A stretch of DNA of 64,000 bases from Deltaproteobacteria bacterium. GTDB taxonomy: Bacteria > Desulfobacterota > Syntrophia > Syntrophales > UBA8958. The stretch lies in assembly GCA_029553375.1 (NCBI GenBank), contig JAKPCH010000095.1:49491-113490 (forward strand). The letters run 5' to 3'. This document shows, piece by piece, positions 1 to 64,000 of the stretch; the first letter of the stretch is position 1, and each line of letters starts with the position of its first letter. The notes beneath the pieces were generated by a model that worked only from the letters and a program-made list of their open reading frames with translations, ran no database searches and was not told where the DNA came from. The position numbers and the translations under genes are program-made.

Positions 1-80
1 CTTGATGTATCTTTATGGGAGCTTGAATTTCAAACCGTTCTTCACTATAGAGTCAAGGGAAAAAATGTCGTAGATAACGG

Positions 81-725
81 ATGAAAAAAATAGATCTTTT
101 TCTCTTCGATCTCGACGGCACCCTCGCCGACACGGGACGGGACATCGCCGCCGCCGTCAACTACGCCCTTGGGGCCCTCAATCTCAGGCCCCTGGCCCCG
201 GAGCGGATTCTCACCTACGTGGGCGACGGCGTGGGAGAGCTCATCAGGCGCTGTCTCGGGCCGGAAAACGAGGGCATCTTCGACGAGGTCCTCTTCGTCT
301 TCAAGGAATACTACGACCGGCACCTCCTCGACACGACGGTCCTTTACCCGGGGGTGAGGGAGAGCCTGGCTGCCTTCCGAAACAAGAGGAAGGCCGTCTT
401 GAGCAACAAGGGACACCATTTCGTCCTCAAGGTCCTGGCGGGTCTCGGCATCCGGGACTTTTTCGACGCCGTCATCGGGGGGGACGTCTTCCCCTACAAG
501 AAACCCGATCCCCGCGTCGTCCTTCCCCTCCTTGACCGTTGGGGAGCACCCCCCGACAGGACCGTCATGGTCGGCGACGGCCGCAATGACATCCTCCTCG
601 CCAAAGAGACGGGGATACTCTCCTGCGCCTTCCTCAACGGTCTGACGAGGCGGGAGGACCTGCTGGCCCTGGGTCCCGATTACACCTGCGAGGACATGGG
701 GGAGCTGACGAGGATCTTCTGTTGA
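81..725 (+). CDS. gph: HAD-family phosphatase, phosphoglycolate phosphatase-like
   Basis: This 214-residue HAD hydrolase probably removes phosphate from a small metabolite; in this family 2-phosphoglycolate is the classic substrate. Motif I is FDLDGT, with nucleophile Asp10 and acid/base Asp12. An alpha-helical cap follows (about residues 17-85), then the motif III lysine in YKKPDP and motif IV GDGRND, which binds Mg2+. Length and motif spacing fit Gph/PpaX-type enzymes. The ATG start gives an immediate HAD motif I; the upstream Shine-Dalgarno is weak. The stop overlaps the tilS TTG start by four bases, so the two are probably co-translated. The family is sure; the exact substrate is inferred. 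Confidence 0.85.
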   Translation: MKKIDLFLFDLDGTLADTGRDIAAAVNYALGALNLRPLAPERILTYVGDGVGELIRRCLGPENEGIFDEVLFVFKEYYDRHLLDTTVLYPGVRESLAAFRNKRKAVLSNKGHHFVLKVLAGLGIRDFFDAVIGGDVFPYKKPDPRVVLPLLDRWGAPPDRTVMVGDGRNDILLAKETGILSCAFLNGLTRREDLLALGPDYTCEDMGELTRIFC

Positions 726-2146
726 AGAGGCGTCTGTGCAGGGGCGGCCCCCTGGTCGCGCGCGTGGCGAGGACTATAGAGGAGAACGCCATGCTCGGGC
801 GGGGGGACCGGGTCGTCGCGGCCGTCTCGGGGGGGGCCGACTCCGTGGCCCTCCTCATGATCCTGACGGACCTCGCCCCCTTTTGGGATTGGGAGATCGT
901 CGTCGCCCACCTCAACCACAGCCTCCGTCCTGAGGCGGAAAGGGAAGAGGCCTTCGTCCGTGATCTGGCCGCCTCCCTCGGTTACCCCTGGGAGGTGAGG
1001 CGGGTCGCGACGGCGGAGCACGCCCGCCGGGAGCGGATCGGCCTGGAGGCGGCGGGCCGGGAACTGCGCCGCTTGTTCCTGGAGGAGACGGCCCGGAAGG
1101 TCGGGGCGCGCCGGATCGCCCTCGGTCACCATCGGGGCGACCGGGCGGAGACGGTCCTGATGCATATCCTCAAGGGCACCGGCGTCTCGGGCCTGGCGGC
1201 CATGGCGCCCGTCCACGGGGACCTCTATATCCGCCCCCTTCTGGACTGCACCCGTGACGAGATCCTCGCCTACCTCGATACCCGGGGGATCGCCTACGTG
1301 ACGGATCCCTCCAACGCCTCAAGAGTCTTCCTCCGCAACCGCATTCGCCACGACCTCCTCCCCCTCCTTCGGGAGGGTTTCAACCCCCGCGTGGAGGAGT
1401 CCCTCGCCCGGCTCGCCGCCGTCGCCGGCCGGGAGGACGATTACCTCGCCGCCGTCGCCTCCTCCGTCCTGGCGGAGGCGTCGTTACCGGCGGAGCCCCC
1501 GGTGGTGCGTCTTTCTTTGACGGTCCTGAGGGGCTGCCACGGGGCCGTCCTCCACCGTGTCCTCAGGGAGGTCCTGCGGCGCTTCACACCCCGGGGACAG
1601 GGGGTCCTCTTTCGCCATGTCGAGGCGGCGGCGGCCCTCGTCGGCGCCGCCAAACCGTGCGGGACTCTCAAGATGCCCTTCGGGGTGACGGTTGAAATCA
1701 GGGGGGAGGTCGTCGTCATCGGTCCCTCGTCCCTGGCACCGGACGAGGGGCGAGGGGAGGCGGACTATGCCTATCCTTTGACGATCCCCGGGGAGGTCCA
1801 GGTCCCCCAGGCGGCCCTGAAGGTCCGTCTCACCCTGGAGGAAAGGGAGGGCGGCGAGGAGGCCGAGGCGGACGCGGCGGGTCGTTTCATGGATCTCGAC
1901 GCCCTCGTCCCGCCTCTCGTTGTCAGGAACCGGAGGCCGGGCGACCGTTTCCGTCCCCTGGGGGCCGGGGGTTCGAAAAAACTCCACGACTTTTTCATCG
2001 ACCTCAAGGTGCCCCGGGGGGAAAGGTCGGTCTTGCCCCTGATCGCTGACCGCGGGGGGATCGTCTGGGTGGGGGGGCTGCGGATCGACGAGCGGGTGCG
2101 GCTGACGGCGGCGACACGGAGGGTTGTGAGGGCAGAAATCGTTTGA
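722..2146 (+). CDS. tilS: tRNA(Ile)-lysidine synthetase
   Basis: TilS converts cytidine-34 of the CAU-anticodon tRNA-Ile to lysidine with ATP and lysine, so that it reads AUA. The PP-loop signature SGGADS lies near residue 36, followed by the family motif ALGHHRGD and the NRIRHDLLP segment. The C-terminal region [11 protein letters not shown]...KKLHDFF is the TilS_C domain. At 474 residues it is full length. The TTG start overlaps the gph stop (TTGA) and places the PP-loop at the usual distance from the N terminus; a later ATG at codon 24 would leave too short an N terminus. It sits directly before ftsH, an order common in many bacteria. Confidence 0.95.
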   Translation: MKRRLCRGGPLVARVARTIEENAMLGRGDRVVAAVSGGADSVALLMILTDLAPFWDWEIVVAHLNHSLRPEAEREEAFVRDLAASLGYPWEVRRVATAEHARRERIGLEAAGRELRRLFLEETARKVGARRIALGHHRGDRAETVLMHILKGTGVSGLAAMAPVHGDLYIRPLLDCTRDEILAYLDTRGIAYVTDPSNASRVFLRNRIRHDLLPLLREGFNPRVEESLARLAAVAGREDDYLAAVASSVLAEASLPAEPPVVRLSLTVLRGCHGAVLHRVLREVLRRFTPRGQGVLFRHVEAAAALVGAAKPCGTLKMPFGVTVEIRGEVVVIGPSSLAPDEGRGEADYAYPLTIPGEVQVPQAALKVRLTLEEREGGEEAEADAAGRFMDLDALVPPLVVRNRRPGDRFRPLGAGGSKKLHDFFIDLKVPRGERSVLPLIADRGGIVWVGGLRIDERVRLTAATRRVVRAEIV

Positions 2147-2204
2147 ATTCACGGCGACGTTATTGTAAAAACGCCCGCAGGAAAGGAAGGAGCATTACAA
2201 TACC

Positions 2205-4025
2205 TTGAATCCCCTCCAGAAAAACATCGCCCTGTGGCTCGTGATCAGTCTGGTGTTCGTCATGGTCTACCACCTGTTCACCCAGCCCAAGACAACCCAG
2301 GAGAGCATCGTCTACAGCGATTTTCTCGGGTACGTGCAACGCGGCCAGGTGCGGGAGGTGACCATCCAGGGCGACAACATCACCGGTAAATTCACCGACG
2401 GTAAGGGCTTCAAGACCTTCATGCCCAAAGACGCCGATCTGGTGCCCACCCTCGTGAAGAACAACGTCCGCGTCGCCGCCAAGCCCGTCGAGGAATCCCC
2501 CTGGTACATGACGATCCTCATCTCCTGGTTCCCCATGCTCCTCCTCATCGCTGTGTGGATCTTCTTCATGCGCCAGATGCAGAGCGGCGGCGGCAAGGCC
2601 ATGGCCTTCGGAAAGAGCCGGGCCCGCCTCCTGACGGACAAGACCAAGAGGGTCACCTTCGCCGACGTGGCGGGCATCGACGAGGCGAAGGCGGAACTGG
2701 AAGAGGTGATCGAGTTCCTGAGGGACCCCAAGAAATTTACCCGCCTGGGCGGGCGGATCCCCAAGGGCCTCCTCCTCGTCGGCCCCCCGGGCACGGGCAA
2801 GACCCTCCTGGCGAGGGCCATCGCCGGGGAGGCGAACGTGCCCTTTCTCACCATCAGCGGCTCCGATTTCGTCGAGATGTTCGTCGGCGTGGGGGCCTCC
2901 CGCGTGCGGGACCTCTTCAACCAGGGCAAGAAGAACGCCCCCTGCATCATCTTCATCGATGAGATCGACGCCGTGGGCCGTCACCGGGGGGCCGGTTTGG
3001 GGGGCGGCCATGACGAGCGTGAGCAGACCCTCAACCAGCTCCTCGTGGAGATGGACGGTTTCGAGTCCAACGAGGGTGTCATCCTCGTCTCGGCTACGAA
3101 CCGCCCCGACGTCCTCGACCCGGCCCTCCTGAGGCCCGGCCGCTTCGATCGGCAGGTCGTGGTCCCCCTCCCCGACGTCAAGGGGCGGGAGAAGATCCTC
3201 GAGGTCCACGCCAAGAAGCTTCCCCTGGCCGAGGATGTGGATTTCCAGCTCATCGCCCGGGGGACCCCCGGTTTCTCCGGGGCGGACATCGAGAACCTCG
3301 TCAACGAGGCGGCCCTCTACGCCGCCCGGAACAACAAGGAAAAGGTCTCCCTGAGCGACTTCGAGTATGCCAAGGACAAGGTCCTCATGGGGGCGGAGCG
3401 GAAGAGCATGGTCATCAGCGAGGAGGAGAAGCGCCACACGGCCTACCACGAGGCGGGTCACGTCCTGGTGGCCCGCATGCTCCCCGGGACGGACCCGATC
3501 CACAAAGTGACCATTATCCCCCGGGGCCGGGCCCTCGGCCTGACGCAGCAGCTACCCATCGACGAGAAGCACACCTACCCCCGGGGCTACCTCCTCAACA
3601 GCATCGCCATCCTCCTCGGGGGGCGGGCGGCGGAGGAACTGATCCTCAACGACTTCACCACCGGTGCGGGAAACGACATCGAGCGGGCCACGAACCTGGC
3701 CCGGAAGATGGTCTGCGAATGGGGGATGAGCGAGGAGATGGGCCCCCTGAGCTACGGCAAGAAGGAGGAACAGATCTTCCTCGGCCGGGAATTCGCCGTC
3801 CACAAGGATTACAGTGAGGACACGGCCCGGAAGATCGACCGGGAGGTGGCGAGGATCGTCAACGAGGGCTACGATAAGGCCCGCCGCATCATTCAGGAAA
3901 ACCTGAACCGTCTCCACCGCCTGGCCGCGGGACTCCTGGAGAAGGAGGTCCTCAACGCCGCCGAGATCGACGAGATCCTGGGTATTGCCGAGGATCGAAC
4001 GGAAAGGGACGTGGGGACCGCTTGA
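2205..4025 (+). CDS. ftsH: ATP-dependent zinc metalloprotease FtsH
   Basis: FtsH is a membrane-anchored AAA+ protease that degrades misassembled membrane proteins and some cytosolic regulators. Two N-terminal membrane segments (about residues 8-26 and 101-122) bracket a short periplasmic domain. The AAA module has Walker A GPPGTGKT at 193-200, Walker B IIFIDEID at about 248-255 and the second region of homology near 298-316. The zinc motif HEAGH is at 415-419. At 606 residues it is of usual length. The TTG start is chosen because a strong GGAAGGAG box lies 12 bases upstream and the following residues match FtsH N termini. Confidence 0.97.
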
Positions 4026-5239
4026 GGGCCATGAACCGCCGCGTCCGCTTCCTCGCCCTGGAAGACGAGCACGAGTGCCGTGTCCACCTCGAGCGGATCG
4101 GTGTCGATCCCTACGGCGTCCGGGCCATGCTCCCCAAGACGCGACACCTCAAGATCCTCGTCGAGGGGGTGCCCTGCAAGGTCGCCAACATCCTCAAACA
4201 GGAGATGCTGTCCCTGGGCGGGGACGCCGCCGTGGCGAGACAGTCCGTTTCCTGTTCCATACCCGAGACGGACTGTCTCCTCATGGGGACCAGGAAACAA
4301 CTCGACCGCCTCTTGGGCAAGCTCAGGTCCCAGCCCTTCGGGATGGAGGAGTTGGGCCGGGCGATCGAGGACCTCATAAGAAACGTGGAGGCCCCCCTGG
4401 CGGAACTCGTCACCGCCCGGCGCCGCCTCGTCGTCGGGGACCGGACCCTGGTGATGGGGATCCTGAACGTGACGCCCGATTCCTTCTCCGACGGCGGCCG
4501 CTATTACACCCCGGCGGAGGCGGTGGCGAGGGGCCTGGAGATGGCGGCGGAGGGCGCGGACCTCATCGATGTCGGGGGTGAGTCGTCGCGGCCCGGGGCC
4601 GACCCCGTCCCCGAGGATGAGGAACTGAGGCGGATCATCCCCGTGGTGGAGGGCCTCGCGGCGGGGACGGACGTCCCCCTCTCCATCGACACGACGAAGG
4701 CCGCCGTGGCCCGGGCCGCCCTCGCCGCCGGCGCGGAGATCATCAACGACATCAGCGCCATGACCTTCGACCGGGACATGGCGAAGGTCGCCGCCGAGAC
4801 GGGCGCGGGCGTCATCCTCATGCACATGCGGGGCCGGCCCAAGGACATGCAGGCAGGCGATCTCGCCTATGAAGACCTCCTGGGTGAGATCATCGGTTTT
4901 CTCCGGGAGAGGATCGCCGCGGCCGGGGAGGCGGGGATACCGGAGGAGGCCCTCGCCGTAGACCCGGGGATCGGTTTCGGCAAGACGGCGGGACAAAATC
5001 TCACGATCCTGAAGAGGCTGAGCGAGTTCCGCTCCCTCGGGAGGCCCGTCGTGGTCGGTGTCTCGAGGAAGTCCTTCCTCGGCGCCGTAACGGGCGAGAC
5101 GGAACCGGCCGAACGCCGGGAGGAGACCTCGGCCGCCGTTGCCCTCGCCGCCGCTCTCTGCCCCTGCATCGTGAGGGTCCATGACGTGGCGGCGGGGAGG
5201 AAGGCCGCCGCCGTCGGCGATGCCGTGAGGAAGGCTTGA
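4022..5239 (+). CDS. folP: Dihydropteroate synthase with N-terminal extension
   Basis: This enzyme condenses p-aminobenzoate with hydroxymethyl-dihydropterin pyrophosphate in folate synthesis. The TIM-barrel DHPS domain covers about residues 138-405. It shows [25 protein letters not shown], the SIDTTK segment, [18 protein letters not shown] and a final RVHDVA. An N-terminal region of roughly 130 residues is absent from short DHPSs such as the E. coli protein; similar extensions occur in other deltaproteobacterial and some archaeal homologues, and its role is unknown to me. The TTG start overlaps the ftsH stop by four bases; an ATG nine bases later is the alternative. acpS starts immediately after the stop. 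Confidence 0.94.
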
Positions 5240-5629
5240 ATGATCCTGGGCGTGGGTATTGACATCGTCGATATCGAGCGGATGGAGAGGATCCTGGCGC
5301 GCCGGGGCGAAAGGTTCGTGAGGCGGGTCTTCACGCCGTCGGAGGAGAGGTACTGTTCAGCCGCCCGCCGCCCGGCCTTGCACTTTGCCGCCCGTTTCGC
5401 CGCCAAGGAGTCCCTCCTCAAGTCCCTCGGCCGGGGCCTGGGGGCAGGGGGGTTCAGGGAGATCGAGGTGGTCAGGGAGAAGGGGGGGCGGCCGGCGATC
5501 CGGCTCTCCGGGAAGATCAGAGACGTCGCCGTCGCGGCGGGCGTCGAGGTCTTCCACCTGAGTCTCTCCCACACGGACACCTCCGCCGTGGCCATGGTGA
5601 TCGCCGAAGGGGGCGGGGGGGAGTCGTGA
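5240..5629 (+). CDS. acpS: Holo-[acyl-carrier-protein] synthase
   Basis: AcpS transfers 4'-phosphopantetheine from CoA to a serine of acyl carrier protein. The start MILGVGIDIVDI carries metal-binding Asp8, and RFAAKESLLK carries Glu57, the two invariant acidic residues. The 129-residue length is typical of group I AcpS. The ATG follows the folP stop with no gap, and the stop overlaps tsaE by four bases. Many related genomes have pdxJ upstream and the NAD(P)HX repair gene downstream of acpS; neither is present here. Confidence 0.95.
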   Translation: MILGVGIDIVDIERMERILARRGERFVRRVFTPSEERYCSAARRPALHFAARFAAKESLLKSLGRGLGAGGFREIEVVREKGGRPAIRLSGKIRDVAVAAGVEVFHLSLSHTDTSAVAMVIAEGGGGES

Positions 5630-6099
5630 GGAGGGTCTTCCGTACCGACGGCCCCGCCGCCACGGTGGAGCTGGGGAGGAAAATCGGTGCGAGACTGACG
5701 GCGGGGGACGTCGTGGCCCTCATCGGCGACCTGGGGACGGGCAAGACGTGCCTCACCGAGGGCATCGCCCGGGGTTTGGGGGTGCCGGAGTCCTTTCCCG
5801 TCACCAGCCCGACCTTCACCCTCGTCAACGAGTACCCGGGGCGGTTGACCCTCTATCACCTGGACCTCTACCGCCTCGGGGGCGTCGCCGACCTGGAGGA
5901 GATGGACTACGAGGAATACATATACGGGGAAGGGGTGGCCGTCATCGAGTGGGCGGAGAAGATCCTGGCGGTCCTGCCGCGGGACACGGTGTTTATCCTC
6001 TTGGAATACATAGACGAGAGCATACGCGATCTGACCTTTCAGGGTTCCGGGGAACGGGCGAGAAAGGTCATATCGGCCATCGGGAATGGAGGTTGTTGA
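5626..6099 (+). CDS. tsaE: tRNA threonylcarbamoyladenosine biosynthesis ATPase TsaE
   Basis: TsaE is the P-loop ATPase that works with TsaB and TsaD to make t6A at position 37 of ANN-decoding tRNAs. Walker A GDLGTGKT is at residues 34-41, followed by the family motifs [19 protein letters not shown] and VIEWAEK. The 157-residue length is normal. The GTG start overlaps the acpS stop (GTGA) and is preceded by a G-rich ribosome-binding site. Its partner tsaD lies in the same window near 35 kb, not in this operon. Confidence 0.94.
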
Positions 6100-6103
6100 G
6101 TTT

Positions 6104-7327
6104 ATGGGTTTAGTGGTGCAGAAGTACGGCGGGACCTCCGTGGCCAATCTGGAGAAGATCAAGAACGTGGCCCGGAAGGTCATCAGGGCGAAGGAGGAAG
6201 GCAACGACGTGGTGGTCGTCCTCTCCGCCATGGCGGGGGAAACGGACCGCCTCATCGGCCTGGCCTTCCAGGCGGCGGAGGACCCGGACAGGCGCGAATA
6301 CGACGCCCTCATCTCCACGGGCGAGCAGGTGACGGTGTCCCTCCTCGCCATCGTGTTGAACGGTATGGGCTACCGGGCCCGGTCCTTTCTCGGCTACCAG
6401 GTGAAGGTCCACACGGACCAGGCCTACACGAAGGCCCGGATCCTGAAGGTGGACACGCGGGTCATAAGGGAGGAGCTGAAAAAGGGATCCATCGTGGTCG
6501 TCGCGGGTTTCCAGGGCGTGGACATGGAAAACAACATCACGACCCTCGGACGAGGGGGGTCGGATACGAGCGCCGTGGCCCTCGCGGCGGCCCTGCGGGC
6601 CGATGTCTGCGAGATCTACACGGATGTGGACGGCGTGTACACCACCGATCCCAACGTCTACGACAAGGCCAGGCGCCTGAAGAGGATAAGCTACGACGAG
6701 ATGCTCGAGATGGCCCGGGCGGGGGCCAAGGTCCTGCAGCCCCGGTCGGTGGAGATGGCGAAAAAATACGAGGTGCCGGTGTACGTCAAGTCGTCTTTTA
6801 CCGACGAGGGCGGAACGCTGGTGACGAAGGAGGATAAGGAGATGGAAAGAGAAGTGGTGTCGGGGGTGACCTACGACCGGGACCAGGCGAAGATCACCGT
6901 GGTCCACGTGCCCGACCGGCCGGGGATCGCCGCCCGTCTGTTCACCCCCCTGGCGGAGCACAATATCCCCGTGGACATGATCATCCAAAATGCCAGCATG
7001 GACAATTACACGGATCTGAGCTTCACCGTTTCCCGCAAGGACGTCAAGGAGGCCTACCGTTTGGCCCAGGAGGCGGCGAAGGACGTGGGGGCCACGTCCG
7101 TCGAGGTGGATGAGAACGTGGCCAAGATCTCCATCATCGGCGTCGGCATGATCAGTCACGCCGGTGTGGCCGCCAAGATGTTCACGACCCTCGCGAAGGA
7201 GGGGATCAACATCATGATGATCAGCACCTCGGAGATCAAGATCTCCTGCGTCGTCCAGGCGAAGTACACGGAACTGGCCGTGATGGTCCTCCATGACGCC
7301 TTCGAGCTGGACAAGAGAGAGGATTAG
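6104..7327 (+). CDS. lysC: Aspartate kinase
   Basis: Aspartokinase phosphorylates aspartate, the first step to lysine, threonine and methionine. The kinase domain begins with [10 protein letters not shown]. Two ACT domains follow ([19 protein letters not shown] and [19 protein letters not shown]), the usual place of lysine/threonine feedback. The track starts at 6086, but I choose ATG 6104: GGAGG at 6088-6092 sits 11 bases upstream and homologues start directly before VQKYGG. This gives 407 residues. It follows tsaE in the same order as in other Desulfobacterota. No lysine riboswitch is visible, as the gene is inside an operon. Confidence 0.95.
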
Positions 7328-7358
7328 GAATTACCGCGACATATTGAGGAGGCAGGTT

Positions 7359-7958
7359 GTGGGTCTGGCCTGCCTTTCCCTCGTCGGGATCGCCGTCTCC
7401 CTCGTGGGGGCGGCGTTCTTTCTGGAGAAGCGAGCCCAGGTCGATATACCCCTCTGGACGGAAGGGGAAAAGGGGGTGATCGTGGAGGTGTCCGGTTTTC
7501 AGGACCGCGACGGTCTCTATCGGCTCCCCGAGGGTACGACGGTGTCTTCGTTCATAGCCGCCCTGAAGCCGAACGCGGCGGGGGAGGTCATCGTCCCCCC
7601 TTACCTGGGGGTCCTGCCCCTCCGGCCGGGCTGGTCCCTCCGGAGGGGAGAGGATGGGATGATCGGGCTCGGGGAGATGGGGGCCGCCAAGAAGATCGCC
7701 CTGGGTTTGCCCCTCGACGTCAACAACGCGACGAAGGAGGAATTGATGCTCATACCGGGTGTGAAGGAGGCCACGGCGGAAGCGATCGTCCGGTTCCGCC
7801 GCGACGCCGGGGGCCGGGTCCGGGACCTGGAGGAGCTCCTCGGGGTAAAGGGCATCAAGGAAAAGAGACTCGCCCACCTCAGGAAGTACCTGTACGCGGG
7901 CCCGGGAGTCCCCACCCGCCGGGCGGTCCTGGGGGATGATCGCTCTTACCGACGTTGA
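7359..7958 (+). CDS. Membrane-anchored helix-hairpin-helix protein (ComEA-like)
   Basis: A single membrane segment at the N terminus (GLACLSLVGIAVSLVG) is followed by about 90 residues without a recognised fold, then a paired helix-hairpin-helix region. Its core is PLDVNNATKEELMLIPGV with a second hairpin LLGVKGIKEKRL. This is the ComEA pattern, which binds double-stranded DNA in a sequence-independent way during uptake. I prefer GTG 7359, with GAGGAGG six bases upstream, over the track ATG at 7293, which overlaps lysC by 35 bases and has no Shine-Dalgarno. A role in DNA uptake is inference; other HhH proteins of this shape have unknown roles. Confidence 0.72.
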   Translation: MGLACLSLVGIAVSLVGAAFFLEKRAQVDIPLWTEGEKGVIVEVSGFQDRDGLYRLPEGTTVSSFIAALKPNAAGEVIVPPYLGVLPLRPGWSLRRGEDGMIGLGEMGAAKKIALGLPLDVNNATKEELMLIPGVKEATAEAIVRFRRDAGGRVRDLEELLGVKGIKEKRLAHLRKYLYAGPGVPTRRAVLGDDRSYRR

Positions 7959-7971
7959 CGGACCGGCGGGG

Positions 7972-8571
7972 TCAGTTGGCCAGACGGTAGGTCCTCAGGT
8001 AGCTCAGCACCCGGTTGACGTATTCCCGGGTCTCCCGGTAGGGAGGGATGCCGTTGTACCTGATGACGGCGTTTTCCCCGGCGTTGTAGGCCGCCAGGGC
8101 CAGGGGCAGATCACCCCGGAACAGCCTCAGGAGATAGCGGAGGTAACGGGTGCCGCCCTCGATGTTGTCCTCGGGGTGAAAGGAGTCGTCTACCTGGAGG
8201 GCCTGGGCGGTGGAAGGCATGAGCTGCATGAGGCCCCGGGCGCCCTTCGGCGAGACGGCGCGGTGGTTGAAGTTGGACTCCGCCTTGATGATCGCCTTGA
8301 TCAGGGCCGAGTCCACGTTATACTTCTGGGCCGCCTTGTTGATGAGGCCGTCGTATTTGGCCACGTCCGCGGGCCTCATTTGGAAGAGGACCCGCTTTTC
8401 CCGATAGACCAGGACGTAATTGACATTGGGGTCCGAGGGGACGTTGGTGAGGTGGATGACCCCCTTTTTGTCCACGTAACGGTAGATGTCCGCCCCCGCC
8501 GGCGGGGGGAGGAGGAGGGCGGCGAGGACCGTGATCAGGACCGCCGCGATGACCGCAGGAGATGCTCTCAT
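7972..8571 (-). CDS. Lytic transglycosylase (SLT domain) with DUF4124-like N terminus
   Basis: This secreted enzyme should cleave peptidoglycan glycan strands. A signal peptide covers about residues 1-27 (ending PAGA/D). A DUF4124-like strand region (DIYRYVDKKGVIHLTNVP) follows, then the SLT domain with catalytic Glu in IIKAESNF, the GARGLMQLMPSTA segment and ALAAYNAGENAV. At 199 residues it is compact, as in many deltaproteobacterial soluble transglycosylases. The ATG start gives a clean signal peptide, and a TTGAAA-17-TATGGA promoter lies upstream. Confidence 0.88.
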   Translation of the reverse strand: MRASPAVIAAVLITVLAALLLPPPAGADIYRYVDKKGVIHLTNVPSDPNVNYVLVYREKRVLFQMRPADVAKYDGLINKAAQKYNVDSALIKAIIKAESNFNHRAVSPKGARGLMQLMPSTAQALQVDDSFHPEDNIEGGTRYLRYLLRLFRGDLPLALAAYNAGENAVIRYNGIPPYRETREYVNRVLSYLRTYRLAN

Positions 8572-8598
8572 GGTGATCGTCGACCTTTTCCTAGGCCT

Positions 8599-8627
8599 TC
8601 CATAAGAGATGGGGCGGCGGATTTCAA
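8599..8627 (-). promoter_or_regulatory. Putative sigma-70 promoter for the lytic transglycosylase gene
   Basis: Reading the minus strand, TTGAAA (-35) is followed after exactly 17 bases by TATGGA (-10). This would start the transcript about 20 bases before the transglycosylase ATG. Confidence 0.4.
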
Positions 8628-8709
8628 GCCCTTTTTGATACCCTGAAGGCCTCGCAAGGGAAGGGGACGAGTCACTCCGCTCCGACGGGGATCGGGGCTG
8701 AGTTCGGTC

Positions 8710-8738
8710 TTGACAAGGCCTTTTTATGGTGATAGACG
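8710..8738 (+). promoter_or_regulatory. Putative sigma-70 promoter for tRNA-Pro
   Basis: A perfect TTGACA lies 17 bases before TAGACG, about 30 bases upstream of the tRNA-Pro 5' end. The -10 box is poor, but the same TTGACA-17 layout precedes other tRNA genes here. Confidence 0.45.
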
Positions 8739-8768
8739 GTCCCCATTGTTTTCCTGCCCATTATCGGT

Positions 8769-8845
<77 letters not shown>

Positions 8846-8855
8846 TGAAAATCGA

Positions 8856-8887
8856 GGGGTTACGGATCGTGGCCGTAGCCCCTTTTT
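8856..8887 (+). terminator. Rho-independent terminator after tRNA-Pro
   Basis: A 10-bp stem (GGGGTTACGG/CCGTAGCCCC, one G-U pair) is followed by TTTTT on the plus strand. It starts 11 bases after the tRNA CCA and overlaps the 3' end of the converging minus-strand gene. Confidence 0.8.
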
Positions 8888-9552
8888 CGTATTACCTCGC
8901 CGGGGCGACCGCGGCCGGGGAGATAGACGAAGGGTTGGGCCTCCAGGTCCTCGGCGAGGCACCGGATCAGCGGGTTGGGTGACGTCTCCGACACTCTGAG
9001 GGTCTCTCGGTATGCCTCCTCCAGGAGGGGCCGGATCTCCGTCCCGCCGGCCTCGTACGCCGCCCTGAGACGGTGGGCTTTGAAGAGGAGGAGGAAAGGG
9101 GCGAGGGAGGAGCCGGGGTTCCGCTTCAGCCACCCATCGGCGTGATTCGCCTCTCGAAGCGGCCCTTCCACGGCCCCCTCCCACTCGGCCGCGAGGGGCA
9201 GCTCCGCCACGAAGGCCGCCGCCTCGGCACGGACCTCCGGGCCGAGGATGGCGGCCATTTGTTCCACGAGACGGTTTTTCCTTGGCGGGACGGCCTCTTC
9301 GGCGGAGGCGGCGACCCGGGGTGTCGATGGGCCCGGCCCCGGGGCTACGGCGGCGAGATACATCCGCAGGCACTGAAGTCTCCATGGGGGATAGCGGGAA
9401 AGGTCCGACCCCGAAGGCGCCGGTGAGCCCATGAAGACGATCTCCGTGAGGGAGGGGGGTTGAGAGGGGTATCCTTCCCCCCCATGGCCGTGCCCCCCGT
9501 TCAAAAGAATTGCAAGAACAGCGGCGATAAGATAGCGATACAGAGGTGTCAT
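8860..9552 (-). CDS. Hypothetical secreted protein
   Basis: I do not recognise this 230-residue protein. It starts with a hydrophobic signal-like segment (YLIAAVLAILLNGG) followed by His/Gly-rich residues, a proline-rich linker, and a mostly alpha-helical C-terminal half containing AEEAVPPRKNRLVEQMA and FLLLFKAHRLRAAYE. GC-rich codon use matches the neighbours, which supports coding. No Shine-Dalgarno is visible before the ATG, so the start is uncertain. Its 3' end lies inside the tRNA-Pro terminator on the other strand. Confidence 0.6.
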   Translation of the reverse strand: MTPLYRYLIAAVLAILLNGGHGHGGEGYPSQPPSLTEIVFMGSPAPSGSDLSRYPPWRLQCLRMYLAAVAPGPGPSTPRVAASAEEAVPPRKNRLVEQMAAILGPEVRAEAAAFVAELPLAAEWEGAVEGPLREANHADGWLKRNPGSSLAPFLLLFKAHRLRAAYEAGGTEIRPLLEEAYRETLRVSETSPNPLIRCLAEDLEAQPFVYLPGRGRPGEVIRKRGYGHDP

Positions 9553-9669
9553 GGTTAAAAGGGGGCAGGGTGACCGTTTTTGTCCTGTAAATCATTCACG
9601 GAAACGATGTGTTGCAGGTCAATAATGGCCCCTGTTAAACGATGATGTCAAGGGCCAGGAGAAGGCGTC

Positions 9670-11574
9670 ATGGGAGACAGGCGGGATAGAGAGGGCCGGG
9701 AAGTTGCCTGGCAGGGAAAGATCGTGAAACCGGAGGAGGTCCTGGAGAGGATCGAGCCGGGGATGACCATCTTCCTCGGAACGGGCGTCGCCGAGCCCCG
9801 GACCCTCGTCAAGCACCTGACCGCATCCATGGCCTCCAACCTCCAGGATCTGGAGTTGATCCAGATGGTCAGCCTCGGAGACGCCGTGTCGGTGGACGAG
9901 CGTCATTCCCGGAAGTTCCGCCTCAAGACCTTCTTCTCCGGCTGGATCGCCAGCGAGGCCATCAGCCAGGGTCGGGTGGACCTCATACCGAGTCGTTTCT
10001 CCCGCATCCCCAGCCTTCTCAGGACAGGGGTAATCCATGTAGATGTCGCCTTTGTCCAGATCACGCCCCCCGATGCCTCCGGGTACTGCAATCTGGGCAT
10101 CGGCGCCGACGTCAGCCGTCAGGCCATGGAGGCGGCCAAGCTGGTCGTGGGGGAAATAAATCCCGAGGTCCCCGGGACCCTGGGGGACACCATCGTCCAC
10201 GTGAACGACTTCGACCTCCTGGTGGAGTCCACGGAACCACCCTTCTTCATTCCCCGTTGGCCCTATGACGAGACGTATCTCCAGATCGCGTCCCATATCG
10301 CCTCGGTGGTGGAGGACGGGAGCTGTATCTCTTTCGCCATCGGGCCCCTCTACGAGGCCCTGGGTCAGGCCCTGGCCAAGAAGCGGAACCTCGGGGTCCA
10401 CTCCCCCTTCTTCACCGACGCCCTCATGGACCTCATCAAGAGCGGCGCCGTAACGAACAGGAACAAGACCGTCTTCAGGGGCAAGTCCGTGGCCTCCTAC
10501 GTCCTCGGCACGAAGGAGCTGATGCGCTGGCTCGACCGCAACCCCCTGGTTGAGTTTCAGCCCGTCGACGTCGTCATGGACCCGAAGGTCATCGGGATGA
10601 ACGACCGGACCGTCGCCATCCTCCCCGCCCGCAAGGTGGACCTCACGGGCAACGTGGCCCTGCGGACGGGAAAGAGAAACGTGACGGCGGGTCCGGGGGC
10701 GGTCCAGGAGCTCTTCATGGGTGCCGCCCTCTCGAAGAAGGGACGCACCCTCTTCGCCCTCCCCAGCCGCAACCGCCAGGGGGAGCCCAACATCGTCCTC
10801 TCCGTGGACGGCCTCTCCTACCAGTTCTCCAACCGGGAGTCCCTGGATCTCGTCGCCACGGAGTACGGCGTGGCCTATCTCATGGGCCGGACCCTGAGGG
10901 AGCGGGCCCTTGCCCTCATCGACATCGCCCACCCCGACGACCGGATGGAACTGGTCCGTCAGGCCAAGGAGGCCAAGATCCTCTATGCCGACCAGATCTA
11001 CTTCCCCGAGACGGGGCGTCTCTACCCCCATCACATCGCCTACACCCACACCTTCAAGGGCAACCTGACGGTGCGCTTCCGGGCCATCAAGCCCTCCGAC
11101 GAGGAGGAGATGCGCCGCCTCTTCTATCGTTTTTCCGATCAGGCCGTCTATTACCGCTACTTCAGCCCCGTCAAGACGATGCCCCACCAGAAGATGCAGG
11201 AATACGTCAACGTCGATTATCGGCGGGTCATGTCCGTTGTGGGGGTCATCGAGGAGGGGGGGGTGGAGAGGATCATCGCCGAGGGCCGCTACGTGAGAAA
11301 AGCGGAGAGCGCTTACGCCGACACGGCCTTTGTCGTGGACGAGGCCTACCAGGGCCTCGGCATCGCCACCTATCTCTTCCAGATGCTCGTCCGCCTGGCC
11401 AGGGAAGAGGGGATCGAGGGCTTCACGGCGGACATCCTCGCGGCGAACAAGGCCATGCTGCGGGTCTTCGAAAAATCCGCCTTCCCCATCAAGGCGGCCC
11501 TCTCCGGCGGCAGTTATGAAATCACCCTAACTTTTGAAGAACAAAAGGAAAAGAAAGAGGGAAAAGGGGCATAA
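9670..11574 (+). CDS. Acetyl-CoA hydrolase/transferase fused to a GNAT acetyltransferase domain
   Basis: Residues about 15-450 form a CoA-transferase of the acetyl-CoA hydrolase / 4-hydroxybutyrate CoA-transferase family, with the catalytic-Glu region DLVATEYGVAYLMG and the substrate loop LPSRNRQGEPN. Residues about 465-620 form a GNAT N-acyltransferase domain (LTVRFRAIKPSDEEEM... and the acetyl-CoA binding region AYQGLGIATYLF). The fusion is known from other Desulfobacterota. The first half likely moves CoA between acetate and another acyl group. The second may acetylate a protein or small molecule, possibly linked to acetyl-CoA level; that link is inference. An AGGAG box lies about 10 bases before the ATG. 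Confidence 0.88.
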   Translation: MGDRRDREGREVAWQGKIVKPEEVLERIEPGMTIFLGTGVAEPRTLVKHLTASMASNLQDLELIQMVSLGDAVSVDERHSRKFRLKTFFSGWIASEAISQGRVDLIPSRFSRIPSLLRTGVIHVDVAFVQITPPDASGYCNLGIGADVSRQAMEAAKLVVGEINPEVPGTLGDTIVHVNDFDLLVESTEPPFFIPRWPYDETYLQIASHIASVVEDGSCISFAIGPLYEALGQALAKKRNLGVHSPFFTDALMDLIKSGAVTNRNKTVFRGKSVASYVLGTKELMRWLDRNPLVEFQPVDVVMDPKVIGMNDRTVAILPARKVDLTGNVALRTGKRNVTAGPGAVQELFMGAALSKKGRTLFALPSRNRQGEPNIVLSVDGLSYQFSNRESLDLVATEYGVAYLMGRTLRERALALIDIAHPDDRMELVRQAKEAKILYADQIYFPETGRLYPHHIAYTHTFKGNLTVRFRAIKPSDEEEMRRLFYRFSDQAVYYRYFSPVKTMPHQKMQEYVNVDYRRVMSVVGVIEEGGVERIIAEGRYVRKAESAYADTAFVVDEAYQGLGIATYLFQMLVRLAREEGIEGFTADILAANKAMLRVFEKSAFPIKAALSGGSYEITLTFEEQKEKKEGKGA

Positions 11575-11629
11575 AGGACTTGCAAGGGGCCGGTAATTGG
11601 TATAGAGGCCCCTTTTCAAACTTTGGGCG

Positions 11630-11658
11630 TTGACATCGCAGGTGCCCGTGCATATAAC
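11630..11658 (+). promoter_or_regulatory. Strong sigma-70 promoter for tRNA-Leu and the tig-clpP-clpX-lon block
   Basis: Perfect TTGACA at 11630-11635, a 17-base spacer, and TATAAC at 11653-11658 (5 of 6). The predicted transcript starts a few bases before the tRNA-Leu 5' end. This is the best -35/-10 pair in the window. Confidence 0.8.
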
Positions 11659-11668
11659 CCTAACGACT

Positions 11669-11753
11669 GCGAGAGTGGCGGAACTGGGAGACGCACTGGA
11701 CTTAGGATCCAGCGGTTTACACCGTAAGGGTTCAAATCCCTTCTCTCGCACCA
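11669..11753 (+). tRNA. tRNA-Leu (UAG)
   Basis: This 85-nt class II tRNA has acceptor GCGAGAG/CTCTCGC, discriminator A and an encoded CCA. The anticodon loop CTTAGGA on stem CTGGA/TCCAG gives anticodon TAG (leucine CUA). The long variable arm CGGTTTACACCG is typical of tRNA-Leu. Confidence 0.96.
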
Positions 11754-11798
11754 TTTAGGAAAAGATAAACAGAATAACATATAAGGAGTGGCGACAAA

Positions 11799-13130
11799 GT
11801 GAGCGAGACACGTCCGGCCGTGACCGTCGAGGACATCAGCCCCGTCAAGAAGAAATTGTCCATCGCTGTCCCCTGGGAGGAAACGAAGCGAGAGCTGGAA
11901 AGCAATTACAAAATCGTGGCCAGAAGCGCGAAGATAAAGGGTTTCCGCCCGGGCAAGGCGCCTCGCCCCCTGGTGGAGTCCGTTTACGGGGAGTTTATCG
12001 AGGAAGAGACGATCAAAAAGCTCGTGAACAGGTTTTTCTGGGATGCCGTCGAGGAACGGTCCTTGAAACCCCTGGAGAGCCCGGAAGTGGAGCCCGGGGT
12101 GATAGTCCAGGGTCAGGATTTCACCTTCTCGGCCACCGTGGAGGTGGAACCGCTGATCGAGCCCCAAAACTACATGGGCCTGGAGTTGGAAAGGGAGGAC
12201 GACACCGTCACGGATCAGGACGTCCAGGAGCGCCTCGATAAGATAAGGGACATGTACGCCACCCTCGAAGACGTCGCCGAGGACCGGGGAGTGAAGGCCG
12301 GAGACGTCTGTATCATCGACTTCCAGGGCTTTATCGACGGTGTGGCGAGGGAGGACATCAAGGCCGAGGGACACGTGTTGGAGCCCGGGTCGCGGACCTT
12401 CGTCCCCGAATTCGAGGACGCCCTGTACGGAATGAAGAAGGGTGAGACGAAGGAGCTGGATGTGAACTTCCCCGAGGACTACCACCACAAGGAGATGGCG
12501 GGCAAGACGGTCCGTTTTTCCGTGACCCTCAGGGAGATAAGAGAGAAGAAGGTCCCGCCCCTGGACGAAGATTTTGTTAAGAACCTTGAACGTTTCAACA
12601 CCCTCGAGGAACTGACCGAGGAGGTCCGCAGGGGCCTAGAGGAGGAGCGACGCAACCGGGCCGACGCGAATCTCCGCAAGGCCTTGATAGAAAGACTACT
12701 CGAGGATAACGACTTCGATGTCCCGGACTCCCTCGTCAAACGCCGTTTGGTCGAGATGATGTTCGACGTCCACATGAAAATGAGGAGCGCCGGCATGAGA
12801 AATGACCAGGTGGAGGCCGTCATCGACAAGAACATTGCCTACATGAGCGGGGAGGCAGCCCTGGCCGTCAAGACCTCCCTGCTTCTCAAGGCCATCGCCG
12901 CCCGGGAACGGATAGTGGTGGAGGACGAGGAAGCGGAGGGACGAGTCCGCGAGATGGCGAGGCAGAGGGGCCAGGACGAGGAGGCCCTGCTGAAAAAATA
13001 CCAGGACGAAGGCTTGATCGAGCAGGTGAAAGGTGATCTCCTGGCGAGAAAGACCCTCGATTTCATCGAGTCCCATGCCAAGATCCGCGTGGCGGCCCGG
13101 GACGAGAAAACCGCCGGGGAGGTGTCATAA
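11799..13130 (+). CDS. tig: Trigger factor (ribosome-associated chaperone and prolyl isomerase)
   Basis: Trigger factor binds the ribosome exit tunnel and shields nascent chains. The N-terminal domain carries the ribosome-docking signature GFRPGKAP. A central FKBP-type isomerase domain (about 160-245, [13 protein letters not shown]) and a helical C-terminal chaperone domain follow. At 443 residues it is full length. The GTG start has AAGGAG about 11 bases upstream; no good ATG is present. It leads the classic tig-clpP-clpX-lon order, with the nearby tRNA-Leu promoter as the likely driver. Confidence 0.96.
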
Positions 13131-13131
13131 G

Positions 13132-13716
13132 ATGCCCCTGATTCCTATGGTGGTGGAACAGGACAGCCGCGGGGAGCGGGCCTTCGACATCTATTCCCGG
13201 CTCCTGAAGGACCGGATCATCTTCCTGGGCACGGCCGTCGACGACACGGTGGCCAATCTCGTCATCGCCCAGATGCTCTACCTGGAGTCGGAGGACCCGG
13301 ACAAGGACATCTACTTCTATCTCAACACCCCCGGCGGGCACGTCAGCTCCGGCCTGGCCATTTACGACACCATGCGCTACATCCGCCCCCCCGTGAACAC
13401 CTTCTGCATGGGCCAGGCGGCAAGCATGGGGGCCCTCCTCCTAGCGGCGGGGACGAAGGGGAAGCGATACGCCCTCCCCCATTCCCGGATCCTGATACAT
13501 CAGCCCCTGGGCGGTTTTCAGGGCCAGGCCACGGATATTGACATCCAGGCCCGGGAGATACTAAGATTAAAAGACGAGCTGAACTCCATCCTCGCAGAGC
13601 TGACGGGTCAACCTCTGGCCAAGATCCAAGCAGACACGGAGAGGGATTACTATATGGATCCTCGTCAGGCCAAAGAATACGGTCTGATCGACGAGATCAT
13701 AACGAAGAGGCAATAG
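13132..13716 (+). CDS. clpP: ATP-dependent Clp protease proteolytic subunit
   Basis: ClpP forms the tetradecameric serine protease chamber that works with ClpX. The start is ATG 13132, with GGGAGG 9 bases upstream; the longer track ORF (13033) runs inside tig. From this start the catalytic triad is Ser98 (GQAASMGA), His123 (ILIHQP) and Asp172. At 194 residues it matches the family, with an N-terminal [10 protein letters not shown] typical of ClpP. clpX starts nine bases after the stop. Confidence 0.97.
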
Positions 13717-13724
13717 AGGTTTCA

Positions 13725-14984
13725 ATGGTAAGAAGAAGAGAGCATAACGACAGGGGACTCCTCCACTGCTCATTCTGCGGCAAGAACCAGAACGAGGTGA
13801 AGAAACTCGTCGCCGGTCCGACGGCCTACATCTGCAACGAGTGCATCGAGCTGTGCCGCTGTATCGTCGCCGAGGACGGGGAGGGCCACCTCCCCGAAGA
13901 GGTCACGCGCAAGGGGATCCCCGAACCGAAAGAGATCAAGAAGTTTCTCGATTCCTACGTCATCGGCCAGGAAAGGACCAAGAAGGTCCTGTCCGTGGCC
14001 GTGTACAATCACTACAAGCGTCTCTTGAGCGCCGTCAACATGGACGGCGTGGAGATCCAGAAGAGCAACGTCCTCCTCATCGGTCCCACGGGTTCCGGCA
14101 AGACCCTCCTCGCCAAGACCCTGGCGAAGATGCTCAAGGTCCCCTTCGCCATCGCCGACGCCACGACCCTCACGGAGGCCGGCTACGTGGGGGAGGACGT
14201 GGAGAACATCATCCTTTCCCTCCTCCAGAATGCGGATTACGATGTCGAGCGGGCCTCCAAAGGGATCGTCTACATCGACGAGATCGACAAGATCGCCAAG
14301 AAGTCGGGCAATCCCTCCATCACCAGGGACGTTTCCGGTGAAGGCGTCCAGCAGGCCCTCCTTAAGATCATCGAGGGGACCCTCGCCAACATCCCCCCCA
14401 AGGGGGGACGGAAGCACCCCCAGCAGGAGTTCATCCAGGTGGACACCACCAACATCCTCTTCATCTGCGGCGGGGCGTTCAACGGCCTGGAGGACATCAT
14501 CGCCCGCCGGGTGGGGCACAGCGCCCTCGGATTCGGCGCCGAGATCAGGAGCCGCCAGAACAAGAAGGTGGGGGAACTCCTCGCCCAGGTCCAGCCGGAG
14601 GATCTCCTCAAGTTCGGCATGATCCCTGAGTTCGTCGGCAGGCTCCCCGTCGTCGCCACCCTCAACGAGCTCACGGAGGACGAGATGGTGAAAATCCTCG
14701 AGGAGCCCAAGGATGCCATCATCAAGCAGTACCGGAAACTCTTCGAGATGGAGGGGGTAAAGCTCAAGTTCACCGACGGGGCCCTGAGGGCCGTCGCGAG
14801 GCTGGCCATCGAGCGCAAGACGGGGGCGCGGGGCCTGCGTTCCATCCTGGAAAACACCATGCTCGACATCATGTACGAGCTGCCCTCGCGGCGGGACATG
14901 AAGGAGTGCGTCATCAGCGAAGAGGTGGTTCTCAACCGGGAGAAACCGATCCTGATCTTCGAGGCCAAATCGGAGACGGCCTGA
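13725..14984 (+). CDS. clpX: ATP-dependent Clp protease ATP-binding subunit
   Basis: ClpX unfolds substrates and feeds them to ClpP. The N-terminal zinc-binding domain has Cys15, Cys18, Cys37 and Cys40. Walker A GPTGSGKT is at 120-127, with the pore loop GYVGEDVE, Walker [10 protein letters not shown] and sensor residues following. At 419 residues it is of normal length. It lies between clpP and lon in a continuous operon. Confidence 0.97.
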
Positions 14985-14994
14985 AAGGACCATC

Positions 14995-17391
14995 ATGTTC
15001 GAATTCATGAAGAGTAAGGACAAGCTCCTCCAGCTCCCCCTCCTGCCCCTGCGGGACGTGGTGGTCTTCCCCCACATGATCGTCCCCCTCTTCGTGGGGA
15101 GGGACAAGTCCGTCGCGGCCCTGGAGACGGCCATGAAGATGGAGAAGGGGATCTTCATGGTGACCCAGAAGAGCGCCCAGAAGGACGACCCCCTCGAGGA
15201 CGATCTTTACAGGGTCGGGACCGTGGGCTTCATCATACAGCTCCTGAGACTGCCCGACGGCTCCGTCAAGATCCTCGTGGAAGGCAAGAAGAGGGGGTTG
15301 ATAAAGAAATACCTGTCGACGAAGGAGTATTTCTCCGTCGAGGTAGAGGAGGTCGAGGAACTGGGTTCCGATGACGCCCTCAAGACGGAGGCCCTCGTGC
15401 GGAGCCTCAAGGAGGCCTTCGAGCAGTACGTGAAGCTCAGCAAGAAGGTTCACGTTGAGATGATCGGGACCGTCGCCACCATCGAGGACCCCTCCAAGCT
15501 CGGGGACGTCATCTGCTCCCACCTCGGGGTGAAGATCGAGGATAAGCAGCGGATCTTGGAGATCTTCAAGCTCAACGCCCGCCTGGAGGCCATCTACGAG
15601 CTCATCCTCGGGGAGATAGAGATCCTGCAGATCGAGGAGAAGATCAAGCGCCGGGTCAAGAAGCAGATGGAGAAGACCCAGAAGGATTACTATCTCAACG
15701 AGCAGATGCGGGCCATCCAGAAGGAGATGGGCGAAAAGGACGACTTCAAGAGCGAGATCCAAGAACTCGAAAAGAAGCTGAAACAGAAGAAGCTGTCCGA
15801 GGAGGCCCACAAGAAGGTCAAGGCGGAGATCAGGAAGCTCCAGATGATGGCCCCCATGTCCGCCGAGGCCACGGTGGTGAGGAATTACATCGATTGGATC
15901 CTCGACCTCCCCTGGGGGGAGAAGACGGTGAACAACTACACCCTCAAGGAGTCGGAGGCCATCCTGGAGGAGGATCACTACGGCCTGAAACAGGTCAAGG
16001 AGCGGATCATCGAGTACTTGGCCGTCCAGAGCCTCGTCAAGAAGAACAAGGGCTCCATCCTCTGCCTCGTCGGCCCCCCCGGCGTCGGGAAGACCTCCAT
16101 CGCCAAGTCCGTGGCCCGGGCCACGAACAGGAAATTCGTCCGCTTCTCCCTCGGCGGGGTGAGGGACGAGGCGGAGATCCGGGGCCACCGGCGCACCTAC
16201 ATCGGCGCCCTGCCGGGAAAGATCATCCAGCTCATGAAGAAGGCCGGGACGAGCAATCCCGTCCTGTGCCTCGACGAGGTGGACAAGCTGAGTTCCGATT
16301 TCCGGGGCGACCCGTCGGCGGCCCTCCTCGAGGTCCTGGACCCGGAGCAGAACAACGCCTTCAACGACAACTACCTCGAGGTGGACTACGACCTCTCGGA
16401 CGTCATGTTCATCACGACGGCCAACGTCCTCCAGACCATCCCGGCGCCCCTCCAGGACCGCATGGAGGTGATCCGCATCGCCGGTTACACGGAACAGGAA
16501 AAGCTCAACATCGCCCAGCGTTTCCTCGTCGCCAAGGAGATGGAGGCCAACGGCCTGACGAAGGAAAACATCAGCTTTTCCACGGGCGCCATTCTGACGA
16601 TCATCCGCCAGTACACGCGGGAAGCGGGGGTGAGGAACCTGGAGCGCGAGATCGCCTCCATCTGCCGCAAGGTGGCCAAGCAGATCGTTTCCGAGGGGAT
16701 CAAGGAACAGATTCGCATCACCTCTCGGGTGGTGCCGAAGTACCTCGGCGTCCCCAAGTACCGCCACGGGGAGACGGAAGGAAAAGATCAGGTGGGCCTG
16801 ACGACGGGCCTCGCCTGGACCGAGGTGGGGGGCGAGCTCCTGGCCATCGAGGCCATGGTCATGAGGGGGACCGGCAAGATGGTGATGACGGGAAAGCTCG
16901 GCGACGTCATGCAGGAGTCCGTCCAGGCCGCCCTCACTTACGTCCGGGCCAGAGCGGACGAGTTCGGCCTCCCGGAGGGTTTCTACAAGGATATGGACAT
17001 CCATGTCCACGTCCCCGAGGGGGCCATCCCTAAGGACGGACCCTCGGCGGGCATCGCCATGGCCACGGCCATCGCCTCGGCCCTGACGAAACGCAAGGTC
17101 CGCGGGGACGTGGCCATGACGGGCGAGATCACCCTGAGGGGACGGGTCCTGCCCGTCGGCGGTATCAAGGAGAAGCTCCTGGCCGCCCATCGGGGGAACG
17201 TCAAGACCGTCATCATCCCCAAGGAAAACGAGAAAGACCTGGCGGAGGTACCGTCCAACGTCCTCAAGGCCCTGGAGATCGTCTTTGTCGAGTCCGTGGA
17301 CGAGGTCCTGAAGGTGGCCTTCGTCCGGGAGGAGCCGCCGGACAGACGGGGGGAGGTCATGCTCGGGGCACCCATGGCCGTCAGCGCTTAA
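14995..17391 (+). CDS. lon: ATP-dependent protease Lon
   Basis: Lon degrades misfolded and regulatory proteins. The N-terminal LAN domain ([15 protein letters not shown]) is followed by a long coiled region with [18 protein letters not shown], an AAA module with Walker A GPPGVGKT, and the C-terminal protease domain. The catalytic Ser lies in PKDGPSAG (near residue 680) and its Lys partner in [10 protein letters not shown] (near 720). At 798 residues it is a typical LonA. The ATG is ten bases after the clpX stop, and an AAAGGACC stretch provides the ribosome-binding site. Confidence 0.97.
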
Positions 17392-17407
17392 GAAGGCAGG
17401 TTTTCTC

Positions 17408-17436
17408 TTGACAAGGGCGTCCACAGTTGATAGTTT
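17408..17436 (+). promoter_or_regulatory. Putative sigma-70 promoter for the tRNA-Val/tRNA-Asp pair
   Basis: Perfect TTGACA, 17-base spacer, then TAGTTT, ending 27 bases before tRNA-Val. The -10 box is weak; read-through from lon is also possible. Confidence 0.45.
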
Positions 17437-17463
17437 CCGTCGTCGCCGGGAATAGGCGACGAT

Positions 17464-17539
17464 GGGCGGGTAGCTCAGTTGGGAGAGCGCCACGCTTACA
17501 CCGTGGAAGTCACAGGTTCGAGTCCTGTTCCGCCTACCA
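17464..17539 (+). tRNA. tRNA-Val (UAC)
   Basis: This 76-nt cloverleaf has anticodon stem CCACG/CGTGG, loop CTTACAC and anticodon TAC (valine). The acceptor GGGCGGG pairs with TCCGCCT through two G-U wobbles, at pairs 1-72 and 7-66. Discriminator A and CCA are encoded. Confidence 0.93.
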
Positions 17540-17640
17540 GATGGAAGATCCGGGTCGCCTTCCAGGGTGTGGCGATGGAGCGGCGCCCTGGGGGAGGGGA
17601 GAAACCCGCAGCTTAGATCAAAAGAAAAAAGTCGTATTTC

Positions 17641-17717
17641 GGGGTCGTAGTTAAGTTGGTTATAACGCCGGCCTGTCACGCCGGAGGGCGAGGGTTCAAG
17701 TCCCTTCGGCCCCGCCA
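17641..17717 (+). tRNA. tRNA-Asp (GUC)
   Basis: This 77-nt cloverleaf has acceptor GGGGTCG/CGGCCCC, discriminator G and an encoded CCA. Anticodon stem CCGGC/GCCGG with loop CTGTCAC gives GTC (aspartate). Confidence 0.96.
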
Positions 17718-17726
17718 AATATGTCA

Positions 17727-17758
17727 GGGGGTTGGCCATCGCGGTTAACCCCCTTTTT
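17727..17758 (+). terminator. Rho-independent terminator after tRNA-Asp
   Basis: Stem GGGGGTT/AACCCCC, extended by inner G-U and G-C pairs, is followed by five T residues. It ends 14 bases before the radical SAM gene. Confidence 0.8.
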
Positions 17759-17772
17759 GCTTACATCCACGT

Positions 17773-18645
17773 ATGAAGTATGAAGGAATCATTATAAGAC
17801 CACCGAGTGAGGCTTCGAGCCTCCTCCTCCAGGTGACCGTCGGTTGTTCCCACAACCGATGCACCTTCTGCCCTACCTACAAGGGGGTGAGGTTTCGCAT
17901 CAAGTCCCGGGAGGAGATCGAGGAAGACATCTTGGAGGCGAGTCGCTTCCGGCGCGTCGAGAGGGTCTTCCTGTGCGACGGCGACGCCCTGATCGTCCCC
18001 CAGGGGCGCCTGGTCGAGATCTTGGCATCCATCGGGAAGAACATCAGGGGCGTCCGCAGGATCGGTCTCTACGGCAACGCCAAGAGCATCCTGAGAAAGA
18101 GCGTGGACGACCTGAAGGAACTGAGGCGTCTGGGCCTGGGGATCGTCTATCTCGGCGTGGAGTCGGGGAGCCGTGGCGTCCTGGCGGCCGTCCGGAAGGG
18201 TGTCACCTATGAAGAGATGGTGGAGGCGGGCAGGAGGGTGAAGGAGGCTGGGATCACCCTCTCCGTGACGGTCCTGTTGGGTATCGGCGGGCGCGAGGGG
18301 AGCATGGAACACGCCGAGGGGACGGCGAGGATCCTCACGGAGATCGACCCGGATTACGTCGGGGCCTTGACGGTCATGGTCGTCCCCGGGACGCCCCTTT
18401 ACGAAGACTACGCGGCCGGCCGTTTCGAATTGCCCGACACCTTCGGATTCTTGAAGGAACTGGGGGTCATGATCGGCAAGAGCAATTTCACCGACTGTTT
18501 CTTCACCTCCAATCACGCCTCGAATTACCTGCCCCTGAGGGTCCGTCTCCCCGAGGGCAGGGAAAGGGCCCTGACGATGCTCGACGAGGTGATCGCGGCG
18601 AAGGACGAGAGGATCCTGCGTCCCGAGTACCTCCGCGCCCTCTGA
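17773..18645 (+). CDS. Radical SAM protein of unknown substrate
   Basis: The cluster-binding cysteines are in VGCSHNRCTFCPTYK. The spacing is CX4CX2C, not the canonical CX3CX2C, but I know this GCSHN-CTFC form from a widespread uncharacterised radical SAM family. Downstream are GDALIVP, a GNAKSIL strand and IVYLGVESGS, which fit the barrel and SAM-binding strands. It should cleave SAM to a 5'-deoxyadenosyl radical; the substrate is unknown. At 290 residues there is no extra C-terminal cluster domain. The ATG start comes right after the tRNA terminator, without a strong Shine-Dalgarno. Confidence 0.8.
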   Translation: MKYEGIIIRPPSEASSLLLQVTVGCSHNRCTFCPTYKGVRFRIKSREEIEEDILEASRFRRVERVFLCDGDALIVPQGRLVEILASIGKNIRGVRRIGLYGNAKSILRKSVDDLKELRRLGLGIVYLGVESGSRGVLAAVRKGVTYEEMVEAGRRVKEAGITLSVTVLLGIGGREGSMEHAEGTARILTEIDPDYVGALTVMVVPGTPLYEDYAAGRFELPDTFGFLKELGVMIGKSNFTDCFFTSNHASNYLPLRVRLPEGRERALTMLDEVIAAKDERILRPEYLRAL

Positions 18646-18658
18646 GGGAGGATCTTCC

Positions 18659-19486
18659 ATGAAAAAGAGGATGAAGGCGCTCTTCAAGGGGATCTTCCCC
18701 AGCCGTGACTCGGACCGACTCGAGAAGGAGATCCAATCCATCATCGATGCGGGTGAGGAGGAGGGACTGATCGACCCCCAGTCGGGGGAGATGATCCAAA
18801 GCATCCTCGAGTTCCGTGAGACCGTCGTCCGGGAGATCATGATTCCCCGGACCCAGATCGTGGCCGTGCCCGTAAACGCCCCCATCGAGGAAATCATCGA
18901 GATGGTCTCCCGCCACGGCCATACGAGGATGCCCGTCTATCGGGGCAATATCGACAACATCGTCGGTATTCTAAACGTCAAGGATCTTCTCAAATTCTGG
19001 TCGCGGCCCGTCACGGAGGCGGACATCGAAGGGCTCTTGAGAAAGCCCTACTACATCCCCGAGACCCAGAACACCCACGTCCTTCTCCATAATCTCAAGG
19101 CCCGCAAATACCACATGGCCATCGTCATCGACGAGTACGGTGGGACGGCGGGGCTCGTGACCCTCGAGGACCTCATCGAGGAGATCGTAGGCGATCTACC
19201 CGACGAGCACGACGGCCAGGAGCCACAATTCACTGATCTCCCCAACGGAGGCGTCCTCGTCGACGGCCGGGTGGAGATCGAGAAGATCGAGGAGCGTTTC
19301 GGGGTGGAATTCGCGGAGGGGAAGTTCGAGACCCTGGGCGGCCTGATCCTGAGCACCATCGGACGCATCCCCACGACGGGCGAGGTCCTGGAGATCGAAC
19401 CCTTCGAGATGACAATCGAAGAGGCGGACGATCGTTCCATCAAGAAGGTCAAGATCAGGAAAAAGGAAGAGGAGAGGGAGGAATAG
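18659..19486 (+). CDS. CBS-pair protein of the CorC/HlyC family
   Basis: Two CBS domains span about residues 60-185 ([14 protein letters not shown]... and [17 protein letters not shown]). A CorC_HlyC transporter-associated domain follows ([22 protein letters not shown]). There is no membrane domain, as in E. coli CorC/YbeX. The family is linked to Mg2+/Co2+ efflux and, in several bacteria, to ribosome maturation. It lies just before lnt, the same neighbour as ybeX in E. coli. GGGAGGA sits seven bases before the ATG. Confidence 0.88.
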
Positions 19487-19522
19487 CCTTCGGGCTGGCC
19501 CTCCCGCCTGAGTTCCAGCACC

Positions 19523-21076
19523 ATGGGAAGCCGGATCTCAATCCCTTTCCGTATTCCGCCGGGAGCGGCTTCGGCATCTCTCTCCGGTCTTCTTCTTTTC
19601 CTCTCCTTCCCGAAATTCGGTTCCGGTCTCCTCGCCTGGGTCAGCCTCGTCCCCCTGTTCGTCTCCCTCCGTGACCGTACGGAGAAAGAGGCCTTCCGCC
19701 TGGGATGGCTCGGCGGGCTCGTCGGTCATCTCGGCATCATGTACTGGATCGCCACGGTGGTCGTCACCTACGGCTATCTTCCCCCGGCGGTGGGCGTGGG
19801 GGCCGTCTTCCTCCTTTCCCTCTATCTCTCCCTCTATACGGCGTTTTTCGCCTGGGGTTGCGCCTGGTCGACCCGCCGCGGCGTCCCCTTGGCCGCCGCC
19901 GCCCCGCCCCTCTGGGTCCTGGGAGAGTTCGTCAAGTCCAAGGTCCTGACCGGTTTCCCCTGGGAGAACCTCGGCTGTTCCCAGTACCTGTACCCCCCCC
20001 TCATCCAGATCGTCGAGTACACGGGTGTCTACGGCCTGAGCTTTATCGTGGTCCTCGTCAACGCCCTGCTCTTTGCGGCCCTGGTTTCGGGGGCCACGAG
20101 GGTCGGCAGGGCCCTCGCCTATCTGGGGGCCGTCTCTTTCCTCTTGGCCTCCCTTACGGTGTTCGGTCTTTGGCGCATGGAGACCGTGCAGGAGGCCGTG
20201 AGAAAGGCACCCGAGCGGGAGATGAGCCTCATCCAGGGTAACGTGGACCAGAGCGTCAAATGGGACCCCCGGTACCAGCAGGCGACCATGGCGACCTACA
20301 CGGGTCTGACACGGGCCCACGCCCCGCGCCCCGGGGGTGTCATAGTCTGGCCCGAGACGGCGGTCCCTTCCTTCTTCCAGGACGTGGACGACATCCATCG
20401 GGCCATGATCGCCCTGGCGAGGGAAACGGGGGCATGGCTCCTCTTCGGGAGCCCCAGCTACAAGGAGGAGGAAAACCGCCGCACCCTTTACAACAGCGCC
20501 TATCTTCTCCGGCCGGACGGGTCGTTGGCGGCCCGTTACGACAAGGTCCACCTCGTCCCCTTCGGGGAATACGTGCCCCTGCGCCGCCTCTTCCCCTTCA
20601 TGGGCAAGATGGTCCCGGGCGTGGGTGATTTCGGTACAGGACCCGATTACCGTCCCCTGGACATGGACGGGGTTGCCGTGGGCGTCCTCATCTGCTACGA
20701 GGGGATATTCCCCGAGGCGGCGAGACGGTACCGGCAAAACGGGGCTGAAATCCTCGTCAACATCACCAACGACGCCTGGTTCGGCGAGACCTCGGCCCCG
20801 TACCAGCATCTCTCCATGACGGTGTTCCGGGCCGTGGAAAACCGCCTCTTTCTGGCCCGCGGGGCCAACACGGGAATCACGGCCATCATCGACCCCCTGG
20901 GACGGATAACGGCCCGGACGGGGCTCTTCCGAACGGAGGCCTTGAAGGGAAGGGTAAAATTGATGAAAAGCGAGACATTCTATGTTAAGCACGGAGACGT
21001 TTTCGCTTTTGTCTGCATCGCCCTGAGTGTGATCGGGGCAATATACGCTTGGAAAAGGAGTCGGGGACATGATTGA
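19523..21076 (+). CDS. lnt: Apolipoprotein N-acyltransferase
   Basis: Lnt adds the third acyl chain to the N-terminal cysteine of bacterial lipoproteins in the inner membrane. Several membrane segments fill residues 15-215, followed by a periplasmic nitrilase-like domain with catalytic Glu278 (WPETAVP), Lys341 ([12 protein letters not shown]) and Cys391 (ICYEGIFPE). A last membrane segment is near the C terminus. At 517 residues it is standard. Its stop overlaps the prfB start by eight bases. Lipoproteins encoded here (32.7 and 43.7 kb) are probable clients. Confidence 0.94.
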
Positions 21077-22176
21077 GGGATGGTCGGATCAGACGGAGGA
21101 GCTAAGGAAGAGGATCGAGCAGTTAGGGGTGTGTCTTTGACGTAGCCGCGAAGGAAGCGGAGATCGAGACCTTGGAAAAGGAGGCGGCCCGGGCCGATTT
21201 CTGGGACGATCCGAACCGGGCGCGGGAGGTCTTGAAACGGCAGAGCGCCCTCAAAGAGACGATCTCACGCTGGCAGGGCCACAAGAAGGCCCTCGAGGAC
21301 CTGGAGAGCCTCTATGATCTGGCCCAGGACGAGGAGGATCTCGGCGTCGTTGAAGACATCCGGAAGGATCTCGAACGCCTGAAGACGGCCGTCCGCCGGG
21401 AAGAGCTGGATCTCATGCTCGGCGCCCCCGAGGACCGTCTGAACGCCATCATGGCCATCAACGCCGGCGCCGGGGGGACGGAGGCCCAGGACTGGGCGGA
21501 GATGCTCCTCAGGATGTATCTCCGCTGGGCGGAGAGGAGGCGTTTCAAGACGACCATCATCGACTACCTGCCCGGGGAGGAGGCGGGCATCAAAAACGTC
21601 TCCTTCACTCTGGAAGGGGAATTCGCCTACGGTTACGCCAAGGCCGAGGTGGGCATCCACCGCCTCGTGAGGATCTCCCCCTTCGACGCCGGGGCGAGGA
21701 GACACACCTCCTTCGCCTCCGTCTTCGTTTATCCCGAAGTCGAGGACGATATCGTCATCGAGATCAACGAGAACGATCTCCGCATCGACACCTACCGATC
21801 CACGGGGGCGGGGGGGCAGCACGTGAACAAGACCGACTCGGCCGTCCGCATCACCCACCTTCCGACGGGGATCGTCGTCCAGTGCCAGAATGAGCGGTCT
21901 CAGCACAAGAACAGGGCCATGGCGATGAAGTACCTCCGAGCCCGTCTCTACGAACTGAAGCTCCAGGAACAACGGGAGAAGATGGAAGAGGTTCACAAGA
22001 GCAAGAAGGAGATCGCCTGGGGGAGCCAGATCAGGTCCTATGTCCTTCATCCCTACAAGATGATCAAGGACCACCGCACGAACGTCGAAGTGGGAGATGT
22101 GGAACGGGTCCTGGACGGGGAGATCGACGATTTCATCGAGGCTTACCTGCTTATGAATCCCGCCTTCCGGGCTTGA
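21069..22176 (+). CDS. prfB: Peptide chain release factor 2, programmed +1 frameshift
   Basis: RF2 releases peptides at UGA and UAA. The ORF track shows only the second part because the gene is split. Frame 0 runs from ATG 21069 for 23 codons and ends CTT TGA at 21135-21140. Reading then shifts +1, skipping T21138, and continues from GAC at 21139 to 22176, giving 368 residues, the normal RF2 length. The second part has the UGA/UAA recognition tripeptide SPF (203-205) and the catalytic GGQ (248-250). The in-frame UGA makes synthesis depend on low RF2, the classic autoregulation. The coding sequence is join(21069..21137,21139..22176). Confidence 0.96.
21123..21141 (+). promoter_or_regulatory. 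RF2 +1 frameshift signal
   Basis: An internal Shine-Dalgarno-like AGGGGTG lies just upstream of the slippery CTT TGA C. This is the same layout as in E. coli prfB, with GTGTGT where E. coli has GGGTAT. Confidence 0.92.
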
Positions 22177-22197
22177 GGGCTCCATAGAGGCGGGATT
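22156..22197 (+). terminator. Possible hairpin at the 3' end of prfB
   Basis: A perfect 10-bp stem (AATCCCGCCT/AGGCGGGATT) with a 22-nt loop spans the prfB stop. Only short T runs follow, so it may be an attenuator or 3' stabiliser and not a full terminator. Confidence 0.35.
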
Positions 22198-22266
22198 TGT
22201 CGTTGATTAGGCGTTCGCGAAAGGGGGAGGAGCAGCGCGAGACCCTCCCCCGGATCAGGAGTGAAG

Positions 22267-24108
22267 ATGAAGAGAATTGGCCGATCGGTGTTTGTGCTGT
22301 GTTTATCCCTTGTTTTGCTGGCGGGGTTCCCCGGATGGGCCAAGGCCGAAGGCATGGGGGATTCTCTCCGGGCGGAAGGGGCGTCTAAATCCGCCCCCGC
22401 CGCAGGCGAGAAACAAGGAGTCGCCGCCGGCACGGAAAAGAGGGCCGGGAAGAGGTTCGCGGCCCGGGACGAACAGGAGATCATGGAGCAGGCCCTGGCC
22501 CTCCTGGACGCCTCCCGGGAGTACTGGGAGCAGGGAAACGTGGAGAACGCCCTGGAGATGCTGGACCAGGCCTACAGCCTCATCATCGAAACCAACGGTG
22601 ACCAGGCCGTCTCCAGGCAGAAGGACGACCTGCGCCTCCTCATCTCCAAGCGGATCCTCGCCATCTACAGCGCCATGCAGACAAAGACAAAGGGCAAGAG
22701 GGGAGAGATCCCCCTGGTCATGAATGCCGACGTGGAGAGGGAGATCCGGTCCTTCCAGGGGGTGGAGAGGGATTTCTTCATCGCCGCCTACCAGCGGTCC
22801 TTTACCTACCGGCCCATGATCCTAAAGGAATTGAAAAAGGCCGGCCTCCCCGAGGAACTCTCGTGGCTGCCCCTCGTAGAAAGCGGTTTCAAGATCACCG
22901 CCCTTTCCCGGGCGAGGGCCCTCGGCCTCTGGCAGTTCATCCCCTCGACGGGTTACAAGTACGGCCTCGACCGGGACGACTGGATCGACGAGCGAATGGA
23001 TTGGGAGAAATCCACCCGGGCGGCCATTGCCTATCTGAGGGAGCTTCATGACATGTTCGGCGACTGGCTTACCGTCCTGGCCGCCTACAACTGCGGCGAA
23101 GGACGGGTCATGAGGGTCATCTCTGGTCAACACATCAACTATCTCGACCGTTTCTGGGACCTCTACCAGCGTCTTCCCTACGAGACGGCCCGCTATGTCC
23201 CCCGCTTCCTCGCCACCCTCTTCATCATCAGGGATCCGAAGAAATACGGCCTGGACCTGGGGGGTGAGCCCCAACCCCTCTTCCCCATGATGTACGAAAC
23301 GGTAAAAACGGGCAAACCGATGCGTCTGGAGGACATCGCCGCCCGCCTGGCCGTCTCCGAGGAGACCCTCCATGGCCTAAACCCCGAGCTCCGTCACAAG
23401 ATCACCCCCGAGCGGGAATACACCTTGCGCCTGCCTGTCGGTACAGGGGAGGCCTTCGCCAAGGTCGTCGATGAGATCCCGCGCTGGGAGAAGCCCCTGC
23501 CCGTGCCCAAGGAACGCCCCGTCTTGGTCGTCCACCGTGTAAAGCGAGGGGAGACCGTCGAGGTCCTGGCCCGGAAGTACGGGGTGTCCCAAAATGCCAT
23601 CAGGAAGTACAACCACCTTGGGAAAAAGGTGGCTCTCAAGACCGGTCAGGCCGTGAAGATACCCATCAGTCCCTCCCGGGACACCCGCAGGGCCGCTGTG
23701 AAAGGTGGGGGAGAAAAACCTGCCCCGGAGGCCCGTGCTTACTACAGGGTGAAGAGGGGGGACACCCTGGCTTCCATCGCCAAGCGTCACGACACGACGG
23801 TAGCGGAACTGAAGAGGATCAACAAGTTGAAGGGCGAGAGGGTCGTGGTCGGCCAGACCCTGCAGCTGGCGGCAAGAGATCTGGAGCGGAAAGACGACGT
23901 TGCCAAGGAGCGGAGGAAAGGGGGAGGGAAGGGTGCCCAGACCGCCGATGTCAAGAAGGCCACCAAGACCTACTTGGTCAAGAAGGGGGACACCCTCGCC
24001 AAGATCAGCCGCCGGCACGACGTCAGCATCGCCCGCCTCAGGGAACTCAACGGTATAAGGAAAGGAGACGAGCTCCTCAAGGTGGGGCAGGTCATCGTGG
24101 TGGAGTGA
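22267..24108 (+). CDS. mltD: MltD-like lytic transglycosylase with three LysM repeats
   Basis: This 613-residue envelope enzyme has a signal peptide (about 1-28), a linker, and an SLT domain with catalytic Glu205 (LPLVESGF), ARALGLWQFIPSTG and VLAAYNCGEGRV. A degenerate LysM-like segment and three clear LysM modules follow (starting VHRVKRGET, YYRVKRGDT and TYLVKKGDT) that bind peptidoglycan. No lipobox cysteine follows the signal sequence, so unlike E. coli MltD it may be periplasmic or only loosely attached. I choose ATG 22267, five bases after AGGAG, over GTG 22261. It converges with the phosphohexomutase gene. Confidence 0.92.
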   Translation: MKRIGRSVFVLCLSLVLLAGFPGWAKAEGMGDSLRAEGASKSAPAAGEKQGVAAGTEKRAGKRFAARDEQEIMEQALALLDASREYWEQGNVENALEMLDQAYSLIIETNGDQAVSRQKDDLRLLISKRILAIYSAMQTKTKGKRGEIPLVMNADVEREIRSFQGVERDFFIAAYQRSFTYRPMILKELKKAGLPEELSWLPLVESGFKITALSRARALGLWQFIPSTGYKYGLDRDDWIDERMDWEKSTRAAIAYLRELHDMFGDWLTVLAAYNCGEGRVMRVISGQHINYLDRFWDLYQRLPYETARYVPRFLATLFIIRDPKKYGLDLGGEPQPLFPMMYETVKTGKPMRLEDIAARLAVSEETLHGLNPELRHKITPEREYTLRLPVGTGEAFAKVVDEIPRWEKPLPVPKERPVLVVHRVKRGETVEVLARKYGVSQNAIRKYNHLGKKVALKTGQAVKIPISPSRDTRRAAVKGGGEKPAPEARAYYRVKRGDTLASIAKRHDTTVAELKRINKLKGERVVVGQTLQLAARDLERKDDVAKERRKGGGKGAQTADVKKATKTYLVKKGDTLAKISRRHDVSIARLRELNGIRKGDELLKVGQVIVVE

Positions 24109-24132
24109 AGGCCAACTCCCGCACCTGAGCGG

Positions 24133-25500
24133 TCATTTATCGACGTCCAGGGAACGAGCGGCCTCCCTGAGGCGTCCCTCGACGTAAGCCCTGATTTCCC
24201 GCAGACGTTCCTCCGTTTCCGCCTCGAAACGGAGGACGAGGACGGGCTGGGTGTTGGAGGCCCGTATAAGTCCCCAGCCGTCGGGGAAGGGGATCCTCAC
24301 CCCGTCGATGTCGATGACGGGATACTCCTTGGCGAGGCGGTCCCTGACCGCGGCGACGACACTGAACTTGACCTCGTCGGGGCAGTCCACGCGGATCTCG
24401 GGGGTGGCGACCGTTTGCGGGACGTCGGCGAGGAGGTCGCTGAGGGTCTTCCCCGAACGGGAGACGATCTCCAAGAGACGCACGGAGGCGTAGACGGCGT
24501 CGTCGTAACCGAAGTAGCGGTCGGCGAAGAAGAGATGGCCGCTCATCTCCCCCGCCAGGAGGGCCTTTTCCTCCTTCATCTTCCCTTTGATGAGGGAATG
24601 GCCGGCCTTCCACATGATGGGGCGCCCCCCGTGGGCGGCGATATCGTCGTAGAGCTTCTGGGAACACTTGACCTCCCCGATGATGGCGGCCCCGGGATTC
24701 GCCGCGAGGATGGAGCGGGAGAACAGGATCAGGAGCTCGTCGCCCCAGAGGATGCGGCCCTTCTCCGTCACGACCCCCAGGCGGTCGGCATCCCCGTCGA
24801 AGGCCAGGCCCAGGTCGGCCTTGATGGCGTCCACTTGGGCGATGAGGTCGTTGAGGTTTTCCGGGACCGTCGGGTCGGGGAAGTGATGGGGGAACCGGCC
24901 GTCGGGCTCGCAGTACAGGGCCGTGACGAGGCACCCGAGGCGGCGGTAGATGGGCAAGGCGAAGAGACCCCCTGTCCCGTTACCCCCGTCGACGACGATC
25001 CTGAGACCCTCCCGCACCGAGACGTTGTCCACGAGGAAGTCCTCGTAGGCCCCGGCGATGTCTTTCTCGTCCCCTCTCCCCTTACCTTCTTGGTAAACGC
25101 CACCCTCGATGATGCGGCGGAGCTCCTGGATCTCGTCGCCGTAGATCGTGTCGGGGCCGATGCAGATTTTGAAACCATTGAAATCGGGAGGATTGTGGCT
25201 CCCCGTGACCATGACGCCCCCGTCGGTGGCGAGGTGGCGGATGGAGAAATAGAGCATCGGCGTCGTGGACAGACCGATATCGACGGTGTCGATACCCGCC
25301 TTCCTCAGACCCTCGGCCATGGCCGCGGCGAAGGAGGCCGAGCTGAGGCGGCAGTCCCGGCCCACGGTCATGGTCCTGAGGCCCAGGTTGCGGGCTTGGG
25401 TGCCGATGGCCCGGCCGAGGGTGGTGACGATGTCCTCCGTCAGGTCCCGGCCGACGATCCCCCTTATGTCGTACTCGCGAAAGATGGCTGGATTGATCAT
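24133..25500 (-). CDS. Phosphomannomutase/phosphoglucomutase (AlgC type)
   Basis: This enzyme interconverts hexose 1- and 6-phosphates, feeding polysaccharide and LPS sugar nucleotides. All four alpha-phosphohexomutase loops are present: the phosphoserine loop TGSHNP with Ser101, the Mg2+ loop DGDADR at 235-240, the sugar-specificity loop GEMSGH, and the phosphate-binding loop RASNTQPVLVLRFEA. GEMSGH is typical of the dual PMM/PGM group. At 455 residues it is full length. It is the last gene of a minus-strand run with HAD, Nudix and YheT-like genes. Confidence 0.93.
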   Translation of the reverse strand: MINPAIFREYDIRGIVGRDLTEDIVTTLGRAIGTQARNLGLRTMTVGRDCRLSSASFAAAMAEGLRKAGIDTVDIGLSTTPMLYFSIRHLATDGGVMVTGSHNPPDFNGFKICIGPDTIYGDEIQELRRIIEGGVYQEGKGRGDEKDIAGAYEDFLVDNVSVREGLRIVVDGGNGTGGLFALPIYRRLGCLVTALYCEPDGRFPHHFPDPTVPENLNDLIAQVDAIKADLGLAFDGDADRLGVVTEKGRILWGDELLILFSRSILAANPGAAIIGEVKCSQKLYDDIAAHGGRPIMWKAGHSLIKGKMKEEKALLAGEMSGHLFFADRYFGYDDAVYASVRLLEIVSRSGKTLSDLLADVPQTVATPEIRVDCPDEVKFSVVAAVRDRLAKEYPVIDIDGVRIPFPDGWGLIRASNTQPVLVLRFEAETEERLREIRAYVEGRLREAARSLDVDK

Positions 25501-25540
25501 CGTGTTATCTCAAATACCCTTTCGTTTTGTTGCGGGCCTC

Positions 25541-26278
25541 CTACCACAAACGGTTCCGGTCATCAAACCCTTTTGCTGTCGATTCGTGGTCGATTGAGAC
25601 GAGGGGTAAGAGGTCCCGGAGGTCCGCGATCACAGCCTCGGCGCCCGCCTCCCTTAGTTGGCCCTCGTCCGCCGTCCCGCTCAGGACGCCCACCGTTTTC
25701 AGCCCCACCCTCCGCCCCATGGTGATGTCCATGGGGTGATCCCCCACCATGACGCCCCGGGAGGCCCCGCAGCCCAGGGCGGCCATGGCCCGCCGGAGGT
25801 GGTAGGGGTCCGGTTTGACCAGGGGGGTGTCATCCCTGGTAATGACCACATCCAGGAGGTCCCTCACGTCGGGGAAGACCCTTTCCACCGCCGCCGTGCA
25901 ATTGCGGGTCAAGACGGCGGTTTTCACACCTTTTAGTCTCAGTGCGGTCAGGACCCCCCGGGCACCCGGCAGGAGTTCCCCCTTCGCCGCGGCCTCCAGC
26001 TCGATCTCCCTCACGGCCTCGAAGGCCTCCCCGTGGAACAGGCGTGCCTTTTCTTGGTCCCGGGCGGCGATGACCCGTGTGCCTTCCGCGATCATTTCCA
26101 GGACGTAGGGCGCCGTCAAATCCTCCCTCAGGACCCCGTAACGGTGGAGGATTTCAATGACCGTCCGTCTCATGGCGGGGAAATCGATGTTGAGGACCGC
26201 CAGGGTCCCGTCGAAATCGAAGAAGACGGCCCGCGGCGTTCGTCCGTCGAAGAGGGCCTTGCTTCCCAGTTCAGCCAT
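25541..26278 (-). CDS. HAD-family hydrolase
   Basis: A 245-residue phosphatase-like protein with motif I FFDFDGTLA (about 19-27), a helical cap, motif II TRN, motif III lysine in LVKPDP and motif IV GDHPMDI. The GDHPMD form resembles the phosphoglycolate/pyrophosphatase-like group of HADs. Substrate unknown. Its ATG overlaps the Nudix stop by eight bases, so the two are translationally coupled. The AAGGGCGG stretch before the ATG is a modest ribosome-binding site. Confidence 0.84.
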   Translation of the reverse strand: MAELGSKALFDGRTPRAVFFDFDGTLAVLNIDFPAMRRTVIEILHRYGVLREDLTAPYVLEMIAEGTRVIAARDQEKARLFHGEAFEAVREIELEAAAKGELLPGARGVLTALRLKGVKTAVLTRNCTAAVERVFPDVRDLLDVVITRDDTPLVKPDPYHLRRAMAALGCGASRGVMVGDHPMDITMGRRVGLKTVGVLSGTADEGQLREAGAEAVIADLRDLLPLVSIDHESTAKGFDDRNRLW

Positions 26279-27137
26279 GGCCGCCCTTCAGGTAGTCGAG
26301 GCGCAGGCTGCGCCGTCGTTGCCTCTTGGCCCCCAGGCCGGGGGGAGTGAATCCCCAGACGGTCCTCAGGAAGTTCATGACGATGAAGAACGTGGCCCCC
26401 CAGAGGATCTCCTCCGTGCCGTCTGTGTCCTCGTGGAGGAAGCAGGGGAAGTCCCAGGGGCCTTCATCGGGGGTGGGCAGCCGCGGATCGGCCTCGATGG
26501 TGTAGCGGGCGTAGCGCTTCTCCTCGAAGAGATTCTCGATCGGGATCTCCACGATCTTGGCCACTTCCTCGTTGGGCCTGTAGAAGAGGCCCCCCTTGAC
26601 CCATCCCACCAGGGGGAAGATGGTCCTTCTGAACATATGGAGGGAGTAAGTGGGCAGGGGGCCGAGAAAACGGACGAAGGCGGGGTTGAGGCCTATCTCT
26701 TCCCACGTCTCCCGGAGGGCGTTGGCGAAAAACGTCGTGATGAGGCGGTAGGAGAAGCGGTCACGGGCCCGGGCTTGTGCCTTCGCGGGTCCCCCGAAGA
26801 AGGGGAAGGGGAGATAACGCATGAGAAAACCGAAGGCGCCGTCGGCCGCGGGATTCAGAATCCCCCCGGGACAGCTGAGGTCGCCGCCCTGGGGCACCAG
26901 GTCCGATCTCTTGATCAATTGGAGGGCCGGCCTCGCCTTTCCGACTACGTCCGGACCGGTCCCGGCCGTGAGGAGCAGGAGGACGCCGGCGGCGCTGTGG
27001 GACCGCCCCGCGGCGTTATCCTCACCGATGAGCCGCCGCTTGGCCGCGTAGTCGAGGGGTGATCGACCCAGCCTCTCCCGGACAAGCTGGGGGATATCTC
27101 CTTCCCGCGGCAGGATGCCGTCAGTGGGCTCGATCAT
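26271..27137 (-). CDS. Nudix hydrolase, CoA-pyrophosphatase-like, with interrupted Nudix box
   Basis: The region LQLIKRSDLVPQGGDLSCPGG resembles the segment before the Nudix box of CoA/nucleotide pyrophosphatases, and LRETWEEIGL (142-150) is the catalytic helix that binds metal. Between the PGG (90-92) and the REXXEE helix there are about 50 residues where a normal Nudix box has about 15, so an insertion rich in aromatic residues splits the motif, and the usual upstream Glu of GX5E is absent. It probably hydrolyses a nucleoside-diphosphate-linked compound, if active. It overlaps the upstream YheT-like gene by 17 bases and the HAD gene by 8. Confidence 0.8.
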   Translation of the reverse strand: MIEPTDGILPREGDIPQLVRERLGRSPLDYAAKRRLIGEDNAAGRSHSAAGVLLLLTAGTGPDVVGKARPALQLIKRSDLVPQGGDLSCPGGILNPAADGAFGFLMRYLPFPFFGGPAKAQARARDRFSYRLITTFFANALRETWEEIGLNPAFVRFLGPLPTYSLHMFRRTIFPLVGWVKGGLFYRPNEEVAKIVEIPIENLFEEKRYARYTIEADPRLPTPDEGPWDFPCFLHEDTDGTEEILWGATFFIVMNFLRTVWGFTPPGLGAKRQRRRSLRLDYLKGGHG

Positions 27138-28110
27138 GACGGCCCTCCGCTTCCCGAGCGAACAGGTCCTCCATCAATTCCTCGTGCAGGCAAGGGGAGG
27201 GGAAGCGCATAAAGAAACCGCAGTGGCCCCCGAAGGTGGTGACGATGATCCGCAGGAGGGGGTGGGGTCGGAGGTCTTGAAACTCATCTGCGTCGATGAT
27301 GGGGTCGTCGGCGGAGGTGATGACCGTCACGGGCGTTCTGAGAGAGGCGAAGAACGAGTCTTTGATGGTGTAATGGCCGAAGTAGTGGCGGTAATCGCGG
27401 AACTGGGGGAAGTAGGGAACGATGTTCTCCGTCAGGGCCATGCAGGTGTCGTGTTTCATCAGGGATTTGAAGTCGTAGAGATGGGGGAACAAGCGTTCCT
27501 TCCTGCGGAGGGAACGCTTCCATTTTTTCAGGAAATACCGGCGATAGACGAAACTTTCGTCGATGGCCAGGGTCGCCTTGAGAGGGTCCAGGGCGGGGCT
27601 TACGGCGACGACGTGTCTGAGACCCGCGATCGGCTCGTCGGCGTCCCGGGCGGCGACGCGGAGGGCGAAATTGCCCCCCAGGGAGAAACCGACGAGGAAA
27701 CTGGGGAGGTCATCCGCGAAGTTGGAGGCGATCTTGACGGCCTGGTAGGTCTCCTCGGTGAGGGCGCCGTGGAAGAGACCCTCGTTGAGATGGTGGGTGT
27801 CGCCGTGATCGCGGAGGTTCATCCTAAAGACGCGGAAACCCGCCTTGAGGAGACGCCCCGCCAGAGAGCGGATATAGGAGGAGGCCGCGCTCCCCTCCCA
27901 GCCGTGAAGGAGGATCGCGAGACCCTTGGCCTTTCCCGCCGGCTCGTTCAGGTATCCCATGAGGCGGGCCCCCGTCTCCGTCTCCACGATCCGGCGCACG
28001 GCCCCGGCCAACAGCCGGCCGATGCCGACGGCCCGGAGGCGGCTGCTGCCAAGGATGGTCTGGACATGGGGATTGCGGAGCAGGAGGCTCGGTCGATAAC
28101 GTGAATCCAT
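27121..28110 (-). CDS. YheT-like alpha/beta hydrolase
   Basis: A 329-residue alpha/beta hydrolase of the YheT/COG0429 group. The N terminus YRPSLLLRNPHVQTI matches the family start. The HGWEGS oxyanion region, nucleophile Ser143 in GFSLGGN, acid Asp in SADDPIID and base His in GGHCGFF make a full triad. The family is annotated as esterase-like, and the natural substrate is not known. A good TTGACA-17-TACATA promoter ends only eight bases before the ATG, so the message may be almost leaderless. Confidence 0.87.
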   Translation of the reverse strand: MDSRYRPSLLLRNPHVQTILGSSRLRAVGIGRLLAGAVRRIVETETGARLMGYLNEPAGKAKGLAILLHGWEGSAASSYIRSLAGRLLKAGFRVFRMNLRDHGDTHHLNEGLFHGALTEETYQAVKIASNFADDLPSFLVGFSLGGNFALRVAARDADEPIAGLRHVVAVSPALDPLKATLAIDESFVYRRYFLKKWKRSLRRKERLFPHLYDFKSLMKHDTCMALTENIVPYFPQFRDYRHYFGHYTIKDSFFASLRTPVTVITSADDPIIDADEFQDLRPHPLLRIIVTTFGGHCGFFMRFPSPCLHEELMEDLFAREAEGRHDRAH

Positions 28111-28117
28111 TGCCGCT

Positions 28118-28146
28118 TATGTAATGCGACCGGATTGTCTTGTCAA
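28118..28146 (-). promoter_or_regulatory. Sigma-70 promoter for the YheT-Nudix-HAD-phosphohexomutase run
   Basis: On the minus strand, TTGACA is followed after 17 bases by TACATA. The expected start site is at or within a few bases of the ATG at 28110. Confidence 0.55.
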
Positions 28147-28478
28147 CGCACTAATTGACCGATTGGGGTCGGGTCTGGAAATTGGCGTCCTAGACAAGAT
28201 GGTCGCCCGGATAAGCGTTCGAGCGCCCCGGACTGGCCCGATGGGGACCGAAAGAAAAGAACCTTCCGATTCGCTTCTGTGGCCCGTGGCGCGAGATGGA
28301 CGGAATCCCGGAAGGACCGCCATGACAGGAATTTTTATCATTGACGATTACTCAATGATTTCATATGGATGACCTGTATGGGAACTCCGATATCCCCCTC
28401 CGGGGGGTCCTTAAGTCGGCGTTAACGCCGCCGACTGAGGGGCGCACCGACCATGATCGTCATCCCCAATTTCAAAAG
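28147..28478. other. Intergenic region without a convincing protein gene
   Basis: About 330 bases in which the track ORFs (82 and 74 codons) look like nothing known and use codons unlike their neighbours. The right part holds a TTGACG-17-TATGGA promoter-like pair at 28341-28369 and two hairpins (28394-28407 and 28414-28436), listed as a candidate small RNA. I see nothing else in the left part. Confidence 0.4.
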
Positions 28479-28507
28479 AAAAAGCCCTTAATTTATAAGG
28501 GCTTTTT
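28376..28507 (+). ncRNA. Candidate small RNA upstream of tRNA-Met
   Basis: From a TTGACG-17-TATGGA promoter at 28341 a transcript of about 130 nt would run into the 12-bp terminator at 28479. It would contain a CCCCC-TCCG-GGGGG hairpin and an 8-bp AGTCGGCG/CGCCGACT hairpin. The terminator is symmetrical and also serves the minus-strand tRNA, so this is only a proposal. Confidence 0.25.
28479..28507. terminator. Bidirectional terminator downstream of tRNA-Met
   Basis: A perfect 12-bp stem, AAAAAGCCCTTA/TAAGGGCTTTTT, with loop ATTTA. T runs follow on both strands. On the minus strand it ends the tRNA-Met transcript 31 bases after the CCA. Confidence 0.85.
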
Positions 28508-28537
28508 CTTATATTTCACTTTTTCCGGGTGATCTTT

Positions 28538-28614
28538 TGGTGGCGGTGCAGGGAATCGAACCCCGGACACTACGGATATGAGCCGTATGCTCTGACCTGC
28601 TGAGCTACACCGCC
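28538..28614 (-). tRNA. tRNA-Met (CAU)
   Basis: A 77-nt tRNA with acceptor GGCGGTG/CACCGCC, discriminator A and encoded CCA. The anticodon stem TACGG/CCGTA holds loop CTCATAT, giving CAT. The fully paired acceptor 1-72 (G-C) argues against the initiator. It looks like the elongator tRNA-Met, although a lysidine-type tRNA-Ile2 cannot be excluded by the anticodon alone. Confidence 0.93.
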
Positions 28615-28635
28615 GCAGTTTGGGAATGTCGGTAC

Positions 28636-28664
28636 CATATATTACAGGGACGCCTCTTTGTCAA
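28636..28664 (-). promoter_or_regulatory. Sigma-70 promoter for tRNA-Met
   Basis: On the minus strand TTGACA is followed after 17 bases by TATATG, and the tRNA 5' end is 22 bases further on. The -35 box starts only five bases after the stop of the FG-GAP gene. Confidence 0.65.
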
Positions 28665-28668
28665 CCCC

Positions 28669-30432
28669 TTACTGAACGGTTATCTTGTACGAGGCGATGA
28701 CGCTGCTTTTGCCGAAGACAGAACCGCCGGGGACAACCAGGGCCATGACCACCTCATTTTCTCCGTCGTTGTCGGCGTCCTTGATCTGGTAGTCAGCCAC
28801 GTAGCCGCTCATCTTCCGGGTGTGCCAGTTCTCTACGAACCCCATCTGGTCCCATTCAAGATTGTAGAACTCGCTGGCCGTAAAGATCCTGACATTTTTC
28901 ATGTATCTGCCGACGCTCGAGTGGTTTCTCACGACGATCAACTCCCGCCGGCCGTCCTTATTGGTGTCGTAGGGGATGATGCGGCTGTTCAGGTAGGTGT
29001 AGTAGTTCGTGACGTCATCCCCGTAATTGTCCATGCCGATGACCTCCACGTAGAGGTTGCTGCCGCCGAAGACCTCCTCGGACGTGTAGAGGAGTTCCTT
29101 GCTCCCCATGACCGCTTTGATCCGGGTGAGGTCCTTGTCCGTCTCCTCATAGACGACGAGGCGGTCGTATTCGTTGTAGGTGATGATCTTTTCCCTCCCC
29201 GATCCCAAGTTGTCAAGGGCGAGGCCGAAGATACAGACCCCAAGCGGTATCTTGAGTCGCTGACCCTCGGTGATCTTCCCGGCGCGGACGGTCATTTCAT
29301 AGATTGGTGTGTCGAAGGGCCTGTTCATGCCCCCCGAGGAGTCGATCTTCTGTCCCAGGAGCCTCACACCGCCGTCCTGGGTGGGAATGGCCCTAAACAG
29401 CCAGGGGAGGTCTGTCTCCATGACCTGAAACTTGCCCTCCCGATATTCGATCACGAAGGAGGAGACGGTGTTGATGACGGATTCCGTTCCCCTGTTGACG
29501 ATGATGTTGGAGACGAGAATCTCTTTGGCGGCGTCACCCCGTATATCGATGATGTCCACCCCGACGTAGTTGTTGTAGGCCTTGCCGGTGATCTTTTGGA
29601 GGAGGACCAGATCTTTGCCCTTTTTCTGGAAGATGTAGACACTGTTTCTGTCTATGGCCACGATCTCGTTCTTGCCGTCGCCGTTGACGTCACCGACATC
29701 CATGCCCCTGAACTCCGTCGGGTAACGCTGGCTCATCCAGAAACCCCTCTTGTCCATGGGTTGACCGCCGCTGAGGAAATCGGGGTTGATACCCGCCGTC
29801 AGGGTCCCCCTCTTACCGGTGCGGATGCCGGCGATGATCTGCGCCTCCCTTCCCGTGGCCGGCTGGGGGGAGGCTGCCGACCCGGTTCCGGACGCCACGG
29901 GGGGCGCGGCCGTTGACGGCTCCGCCCCCGCAGGGGTCCCCTTGCCGCTGATGTGGGCATCGATACTCTTGGCAAAATCGTTGATCTTGGCGATGACGTC
30001 GTCCATGCCCTGGGACTGGGTGAAGATACCGACCCCCGTCTTGTAGGAGGCCACGTCCAGGAGCTTCGCGTCGATGCTGATGCTGTTGCCGATCTTGGTG
30101 ATGCTGCCCCAAACGGCATAGTCGGCGTTGAGGGTCTTGCCGATACCGTAGACGTCGGCCAGGGTCAGCTCTTTCGTTTTGACTTGTTTGACGGCGTCGA
30201 GAACCTTTTCCTTGGGGATCACGTCGGTGTTTTCAGCGGCGGCGATGCGGGAGGTGAGCATGTCCCAGATGCCGTGCTGGACGTAATCTATGTTCTCGGC
30301 GCTGTTGACCCCGAAGGGGAGGACGGCCACCACTTTTTTGCCTCCTCCCTGGACGGCTTCGCCCCGGCCGACGGTCCCCAGGAGGGCGACGGCCAAGAGG
30401 CAGCAAAGGGCTACGGAACTGATTTTTTTCAT
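28669..30432 (-). CDS. Secreted FG-GAP/VCBS-repeat protein with TolB/LpoB-like N-terminal domain
   Basis: A signal peptide (MKKISSVALCCLLAVALLG) precedes a domain of about 130 residues (VVAVLPFGVNSAENIDYVQ... ADYAVWGSITKIGNSISIDAKLLD). This resembles the N-terminal fold of TolB, LpoB and CsgG-type periplasmic proteins. A proline/alanine linker and several calcium-type repeats follow (DVNGDGKNEIVAIDRN, NKDGRRELIVVRN, DADNDGENEVVMAL), suggesting a beta-propeller. I use ATG 30432 with GGGAGG five bases upstream, giving 587 residues, not the track start 30450. It may be an envelope scaffold or sensor; no enzyme motif is seen. Confidence 0.78.
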   Translation of the reverse strand: MKKISSVALCCLLAVALLGTVGRGEAVQGGGKKVVAVLPFGVNSAENIDYVQHGIWDMLTSRIAAAENTDVIPKEKVLDAVKQVKTKELTLADVYGIGKTLNADYAVWGSITKIGNSISIDAKLLDVASYKTGVGIFTQSQGMDDVIAKINDFAKSIDAHISGKGTPAGAEPSTAAPPVASGTGSAASPQPATGREAQIIAGIRTGKRGTLTAGINPDFLSGGQPMDKRGFWMSQRYPTEFRGMDVGDVNGDGKNEIVAIDRNSVYIFQKKGKDLVLLQKITGKAYNNYVGVDIIDIRGDAAKEILVSNIIVNRGTESVINTVSSFVIEYREGKFQVMETDLPWLFRAIPTQDGGVRLLGQKIDSSGGMNRPFDTPIYEMTVRAGKITEGQRLKIPLGVCIFGLALDNLGSGREKIITYNEYDRLVVYEETDKDLTRIKAVMGSKELLYTSEEVFGGSNLYVEVIGMDNYGDDVTNYYTYLNSRIIPYDTNKDGRRELIVVRNHSSVGRYMKNVRIFTASEFYNLEWDQMGFVENWHTRKMSGYVADYQIKDADNDGENEVVMALVVPGGSVFGKSSVIASYKITVQ

Positions 30433-30465
30433 TTTACCTCCCTGGAACACTCAGGAATGGCCCGA

Positions 30466-30494
30466 CTCCTAACACCGGCGATCGGCAAATTCAA
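30466..30494 (-). promoter_or_regulatory. Putative sigma-70 promoter for the FG-GAP gene
   Basis: On the minus strand TTGAAT, a 17-base spacer and TAGGAG, placed about 25 bases before the start-site region of the gene. Confidence 0.35.
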
Positions 30495-30502
30495 GGTCGT
30501 TT

Positions 30503-31285
30503 TTAACGGGGGAAAAGGCCCTTGACCTTCAGCCACAGGATGCCCAGGGATTCATGGACGGCCCGCTCCGCGTTCAGGAGATAGTAGGGATCGGGGAAGT
30601 AATCCCGGGGGTGATACCTCTTTTTGAGCTTGATGACATGATCCGCCGGGGCCGGGACGGGGTTGAGGCCGACCATGCGGAAGGCGAGGACGGAGCGGGG
30701 CATGTGGAGGGCCGAGGTGACGAGAAAGAACGGTTCCCCGCCCAGGATCGGTTTCAAGAGCCTGGCCTGATCTTCCGTGTCGAGGGAACGGGTCTCGCGG
30801 ATCAGATCTTGGTTTTGGACCCCCATGTGGAGGGCCGTCTGGGCCATGATGTCCCCCTCCTTCGCCTCGTCGAAATAGGCGCCCCCCGAGACGATGAGAC
30901 GGGAGCCGGGGAGGCTGCGATGGAGACGGATCCCCTCGAAGAGCCTCCCGAGGGCCTCGCGGGAGAGACGGCTCCCCGGGGGCAGCGAGGGGTCGTCGTC
31001 GGCCCCACCGCCCAGAACGACGATGTAGCGGACCTTGCCGATATAGGGACTCGGGTCGGCGACGGCGGGGTATTGGCCCTCCAGGTAGCCGATGGGTCCC
31101 CGGGCGAAGAAGCCGTAACTCGCCACGATGAGGATCAACAGGGCCGCAACGAGGGTCCAGCGGGCCGCCCGTGAGGGTTTGCGTCTCATCAGGAGGAAGA
31201 GGGTGACGATGAGAAGGACCACAACGACCGTCAGGGGATAGAAGAGGGGGGTCAGGACCTTCTTGACGAGAAACAGGTATTCCAT
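30503..31285 (-). CDS. DUF218 (ElyC/SanA/YdcF-like) membrane protein
   Basis: Two N-terminal membrane segments (about 12-34 and 42-62) are followed by a DUF218 domain with YIVVLGGGADDDPSLPPGSRLS, RLIVSGGAYF and LVTSALHMPRSVLAF. The 260-residue layout matches ElyC, which in E. coli affects the undecaprenyl-phosphate supply for envelope polymers. The exact activity of the family is unsettled. It lies upstream of the FG-GAP gene on the same strand; a separate promoter probably drives the latter. Confidence 0.82.
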   Translation of the reverse strand: MEYLFLVKKVLTPLFYPLTVVVVLLIVTLFLLMRRKPSRAARWTLVAALLILIVASYGFFARGPIGYLEGQYPAVADPSPYIGKVRYIVVLGGGADDDPSLPPGSRLSREALGRLFEGIRLHRSLPGSRLIVSGGAYFDEAKEGDIMAQTALHMGVQNQDLIRETRSLDTEDQARLLKPILGGEPFFLVTSALHMPRSVLAFRMVGLNPVPAPADHVIKLKKRYHPRDYFPDPYYLLNAERAVHESLGILWLKVKGLFPR

Positions 31286-31424
31286 GGGTCCCTCGTATCA
31301 GAACCATCCGGGGAAGGCAAGATTTCGTTTAATCCTCAAAGGTCTTGACATCGGGCGGCGAAACTGACTAAGCAAGGTGGCGCGGCCTCCCGCCGCGACC
31401 CGAGACCCCGAGGAGGAGCAGACC

Positions 31425-32726
31425 TTGATACCCCGCTACAGCCGGGAACGGATGGCCGCCATCTGGTCCAGCGAGAACCGTTACCGTAAATGGCTCGAGA
31501 TCGAGATCCTGGCCTGTGAGGCCATGGCGCGAAAGGGGCTGGTCCCTGAGGAGGCCCTGAAGGTCATCAAGGAACGGGCGGGTTTCGACGCGGCGAGGAT
31601 CGACGAGATCGAGAGGGTCACCAAGCATGACGTGATCGCCTTCCTGACGTGCGTCAACGAGCGGGTGGGCGAGGCGGGACGCTTCCTCCACATGGGGCTC
31701 ACCTCCTCCGACATCCTCGACACCTCCCTCGCCGCCCTCCTCAGGGAGGCGGCGGACATACTCCTCGAGGATCTCGACGAGCTTCTGGGGGTGATCAAGC
31801 GGAGGGCCTTCGAGCACAAGCATACCGTCATGATCGGTCGATCCCACGGTATCCACGCCGAGCCCATCACCTTCGGTCTGAAACTGGCCGTCTGGTACCA
31901 GGAGACACTCCGCAACCGCCGGCGCCTCGTCAGGGCCAAAGAGGTCGTCAGCGTGGGGAAGATCGCCGGCGCCGTCGGCACCTATTCCTTCGTCGATCCC
32001 GACGTGGAGGAGTACGTCTGCGCGAGGATGGGCCTGAAGCCCGCCCCCGTCTCCACCCAGATCGTTCAGCGGGACCGCCATGCGGAATTCTTCACGGCCC
32101 TGGCCATCTGCGCCTCGTCCATAGAGAAGTTCGCCGTGGAGATCCGCCACCTCCAGAGGACGGAGGTTCGGGAGGCGGAGGAATACTTTTCCCCCGGACA
32201 GAAGGGCTCTTCCGCCATGCCCCACAAGCGCAACCCCGTCCTTTCGGAGAATCTCTCGGGCCTGGCGAGATTGATGAGGTCTTACGCCCTCGCCGCCATG
32301 GAGGACGTGCCCCTGTGGCATGAGCGGGACATCAGCCATTCGTCGGTGGAGCGGGTCATCGCCCCCGACGCCACCATCCTGCTCGATTTCATGCTCAAGA
32401 GGTTCACGGACCTCCTGGAGCGCCTTGTCGTTTATCCCGAGAGGATGAAGACCAATCTGGAGATGACCCGGGGGGTCATTTTCTCCCAGATGGTCCTTCT
32501 GAAACTGATCGAGGGGGGCATGACCAGGGAAGAGGCCTATGCCGTCGTCCAAACCCACGCCATGAGGGCCTGGCTGGAGGGGAAGGAATTCAAGGAACTC
32601 CTCCTCGCCGATCAGAGGGTCTCGTCTCTCGTCTCACCCGATGAGATGGACCGCCTCTTCCGGGTGGAAAATTTCCTCCGTTATCTCGATCACACCTATG
32701 ACCGGGTCTTTGGGGAAGAATCATGA
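31425..32726 (+). CDS. purB: Adenylosuccinate lyase
   Basis: PurB cleaves SAICAR and adenylosuccinate in purine synthesis, releasing fumarate. The family signature is the flexible loop [11 protein letters not shown] containing the catalytic Ser, together with [10 protein letters not shown] and [10 protein letters not shown] with an active-site His. I start at TTG 31425 ([14 protein letters not shown]), which matches the N terminus of many PurB proteins and has GAGGAGGAG upstream; the track start 31377 adds 16 unlikely residues. This gives 433 residues. A small hairpin (CGCGGC/GCCGCG) lies in the leader. The stop overlaps the next gene by four bases. Confidence 0.95.
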
Positions 32727-33343
32727 CGAGACGATACGGGACGGTCTTGGCTTTTCTTTTCCTCGCCCTCCTCTTTGCGGGTTGCGGGGGTTTCAAGGGA
32801 TACGTGGCCGATTACCTGGCCATCGGCCGGGAAATGGGGCTGTCGGAGGGGTATCTCGATACCCTCGGTAAATGGACGAGGGAAAAGACGGGTTATTCCC
32901 AGTTTGAAACCCGTTTTTACCTCGCCGTCACCTACCGCTCCGCCGACATGAACCGGGCCTTCCTTATGGAGCAGGCCCGTGTCCTCCAATTGACGGAAGA
33001 GGAATTAAAGGGGAAAAGACGTCTCCAGGAGGAGACGGACAGGGAGTTCACGACCTTCTTTCTCTACGCCTACACCGACGACCGCCTCGCGAACGATTTC
33101 GCCGAGAGGGGTTCCATGTGGCGGATCTACCTCGTCGACGACCAGGGAAAGAAACACGCCCCCTTGGAGGTCCGCAAGGTGGACAGGGTGACCCCCGAGA
33201 TCGAGGCCTTCTACCCCTATGTAAACCGCCATTTCGGCAGCTGTTACAACCTCAAGTTCCCCCGCCAGGGGAGAGACGATTTGAAGCTCGTCTTCACGAG
33301 CGTTCTGGGTGAGGCGACCCTGAGCTGGGGGAACGTGAAATGA
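32723..33343 (+). CDS. Hypothetical lipoprotein
   Basis: The N terminus [21 protein letters not shown] ends in a lipobox LFAGC, so Cys21 should be lipidated. The mature part of about 185 residues has helices and strands but no domain I recognise; it ends LVFTSVLGEATLSWGNVK. Its ATG overlaps the purB stop (ATGA), so it is translated together with purB. The last 50 bases overlap the 3' end of nadB on the other strand. Confidence 0.75.
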   Translation: MTRRYGTVLAFLFLALLFAGCGGFKGYVADYLAIGREMGLSEGYLDTLGKWTREKTGYSQFETRFYLAVTYRSADMNRAFLMEQARVLQLTEEELKGKRRLQEETDREFTTFFLYAYTDDRLANDFAERGSMWRIYLVDDQGKKHAPLEVRKVDRVTPEIEAFYPYVNRHFGSCYNLKFPRQGRDDLKLVFTSVLGEATLSWGNVK

Positions 33344-34934
33344 CCGTGTCCCGAAGCCAGTTTTGATCGTCCGCTTCGGGATAATCGAGGTTGTAGTGGA
33401 GGCCCCTGCTCTCTTTCCTCGTCATGGCGCAGGCGATGATCAGCTTCGCCACGATGGCGATGTTTCGTAGCTCCAGCAGATCCCTCGTGACGACGAAGTT
33501 TCGATAGTACTCCTCGATCTCGCGGCCGATGAGGTCGATGCGCCTCTTTGCCCGCTCCAGGCGTTTGTCCGATCTGACGATCCCCACATAATGCCACATG
33601 CAGCGACGGATTTCGTCCCAGTTGTGGGACACGACGATGGATTCGTCGCTCTCCGTCGCCCCGCGGTTGTCCCAGGGTCGGATCGTCATGTCCGGTTCCG
33701 GGACCTTGGGGAACATCTCGGCGATCCGCAGGAAGGTCCGGTGGGCGAATACCACGGCCTCGAGGAGGGAATTGCTCGCCAGGCGGTTGGCTCCGTGGAG
33801 ACCCGTGCAGGCCACCTCGCCGCAGGCGAAGAGACCGTCGATGGTCGTCTCTCCGAAGTGGTTCACCATCACCCCGCCGCAGAGGTAATGGGCCGCCGGC
33901 ACCACGGGTATGGGGTCCACGGCGATGTCGATGCCGAACTCGAGACATTTCCTGTAGATGTTGGGGAAGCGCGACGAGAGAAAATCCCGGTCGCGGTGGG
34001 TGATGTCGAGGAGGACGTAATCGTCGCCCGATCTCTTCAGCTCCCGGTCGATGGCCTTTGCCACCACGTCGCGGGGGGCGAGGCTCTTCATGGGGTGGTA
34101 TCTCTCCATGAAGGTCTCACCGCTCTTGAGGCGAAGGACCCCCCCCTCGCCCCGGACGGCCTCGCTGATGAGAAAGGATTTGGCCTCGGGATGGTAGAGG
34201 CAGGTGGGGTGGAACTGGATAAATTCCATGTTGGCGATGAGGGCCCCGGCGCGATAGGCCATGGCGATGCCGTCCCCCGTGGCGATGTCCGGGTTCGTCG
34301 TCACCAGATAGACCTTGCCGCACCCGCCGGAGGCGAGGACGACGAAGCGCGCCCGGAAGGTATGGACCACGTTTTGGTGGTAATCGTATACGTAGGCACC
34401 CAGGCAGCGCGGCCTCTGGGTTCCTTGCTGATCCTTCAGAGACGAGGAGAGGATGAGGTCGATGGCGACAAAGTTCTCGTAGACGTGGACGGTCTTCATG
34501 CGGGAGACCTTTTCCGTCAGGGCCCGCTCGATCTCACGCCCCGTGAGGTCGCCGGCGTGGAGGACGCGGCGGTGGGAATGGCCGCCTTCCCTCCCGAGGT
34601 CATAGGTGTGACCGACCTCGATCTCCGCCCGGGTAAATTCCACCCCCCACCTCACGAGCTCCTCGATCCGAGCCGGCCCCTCCTTGACGACGAACTCGAC
34701 CACCTCGGGATGGGACAGGCCGGCGCCGCAGATCAGGGTGTCACGGATGTGGGACTCATAACTGTCCTGTTGGTCATGGACGGCCGCGATCCCGCCCTGG
34801 GCGTAGTTGGTGTTGGATTCGAATTTCTCCTTCTTGGTGACCACGGCGACGGTGCCCAGTTCGGAGGCCTTGATGGCCAGGCTCAATCCGGCTATGCCAC
34901 TACCTATGATGAGTATATCAGTGGTTATTTCCAT
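33294..34934 (-). CDS. nadB: L-aspartate oxidase
   Basis: NadB oxidises aspartate to iminoaspartate with FAD in NAD synthesis, using oxygen or fumarate as electron acceptor; in an anaerobe fumarate is likely. The N-terminal dinucleotide motif IIGSGIAGLSLA, TNYAQGGIAAV, HAGDLTGREIE, EFIQFHPTC and GEVACTGLHGANRLASNSLLE match the family. At 546 residues it is full length. A variant arm of the fumarate-reductase fold is excluded by the NadB-specific REGGHSHRR motif. It is divergent from tsaD and converges on the lipoprotein gene. No nadA/nadC is in the window. Confidence 0.94.
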   Translation of the reverse strand: MEITTDILIIGSGIAGLSLAIKASELGTVAVVTKKEKFESNTNYAQGGIAAVHDQQDSYESHIRDTLICGAGLSHPEVVEFVVKEGPARIEELVRWGVEFTRAEIEVGHTYDLGREGGHSHRRVLHAGDLTGREIERALTEKVSRMKTVHVYENFVAIDLILSSSLKDQQGTQRPRCLGAYVYDYHQNVVHTFRARFVVLASGGCGKVYLVTTNPDIATGDGIAMAYRAGALIANMEFIQFHPTCLYHPEAKSFLISEAVRGEGGVLRLKSGETFMERYHPMKSLAPRDVVAKAIDRELKRSGDDYVLLDITHRDRDFLSSRFPNIYRKCLEFGIDIAVDPIPVVPAAHYLCGGVMVNHFGETTIDGLFACGEVACTGLHGANRLASNSLLEAVVFAHRTFLRIAEMFPKVPEPDMTIRPWDNRGATESDESIVVSHNWDEIRRCMWHYVGIVRSDKRLERAKRRIDLIGREIEEYYRNFVVTRDLLELRNIAIVAKLIIACAMTRKESRGLHYNLDYPEADDQNWLRDTVISRSPSSGSPHPERS

Positions 34935-34956
34935 GACGCCCCCGTCGAGAAGATCG

Positions 34957-34985
34957 TTTACAACACCGACAAAGTCCTATATAGA
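34957..34985 (+). promoter_or_regulatory. Sigma-70 promoter for tsaD, overlapping a divergent nadB promoter region
   Basis: TTTACA, 17 bases, TATAGA, giving a leader of about 30 bases before tsaD. The -10 lies in the palindrome CTATATAG, so the opposite strand carries a TATATAG that could serve nadB. Confidence 0.6.
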
Positions 34986-35023
34986 ATCTTCACCCCTTTG
35001 AAAAGGGAAATATCGGTTTTTTC

Positions 35024-36031
35024 ATGATTGTTTTGGGAATCGAATCCTCCTGCGACGAGACGGCGGCCGCGGTGGTGCGGGACGGGACGGTCATTCTTTC
35101 CAACGTCGTCGCCTCGCAGATCGAAGTCCACGGCCCCTACGGCGGCGTCGTGCCGGAGATCGCATCGCGCAAGCACATCGAGGCCATCGGTTTTGTCATT
35201 CGGGAGGCCCTCGACAAGGCTGAGGTGGATCGGCACGATATCGAGGGGATCGCCGTGACCCGCGGACCCGGCCTCGTGGGGTCTCTCCTGGTCGGTCTTT
35301 CCATGGCCAAGGCCCTCGCCTACGCCCTGGGGATCCCCCTCGTGGGGGTGAACCATCTGGTGGGTCACATGGCGGCCGTTTTCCTTGGCCGGGACCGCCC
35401 CGCCTTCCCATTCGTTTGTCTGATCGTCTCCGGCGGCCACACGACCCTCTGTGCCGTGAGGGATTTTGAAGATGTCTCCGTTCTTGGTCAGACGCGGGAC
35501 GACGCCGCCGGCGAGGCCTTCGACAAGGCCGCGAAGCTCCTCGGTATCGGTTACCCCGGGGGAATCGTCATCGATCGTCTGGCCCGACGGGGAGACGGCC
35601 GGGTTGTACCCTTCCCGCGGGCGATGAGGCAGAGCCTCGATTTCAGTTTCAGCGGCCTGAAGACTTCGTTGGTGAATCTCCTCAAGAGACGTGCTTGCCC
35701 CTTCACGGAGGAAGAATTGCCGGACGTGGCGGCTTCTTATCAGGAAGCCGTGGTGGAGGTCTTGGTGGAGAAGACGTTGAGGGCGGCGGAGGAGACGGCC
35801 ATGGAAAGGGTGGTGGTATGCGGCGGCGTCGCGGCCAACAGCCGCTTGCGCGACCTCTTTGCCGAGAGGGCCGCCGTCTCGGGCGTCCGGGTTTACATAC
35901 CCCCCGCCGATCTGTGCACGGACAATGCCGCCATGGTCGCCGCCGCCGGTGACTACCTGCTAAGGAAGGGGAGAAGAGACGGTTTGGATCTGAACGCCCT
36001 TTCCCGTTGGCCCCTCGGACTCGCCCTTTGA
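35024..36031 (+). CDS. tsaD: tRNA N6-adenosine threonylcarbamoyltransferase
   Basis: TsaD transfers the threonylcarbamoyl group to A37 of tRNA together with TsaB and TsaE. The start MIVLGIESSCDET is typical. Metal ligands His111 and His115 are in NHLVGHMAA and the third ligand Asp in LCTDNAAM. The ASKH-fold phosphate loops VSGGHTTL and GGVAANSRLR are present. At 335 residues it is complete. It heads a small operon with DUF2062, rsmA and PilZ genes. Confidence 0.96.
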   Translation: MIVLGIESSCDETAAAVVRDGTVILSNVVASQIEVHGPYGGVVPEIASRKHIEAIGFVIREALDKAEVDRHDIEGIAVTRGPGLVGSLLVGLSMAKALAYALGIPLVGVNHLVGHMAAVFLGRDRPAFPFVCLIVSGGHTTLCAVRDFEDVSVLGQTRDDAAGEAFDKAAKLLGIGYPGGIVIDRLARRGDGRVVPFPRAMRQSLDFSFSGLKTSLVNLLKRRACPFTEEELPDVAASYQEAVVEVLVEKTLRAAEETAMERVVVCGGVAANSRLRDLFAERAAVSGVRVYIPPADLCTDNAAMVAAAGDYLLRKGRRDGLDLNALSRWPLGLAL

Positions 36032-36480
36032 ATATCGTCAAGAAGCGTTTGCGGGAATTCTACGATCGCTGCCTCAGCCTGAGGGGAGACCCTAAAGATC
36101 TCGCCCGGGGGCTCGCCTTGGGGGTCTTTATCGGCGTCACCCCCACCATACCTTTTCACACGGCCTTGATCGTCATGATCGGTACCGCCTTCCGCCTCAA
36201 CATCACCGCCGCCTACCTGGGCTCGTGGCTCATTTCCAACCCGGTGACCATCCCCCTCTTCTATCTCTTCCAGTATCGGTTGGGCGTCGCCGTCCTGGGG
36301 ATGCCCGTGTATGACTGGGCCATCACGGAATACACCCTCTCGGCTGTCCTGTACCTGGGGGCCCACATCTTGATCCCCCTGCTGACGGGCGGGGTGATCA
36401 TGGCCCCCTTTTTCGGGATCCCGGCCTATTTCCTCGCCTATCGGTTCCTCCGCCGGGTCCGCCCCGCGGTGTCTTCATGA
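36028..36480 (+). CDS. DUF2062 membrane protein
   Basis: About 150 residues with a short basic N terminus and the DUF2062 signature GDPKDLARGLALGVFIGVTPTIPFHT. Three or four membrane segments follow, with a conserved SNPVTIPLFYLFQYRLG. Function is unknown; homologues are small inner-membrane proteins often next to unrelated core genes. I use TTG 36028, which overlaps the tsaD stop (TTGA), in place of the track start 36007 inside tsaD. The rsmA ATG overlaps its stop. Confidence 0.8.
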   Translation: MNIVKKRLREFYDRCLSLRGDPKDLARGLALGVFIGVTPTIPFHTALIVMIGTAFRLNITAAYLGSWLISNPVTIPLFYLFQYRLGVAVLGMPVYDWAITEYTLSAVLYLGAHILIPLLTGGVIMAPFFGIPAYFLAYRFLRRVRPAVSS

Positions 36481-37310
36481 AAGTCGCCGGGTTACCCAAG
36501 AAACGCCTGGGCCAGACGTTTCTGAAAGAGCCCTCCCTGGCCGTCAAGATCGTCCACGCCGCCGACATCTCGGGGGAGGATACGGTGGTGGAGATCGGGG
36601 CCGGAGCGGGCATCCTGACGCGGGAGATAGCAAAACGGGCCGGGCGGGTCGTGGCCCTCGAGATAGATCCCGTCCTGGTGGACGGTCTGGAGAGGGCATG
36701 GGCGGGCGATCCCCGGGTGTTGATCGTCAGACAAGACGTCCTGAAATATGACTTCCGTGCGCCCTTCCGGGAAAGGGGCGATGAGCGGCGCCTCAAGATC
36801 GTCGGCAACGTGCCCTATTACATAACGACCCCCATCTTCTTCCGTCTGTTGGCCTTTCGGGAGGTCGTCGAGACGGCGGTGCTCATGGTTCAGAAAGAGG
36901 TGGCCCTCCGTCTGACCGCCCAACCCGGCACGAAGGACTACGGCATCCCCACGGTGATCGGGGCTGTCTTCTCGGGGATCAAGATCCTCTTCACCGTTCC
37001 CCCTTCCTGCTTCTACCCTCGTCCCAAGGTGGAGTCGGCGGTGATAAGAGTGGATTTCAATGTGCCGACGCCCGCGGCGAGAGACGAGGCGTTGTTCGCG
37101 GCGGTGGTGAGGAAGGCCTTTTCCCGCCGCCGCAAGACCGTCTGGAACAATTTGAGGGATTTCGGGGGGGGTGTCTATAGGGAGGAGGAGATAAGAAAGG
37201 CCCTGGCTGAGTCGGGTATAGACATTTCCGCCCGTGCCGAGACCGTCTCCCCTCCCCGATTCGTGACCCTTGCCAATATCTTATCCGAAAGGATGGTCGG
37301 TAATGACTGA
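36477..37310 (+). CDS. rsmA: 16S rRNA (adenine1518-N6/adenine1519-N6)-dimethyltransferase
   Basis: RsmA (KsgA) dimethylates two adjacent adenines in helix 45 of 16S rRNA late in small-subunit assembly. The family motifs are KKRLGQTFL, the SAM-binding VVEIGAGAGILT, LEIDPVLV and the catalytic NVPYYITTPI. The C-terminal helical domain ends SPPRFVTLANIL. At 277 residues it is full length. The start overlaps the DUF2062 stop (ATGA). Confidence 0.96.
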   Translation: MKVAGLPKKRLGQTFLKEPSLAVKIVHAADISGEDTVVEIGAGAGILTREIAKRAGRVVALEIDPVLVDGLERAWAGDPRVLIVRQDVLKYDFRAPFRERGDERRLKIVGNVPYYITTPIFFRLLAFREVVETAVLMVQKEVALRLTAQPGTKDYGIPTVIGAVFSGIKILFTVPPSCFYPRPKVESAVIRVDFNVPTPAARDEALFAAVVRKAFSRRRKTVWNNLRDFGGGVYREEEIRKALAESGIDISARAETVSPPRFVTLANILSERMVGND

Positions 37311-37656
37311 GGAGAAGAGAAGACGAACGAGGGTCAAGGGCCATTTTACAGTGACCCTCGAGATCGAGGGCAGAGCGTACCAGGTCGAGACGGTCAACAT
37401 CAGTCTCAACGGGATCCTCTGTGAGGCCTATCCCGCCATCAAGGCCGGAACTAAGGCCTACGTGGCCATCACCCTCGGCGAGGGGGCCCTCATCTCCGCC
37501 CGGGGCCGGGTGACGCGCAGTGATGAAGGAGGACTGGCCGTTTCCTTCGATCATGTCGACGAGAACGGTTTTTTCCACCTGCGCCGTTTGGTCGAATGGA
37601 ACCTCGGGGATGCCGATTTGGTAGAGCGGGAACTCAAAAAGACGGGATTTTCCTGA
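37303..37656 (+). CDS. PilZ-domain protein
   Basis: This 117-residue protein is a single PilZ domain. The N-terminal RRRTR carries the RXXXR motif and VNISLNGI the (D/N)XSXXG motif, the two parts that bind cyclic di-GMP. It is therefore a probable c-di-GMP effector, acting by itself or on a partner. I use ATG 37303, which overlaps the rsmA stop by eight bases and has AAGGA upstream, in place of the track start 37270. It converges with the CaiB-like gene. Confidence 0.85.
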   Translation: MTEEKRRRTRVKGHFTVTLEIEGRAYQVETVNISLNGILCEAYPAIKAGTKAYVAITLGEGALISARGRVTRSDEGGLAVSFDHVDENGFFHLRRLVEWNLGDADLVERELKKTGFS

Positions 37657-37667
37657 AAGGCCGGCCG

Positions 37668-38852
37668 TCACACCACCCCCGCCTTGCTAAGGGCGGTGAT
37701 CTCGTCGGGGCCGTATCCGAGGCCGGTCAGGATCTCGGCCGTATGTTGACCGAGGACGGGCGGTGGTGAAGAAGGGCCCGCCGGAGGTGTGGGAAAGGCC
37801 GAGAAGAGAACGGGAAAACTCTGCTGCAGGATCGTGCCGTCTTCCGGGTGGTCCACGGTGTACCAGGGTGGGCGATGACGCAGGCGGGGATTCGTCATGG
37901 CCTCCTGGGGGTTTATCACCGGATCGACCAAGGCCTGGGAACCATTAAAGATCTCGAGCCATTCCTCCCGGGACTTTTTTTTGAAGATGTCACCCAGGAT
38001 CGCCATCATTTCCCTTTGCCGCTCCGGTGGGGCCTCCCGTTCCGACGCCAGTTCCGGCACCCCCAGGGTTGCGCACAAATCACGCCAGAATCTATCTTCC
38101 AGACACCCCACGGCCAGGTAGCGGCCGTCTTTTGTCTCGTAGACGTTGTAACAGGCAGACCCCCCGCCGACGATGGTACGTCCCCTCTCCAGGGGGAGGG
38201 GTGACAGGAGCTGTTCGGCCATCGTCAGGGCGACGAAGGGGTTGAGACAATGCAGGAGGCTGACGTCTATCCGCTGCCCCTCGCCCGTCCTCTCCCGCAT
38301 GAGAAGGGCCGCCAGTATGGAAAGGGCGGCCTGGATGCCGCCGCCCGCACCGGCGATCTGGATGGCCGGGACGATAGGGGCGCCGTCCCTCCCCCCCAGG
38401 AGATGGAGGACACCGCTTTTGGCGAGGAGGTTAAGATCGTGGGCGGGCCGGGCGGCCTCGGGACCTTCCTGACCGTAGCCCGTGAGGGAGCAGTAGACGA
38501 GGCGCTTGTTGATATCCCTGAGGCTCTCGAATCCGAGACCCAACTTTGCCATGTATCCGGGTCGAAAGCTCTCCACGAGGACGTCGGCGGAGACGACCAT
38601 CTTCTTGAGGATGTCCCGGCCCTCTTTATGCTTGACATCGAGGGTCATCCCCCTTTTCCCCCGGTTGACGACGTGGAAGTAGGCGCCCGTCTTTCCGATT
38701 CGGGGGTGGGCCCTTCTGAATCCGTCGCCCCCTAAGGGATGTTCGACCTTGATCACGTCGGCGCCCAGATCGGCCAGTATCTGGGTGCAGAGCCCGCCCG
38801 GGAGGTGTTGTGACAGATCGATGACGCGGAGGTCTTTAAGGACATTATCCAT
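37668..38852 (-). CDS. CaiB/BaiF (family III) CoA-transferase
   Basis: A 394-residue family III CoA-transferase or acyl-CoA racemase. The N terminus [33 protein letters not shown] is the family start, and Asp139 in [14 protein letters not shown] is the expected nucleophilic aspartate. [20 protein letters not shown] is the typical domain-joining segment. It should move CoA between carboxylic acids or epimerise a 2-methylacyl-CoA; the substrate cannot be told. It follows the PP-loop gene by 12 bases on the same strand and lies near an acyl-CoA dehydrogenase, which fits fatty or branched acid metabolism. Confidence 0.87.
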
Positions 38853-38864
38853 GGCCGGACACCC

Positions 38865-39839
38865 CTACAGAATCAGTCTCGCCGCCTCTTCCCTATCCAG
38901 GGGCAAGGCGAAGATCACAGACGATCCCTGCTCCGTTTCGCACCAGACCGGGACTTCCCTGTCCCGGGGGGCGCCTCCGTAGAGGGCGCAGAGGGCCGCG
39001 GCCAGGGTCCGGGTTTCGTCGTCACCCCCGCCGGGGATGAGGACGGTGGGACCGGGACGCCCCTGGAGCCTTAGAAGATCGTCGCCCGCCTCCCTGAGGG
39101 CGCCTATGGCCCGGTTGTCGGCGCTGTTGCGACCGACGACTATCGTCCTGTCCGCCGGGGCCTTGAAATGGCGGCCGTGTTTCAGGAGTTCGATCTCCCT
39201 CAGGGACGGGTCGGGACGAATGGAGAAAAGATGACGCAAGCGGCGCGAGAACATGGGATCCGTGAGGAGACAACCCCCCGCCGGCGGTTCGTAATGGCTC
39301 AAGCCGTAACGGCCGGCCAGATCCATCTGCGTTTTCCTCCCCCTCCCCTGGATGGCGAGGAGCCTGGCGCGGTCCACCAGGCCCTCTTTTTCGGGTATGG
39401 TCTCCTCGAGCAGCGCCGCGGACAGGGGGCGGAGTATCAAGCCTTCGTAGCCCGAGTTTTTGGCCACGATGTGGAGTGATTGCCTCGTCTGGGACATGGG
39501 TCTTTGACCGAGGACCTCGCCCGTGATCAAGAACTGGGATCCCGTCTCAGCCAACAGATCCCCCGCTTTTTTGAGCATCAGGGTATGGCAGTCAATGCAG
39601 GGGTTCATGTTCCTGCCGTAACCGTAGCGGGGATTCTTGAGCATCCGCAGATGATCGGGGGTAAAGTCATGGACCAAGAGGGGAAGGACGATCCGTTCCG
39701 CCGCCGCCTGGGCCTTCGCGGCACCGAAGAAGGGGGTCACGAAGGTAACCCCCGTCACGTCGATCCCCTGCTCGCGGATCACCAGGACGGCGAGGACACT
39801 GTCGAGACCGCCGGAAAACAAGGCCAATGCCCGCGTCAT
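38865..39839 (-). CDS. PP-loop protein, MnmA/ThiI-like tRNA thiolase relative
   Basis: The N-terminal ATP-pyrophosphatase loop LFSGGLDSVLA (about 7-17) and the Cys pair in NPCIDCHTLMLKKA resemble MnmA-type tRNA 2-thiouridylases. ITGEVLGQRPMSQ, PAGGCLLTDP and a C-terminal RNA-associated region (HFKAPADRTIVVGRN, resembling the NFACT-R/DUF814 fold) place it in a family of about 320 residues common in Desulfobacterota and Clostridia. It may thiolate a tRNA or other sulphur acceptor; the real reaction is not known to me. Its ATG overlaps the stop of the LysM gene by four bases. Confidence 0.78.
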   Translation of the reverse strand: MTRALALFSGGLDSVLAVLVIREQGIDVTGVTFVTPFFGAAKAQAAAERIVLPLLVHDFTPDHLRMLKNPRYGYGRNMNPCIDCHTLMLKKAGDLLAETGSQFLITGEVLGQRPMSQTRQSLHIVAKNSGYEGLILRPLSAALLEETIPEKEGLVDRARLLAIQGRGRKTQMDLAGRYGLSHYEPPAGGCLLTDPMFSRRLRHLFSIRPDPSLREIELLKHGRHFKAPADRTIVVGRNSADNRAIGALREAGDDLLRLQGRPGPTVLIPGGGDDETRTLAAALCALYGGAPRDREVPVWCETEQGSSVIFALPLDREEAARLIL

Positions 39840-41257
39840 CGGTACCTCAGCAGCTGGAAGTCCGTGTCCCCGGCGAGGGCACGGTAGAGCTCCGGTGGGA
39901 GATCGAAATCGACCAAAAAGAGGGGTCTTCCCCCCTCCGGAGCGACGCGGATGACGGGGAACACGACACGCGCCGCGTCAGCCCCTTTCTTTGAGACGGG
40001 GAAGGAGTAAGGCCCCTCTTCGTGGGGGATCCCCAGGGCCTTGAGGACCTTGACGATGGCCCTGTCGGGAGGCTCCCCGCCCGTTATGGTCACCACCTGA
40101 GTTTTCCTGGCCTTGAGGATGCTGCTGAATTGGGCGGGTAGTCTCCGTGAGACGACGATGAGCCTGTCGGCACCCTTGGCGATGAAGAGGTCGGCCCGGA
40201 TGGAGATGTTGAAACCGTCCCGGGCCATGTCGAAGACGCCGACGTCCACATCTTTTTTCGTTTCGTAGCCGAGGCGGTGGAGAAGATCTTTCAGTATCTC
40301 CCTGGGCTCTGATCCCTGGAGACGGTCCGGTTGGGAAGGCCCTGATGCGGGGGGAACCCGGTTGGGAGCGGGGAGGACCTTGTCTCCCATCATCTCCGAC
40401 ACCGTCGTTCCCAGTTCCTTGAGGTAATGAAAGACAGGGCCGGGCAGCCGTTCCTCCTCGGATTCGATGATCCTGACCACCTGGAGGGGTGTTTTTTCCT
40501 CCTTAGGGTCTTTTTTCGTGATCAGGGCAGAGGCGGTCATTCGTACGGCCGGTTTTTCCCCGATGGTGCAAGGGGCCCTTCGCGCCTTCATCGAGAAATT
40601 TTTCGTGGCGTTTACGCATTTCATAAGGGTGTCAAGGACGGATTCGTTTTCCGCCGGTACCACGAAACGGTAGGAGGGCCAGGTTTTTTCCACCAGTTCC
40701 TTCAAATGGTCCGGCAGGCGCCGGTTTGTGTCGATGAAGACGATGGTCCCGTCGTCGAAGTGCACCATGGGCACGAGGCGGCAGTCGACGACGACCTGTC
40801 CCACGTCGGGAAGGGGTAAGTAGTGGGTTCCTTGCCGATTTACGACGGCGTTCATCCGACCCAGCAGTTCCTTGAGGACGGCCATGCGATCCTCCCAGGA
40901 GGGCCCTTTGGACGTCTCGGTGAGGCCCAACCCTGGGGTTTCGGTGGCGGGAGGCTGATCGGCCTTGGCGGGGAGGATCAATCTCTGTCCCGGATAGATC
41001 TTGTTGAGGTCCTTGATGTGGGGGTTGTACCGGCGGACAAGGGATAAACGGGGCATGGCCTGTCCGTATTCACGCCTGAGGATGCCGTAGAGCCATTCAC
41101 CCTCTCGCACGACGTGGACTGTAGAGTCTTTGGGAAGCCTCGGGGTCTTGGTGAAGACGAGACGGGCCGTTTCTTCCTTTCCGAGAACGTCCGGGGGAAA
41201 GAAAAAAGGCGCCCCGAGGGCGAAGAGAAAAAGGAGAAAGATCCCCCGTGCGTACAT
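39836..41257 (-). CDS. LysM-domain envelope protein of unknown function
   Basis: A signal peptide (MYARGIFLLFLFALGAPFFF) is followed by a single LysM module (VHVVREGEWLYGILRREYG... IYPGQRLILP). About 370 residues follow that I do not recognise, with two similar-looking alpha/beta parts around TIVFIDTNRRLPDHLKELVE and DRLIVVSRRLPAQF. I use ATG 41257 with a GAGGGGG box upstream, giving 473 residues, not the track start 41311. The LysM module should hold it to peptidoglycan. It is co-transcribed with the PP-loop and CaiB-like genes. Confidence 0.72.
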   Translation of the reverse strand: MYARGIFLLFLFALGAPFFFPPDVLGKEETARLVFTKTPRLPKDSTVHVVREGEWLYGILRREYGQAMPRLSLVRRYNPHIKDLNKIYPGQRLILPAKADQPPATETPGLGLTETSKGPSWEDRMAVLKELLGRMNAVVNRQGTHYLPLPDVGQVVVDCRLVPMVHFDDGTIVFIDTNRRLPDHLKELVEKTWPSYRFVVPAENESVLDTLMKCVNATKNFSMKARRAPCTIGEKPAVRMTASALITKKDPKEEKTPLQVVRIIESEEERLPGPVFHYLKELGTTVSEMMGDKVLPAPNRVPPASGPSQPDRLQGSEPREILKDLLHRLGYETKKDVDVGVFDMARDGFNISIRADLFIAKGADRLIVVSRRLPAQFSSILKARKTQVVTITGGEPPDRAIVKVLKALGIPHEEGPYSFPVSKKGADAARVVFPVIRVAPEGGRPLFLVDFDLPPELYRALAGDTDFQLLRYR

Positions 41258-41317
41258 ACCAACCCCCTCTGTTAGAGTAGCCTCCATAGCGAAAGAGGCA
41301 TCTTCTGTCAACGTTCC

Positions 41318-41359
41318 AAAAAGAGGAATGCCGTAACCGGCATCCGATCACGGCATTCC
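41318..41359 (-). terminator. Rho-independent terminator of the acyl-CoA dehydrogenase gene
   Basis: Perfect 10-bp stem GGAATGCCGT/ACGGCATTCC, followed on the minus strand by TC and TTTTT, 28 bases past the stop codon. Confidence 0.82.
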
Positions 41360-41386
41360 ATGGGCTGGCTTGCGATGTTTGATCGA

Positions 41387-42586
41387 TTACAGACCGCTCT
41401 TGAAGTCGTCCCTGAGAAGCTCGCGGGCGATGATCATGCGGCGGATCTCCGACGTACCGGCGCCGATCTCCCACAGTTTCTGATCCAGGAAGTGGCGGGA
41501 AATCGGGTACTCCGTGGTGTAGCCGTAGCCGCCGAAGATCTGGATGGCGTCGAGGCCGATCTTGGTCCCCATCTCACCCGTGAAGAGCAGGGCCGCTGCG
41601 GCCAGTCTGTCGAGATCGGTGCCCTTGCCGCCGGACTTGTTCTCCAGGCTGTCGCAGTAGGCGGCGGCGCTGTAGGCCAACCACTTGCCGGCCTTGTAGC
41701 CGCAGTACATGTTCGCCAGTTTCTCCTGGATGCTCTGGAAGGAGGCGATGGGTTTGCCGAACTGGACCCTCTCCTTGGCGTACTTCAGGGAGAGCTCGAG
41801 GCAGGTCCTCTGGCCGCCGAGGGTGCAGCCGGAGAGGGTGATACGCTCCGTGCACAGACCGCTCGTCAGGACGGCGACGCCCTTGTTCAGGCCGCCGATG
41901 AGCTGATCCTCGGGGATTTCCATATCCTGGAAGGTGACCAGGGCCGTGGGGGAGGTCCTCATACCCCACTTCTTGATCTTCTCGAACTTCACCGTGCCCT
42001 TCTTCTTGGGCTCCGCCGTCTCGAAGAAGAAGGTGGAGATGCCCTTGGGACCGGCCGCGGGATCGGTCTTGGCGTAGAAGACCATGAAGTCGGCGACGGG
42101 GCCGTTGGTGATGAAGATCTTGCTGCCGTTGATGATGTAGCGGTCGCCCTTCTTCTCCGCCTTCGTGGCCATGCTCATGGCGTCGGACCCGGCGTTGGGC
42201 TCCGTGATGCCGAGGCAGCCGATCCACTCACCGGAACAGGCCTTGGGAAGGACGCGCATCTTCTGCTCTTCCGTGGCGTTCCGACGGAAGTTGTCGAAGC
42301 AGAGGGTCTGGCTGGCGCCGCAGGTCATGGAGAGGGCGTTGCTTACCCGGGCGATGGTCTCGTAGACCAGGAGGGTCTCAACATAGCCGAGGCCGGCCCC
42401 GCCGTATTTCTCCTCGAACACGATCCCGTTGATGCCCAGGTTTCCGAACTCCTTGAAGAGCGTGGGGGGCATCTCGTCCACTTCATAGAGGTGCTCCATC
42501 TGGGGCTCGAGCCAGGTTGTCGCCCAGCGGTAAACCTGATCCTCAAGCATCCTTTGCTCTTCCGTAAAACTGAAATCTAACGCCAT
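41387..42586 (-). CDS. Acyl-CoA dehydrogenase, isovaleryl-CoA dehydrogenase type
   Basis: An FAD enzyme that makes a 2,3 double bond in an acyl-CoA and passes electrons to ETF. CLGITEPNAGSDAMSM and KIFITNGPVADF are the flavin and substrate signatures. In most members the catalytic Glu lies in a YEGT motif near the C terminus; here that position is IGAGTSEIRR, as in isovaleryl-CoA dehydrogenase, and the base is expected to be Glu247 in GLCTERITLSG. A branched acyl substrate is therefore likely. At 399 residues it is normal. GGGAGG stands before the ATG, and the gene is monocistronic with its own terminator. Confidence 0.9.
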   Translation of the reverse strand: MALDFSFTEEQRMLEDQVYRWATTWLEPQMEHLYEVDEMPPTLFKEFGNLGINGIVFEEKYGGAGLGYVETLLVYETIARVSNALSMTCGASQTLCFDNFRRNATEEQKMRVLPKACSGEWIGCLGITEPNAGSDAMSMATKAEKKGDRYIINGSKIFITNGPVADFMVFYAKTDPAAGPKGISTFFFETAEPKKKGTVKFEKIKKWGMRTSPTALVTFQDMEIPEDQLIGGLNKGVAVLTSGLCTERITLSGCTLGGQRTCLELSLKYAKERVQFGKPIASFQSIQEKLANMYCGYKAGKWLAYSAAAYCDSLENKSGGKGTDLDRLAAAALLFTGEMGTKIGLDAIQIFGGYGYTTEYPISRHFLDQKLWEIGAGTSEIRRMIIARELLRDDFKSGL

Positions 42587-42892
42587 AATCTACCTCCCTT
42601 TCTTAAATGTGTTAATCTAACCTCCCGCGAGTATCCACAAACGGGCACTCGACGCCGTCAGGCGCCTTGCTCTTGGGAAACAACCCGCATTCCGGTTCTG
42701 TTTCTCGGATCTTAGGGTCACGAAAAAACGGCCTTCAGCATCGATGGCATGGTGAAGTTCAAAACCGGACGAGACCTATATAATAATCACCGGGAGCTGT
42801 CAAGGCATTTTACGGCGAAAATCTTGTTTGCCTCACCTCGATCGGATGATGTATGGAAGCCGAACCGGATAGATCTCAGGAGGAGGTCAAGG
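42587..42892. other. Divergent intergenic region between acyl-CoA dehydrogenase and the small-protein/HD operon
   Basis: About 300 bases. The rightward side has a perfect TATAAT at 42779-42784 with TTCAAA 15 bases upstream, the likely promoter for the 73-residue protein and HD genes (leader about 100 bases). The leftward side has a GGGAGG ribosome-binding site, but I could not settle on a -35/-10 pair. No other gene seen. Confidence 0.4.
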
Positions 42893-43114
42893 ATGGACCA
42901 GAGGGAGAAAGAGGCCCTCGTGAGGGAATTCCAGGTGCAACTCGACAAGCGCCTGCGGGAGAACGAGATAAATGTCATCGCCTACTGGCAGGGGCACCTC
43001 GCCAAGGTCCTGGCCATGAAACCGGAGGGAGTCGGGGCCCTGCAGATGCAGGTGAAGAAGGTCCACGACATGATGGCGAACAGGCTCCAGGCACTCAAGC
43101 GGGGTGTATCATGA
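42893..43114 (+). CDS. Small hypothetical protein
   Basis: A 73-residue mostly helical protein (MDQREKEALVREFQVQL... MANRLQALKRGVS). I do not recognise it. The track ORF starts at 42749, but ATG 42893 has AGGAGG six bases upstream, and the extra N-terminal residues would be encoded by the promoter region. It overlaps the HD gene by four bases (ATGA), so it is translated with it and may act with it. Confidence 0.65.
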   Translation: MDQREKEALVREFQVQLDKRLRENEINVIAYWQGHLAKVLAMKPEGVGALQMQVKKVHDMMANRLQALKRGVS

Positions 43115-43716
43115 AGAACCTTGCCAACTTCCTCTTCGAGGTGGGGATGCTGCAAAAGACCCCCAGGACGGGCTTCCAATTCTTGGGATCAGGTTGCGAA
43201 TCCGTGGCGGAACATATCTTAAGGACCGTCTACGTCGGCTACACCCTCTGCAAGCTCGATCCCCGGGCGGACGAGGAGAAAGTCCTGAAGATGTGTCTGT
43301 TCCACGATCTCCCCGAGGCGAGGACGGGCGACATGAACTACGTGAACAAGAAATACGTCACCGTCGACGAGGCGAAGGCCCTTCGAGACCTGACGGAGAC
43401 CCTGCCCTTCGGCGGTGAGATGGCGGGTCTGATGTCGGAATTCAACGAGAGGCGGAGCCGGGAGGCCAGGATCGCCCATGACGCGGACCAGTTGGCCTTG
43501 ATCCTTCAGCTCAAGGAATACGGCGATCTGGGAAACAAATACAGCAAGGACTGGATCGCGTTCGCCTTGAGACGCCTTTATACCGCCGAGGCGGCCGAGA
43601 TGGCCCGGGCGATACTGGAGACTGATTCCTCCGATTGGTGGTTCAAGGACAAGAGTGACTGGTGGGTGAACGGGGGCCAGGAAAGACCCGCGGACGGCAC
43701 GGGAGGAAAAGAATGA
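43111..43716 (+). CDS. HD-domain phosphohydrolase, YfbR-like
   Basis: A 201-residue HD protein. The metal ligands are His in SVAEHILRTVYVG, HD in LFHDLPEARTGD and Asp in IAHDADQLALI. This is the H...HD...D order of 5'-deoxynucleotidases such as YfbR and of COG1896. It probably removes phosphate from a deoxynucleoside monophosphate, though other nucleotides are possible. ATG 43111 overlaps the stop of the 73-residue protein; the track start 42853 runs through that gene in another frame. Its stop overlaps the next gene. Confidence 0.83.
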   Translation: MKNLANFLFEVGMLQKTPRTGFQFLGSGCESVAEHILRTVYVGYTLCKLDPRADEEKVLKMCLFHDLPEARTGDMNYVNKKYVTVDEAKALRDLTETLPFGGEMAGLMSEFNERRSREARIAHDADQLALILQLKEYGDLGNKYSKDWIAFALRRLYTAEAAEMARAILETDSSDWWFKDKSDWWVNGGQERPADGTGGKE

Positions 43717-44528
43717 TTATCGAGTCGGCGGCGAGCATCTCGGGCAAGGCTTCTCAGGTCGTGCGCCGCCTGGCGCTACCCCTTACGGCGGTTCTCTTGA
43801 GCCTCGTCTTTCTCGTTTCCTGCGGGGCCGATGCCGCCAGGAGAAAAGAGCAGGCGGGCATCCACACGGAGATAGGAAGCGCCTACATCACCTCGGGTGA
43901 TTACGCCAAGGCCTTGAAAGAGTTGTTGGAGGCTAAGGAATTGGACCCCGGGGAGCCGAAGATCCATTACTATCTCGCCATGGCCTATGCCGGTCAGGGA
44001 TTCGAACAGGAGGCCTTGAGGGAATGCCGAGAGGCCATATCCCTCAATCCCGATTATTCGGAGGCCCACAACTATCTCGGCACCCTCTATCTGGGTCGCG
44101 GGCAGGCGCAGGAGGCCATCGCCTCGTTCCGCAAGGCCCTGGCCAACATCCTCTACGAGACGCCCGCCGTCGCCCTGTACAATATGGGGAGGGCCTACGC
44201 CCAGATGAACGACTACACCATGGCGATGGACAGCTACCGTCGCGCCGCGGAAAGAGACCAGAGGGGAGACATCCTGCCCCTGATCGAGCTCGAGATGGGA
44301 CGGATCAGCTGTTTGAAGGGCGATTATCCTGAGGCCTTTCACCACCTCGCCAAGAGCCTCGATGCGGTGCCCAACTTCCTCGAGGCCCGTTATGTCCGCG
44401 CGGAGTGTTACCGTCTCCAAGGCCGCCTGGACAAGGCCCGGGAAGAATATAAGGACATAATAAAACTCGCCCCGTCATCGGAGTTCGCCAAGAAGGCCAG
44501 GGAGGTCCTGTCCGAAAGGCCGCATTAG
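43713..44528 (+). CDS. TPR-repeat lipoprotein, PilF/PilW-like
   Basis: A hydrophobic leader ends in the lipobox LVSC, so the Cys in FLVSCGAD should be lipidated and held in the outer membrane. At least five tetratricopeptide repeats follow (IGSAYITSGDYAKAL, YLAMAYAGQGFEQEA, YLGTLYLGRGQAQEA and others). The layout is that of PilF/PilW, which helps assemble the type IV pilus secretin, but the match is to the repeat type only. I use ATG 43713, which overlaps the HD stop by four bases, not the track start 43662. Confidence 0.82.
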   Translation: MIIESAASISGKASQVVRRLALPLTAVLLSLVFLVSCGADAARRKEQAGIHTEIGSAYITSGDYAKALKELLEAKELDPGEPKIHYYLAMAYAGQGFEQEALRECREAISLNPDYSEAHNYLGTLYLGRGQAQEAIASFRKALANILYETPAVALYNMGRAYAQMNDYTMAMDSYRRAAERDQRGDILPLIELEMGRISCLKGDYPEAFHHLAKSLDAVPNFLEARYVRAECYRLQGRLDKAREEYKDIIKLAPSSEFAKKAREVLSERPH

Positions 44529-44627
44529 CTCTACATAAGTATAGATGACCGCACGCCCGTGGGGACATCCCGGGACGCCGGGACCCTTGTTTCTACCCCG
44601 ACGGCGGGAGCGCGGACCCCTTCTTCC

Positions 44628-44656
44628 TTGACACTTCGGGTAAAATAGCCTACAAA
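44628..44656 (+). promoter_or_regulatory. Sigma-70 promoter for the GerMN/EF-G genes
   Basis: Perfect TTGACA, 17 bases and TACAAA, 29 bases before the GerMN ATG. Confidence 0.6.
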
Positions 44657-44685
44657 CCAGTGAATTTGAGACAGAGGCCCCGTCG

Positions 44686-45309
44686 ATGGCGTCGAAGAGG
44701 CAACAACGAACCCTGAAGATCAAGAGCCGCCAGACGAAAAAGAGGATGAGAAAATCACTCTTGATCGTCTTGATGACGGCCCTGGTGGGTTTTCTGGTCT
44801 TTATGTTCCTGACGATCTTCGATTACGTCTACCCCCCCGTGGACGGGAAGGGAACGGCGGTCAAGAAGAAGGAAAAGCAGGCCGTGACCCTCTATTTCTC
44901 CGACGGGAACGAGCGTTTCCTCGTCCCGGAAAAGCGTTTCGTCCCCAAAGAGGAAAAGCCCGCCGATCAGGCGCGGGAGATCGTCCGCGCCCTTCTGGAC
45001 GGATCGAAGACGGGGCTCATCAATACCTTCCCCGACAAGGTGGAGGTCCTTTCCGTCCACATCGACGGGGATACGGCGGTGGTGAGCTTCAACAAGGCCC
45101 TGACGGCCAACCACCCCGGTGGAAGCGCCTCCGAGATGGCGTCCATCTTCTCCCTGACCAACTCTCTCGCCGAGAACGTGCCGGCGGTGAGGAAAGTCAA
45201 GATCCTGGTCTCGGGAAAAGAGATCCCCTCCCTCAAGGGTCACGTGGACACGAGGAGTCCCTTTACACCCAACAGGGACCTTATCGTCGCTTCGTCCCGC
45301 GAGGGGTAG
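44686..45309 (+). CDS. GerMN-domain membrane protein
   Basis: A strongly basic N terminus (residues 1-23), one membrane segment ([21 protein letters not shown]) and an extracytoplasmic GerMN domain of about 120 residues (VTLYFSDGN... [21 protein letters not shown]... [12 protein letters not shown]). GerMN domains occur in spore-germination GerM but also widely in non-sporulating bacteria, where the function is unknown. It is 10 bases upstream of the EF-G paralogue and shares its promoter. Confidence 0.83.
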
Positions 45310-45319
45310 AGGAGGCTCG

Positions 45320-47356
45320 ATGGCGGCACCCTCGAAAATTTCGGCGATCAGAAACATCGGTATCGTCGCCCATATCGACGCCGGTAAGACGACGGTCACG
45401 GAGCGCATCCTGTACTACACGGGCCGCTCCCATAAGATAGGGGAGGTCCACGACGGCGAGGCGGTCATGGACTGGATGCCCCAGGAACAGGAGCGGGGCA
45501 TCACCATCACCTCGGCGGTCACCACCTGCAACTGGCGTGACCGCGAGATCCACATCATCGACACGCCGGGGCACGTGGATTTCACCATCGAGGTGGAGAG
45601 GAGCCTCCGTGTCCTCGACGGGGCCGTGGTCGTCTTCTGCGCCGTCGGCGGTGTCGAACCCCAATCGGAAACGGTGTGGCATCAGGCCGACAAGTACGGG
45701 GTGCCGAAGGTGGCCTTCATAAACAAGATGGATCGCGTCGGCGCCGACTTCGAGGGGACCCTCGCCATGATGAGGGAACGGTTCAGCTCCGTGCCCCTGC
45801 CGGTACAGATACCCTGGGGCAGGGAGGATCGTTTCCGGGGGGTTTTGGACCTGATCCGTCTCAAGGGGATCGTCTGGGATGATGAAACCCTGGGGGCCTC
45901 TTACACGGCCGTGGAGATACCCGAGGAGGAGCGGGTCGAGGCGGAGGCGCGGAGGGAGCGCCTCTTGGAGAGCCTGGCCGAGGTCGATGACGCCGTGGCG
46001 GAGAAATATCTCGAGGGTGTCCCGATCCCCGAGGAGGAGCTCTTGCAGGCCATCAGAAACGCCACCCTCTCCCTGAAGGTGGTTCCCGTTCTCTGCGGCT
46101 CGGCCCTCAAGAACAAGGGCATTCAGCCCCTCCTCGACGCCGTGGTGGATTTTCTGCCGTCGCCGGACGAGATCCCCCCCGTCCGCGGCGTCAATCCCCT
46201 TACGAACGAGGAGGAGAAACGCCTCAGCAGCCCCAAGGAGCCCCTGGCGGCCCTCGTCTTCAAGATCATGCAGGATGAGGGGCGCAAGATGTCGTACCTG
46301 CGCATTTACTCCGGCCGCCTAAAACCCGGCGACGACGTCTACAACGCCTCGAAGGGGAAGAAGGAGAAGGTGGCCCGCCTCCTCAAGATGCACGCCAACA
46401 AGAGGGAGAGGATAGACCAGGCCTCGGCGGGCGACATCGTGGCCGTCATGGGCCTCAAGGAGGCCAAGACGGGCGATACCATCTGCGACGAGAGTCACCC
46501 CATCCTCCTGGAGCCCATCGATGTGTACGAGCCGGTGATCAGCCAGGCCATAGAGGCCAAGACGCCGGCGGACCAGGAACGGGTGGCCTTTGCCCTGAAC
46601 AAGCTCCTCGAGGAGGATCCCACCCTCCGCCTGAAATACGACGATGAGACGGCCCAGACCGTCTTGTCGGGCATGGGGGAGCTGCATCTCGAGATCATCA
46701 TCGATCGTCTCGTGAGGGAGTTCAACGCCCGGGTCAACGTGGGGAAACCCCGGGTGGTGTATCGCGAGACCGTCACCAGGGCCGTCGATGCCGTCGGTGT
46801 CTTCGAGAAGGAACTGGGTGACCGCAAACACTTCGGCGAGGTGCGCCTGCGGATGGAACCCCTGCCGCGGGGCGGGGGGCTGGAGATCGCGTGGAGTGAC
46901 GATTTTTCCCTCGCCGTCCCCGAGGAGTTCAAGGCCGCCGTCGCCGAAGGGATCAGGGAAGCGGCCCTCAGCGGCGTCGTCGCCGGTTATCCCGTCGTGG
47001 ACGTCAAGGTGGTCGTCCTGGGGGGGAGCTACCGGGAGGGCGAGTCGTCGCCCCTGGGATACAAGGTGGCCGCCTCCTCGGCCTTCAAGGACGCCTGCCT
47101 GAACGGCGAGACGGTGCTCCTCGAGCCGATCATGACCGTCGATATCCTGACACCCTCGGAATTCATGGGGGAGGTGATCGGGGATATCAACGCCCGCCGG
47201 GGAGAGGTCCAGTCCATCACGCCCCGGGGCCCCATCAGCGAGGTCAAGGCGCTGGTGCCCCTCAAGGCCCTCTTCGGTTACTCGACGGATCTCCGCTCCC
47301 TGACCCAGGGCCGGGCGACTTTTTCCATGCGTTTCTCCGCTTACGACCGACTTTGA
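45320..47356 (+). CDS. fusA: Elongation factor G paralogue
   Basis: A five-domain translational GTPase. G1 is AHIDAGKT (17-24), G2 RGITI, G3 DTPGHVDF and G4 NKMD; domains III-V include GMGELHLE and [17 protein letters not shown]. It is 678 residues, slightly shorter than standard EF-G. No rpsL/rpsG/tuf genes are nearby, so it is probably the second copy found in many Desulfobacterota and not the str-operon one; it may serve translocation, recycling or a stress form. GAGGAGG lies about six bases before the ATG. Confidence 0.88.
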
Positions 47357-47384
47357 TGCCTTCATATAGGCGGGGCCTGCAGGA

Positions 47385-48551
47385 ATGAGAGACGTTCTGA
47401 ACAGATTCGTCGCCTACTTCCACCAGCCCTTCGTTCAGGTCGCATCCTTCACCCTCCTCGTCGTGCTGTTGAGCTCCTCGTTGGTCTTCTATTTCGAGCA
47501 TGTTCACGGATCGGCCAATATCAACTCCCTCTGGGACGGCGTGTGGTGGTCCATCGTGACCATGGGGACGGTGGGCTACGGCGACAAATACCCCCTGACG
47601 GTCGGGGGGCGTATCGTAGGTATTCTATTGATTTTTTGCGGTGTGGGACTTATGTCTCTCTTCACGGCCACCGTCGCCTCGGCTTTCGTCGAGAGGCGCA
47701 TGAGGGAAGGAAGGGGATTGGAGGCGATCAAGGTGAGAGATCATGTCGTGATCTGCGGGTGGAACAATCACACGGAAGAGGTCCTCCAGGGACTGACGAT
47801 GAGGGGGACGGAAACCCGCACTTTCATCGTTCTCGTCAATGAACTCCCGTCCGACGACCTGGAGGCCCTGCGCCTGAAGTACGGGGGGACAAGGTTAAGG
47901 TTCCTGAGGGGCGATTTTACCCACGAAGAGGTGCTGATGAAGGCGAACATCGCCAAGGCCGCCGCCGTCGTCATCATGGCCGACCTGTCGGGGGATCACC
48001 CCCGCGACCGGCTCGACCAGCGGACCACCCTGGCCGCCCTGACGGTCAAATCCCTGGCACCCACCGTGAGGACCGTCGCCGAGCTCATCGATTCCCAAAA
48101 CGTGCCCCACCTCAGGAGGGCCAACGTGGAGGAGATCATCGTCCGCGGGGAATACGTGGCCTCCCTCTTGGCGGGTTCGGTGAATTCCCCGGGCCTCACC
48201 AGGGTCGTGTCGAACATCATGGGCAGCGGCGCCAAAAACAGCTTCCGGAGGGTCCCCATACCGGCCGATTACGTGGGTCGCCCCGCCCGGGATCTGATCG
48301 GCCATTTCCGCAAGGAGAACGCCCTCTTCATCGGTATCCTGAAAGAAAGGAAGGCCATGAAACTGGAGGATATCCTCACGGACGACACCTCCGTCATCGA
48401 TCGGTTCATCAGGGAGAGGCTCCGGGAGGCCAAGCGGGAATTCGTCGTCGAGAAGGACACGATGCAGGCCATCGTGAACCCCGACGACGATTATCTCGTC
48501 CAGGCGGAAGACGCGGCGATCATCATCGCCCGCGTCCCCTCCGCCAAGTGA
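47385..48551 (+). CDS. Potassium channel with RCK (TrkA-N/TrkA-C) domains
   Basis: A two-membrane-segment K+ channel with selectivity filter TVGYGD at residues 62-67, followed by a cytosolic RCK/TrkA-N domain (VVICGWNNHTEEVLQGL), a helical linker and a C-terminal part resembling TrkA-C (YVGRPARDLIGHF... LVQAEDAAIIIARV). The layout matches MthK/Kch-type ligand-gated channels. The next gene, a cyclic-nucleotide-binding protein, starts within its stop codon (GTGA), suggesting linked function; an EBP follows. The gating ligand is unknown: Ca2+, nucleotides or c-di-AMP are possible. Confidence 0.9.
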   Translation: MRDVLNRFVAYFHQPFVQVASFTLLVVLLSSSLVFYFEHVHGSANINSLWDGVWWSIVTMGTVGYGDKYPLTVGGRIVGILLIFCGVGLMSLFTATVASAFVERRMREGRGLEAIKVRDHVVICGWNNHTEEVLQGLTMRGTETRTFIVLVNELPSDDLEALRLKYGGTRLRFLRGDFTHEEVLMKANIAKAAAVVIMADLSGDHPRDRLDQRTTLAALTVKSLAPTVRTVAELIDSQNVPHLRRANVEEIIVRGEYVASLLAGSVNSPGLTRVVSNIMGSGAKNSFRRVPIPADYVGRPARDLIGHFRKENALFIGILKERKAMKLEDILTDDTSVIDRFIRERLREAKREFVVEKDTMQAIVNPDDDYLVQAEDAAIIIARVPSAK

Positions 48552-49072
48552 GGCGGTCGGGCATGGAAGCGGCGTCCATCGTCCTTAAGAAATCGGAGGT
48601 CTTCAAGAACCTGGAGGCCGAACAGATCCTCAAACTCCTCGCCATCTGTCGGCAGGTCACCTTTCCGGCCGGCAGGGACATACTGGTGGAAGGCGAGGTC
48701 GGTGACACCATGTACATCATGATGGAGGGGACCGTCGAGATCATCAAACGCTTGGTCATCACGGATGACGAGGGAAACGACGACGGAAGGAACAAGGTCT
48801 TCACCCGGCTTGACGCCTCGACCCACGCCGTCTTCGGGGAGATGGCCCTCCTCGAATCGCAGCGCCGAACGGCCACCGTGAGGGCGGTTACGGACTGCGT
48901 CCTCTTCGAGATCCGGAAAGACGATTTCCTGCGTCTGGCCGAGGAGGACAACCTCATAGGTTATCGGGTGGCATTCAATCTCGCCAGGATCGTCAGCGCC
49001 CGCCTGCGCAAAGCCGATGAGGAAACGGTAAAATTGACGACCGCCCTGAGCATCATTCTGAAAGAGATCTGA
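48548..49072 (+). CDS. Cyclic-nucleotide-binding domain protein
   Basis: A 174-residue single cNMP-binding domain without a DNA-binding helix-turn-helix. The phosphate-binding cassette is FGEMALLESQRRTATV, which keeps the Glu and Arg needed to hold cAMP or cGMP, though the domain could be protein-binding only. A GTG start overlaps the channel stop; ATG 48563 is the alternative. It ends just before the sigma-54 activator, so the three genes probably form one operon. Confidence 0.84.
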   Translation: MRRSGMEAASIVLKKSEVFKNLEAEQILKLLAICRQVTFPAGRDILVEGEVGDTMYIMMEGTVEIIKRLVITDDEGNDDGRNKVFTRLDASTHAVFGEMALLESQRRTATVRAVTDCVLFEIRKDDFLRLAEEDNLIGYRVAFNLARIVSARLRKADEETVKLTTALSIILKEI

Positions 49073-49075
49073 GCC

Positions 49076-51178
49076 GTGCTCTTCACCCTCCTCGATAAGG
49101 ACAGGCTCCTGGACAGCATCTTTCGCGTCAGTCCCCTCTTGACGACGGAGGCGAATCTTTCTGAGATCCTCTCCAAGATCCTGGACGAATTGATCTACAC
49201 CTTGGGGTTCGATCGGGGGGTGATCCGTCTCTTCGACCCGTCCCGGCGCTTTCTGGAGACCCAGGTGGTGAAGAACTATGCCCCCGAGGACGAGGAGAGG
49301 GCCTTCGCCATCGCCCTCGACATGGAAAGCCACGACTGTCTCGCCACCAAGGTGGCGGGGAGCGGCGAGCTGATCGCGGTGGAGAAAGCCGCTTCGGACC
49401 CGCGTATCACGGCCACGGACCGCATGTTGACCCGTCTCGTCGACCGGGGCTCCATCATCTGCGCCCCCCTGAAGATCGGCGAGGAGGTGATAGGGACCAT
49501 CGCGGCATGGCGGGACGAGGAAACGGCCTTCTATCCCGAGGAGATCAGCCTCTTTCAGGCCTTCGCGAGTCAGATGAGCATCATCATCCATAACGCCAGG
49601 CTCTTCGAGGCGGACAAGGAGAAGATTAGGCAACTGATGGTCCTTCAGGAGGCGGTGACGGAACTAAACCTCCATCCCACCCTGGACAACCGCATCCCCG
49701 AGATCATCTTCAAAAGCGCCATGGAGATCGCCAGGGCCGAGCGGGCGCTGGTTTACTTTTGGGACGTCGAGAGGGACCGCTGTCTGATCAACGACGGGCG
49801 GGAGCTTGTGATGGAAGGGAAGGCGGCCTGCGACGAGAAGATCGGGGGGACCATCATCACCAGGGCCATCGAGGAGAACACCGTCGTGGCGGCCGACGGT
49901 GCAAAGGGGACGAAACCCCTGTTCGAGGGTTTCCCTTCCGAGATCGCCATCCCCATCATGATCAAGGACAAGTTCAAGGGGGCCCTCTACCTGGCGAAGA
50001 GGAAGGGGGGGTACACACAGGACCAGATCAACGTCCTCGACATATTGGTCAAGAACGCCGCCACGGCCTATGACAACGCCATCATGAACTCCCTTCTCCA
50101 AATGGAGGCCGAGTCCCTCAAGACGGAGGTGGAGAAACTCAAGGAGCGGGAAAGCGAGCTGCTGGGGTTTCACGACATCCTGGGCCGGTCCCGCAAGATG
50201 ATCGAGATCTTTCACGTCATCGCCGACGTGGCGGATCACAACACCAACGTCCTCATTCAGGGGGAGAGCGGAACGGGGAAAGAGCTCATCGCCAGGGCGA
50301 TTCACCGCCACAGCTCGCGGGCCGCAAAACCCTTCGTGGACGTCAACTGCGCCGCCATTCCCCCCACCCTCCTGGAGAGCGAACTTTTCGGTTACGAGGC
50401 GGGCGCCTTCACGGACGCGCGGAAGCGGAAGGTAGGCCTCCTGGAATACGCCAACGGCGGGACGATGCTCCTCGACGAGATCGGCGAGATGAACATCCAG
50501 CTCCAGGCCAAATTCCTGCGTATGTTGGAAGACGGCCATATCCGGCGTCTCGGGGGCACGGAGAACATCCCGGTGGACGTGAGGTTCATCTTTTCCACCA
50601 ACCGCGATCTCGCGGAGATGGTCAGAAGGGGGGGCTTCCGGGAGGATCTATTTTACCGAATCCGCGTCGTACCGATCATGATCCCGCCCCTGAGGGAGAG
50701 ACCAGACGACGTGATGCTCCTAGCCGAGCATTTCCTCAGGGAGTTCAACAAAAAGTTCAGCAAAAAAGTCCGGGGTTTCAACAGGGAGGCGGAGGAGATC
50801 CTCAAGGCCTACCCCTGGCCGGGCAATGTGCGGGAACTGAGGAACATCATCGAACGGGTCATGATCCTCAAGAGCGTCGGCCATTGGATCACCCCCGAGG
50901 ACCTCCCCGCCGAGGTCACCCAGGGGGGCCGGGGAGGGACGGACATCAAGATGGAACCCCTCCTGCAGCAACTCCCCCTCGACGGTATCGATTACGAGAG
51001 GGTGATCAACAAGATCGTCACGGATCTGAAGGGCCGCCTCCTGGACAACGCCCTCCAGAGGGCCCGGGGCAACAAGTCGGAAGCGGCGAAACGTCTCGGC
51101 ATCTCGCGTTTCAAGTTCATCAGGGAACAGAAGAAACTCAACCATCGTCACACCCCCGGCGCCTCGCTCGATGTGTGA
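49076..51178 (+). CDS. GAF-domain sigma-54-dependent transcriptional activator
   Basis: A 700-residue enhancer-binding protein. Two GAF-like sensor domains (about 20-175 and 190-335), a coiled linker, then an AAA+ domain with Walker A GESGTGKE at 396-403 and Walker B GTMLLDEIGEM. The sigma-54-contact loop reads GAFTDA (443-448) in place of GAFTGA. A Fis-type helix-turn-helix (NKSEAAKRLGISRFKF) is at the C terminus. The start is GTG with no strong Shine-Dalgarno. Three 17-bp dyads and a -24/-12 promoter lie just downstream, the likely targets. The signal is unknown; GAF domains bind small molecules or NO-type ligands. Confidence 0.92.
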   Translation: MLFTLLDKDRLLDSIFRVSPLLTTEANLSEILSKILDELIYTLGFDRGVIRLFDPSRRFLETQVVKNYAPEDEERAFAIALDMESHDCLATKVAGSGELIAVEKAASDPRITATDRMLTRLVDRGSIICAPLKIGEEVIGTIAAWRDEETAFYPEEISLFQAFASQMSIIIHNARLFEADKEKIRQLMVLQEAVTELNLHPTLDNRIPEIIFKSAMEIARAERALVYFWDVERDRCLINDGRELVMEGKAACDEKIGGTIITRAIEENTVVAADGAKGTKPLFEGFPSEIAIPIMIKDKFKGALYLAKRKGGYTQDQINVLDILVKNAATAYDNAIMNSLLQMEAESLKTEVEKLKERESELLGFHDILGRSRKMIEIFHVIADVADHNTNVLIQGESGTGKELIARAIHRHSSRAAKPFVDVNCAAIPPTLLESELFGYEAGAFTDARKRKVGLLEYANGGTMLLDEIGEMNIQLQAKFLRMLEDGHIRRLGGTENIPVDVRFIFSTNRDLAEMVRRGGFREDLFYRIRVVPIMIPPLRERPDDVMLLAEHFLREFNKKFSKKVRGFNREAEEILKAYPWPGNVRELRNIIERVMILKSVGHWITPEDLPAEVTQGGRGGTDIKMEPLLQQLPLDGIDYERVINKIVTDLKGRLLDNALQRARGNKSEAAKRLGISRFKFIREQKKLNHRHTPGASLDV

Positions 51179-51188
51179 TCTCCGCACA
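51172..51188. promoter_or_regulatory. Dyad A (candidate activator-binding site)
   Basis: TGTGTGATCTCCGCACA, a 17-bp imperfect dyad of form TGTG(C/T)G-N5-CGCACA. It overlaps the stop codon of the activator gene. Its start is 20 bp from dyad B, about two helical turns. Confidence 0.6.
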
Positions 51189-51191
51189 CCA

Positions 51192-51208
51192 TGTGCGGAT
51201 TTAGCACA
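51192..51208. promoter_or_regulatory. Dyad B (candidate activator-binding site)
   Basis: TGTGCGGATTTAGCACA. Half sites TGTGC and GCACA are perfect inverted repeats. It shares 14 of 17 bases with dyad C. Confidence 0.65.
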
Positions 51209-51259
51209 ACCTTCAATCGCCCATGAACAGCACCCTGCATCCCTGTCCAGGGGATATGG

Positions 51260-51276
51260 TGTGCGTATATCGCACA
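51260..51276. promoter_or_regulatory. Dyad C (candidate activator-binding site)
   Basis: TGTGCGTATATCGCACA, with perfect 6-bp arms TGTGCG/CGCACA. It lies about 130 bp upstream of the -24/-12 promoter. Confidence 0.65.
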
Positions 51277-51402
51277 TAAATCGGGGGAGAGAGAGGGTCT
51301 CAGGTATGCCCCGTTTGGTCCCACTGTTTGCGGGCGGGCGGGAAGGCCCTTGTGGCTTGGTGATCGAGATCTCGTCCCTTGACGGTGACGGTAGTCCGTC
51401 TT

Positions 51403-51419
51403 TTGGCACGATGTTTGTA
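51403..51419 (+). promoter_or_regulatory. Sigma-54 (-24/-12) promoter
   Basis: TTGGCACGATGTTTGTA matches the sigma-54 consensus YTGGCACGNNNNTTGCW at every defined position but one (GT for GC at -12). Predicted +1 is near 51430. It lies downstream of the three dyads at a normal enhancer distance. Confidence 0.65.
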
Positions 51420-51449
51420 TATGTAAATGGGCGAAGGAGAAAACCTCCG

Positions 51450-51632
51450 ATGGCTGAGGAGGCGAAAAACAGGGGAGCAACCCCCCGGACAAAGAGAACG
51501 GGCGGCTCCTCAGGCGCGGAAAAGGAATTTTTCCTTTCCCTCGACAGTCCGGTCGATGGTGAGCGGGAAGAGAAAGGCGGAGACGGGGCGAGGAGAATCC
51601 CGGATCCCCTTCGAGATAGATCCCTTGAGTAA
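51450..51632 (+). CDS. Possible 60-residue small protein
   Basis: ATG 51450 has AAGGAG at 51434-51439, ten bases upstream, and lies about 20 bases after the predicted sigma-54 start. The product is hydrophilic and charged (starts MAEEAKNRGATPRTKRTG), with no domain I know. Its third-position GC looks lower than in neighbouring genes, so coding is uncertain. The Shine-Dalgarno can pair with CTCC just downstream (GGAG-AAAAC-CTCC), which could hide it. The longer track ORF 51171 starts upstream of the promoter and is unlikely. Confidence 0.3.
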   Translation: MAEEAKNRGATPRTKRTGGSSGAEKEFFLSLDSPVDGEREEKGGDGARRIPDPLRDRSLE

Positions 51633-51640
51633 TTAATGCC

Positions 51641-51674
51641 GGCGGGTGGTTTTATTCCCTCCTTTCCACCCGCC
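51641..51674 (+). other. Hairpin 1 (GGCGGGTGG stem, pyrimidine loop)
   Basis: A perfect 9-bp stem GGCGGGTGG/CCACCCGCC with a 16-nt loop containing CCCTCCTTT. It starts eight bases after the small ORF stop. No strong T run follows, so it is not a plain terminator. Confidence 0.7.
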
Positions 51675-51694
51675 GCCCCCCTTTGACTGCGGGC

Positions 51695-51730
51695 CTGAAA
51701 GGGAGAGACGGACAAAGCCCTTTCAGTTTT
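51695..51730 (+). terminator. Hairpin 2, terminator-like
   Basis: Perfect 9-bp stem CTGAAAGGG/CCCTTTCAG, 14-nt loop, then TTTTA. It could cause partial termination between the two homologous hairpins. Its 5' arm GAAAGG can also pair with CCTTTC in either pyrimidine loop. Confidence 0.6.
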
Positions 51731-51735
51731 ATATA

Positions 51736-51778
51736 GGCGGATGGTTTCGGTTCCCTCCTTTCCCATCCGCCTTTTTTT
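51736..51778 (+). terminator. Hairpin 3, Rho-independent terminator
   Basis: Perfect 9-bp stem GGCGGATGG/CCATCCGCC with an 18-nt loop containing CCCTCCTTT, followed by seven T residues. Related to hairpin 1 by a compensatory G-C to A-T change. The T run overlaps the stop of ychF on the other strand. Confidence 0.85.
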
Positions 51779-52871
51779 ATACGTTGAACCTGAACAGGGC
51801 GATGTCCCCGTCCTTGATCTCGTAATCCTTCCCCTCGGACCGTATCAGGCCTTTTTCCTTGGCCTGTGCCATTCCCCCCGCCGCCATGAATTCGTCGAAA
51901 TGGATGATCTCGGCCCTGATGAAACCCCTCTCCATGTCGCTGTGGATCTTTCCCGCCGCCTGGGGGGCCCGGGTGCCCCGGGGGATGGTCCAGGCCCGCA
52001 GTTCCGGCCCGACGGTGGTGTAGAAGGTGATGAGGTCCAAGAGGGAATAACCTTCCCGGATGAGTTTGACGAGCCCCGACTCCTCCAGACCCAGGTCTTC
52101 CAGGAAGGCCTGGCGTTCCTCCGGGTCGAGTTCGGCCATCTCCGCCTCCAGGTCGCCGCAGATGACCACCATGCCTGCCCCGTCCCGTGCGGCGACTTGA
52201 CGGACCTTTTCGATGTAGGTCCCTCCCCCCCTTAGTTCTTTCTCGCTCACGTTGGCGACGTACAGGACCTTTTTGGCCGTCAGGAGATGGAGGTCCTTGA
52301 GGGCCTCCCCGGCCTCTCCGCCGAGGGACAGGGTGTAGGCCGGCAAACCCCGGCCGAGGGCGTCTTTCAGGGCGGCGTAGACCTCGAGGCTCTTGGCGGC
52401 GGCCCGGTCGCCGGCCTTGGCGGCCTTCTCCGTCTTCGCGATCCGCCTCTCCAGGGTCTCCAGGTCCGCCAGGAGGAGCTCCGTCTTGACGATCTCGATA
52501 TCCCGGGCCGGGTCGATGGTCCCGTCCATGTGGACCACGTCTGGATTGTCGAAGCAGCGCACGATATGGACCACCGCGTCCACCTCGCGGATGTGCCCGA
52601 GAAACTTGTTCCCCAGGCCTTCGCCGCGGCTCGCCCCCTTGACGAGGCCGGCGATGTCGAGGAATTCCATGACCGTCGGTGTGACCCGCTGGGGCTTGAC
52701 CCTTTGGGCGATGAGTTCCAGGCGCCTGTCGGGGACGGCCACGACGCCCACGTTCGGTTCGATGGTGCAGAAGGGATAGTTGGCGACGGCCGCGCCCGCC
52801 GCCGTCAGGGCGTTGAAGATGGTGGATTTACCCACGTTGGGGAGACCGATGATACCGCAGCGGAAGCCCAT
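51777..52871 (-). CDS. ychF: Redox-regulated ATPase YchF (Obg family)
   Basis: YchF is a ribosome-associated Obg-family P-loop protein that prefers ATP to GTP. The N terminus FRCGIIGLPNVGKSTIFNALT holds the P loop, followed by DIAGLVKGASRGEGLGNKFLGHIREVD and the altered base-specificity motif NVSE where GTPases have NKXD. The C-terminal TGS-like domain ends GKDYEIKDGDIALFRFNV, the family hallmark. At 364 residues it is complete. It has its own TTGACA promoter and is separated from hppA by a terminator. Confidence 0.95.
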   Translation of the reverse strand: MGFRCGIIGLPNVGKSTIFNALTAAGAAVANYPFCTIEPNVGVVAVPDRRLELIAQRVKPQRVTPTVMEFLDIAGLVKGASRGEGLGNKFLGHIREVDAVVHIVRCFDNPDVVHMDGTIDPARDIEIVKTELLLADLETLERRIAKTEKAAKAGDRAAAKSLEVYAALKDALGRGLPAYTLSLGGEAGEALKDLHLLTAKKVLYVANVSEKELRGGGTYIEKVRQVAARDGAGMVVICGDLEAEMAELDPEERQAFLEDLGLEESGLVKLIREGYSLLDLITFYTTVGPELRAWTIPRGTRAPQAAGKIHSDMERGFIRAEIIHFDEFMAAGGMAQAKEKGLIRSEGKDYEIKDGDIALFRFNV

Positions 52872-52906
52872 GGACGACCTTCCTTTCCGGCTGTTCCGTG
52901 AAGGGG

Positions 52907-52935
52907 AGGGTAGTTTTTTCCCCCCGCCCTGTCAA
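52907..52935 (-). promoter_or_regulatory. Putative sigma-70 promoter for ychF
   Basis: On the minus strand TTGACA, 17 bases, TACCCT; leader about 29 bases with a GGAAGG ribosome-binding site before the ATG. Confidence 0.5.
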
Positions 52936-52941
52936 GGAAAC

Positions 52942-52969
52942 AAAAAAGGGCGCCCCCCAGGGGGCGCCC
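52942..52969 (-). terminator. Rho-independent terminator of the hppA operon
   Basis: On the minus strand GGGCGCCCCC/GGGGGCGCCC with a 2-nt loop, followed by six T residues, 36 bases after the hppA stop. Confidence 0.85.
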
Positions 52970-53004
52970 CGTTGTTCATGGTTTCTTGCTCAGGTTCCTT
53001 TTGA

Positions 53005-55446
53005 TCAGCCCAGCTTCTCCGTCGAGATGCGCATGGCGTAGAAGGAGCGGTAGACGAAGATCAGGGCGATGACCAAGAAGGTAACGGCAAGACCGAGCTT
53101 CAGACCGAGGTTCGTCATGGTCACGGCGATCTCGACGGCGAGGAGGCCGAAGAGGGTCGTGAACTTGATGACGGGGTTCATGGAGACGGATGACGTATCC
53201 TTGAAGGGGTCGCCGACGGTGTCGCCCACGACGGTCGCCTCATGGAGGGGCGTGTTCTTCTGCCTCAGGTCGACCTCGACGATCTTCTTGCCGTTATCCC
53301 AGCAGCCGCCGGCGTTCGCCATGAAGATGGCCTGGAAGAGGCCGAAGAAGGCGATGCCGATCAGGTAGCCGATGAAGAAGTAGGGGTTGAAGAAGGCCAG
53401 ACCCAGGGCCATGAAGAAGATGACGATGAAGATGTTGATCATCCCCTTCTGGGCGTAGACCGTGCAGATCCGGACGACTTCCTTGCTGTCCTCGATGGAG
53501 GCCTGGGCCTTGTCGAGGTTGATGTTTTCCTTGATGTAGACCACCGCCCGGTAGGCGCCGGTGACGACGGCCTGGGTGGAGGCGCCGGTGAACCAGTAGA
53601 TGACGCAGCCGCCCATGATGAGACCGAGGATGATCTCCGGCTGGACGAGGCTCAGCTTGGCGATGACCTGGCCGAACACCTTCTCCAGGAGGATGATGAT
53701 GCCGAAGACCATGGTCGTGGCGCCGACGACGGCCGTACCGATGAGCACCGGCTTGGCCGTGGCCTTGAAGGTGTTGCCCGCGCCGTCACCCGACTCGAGG
53801 TAGTGCTTGGAAAGCTCGAAATCGGGCTGGACGCCGAAGTGCTTCTGGACCACCTCGGCGGCGTCGGGGCGGGATTCGATCATGGAGAGCTCGTAGATGG
53901 ACTGGGCGTTGTCGGAGACGGGGCCAAAGCTGTCGACGGCGATCGTCACGGGACCCATGCCGAGGAAACCGAAGGCCACCAGACCGAAGGCGAAGACGGG
54001 GGCGGCGAACTTGTAGGCCGGGGGCATGATGTCCATGACCGAGGGGCTCTGGGAGACCAGGTAGGCGATGAGCATCAGCACCAAAATGACGAGGCCCTCC
54101 CAGAAGGCCGAGAAGTTACCGGCGACGAAGCCCGAGAGGATGTTCAGAGAAGGACCGCCCTGACGGGAGGCGTTGACGACCTCCTCACAGTGACGGGAGC
54201 TGGTGCTGGTGAAGATCTTGGTGAACTCCGGGATCAGGGCGCCGGCGATGGTGCCGCAGCTGATGATGATGGCCAGGGCCAGCCAGAGGGAGATCCCCCC
54301 CACATGGGGCACGTCGGCCAAAAGGACATAGCTGGCCGCGAAGGTCACGGCTATGGAAACGAGGGAGGTGATCCACACCAGGTTGGTCAGGACGTGCTCG
54401 AAGTTGAATTCCGACTTGCCGGCGAAGAGCGAGCGGCTCAGGGAGTCGTTGACGAAATAGGAGACGAGAGAGGTGAGGATCATGAGGATACGCATGGCGA
54501 AGATCCAGACGATGAGTTTGCCTCCCATGAGGGGGTTGTCGGCGAGGGCCAGGGCCAAAAAGGCGATGAGGGCCACGCCGGTGACGCCGTAGGTCTCGAA
54601 GCCGTCCGCCGTGGGGCCGACGCTGTCACCCGCGTTGTCGCCCGTGCAGTCGGCGATGACGCCCGGGTTCTTGGGGTCGTCCTCGGGGAGGTGGAAGATG
54701 ATCTTCATGAGGTCCGAACCGATGTCGGCGATCTTGGTGAAGATACCACCGCAGATACGGAGGGCGCTGGCGCCGAGGGACTCACCGATGGCGAAACCGA
54801 TGAAGCAGGGACCGGAGAGCTCCTTGGGGATGTAGGCCAGGATGAGGATCATGAAGAAGAGCTCGATGCTGACCAGAAGCAGACCGACGCTCATGCCGGA
54901 CCTAAGACAGATGTTGATGATGCTCAGGGGGTCGCCGCTGAGGGAGGCGAAGGCCGCCCGGGAGTTGGCCACGGTGTTGATCCTGATACCGAACCAGGCG
55001 ACACCGTAGGAACCGAGGATCCCCAGGATGGAGCAGACGAGGATCACCATGATCTCCCCCATGGGCATGTGGGACAGACCGCCGAAGTAGTAGACGATAC
55101 AGATGGCGATCAGGATCCACAGGGCCGTGAGGAACTTACCCTGCTGGATGACGTAGGTCTTGCAGGTCTCCCAGATGGTCTGAGAGACGTCGAGCATGGC
55201 CTGGTGGGCCGGCAGGTTCCTCGTCTGGGTGTACTGCATCCAACCGAAGATCATGCCGATAGCGCAGATGACGAGGCCCAGATTCAGGATCAGCATCCCG
55301 CTCAGGGCTCCGCCCATGAAGCTGACCTGGCTGAGGTCGGGCAATTTAATGTCCGCCTCACCGGCAAGGGCCGCCGTCGCCGACAGCAACAGCGTCAGCG
55401 CGAGGGCGGCGCATACGGAAAAAACTCTACCTTTACCTTTGAACAT
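53005..55446 (-). CDS. hppA: Membrane-bound proton-translocating pyrophosphatase, divergent type
   Basis: It couples pyrophosphate hydrolysis to ion pumping, and in energy-limited anaerobes it recovers energy from PPi made by acyl-CoA synthetases. The core motifs are GGGIFTK-like CGGIFTKIADIGSDL, PEDDPKNPGVIADCTGDNAGD and ADGFETYG, and a second acidic site in VVGDTVGDPFKDT. GAGNTFKATAKP has Lys where K+-dependent enzymes have Ala, predicting a K+-independent H+ pump. It departs from the consensus in many motif positions, so it may belong to the divergent clade. A signal-like N terminus precedes about 16 membrane segments. I start at ATG 55446, seven bases after GGAGG; ATG 55449 overlaps the pth stop. 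Confidence 0.93.
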   Translation of the reverse strand: MFKGKGRVFSVCAALALTLLLSATAALAGEADIKLPDLSQVSFMGGALSGMLILNLGLVICAIGMIFGWMQYTQTRNLPAHQAMLDVSQTIWETCKTYVIQQGKFLTALWILIAICIVYYFGGLSHMPMGEIMVILVCSILGILGSYGVAWFGIRINTVANSRAAFASLSGDPLSIINICLRSGMSVGLLLVSIELFFMILILAYIPKELSGPCFIGFAIGESLGASALRICGGIFTKIADIGSDLMKIIFHLPEDDPKNPGVIADCTGDNAGDSVGPTADGFETYGVTGVALIAFLALALADNPLMGGKLIVWIFAMRILMILTSLVSYFVNDSLSRSLFAGKSEFNFEHVLTNLVWITSLVSIAVTFAASYVLLADVPHVGGISLWLALAIIISCGTIAGALIPEFTKIFTSTSSRHCEEVVNASRQGGPSLNILSGFVAGNFSAFWEGLVILVLMLIAYLVSQSPSVMDIMPPAYKFAAPVFAFGLVAFGFLGMGPVTIAVDSFGPVSDNAQSIYELSMIESRPDAAEVVQKHFGVQPDFELSKHYLESGDGAGNTFKATAKPVLIGTAVVGATTMVFGIIILLEKVFGQVIAKLSLVQPEIILGLIMGGCVIYWFTGASTQAVVTGAYRAVVYIKENINLDKAQASIEDSKEVVRICTVYAQKGMINIFIVIFFMALGLAFFNPYFFIGYLIGIAFFGLFQAIFMANAGGCWDNGKKIVEVDLRQKNTPLHEATVVGDTVGDPFKDTSSVSMNPVIKFTTLFGLLAVEIAVTMTNLGLKLGLAVTFLVIALIFVYRSFYAMRISTEKLG

Positions 55447-55448
55447 CA

Positions 55449-56042
55449 TTAAACCTCCTCTTCGAAATTACTGACGTCCTTTCTGTGATATCTGTTCATA
55501 GCCGCCTGGATTCCGTGGGTGATCATGAACGACGCCGCCTCGACGGCTGTGGTAACAACCTCGGGCAGGCGCTGTATCTCTTCCGGCGAGAAGGGGCTCA
55601 GGACGTACGAATCGACCATCGTCTTCACAGGGGGTCTGCCGATGCCCAGGCGCACCCGCCGGAAACCCTGTTGACCGAGACGCTCCATGATCGACTGCAG
55701 TCCCTTGTGCCCCCCATGACCCCCCCCTGCCTTCAGCCGCACGGCGGTGAAGGGCAGATCGAGATCATCATGGACGACTATCAAATCATCCGGGGACGGT
55801 ATCTTAAAATATTCAAAGAGCCCCGAGACGGCCTGGCCGCTCAGGTTCATGAAGGTCTGGGGTTCGGCGACGATGACTTTCTCGTCCCCGATCCTCCCCT
55901 TCCCGTAGAGGGAGGAGAATCCCTTCGTCCTCAGGTCTATGTCGAATTCCTCCGCCAGCCTCTCCACGACGAGAAAGCCGATGTTGTGACGGGTGAATCG
56001 ATATTGCCCGCCGGGATTCCCCAGTCCCACGATCAGTTTCAA
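55449..56042 (-). CDS. pth: Peptidyl-tRNA hydrolase
   Basis: Pth frees tRNA from dropped-off peptidyl-tRNA. The start MKLIVGLGNPGGQY, catalytic His in FTRHNIGF, PQTFMNLSG and DDLDLPFTAVRLKAGGGHGGHKGL are family motifs. The Asn usual in GGHNGL is Lys here (GGHKGL), a position known to vary. The 197 residues are normal. The start is TTG, with AGGTGA upstream. It follows rplY in the classic prs-rplY-pth order. Confidence 0.94.
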   Translation of the reverse strand: MKLIVGLGNPGGQYRFTRHNIGFLVVERLAEEFDIDLRTKGFSSLYGKGRIGDEKVIVAEPQTFMNLSGQAVSGLFEYFKIPSPDDLIVVHDDLDLPFTAVRLKAGGGHGGHKGLQSIMERLGQQGFRRVRLGIGRPPVKTMVDSYVLSPFSPEEIQRLPEVVTTAVEAASFMITHGIQAAMNRYHRKDVSNFEEEV

Positions 56043-56084
56043 AGATCACCTCGGGCCGTTTGCCGTCGAGGGATGTTGCGTTGC

Positions 56085-56696
56085 CTATCGACGGCCGGCG
56101 GCGGCCTCTGCCTCCTCCATGGCCTTCATGGAGGCCCTGGTCGCGGCGATGTACACGAGGACCGTGTCCTCGCCGTCCATGACCGTCACCCCCTCCATCG
56201 CCGGAAGATCCTTGACCTTCAGGGCATCGCCGACGTTCAGGCCGGAGATGTCCGCCTCGATATGCTCGGGCATGGCGGAGGGCAGGCAGGAGACGCGCAG
56301 GGTGCGTTTCATGAGCTGCAGCTCGCCGCCGATGGCCACGCCGGGCGAGGTGCCCGTGGTTTGAATCGGGATGTCCACGGTGATCTTCGAGGCCATGTCG
56401 ATCTCGTAGAAGTCGGCGTGGATCAGGCTTCCCTTCAGGGGATGGAGGGCGAAGTCCTTGACGAGGATGAGTTTTTCGACCACTTTGCCATCTTCTTCGA
56501 CCCGGAGGTTCACGAACTTCTTCTCACCCCCCCGGGAAAGGATCTTCGTCAATTCTTTCGCGTTTACCGACAACGTCATGGGTTCCGTCTTGGGTCCATA
56601 GAGGACGGCCGGGACCATCCCTTTCAGGCGCAGGCGCCGACAGGGCCCCTTTCCCGTAGAGTTGCGGGTAAACGCCTTCAACTGTTCCGCTTCCAT
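56085..56696 (-). CDS. rplY: 50S ribosomal protein bL25 (CTC form)
   Basis: The N-terminal part binds 5S rRNA (LKAFTRNSTGKGPCRRLRLKGMVPAVLYGP) and the C-terminal beta domain of about 100 residues (KITVDIPIQTTGTSPGVAIGG) is the CTC/TL5 extension. At 203 residues it is the long form. ATG 56696 is five bases from AGGAGG; the track begins one codon earlier at a TTG. It lies just after prs. Confidence 0.95.
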   Translation of the reverse strand: MEAEQLKAFTRNSTGKGPCRRLRLKGMVPAVLYGPKTEPMTLSVNAKELTKILSRGGEKKFVNLRVEEDGKVVEKLILVKDFALHPLKGSLIHADFYEIDMASKITVDIPIQTTGTSPGVAIGGELQLMKRTLRVSCLPSAMPEHIEADISGLNVGDALKVKDLPAMEGVTVMDGEDTVLVYIAATRASMKAMEEAEAAAGRR

Positions 56697-56705
56697 CAAA
56701 ACCTC

Positions 56706-57647
56706 CTAAATGAAGAGTGAGCTCACCGAGTCGTCGTAGTAGATGCGCCGGACCGCCTCGCTCAAGAGGGAGGAGACGGAGAGCACCTTGATGAGGTTAC
56801 AGGCCTTGGCACGCTCGTGAAGGGGGATCGTGTCCGTCACGATCACCTCCTTGATGTCCGATGCCTCCAAACGGTCGATGGCCGGCCCGGAGAGGACGGG
56901 GTGGGTGCAACAGACGGAGACGCCCAGGGCGCCCGCCTCCTTGAGGGCGTCGGCGGCCTGGACGACCGTCCCCGCCGTGTCGATCATGTCGTCGAGGATG
57001 ATGACGGTCTTTCCCTTCACGTCCCCGATGATGTTCATGACCTGGGCCTCGTTGGGACCCTCCCGCCGCTTGTCGATGATGGCCAGGCTGGCCCCGAGGC
57101 GGGTGGCGAAGGCCCTCGCCCGGACCACGCCCCCCGTGTCGGGGGAGACGATGACGGTGTTGTCGCTGTAGTGCTTCTTGATGTAGTCCAAGAGGACGGG
57201 GGTGGCGAAGAGGTTGTCCACGGGGATATTGAAGAAACCCTGGATCTGGCCGGCGTGGAGATCCATGGACAGGACGCGGTTGGCGCCGGCCGTCGTGATG
57301 AGGTCCGCCACCAGTTTCGCCGAGATGGGTGCCCTCGGCGCCACCTTGCGGTCCTGGCGGGCGTAGCCGTAATAGGGCATGACGGCGGTGATGCGGTAGG
57401 CCGAGGCCCTCTTCATGGCGTCGATCATGATGAGGAGTTCCATGAGGGTCACGTTCACGGGCGGGCAGGTGGACTGGATGATGAAGACATCCATCCCGCG
57501 GACGTTCTCGTTGATCTCCACCCGTGTCTCGCCGTCGCTGAAGGTGCTGACGTTGGCCTTCCCCAGGGGGACCCCCAACTTCTCACAGATCTTGAGGGCG
57601 AGGTCGCGGTTGGCGTTTCCCGAGAAGATTCTTATCTTTTCCAGCAT
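56706..57647 (-). CDS. prs: Ribose-phosphate pyrophosphokinase
   Basis: Prs makes PRPP from ribose 5-phosphate and ATP for purine, pyrimidine, NAD, histidine and tryptophan synthesis. The start [23 protein letters not shown]-binding YARQDRK, Mg2+ site [12 protein letters not shown] and the PRPP loop [13 protein letters not shown] are all present. At 313 residues it is a class I enzyme. The track start 57785 runs back through tRNA-Gln; ATG 57647 is right by homology. Confidence 0.97.
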
Positions 57648-57681
57648 CGATCGACACCCGCTGGGACGTTTTCTAATGTAG

Positions 57682-57756
57682 TGGCTGGGGCGGGAGGATT
57701 CGAACCTCCGCGTGCAAGATCCAAAATCTTGTGTCTTACCGCTTGACGACGCCCCA
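57682..57756 (-). tRNA. tRNA-Gln (UUG)
   Basis: A 75-nt tRNA on the minus strand with acceptor TGGGGCG/CGCCCCA, discriminator G and encoded CCA. Anticodon stem CAAGA/TCTTG with loop TTTTGGA gives TTG (glutamine CAA). It sits between ispE and prs and is probably processed from the operon transcript. Confidence 0.95.
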
Positions 57757-57807
57757 ATCCCGTATCCGCACCGCAGGACTCTCACCCGTGTGGCGTGGGA
57801 CGTTGGA

Positions 57808-58653
57808 TCAGCGCCCCTCCGTGTAGGAGCTCACCCTGAACACGTCCCAGGGATAACGCCCCCCGAGAGACCTCTCGGCCTCGATCGCCGCCTCCTCGTC
57901 CGCGAAGAGGCCGAAGACCGTCGGCCCGCTGCCGGACATCAGGGCGCCGAGGGCGCCGTGATGGAGAAGGACGTCCTTTATCTCCCCGATGACGGGGTGC
58001 AAGCGGATAGACACCGCTTCCAGGTCGTTGTGGAGCCCCGCGGCCACATCCTGGACCGTCGAAAATCGAGGGATGCTATAATGGATCGGTACGTTTGTCA
58101 ACGCTAAATTAAGGCCTTTGTAAACGAGGGGGGTGGGTAGTTCGAAACGGGGATTGACCAATAAAAAGGAAAGTTTGGGTAGGTCCGACAGGGGTTCGAG
58201 GCGATCGCCGATCCCGAAGGCCCAGGCCGTCCCCCGGCCGATGAAGAAGGGGACGTCGGCCCCCAGTTGGGCCCCCATTTTCATCAACCTAGCTTGGGGC
58301 AGGCGGTTTCCCGTCATTTCGTTAACGGCCAGGAGGGTCGTCGCCGCGTCGGAGCTCCCGCCGCCGAGGCCGGCGGCGGTGGGGATCTTCTTGACGAGGG
58401 TGATATGGAGGCCGAAGGGGGGGTCGAGGAGGTCCAGGATCTTCTTCGCCGCGCGGAAGACGAGGTTGCCCTCGTCCTCGGGGAGGCCGGAGCCGGGGCA
58501 TCTCAGGGAGACGCCCCGGCTGGTCTTCTCGAAGATCAGCTCGTCGCAGAGACTCACGCGGTGCATGAGGGTGGCCAGGTCGTGGTAGCCGTCCTCCCTC
58601 CGGCGCAGGACCTTGAGGTGGAGGTTGACCTTGGCCGGGGCAAGGCGTCTCAT
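57808..58653 (-). CDS. ispE: 4-diphosphocytidyl-2-C-methyl-D-erythritol kinase
   Basis: IspE phosphorylates CDP-methylerythritol in the MEP isoprenoid pathway. The GHMP-kinase signature [15 protein letters not shown] is clear, with [10 protein letters not shown] at the N terminus and [12 protein letters not shown] at the C terminus. At 281 residues it is standard. It lies between the DUF1844 gene and tRNA-Gln on the same strand, the usual Desulfobacterota order. Confidence 0.94.
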
Positions 58654-58654
58654 C

Positions 58655-59062
58655 TCATGACGATTCCTTCACGTAGCGCATCCGGAGCTCGAAAAGGATG
58701 CCGTCGATGAGGGACTTTTCGTCGGCGTCGAGGTTCCCCTCGGTCTTGGACCTCAGCATGGCGATGGTGTCGATGGCATGTTTGGCCGCGGCCAGGTTCT
58801 TCTTGGTCTGCCCGGAGGCGGGGTCGGGGAAGTCGCCGAAGTGGAACATGGCCGTCGTGCTGAGGGACAGGATGAAGTTGGCGAAGTTGACCTCGGGGTA
58901 GAAGTAGTCCTCCGAGGCCTCTTCCCGTGGTCCCGTTTCCCTCTTCGGTTCCTCTTTGGGCCTTTCCTGTTCCCGGGGCGCCTCCTGGGTCTCCCGGGTC
59001 TCACCCTTTTCGTCGAAGATGCGGCGGTCCCGAACGACGAATCCTTTCTTTTCCTCCTCCAT
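58655..59062 (-). CDS. DUF1844 protein
   Basis: A 135-residue protein: a long charged, low-complexity N terminus (many Glu, Arg, Lys and Pro, about residues 1-50) and a DUF1844 domain (VNFANFILSLSTTAMFHFGDFPDP... AAKHAIDTIAMLRSKTEGNL). The function is unknown; in Desulfobacterota it is regularly found next to ispE. It nearly abuts the ispE start. Confidence 0.84.
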   Translation of the reverse strand: MEEEKKGFVVRDRRIFDEKGETRETQEAPREQERPKEEPKRETGPREEASEDYFYPEVNFANFILSLSTTAMFHFGDFPDPASGQTKKNLAAAKHAIDTIAMLRSKTEGNLDADEKSLIDGILFELRMRYVKESS

Positions 59063-59097
59063 GGTCGGCCTCCTTCAGGTCCTCGGGGTCCCGTGCC

Positions 59098-59949
59098 TCA
59101 ATAGACGGGTCTCATGGCCCGCAGACGGGCGATCCGTTCCTCGATGGGGGGGTGGGTGCTGAAGAGGTTCATCAGGGATCTTCCCGTCAGGGGATTGACG
59201 ATGAACATGTGGGCCGTGGACGGGTTCGCGTCCATGGGGACCACCTGGGACGCCCGGGACAGCTTCTCCAGGGCCCCCGCCAGGCCGTAGGGCTTGCCGG
59301 AGATACGGGCCCCGCCCTCGTCGGCCATGTATTCCCGGGAACGGGAGATGGCCATCTGGATGATCGTGGCGGCGATGGGGGCGAGGACGGCCATCAGGAT
59401 CAGGCCGATGATATTCCCCCCGCCTTCGTCGTCGTCCCGGCTCACCCCCCCGAAGACGGCGGCCCACTGGGCCATGTTGGCCAGCATGACGACGGCGCCG
59501 GCGAGGGTGGCGGCGATGGAGCCGATGAGGATGTCCCTGTTCTTGATGTGGGTGAGCTCATGGGCGAGGACGCCCTCGAGCTCGTCCCGGTCCAGGATGC
59601 GGAGGATGCCCTCCGTCACGGCCACCACGGCGTGCTTCTCGTCTCTCCCCGTGGCGAAGGCGTTGGGCGTGTCCTGGGGGATGATGTAGACCCGGGGCAT
59701 GGGCAGGCCCGCCCGCGCCGCCAGGTCGGCCACCATCCGGTAGAGTTCCGGGGCCTCGTCGGGCGTCACCTCCTGGGCGCTGTACATGCTCAGGACGATG
59801 CGGTCGGAGAACCAGTAGGCCCCGAAGTTCATGATCAGGGCAAGGACGAAGGCGACCACCACCCCACCCTTGCCGCCGACGAGACCGCCGATCAGCATGA
59901 GGAGGCCCGTCAGGGCCCCGAGCAGCAGAGCGGTACGGAACGTGTTCAT
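59098..59949 (-). CDS. htpX: Zinc metalloprotease HtpX
   Basis: HtpX is an inner-membrane M48 protease that removes damaged membrane proteins under stress, partly overlapping with FtsH. Two N-terminal membrane segments, the zinc motif HELTH (130-134), a second membrane pair, and the third zinc ligand in [14 protein letters not shown]. At 283 residues it is normal. AGGAGGAG stands before the ATG. It directly follows clpB, joining two proteostasis genes. Confidence 0.95.
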
Positions 59950-59978
59950 ATACTCCTCCTTTTTGTTTCTCTACACTT

Positions 59979-62576
59979 TTAAGCGCCCTCCTTGCGGGAG
60001 AAGGCGAGTTCTCCCCCGGGGGCGAGGTCAACGACGATGGAATCCCCGTCCTTGAAGGTGCCGTCGAGGATCTTCATGGCCAGGGGGTCCAGGACCAGCT
60101 TCTGGAGGGCCCTTTTCAGGGGCCGGGCCCCGTAGACGGGGCTGTAGCCGACGGAGGCAATATAATTTTTCGCCTCTTCTGTCAATTCCATGGTCATCTT
60201 CCTCTCCGCCAGCCTCCTGGCGATGAGGCGGATCTGGATCTCCACGATCCTCTCGATGTCGCCGCGGCTGAGGGAGCGGAACATGATGATGTCGTCGATC
60301 CGGTTGAGGAACTCCGGCTTGAAGGTCGCCTTCAGGACCTCGAAGGTCCGCTCCCGTTTCTCCTCCTCGTCGAGGGAGAAGTCCTGGATCCACTGGCTGC
60401 CCACGTTCGAGGTCATGATGACCACCGTGTTCTTGAAATCCACGGTCCGGCCGTGGCCGTCCGTCAACCTCCCGTCGTCCAGGATCTGGAGGAGGATGTT
60501 GAAGACGTCGGGGTGGGCCTTCTCGATCTCGTCGAAGAGGAGGACGGCGTAGGGCCTCCGGCGGACGGCCTCCGTGAGGTAGCCGCCCTCGTCGTAGCCG
60601 ACGTACCCGGGGGGCGCCCCGATGAGGCGCGCCACGGCGTGTTTCTCCATGTATTCCGACATGTCGATGCGGATCATGGCCTGTTCGTTGTCGAACATGA
60701 ATTCCGCCAGGGCCCTGGCCAGTTCCGTCTTACCCACCCCCGTGGGGCCGAGGAAGATGAAGGAGCCGATGGGCCGGTTGGGGTCCTGGAGGCCCGAGCG
60801 GGCCCGCCTCAGGGCGCTGGAGACGGCGGCGATGCCCTCGTCCTGGCCGATGACCCTTTCCTTGAGACGTTCCTCCATGTGGATGAGTTTCTGGACGTCG
60901 CTCTCCATCATGCGGGCCACGGGTATGCCCGTCCACTTGGCGACGACCTCGGCCACGTCCTCGGCGTCCACCTCCTCCTTGAGCATCTTGCGCTCCCTCT
61001 GGATCTCCTCGAGGCGGCGCTGCTCCTCCTCCATGGCCCGGTTGAGGGCCACGAGCTTCCCGTACCTGATCTCCGCCGCCCTGGCGAGGTCACCTTCCCG
61101 CTGGGCGTTCTGCTCCTCCAGCTTGAGCTGCTCGATCTGGCCCTTGAGGGACTGGATCTGTTTGATGGCCTCCTTCTCCCGGTTCCAGTGGGCCTTCATT
61201 TCCTCCATGGAGGCCCGCAGCTGGGCGAGTTCCTCGTCGATCTTGGCCAGGCGGTCCAGGGAGGTCTTATCCGTCTCCTTCTTCAGGGATTGACGCTCGA
61301 TCTCCAGCTGGAGGATCCTCCTCTCCACGGCGTCGATCTCGGCGGGGAGGCTGTCCAGCTCGATCCTCAGCCGCGAGGCCGCCTCGTCGATGAGGTCCAC
61401 CGCCTTGTCCGGGAGGAAGCGGTCGCTGATGTAGCGGTTCGAGAGGGTGGCGGCGGCGATGATGGCCGCGTCCTTGATCCGCACGCCGTGATGCACCTCG
61501 TAACGTTCCTTGAGACCCCTGAGGATGGCGATGGTGTCCTCCACCGTGGGTTCCCTGACCAGGATCGGCTGGAACCTCCGCTCGAGGGCCGGGTCCTTTT
61601 CGATGTGCTTGCGGTACTCGTTGAGGGTCGTCGCACCGATGCACCTCAACTCACCCCGGGCGAGGGCGGGCTTGAGCATGTTCGAGGCGTCCACGGACCC
61701 CTCGGCCGCGCCGGCCCCCACGACGGTGTGGATCTCGTCGATGAAGAGGATGATCTCCCCCTCGGCGTCCGTGACCTCTTTGAGGACGGCCTTGAGGCGT
61801 TCCTCGAACTCGCCCCGGTACTTGGCCCCGGCCACGAGGGCGCCGATGTCGAGGCCCACGACGCGCTTGTCCTTCAGGTTCTCCGGGACGTCGCCGTTGA
61901 CGATCCGCTGGGCCAGACCCTCGACGATGGCCGTCTTGCCGACGCCCGGCTCCCCGATGAGGACGGGGTTGTTCTTCGTCCGGCGGGAGAGGACCTGGAG
62001 GATCCGGCGGATCTCGTCGTCCCGGCCGATGACGGGGTCGAAGGCCCCCTTCGCCGCCAACTCGTTGAAGTCTTTGGCGAACCTCTTGAGGGCCTGGTAT
62101 TTCTCCTCGGGGTTGGGGTCCGTGATGCGGCTCTTGCCCCGGATCTCCATGAGGGCCTTGAGGAGGGCCTCCCTCGTCACCCCCCACTTCTTGAAGAGGC
62201 GGGCCGTCTCTCCCCCTTTTTCTTCGGCGAAGACGAGGAGGAGGTGCTCCGAGCTGACGTACTCGTCCTTCATGCGGGCCGCTTCCGTCATGGCGTTGTC
62301 GAGGGCCCGGTTGAGGCGCGGCGTGATGTAGATCTGGCCGCCCGCGGCCCCTTCCACCCGGGGGAGTCTCTCCAGGGCCTTGGCGAGGTCGGCTTCCATC
62401 GCCGCCGGGTCGGCGCCGGTCTTCTTCAGGACGGCCCCGGCGATGCCCTCCCGCTGGCGGAGGAGGGACAGAAAGAGGTGCTCCACGTCTATGCCTTGAT
62501 GTCCGTAAGTGCCCGCCAGGGTCTGGGACTCCTGCAGGGCCTCTTGGACCTTGAGGGTCATTTTGTCGAAACGCAT
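59979..62576 (-). CDS. clpB: ATP-dependent disaggregase ClpB
   Basis: ClpB pulls proteins out of aggregates with DnaK. An N domain ([18 protein letters not shown], two repeats), the first AAA module with Walker A GEPGVGKT near residue 200, a long coiled middle domain (about 400-525, [19 protein letters not shown]), and the second AAA module with GPTGVGKT near 600. At 865 residues it is full length. No CIRCE or heat-shock promoter is seen; only 20 bases separate it from the upstream DAC-domain gene, so it is likely read from that promoter. Confidence 0.97.
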
Positions 62577-62596
62577 ATGTTATATATCCTCCGTAA

Positions 62597-63460
62597 TTAT
62601 GTCGGTTTTTCGATGCTGACCATGATCATGCCGTTCTTGAACACGGTGACGTTTCCCGTCGATTCCGAGAGGACGACCGCCGTGGCCTTGGTGACGCTCG
62701 TGACGCCGGCGGCGGCGATGTGGCGGCTCCCGAGGCCCTGGGGGAAATCCTTGCTGTCGAGGGCGGCGCTGAGATGGCGCCCCGCCGTGATGAGGGTGCC
62801 GTCGTTCCGCAGGACGAAGGCCCCGTCCAGGGCCGAGAATTCCTTGATCGTCTCCTTCAGGTCCGGGTTCAGGATGTTCCGCTCCTCGTCGCTGTAGCCC
62901 AAAAAGGGGTTGATGATCATCTGCCGCGAGAGCTGCAGCACCTTCTCGTGATCCCCGATGATGAAGGTCGTGCCCACCTTGCGGCCCTCGCGCCCCTGGG
63001 CGGCCAGTTCCAGGGCCAGGTTGATCACCGCCCCGAAGACCTCGGGGTAGACCTCCTGGCTGATGTCGGTGAAGTGCTCGGAGGTGAGGATCTCGAACTC
63101 CTTACCCACGTCGATGACGAAGATGCTGTCCACGTAGCCGAAGCGGGGGACGCCGCTGAGGCAGACGAGCTTGTCGCCCTTCGCGAACATGCCGGCGGCG
63201 ATGCCCTTGATGACGGCGATCTTGATCTGCCCCATCCGGGTGAGGGTCACGTTGGGGACCGTCACGACCCGGCATTTGTTCACGAACCGCTCGGGTATGT
63301 TGTTGTCCTTCGTCACCAGGACCAATTCGAAGGGGCATGAGTCCTCCAGCCCCTCCGGCAGTTCCACGGCGGTGTTGGCGTAAATCAGCATGGCCTTCGC
63401 CTCGACTTCTTTGGCGAGGCCGCAGGCCGTGTCCAAGATGGCCCTGTTGATGGTCTTCAT
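62597..63460 (-). CDS. DacZ-like protein: pyruvate-kinase-C-like domain plus DAC (DisA_N) domain
   Basis: Residues about 1-130 resemble the C-terminal alpha/beta domain of pyruvate kinase (AILDTACGLAKEVEAKAMLIYANT). Residues 145-287 form a DAC domain with DGA at 212-214 and, where active diadenylate cyclases have RHR, the sequence SRHIAAAG (246-248). This is the architecture of DacZ, the c-di-AMP synthase known mainly from archaea. It may make c-di-AMP; the Arg-to-Ile change leaves activity open. A TTGACA-17-TAGCTT promoter and GAGGAG box precede the ATG. It leads the clpB-htpX run. Confidence 0.78.
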   Translation of the reverse strand: MKTINRAILDTACGLAKEVEAKAMLIYANTAVELPEGLEDSCPFELVLVTKDNNIPERFVNKCRVVTVPNVTLTRMGQIKIAVIKGIAAGMFAKGDKLVCLSGVPRFGYVDSIFVIDVGKEFEILTSEHFTDISQEVYPEVFGAVINLALELAAQGREGRKVGTTFIIGDHEKVLQLSRQMIINPFLGYSDEERNILNPDLKETIKEFSALDGAFVLRNDGTLITAGRHLSAALDSKDFPQGLGSRHIAAAGVTSVTKATAVVLSESTGNVTVFKNGMIMVSIEKPT

Positions 63461-63495
63461 TGTTCTCCTCTTTCAACCTGTTTATTTTCTTCGCT

Positions 63496-63524
63496 AAGCT
63501 AAGCACGGGGCGGGAAACTGTCAA
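63496..63524 (-). promoter_or_regulatory. Sigma-70 promoter for the DacZ-like/clpB/htpX operon
   Basis: On the minus strand TTGACA, 17 bases and TAGCTT, about 35 bases before the DacZ-like ATG. No heat-shock element is seen. Confidence 0.55.
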
Positions 63525-63638
63525 GGAGACGCCTTTATATCCGTTGACGGTCCGACGCGGTTCGTGTAATCAGGAAAAAGACGCGCTAAGGACCCTCGAG
63601 GGGAGCCCTTCGACGCACGTATCGGGGAGGCGGCGGAG

Positions 63639-63896
63639 ATGACGTTGAAATTTTGGGCGGCCATCGCCCTTGTGGCTTTGATCGTGATCTTCACCCTCCA
63701 GAACGTCGCCCCCGTGGAGGTGTCGTTCTTCTTCTGGCATTTTTCCCTCTCCCGGGCCCTCCTCATCTTTTTCGTCTTCCTCGGCGGTGTCGCCACGGGT
63801 TGGTCTTTTGCCGCCTGGTTCTCTTACCTCCGGGCGAGGAGAGTGATGGCGGGCGAAAAAGAGGCCCGCGGCCGCCGGGCCGTCGATAAACCTTGA
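63639..63896 (+). CDS. LapA-domain (DUF1049) membrane protein
   Basis: An 85-residue protein with two membrane segments (FWAAIALVALIVIFTLQN and RALLIFFVFLGGVATGWSF) and the LapA signature FTLQNVAPVEVSFFFW. In E. coli LapA, with LapB, tunes LPS synthesis by controlling LpxC turnover through FtsH, which is also encoded in this window. No lapB lies beside it here. GGAGG-like purines precede the ATG. A TTGACG-17-TAATCA pair upstream may be its promoter. Confidence 0.85.
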   Translation: MTLKFWAAIALVALIVIFTLQNVAPVEVSFFFWHFSLSRALLIFFVFLGGVATGWSFAAWFSYLRARRVMAGEKEARGRRAVDKP

Positions 63897-63972
63897 CAAA
63901 AGAAGGCGGACCGTCGTCGGGGGCGTCTGAAAATCCGGGGATAATACCGGAAATCACAGAGATAATTCTCCA

Positions 63973-64000
63973 ATGAAGGCCTCCGTATATCCCCTCACGG
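63973..64000 (+). CDS. Possible start of a truncated gene
   Basis: ATG 63973 opens a frame (MKASVYPLT) that runs off the window end. Only nine residues are visible and no good Shine-Dalgarno is seen, so neither product nor reality can be judged. Confidence 0.25.

Follow-up and report, generated by a model that had tools for sequence, protein, structure and literature searches.

Gene content of the dacZ locus

The window, by which we mean the whole 64,000-nucleotide stretch of DNA that was analysed, contains a gene for a diadenylate cyclase, dacZ, followed on the same strand by clpB, htpX, a DUF1844 gene and ispE. The genes and features, all on the minus strand, are listed by their positions in the window:

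63496..63524, minus strand: sigma-70-type promoter of dacZ (TTGACA at 63524-63519, a 17 nt spacer, and TAGCTT at 63501-63496)
63465..63470, minus strand: ribosome-binding site GAGGAG, 4 nt 5' of the dacZ start, read directly from the sequence
62597..63460, minus strand: dacZ, diadenylate cyclase, 287 aa with an ATG start; DacZ_P/PK_C-fold domain at aa ~1-130 and DAC domain at aa ~140-287
63074..63460, minus strand: putative sensor domain with the pyruvate kinase C-terminal fold, N-terminal part of DacZ, from the AlphaFold2 (AF2) model and PDB matches
62819..62827, minus strand: DGA motif, residues 212-214 of DacZ, read directly from the sequence
62717..62725, minus strand: RHI motif at the RHR position, residues 246-248 of DacZ, read directly from the sequence
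59979..62576, minus strand: clpB, ATP-dependent disaggregase (TIGR03346, 1358.7 bits, above the cut-off)
59098..59949, minus strand: htpX, membrane zinc metalloprotease (NF002826, 397.5 bits, above the cut-off)
58655..59062, minus strand: gene for a DUF1844 protein (PF08899, E 1.2e-29)
57808..58653, minus strand: ispE, CDP-methylerythritol kinase (TIGR00154 and NF011202, both above the cut-off)

The genes are separated by 20 nt (dacZ-clpB), 29 nt (clpB-htpX), 35 nt (htpX-DUF1844) and 1 nt (DUF1844-ispE). The initial annotation had placed dacZ at the head of an operon with clpB and htpX, and the common strand and the first two gaps are in agreement with this arrangement, in which the three genes would be transcribed together. 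A tRNA-Gln gene (57682-57756, minus strand) is found between ispE and prs, within this run of same-strand genes. The ORF of prs, a long one with a GTG start, overlaps this tRNA, suggesting that the true prs start is located downstream of it.

Domain architecture and predicted structure

Pfam searches identified DacZ_P (PF21755) at residues 6-126 (E 3.9e-14, 52.8 bits, cut-off 27.4) and the DAC domain (PF02457) at residues 153-278 (E 2.3e-21, 76 bits, cut-off 27). The plain PK_C model gave a weak sequence match to the N-terminus (E 0.036). The top NCBIfam model for the protein was DacZ (NF041371, 138.6 bits), below the 430 bits set as the cut-off for the haloarchaeal equivalog. The CdaA model (TIGR00159) reached 35 bits (cut-off 188.8), with no CdaA_N match in Pfam, and the DisA model (NF010009) reached 22.6 bits (cut-off 201), the DAC domain of the window protein being C-terminal. 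By the broad definition of Braun et al. 2019, a PK_C-fold N-terminal domain joined to a DAC domain, the protein is a DacZ; it is not the haloarchaeal DacZ equivalog, CdaA or DisA. The DacZ layout proposed in the initial annotation is thus borne out by the two domain matches and the best-scoring family model.

The AlphaFold2 model of DacZ, built on a 47-row alignment, had a mean pLDDT of 86.8 and a pTM of 0.83. A Foldseek search with this model matched structures of CdaA/DacA and DisA, several of them with c-di-AMP or another nucleotide bound, so that the DAC domain claimed at first reading is found both in the predicted fold and in the Pfam match. The N-terminal domain modelled alone (AF2 pLDDT 91.0) gave 400 PDB matches at E <= 0.001; among those listed, 49 of 50 were pyruvate kinases by name, with a best TMq of about 0.7. 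The description of this domain as pyruvate-kinase-C-like therefore holds at the fold level, next to the weak PK_C sequence match.

The window protein shares the DAC fold with CdaA/DacA but lacks the CdaA_N membrane domain, and a separate CdaA-YbbR fusion is encoded in the same genome. The fold is also common to DisA, although no DisA linker or helix-hairpin-helix was found in the window protein, and the DAC domain is N-terminal in DisA. With DacZ of Haloferax volcanii (NF041371) it shares the PK_C-fold N-terminus, the DAC domain, the DGA motif and an RHx motif with a hydrophobic third residue; the differences are its bacterial origin, its score for that family, and an operon with clpB here and with mscS2 there.

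Phylogeny and distribution

The dacZ gene is kept across Syntrophales with 58-73% protein identity. In a maximum-likelihood tree of 87 DAC domains that included CdaA of Syntrophales (a quick search, with several long branches), all 79 DacZ rows were on one side of the branch from CdaA, with a support of 100. The window DacZ was located within a Syntrophales branch (support 96), and the archaeal DacZ formed one group (support 93) nested among the bacterial ones. Of the comparison with DacZ, CdaA and DisA suggested initially, this tree covers the first two, and it places the protein within DacZ and well apart from CdaA; DisA was left out of it. In three Methanomicrobiales loci, the DACs are in long ORFs of 556-703 aa, with an apparent PAS domain before the DAC domain.

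The proteins that combine DacZ_P with DAC (PF21755 and PF02457), with both domains above the Pfam gathering scores as in the window protein, are present in several Desulfobacterota orders. The Syntrophales branch differs from the rest in its fixed RHI motif and its fixed clpB neighbour.

Variation at the third position of the RHR motif

Both motif readings of the initial annotation, a retained DGA and RHI in place of RHR, were found as described. It had raised the possibility that RHI marks a variant or degenerate enzyme, or a sensor, an interpretation that was not supported, since this position is occupied by I, M, A, V, L, R, H or T in the DacZ family. Residue 248 was isoleucine in all 47 motif-reaching Syntrophales orthologs first aligned, among them the window protein, and R246 and H247 did not vary either. 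After more loci were added, isoleucine was found, again next to R246 and H247, in 54/54 Syntrophales loci, a few of which represent one genome present in two collections, and part of which are assigned to the order by database labels and similarity. The 20 DacZ proteins of other Desulfobacterota orders contained arginine (7), methionine (6), valine (3), leucine (2), histidine (1) and alanine (1) at this position. All the haloarchaeal proteins above the NF041371 cut-off (18/18) read RHM, and other archaeal DACs have M, A, I, R, T, L or V. Given this variation and the RHM of the haloarchaeal equivalogs, RHI is no sign of degeneration.

Strong conservation is limited to the R-H pair, DGA and the neighbouring Gly/Ser residues: D212, G213 and A214 are each conserved in at least 90% of the 47 DacZ proteins, and the same is true for R246, H247, S265 and S267. 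In three close relatives the DGA motif is replaced by DGS. Six archaeal loci encode DACs with DGV or EGA at this position, and in one of these, possibly an altered enzyme, KHT also takes the place of RHR.

Purified H. volcanii DacZ produces c-di-AMP from ATP in vitro with Mn2+ (PMC6741144), and its motif is presumably RHM, as in the 18 equivalogs. The RHR mutants published for DisA of Mycobacterium tuberculosis (PMC3328451) and CdaM of Mycoplasma bovis (PMC13022847) are triple AAA changes, so the importance of the third arginine is not demonstrated by them. In CdaA of Leptospira interrogans, D172, R203 of the GXRHRXA motif, and S222 were selected as mutation targets on the basis of their contacts with ATP (PMC12974146). 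No assay of a bacterial RHI-type DacZ was found in the literature searched.

A different product, either another dinucleotide or a linear molecule made in a pocket unlike those of DisA and CdaA, could be suggested by the hydrophobic residue after R-H and by SES where CdaA has SEE. This is very unlikely, since the H. volcanii enzyme, of the same architecture, is specific for ATP, and its c-di-AMP product was confirmed by mass spectrometry (PMC6741144).

The second diadenylate cyclase and other c-di-AMP related genes

The genome encodes a second DAC, a 485-aa protein composed of a CdaA membrane domain, a DAC domain and YbbR (L001:1141-2598). Its motif is RHT, which is also found in nearly all CdaA of Syntrophales. 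The third position is therefore a poor guide to DAC activity, and in the DacZ family, where it is free to vary, the residue is probably dispensable. The motif rule should be corrected in this respect: a missing third arginine should not serve to call a DAC inactive.

A sample of 41 genomes of relatives contained dacZ in 26 and cdaA in 27, with both genes in 16, dacZ only in 10 and cdaA only in 11; matches were assigned to one gene or the other from frame length and score, and the counts may be affected by the incompleteness of some genomes. They bear on the alternative that the window protein is a catalytically dead DAC that acts as a c-di-AMP-binding receptor and signals through its N-terminal domain or a partner protein. 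The missing canonical arginine would fit such a receptor, and the CdaA-YbbR protein could supply its ligand. We regard it as unlikely, because in the 10 relatives with no detected cdaA it would leave DacZ as the sole DAC, D212, G213, R246, H247, S265 and S267 are kept throughout the family at the level given above, the active haloarchaeal subfamily is likewise without the third arginine, and the presumed supplier itself departs from RHR.

It is highly likely that the window protein is an active cytosolic c-di-AMP synthase, a bacterial DacZ provided with a metabolite-sensor domain. Two DAC domains would meet head to head with one ATP each; the triphosphates and a metal ion (probably Mn2+) would be positioned by the aspartate of DGA together with R-H and the Gly/Ser residues after it, and c-di-AMP would result from the formation of two 3'-5' bonds. 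Most likely, the PK_C-fold domain at the N-terminus is a metabolite-binding unit that modulates the cyclase.

A downstream circuit is suggested by several candidate parts: a full TrkA, an additional RCK protein, and a DHH-DHHA1 protein of NrnA/DhhP type (317 aa). This last protein is a phosphodiesterase candidate, with c-di-AMP or its linear product as possible substrates. The genome also has RCK-containing transporters. Neither a ydaO riboswitch, rejected on this ground as a c-di-AMP effector, nor a PgpH-type (7TM-HD) phosphodiesterase was found in the genome. A K+ channel-like protein with a TVGYGD filter and an RCK-type domain, recognised by eye, is encoded at 47385-48551 (plus strand) of the window and is a possible c-di-AMP target.

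Promoter conservation and linkage to clpB

The sequence CTTGACA was present in 47 of 52 regions upstream of dacZ against 0.8 expected from shuffling, although these loci are related and the counts are not independent events. It is followed by a 17 nt spacer and a -10-like block, which reads TAGCTT in the window and TATTCT, TAATTT or a similar sequence elsewhere; both the spacer length and the block are conserved. The survival of this element in non-coding DNA, at the protein identity observed across the order, points to function. CIRCE or sigma-32 heat-shock control of dacZ was also considered and rejected, as no consistent match was found upstream and the conserved block is of the sigma-70 type.

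Directly after dacZ and on the same strand, clpB was found in all the Syntrophales loci with room downstream (54/54), mostly within 20 nt. In contrast to this fixed neighbour, htpX is often absent from the cluster, while DUF1844, ispE and prs are usually present downstream. These data also bear on whether dacZ is a decaying gene in the process of being lost, for which the motif change alone could be cited: the ORF is intact, the protein is conserved across the order, the promoter is conserved and the gene order is fixed, which makes decay extremely improbable. The window gene appears to be an ordinary, conserved DacZ, very probably active, and the unexpected feature is its adjacency to clpB throughout the order.

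None of the 20 DacZ loci from other Desulfobacterota orders has clpB beside dacZ, ruling out this linkage as a phylum-wide trait. The neighbours there vary, and include genes for an H+-pyrophosphatase, YchF, Dus, a SpoU methylase and a patatin.

The sigma-70-type promoter of dacZ would drive its expression together with that of clpB (and htpX), so that c-di-AMP synthesis would be co-expressed with protein-quality-control genes. In the literature searched, a connection of ClpB with a diadenylate cyclase did not turn up, and the three papers that matched both appear, by their titles and abstracts, not to address one. It is conceivable, though improbable, that DacZ of Syntrophales ties c-di-AMP to protein quality control, with the PK_C domain reading an energy metabolite, c-di-AMP or DacZ itself adjusting disaggregation by ClpB, and the membrane CdaA serving osmotic control. 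If true, such a tie would add a new branch to c-di-AMP signalling. The fixed dacZ-clpB order runs through an order of syntrophic bacteria.

Other arrangements were observed around dacZ. In three loci it is followed by a gene for a protein that by eye resembles a ribosome hibernation factor; the one scanned had no Pfam match at 1e-8. In another Desulfobacterota lineage (four loci), dacZ is located between ychF and the gene for a membrane H+-pyrophosphatase. The window also contains ychF (51777-52871) and an H+-pyrophosphatase gene (53005-55449), ~7-11 kb downstream of dacZ, and the two H+-pyrophosphatases are only about 30% identical.
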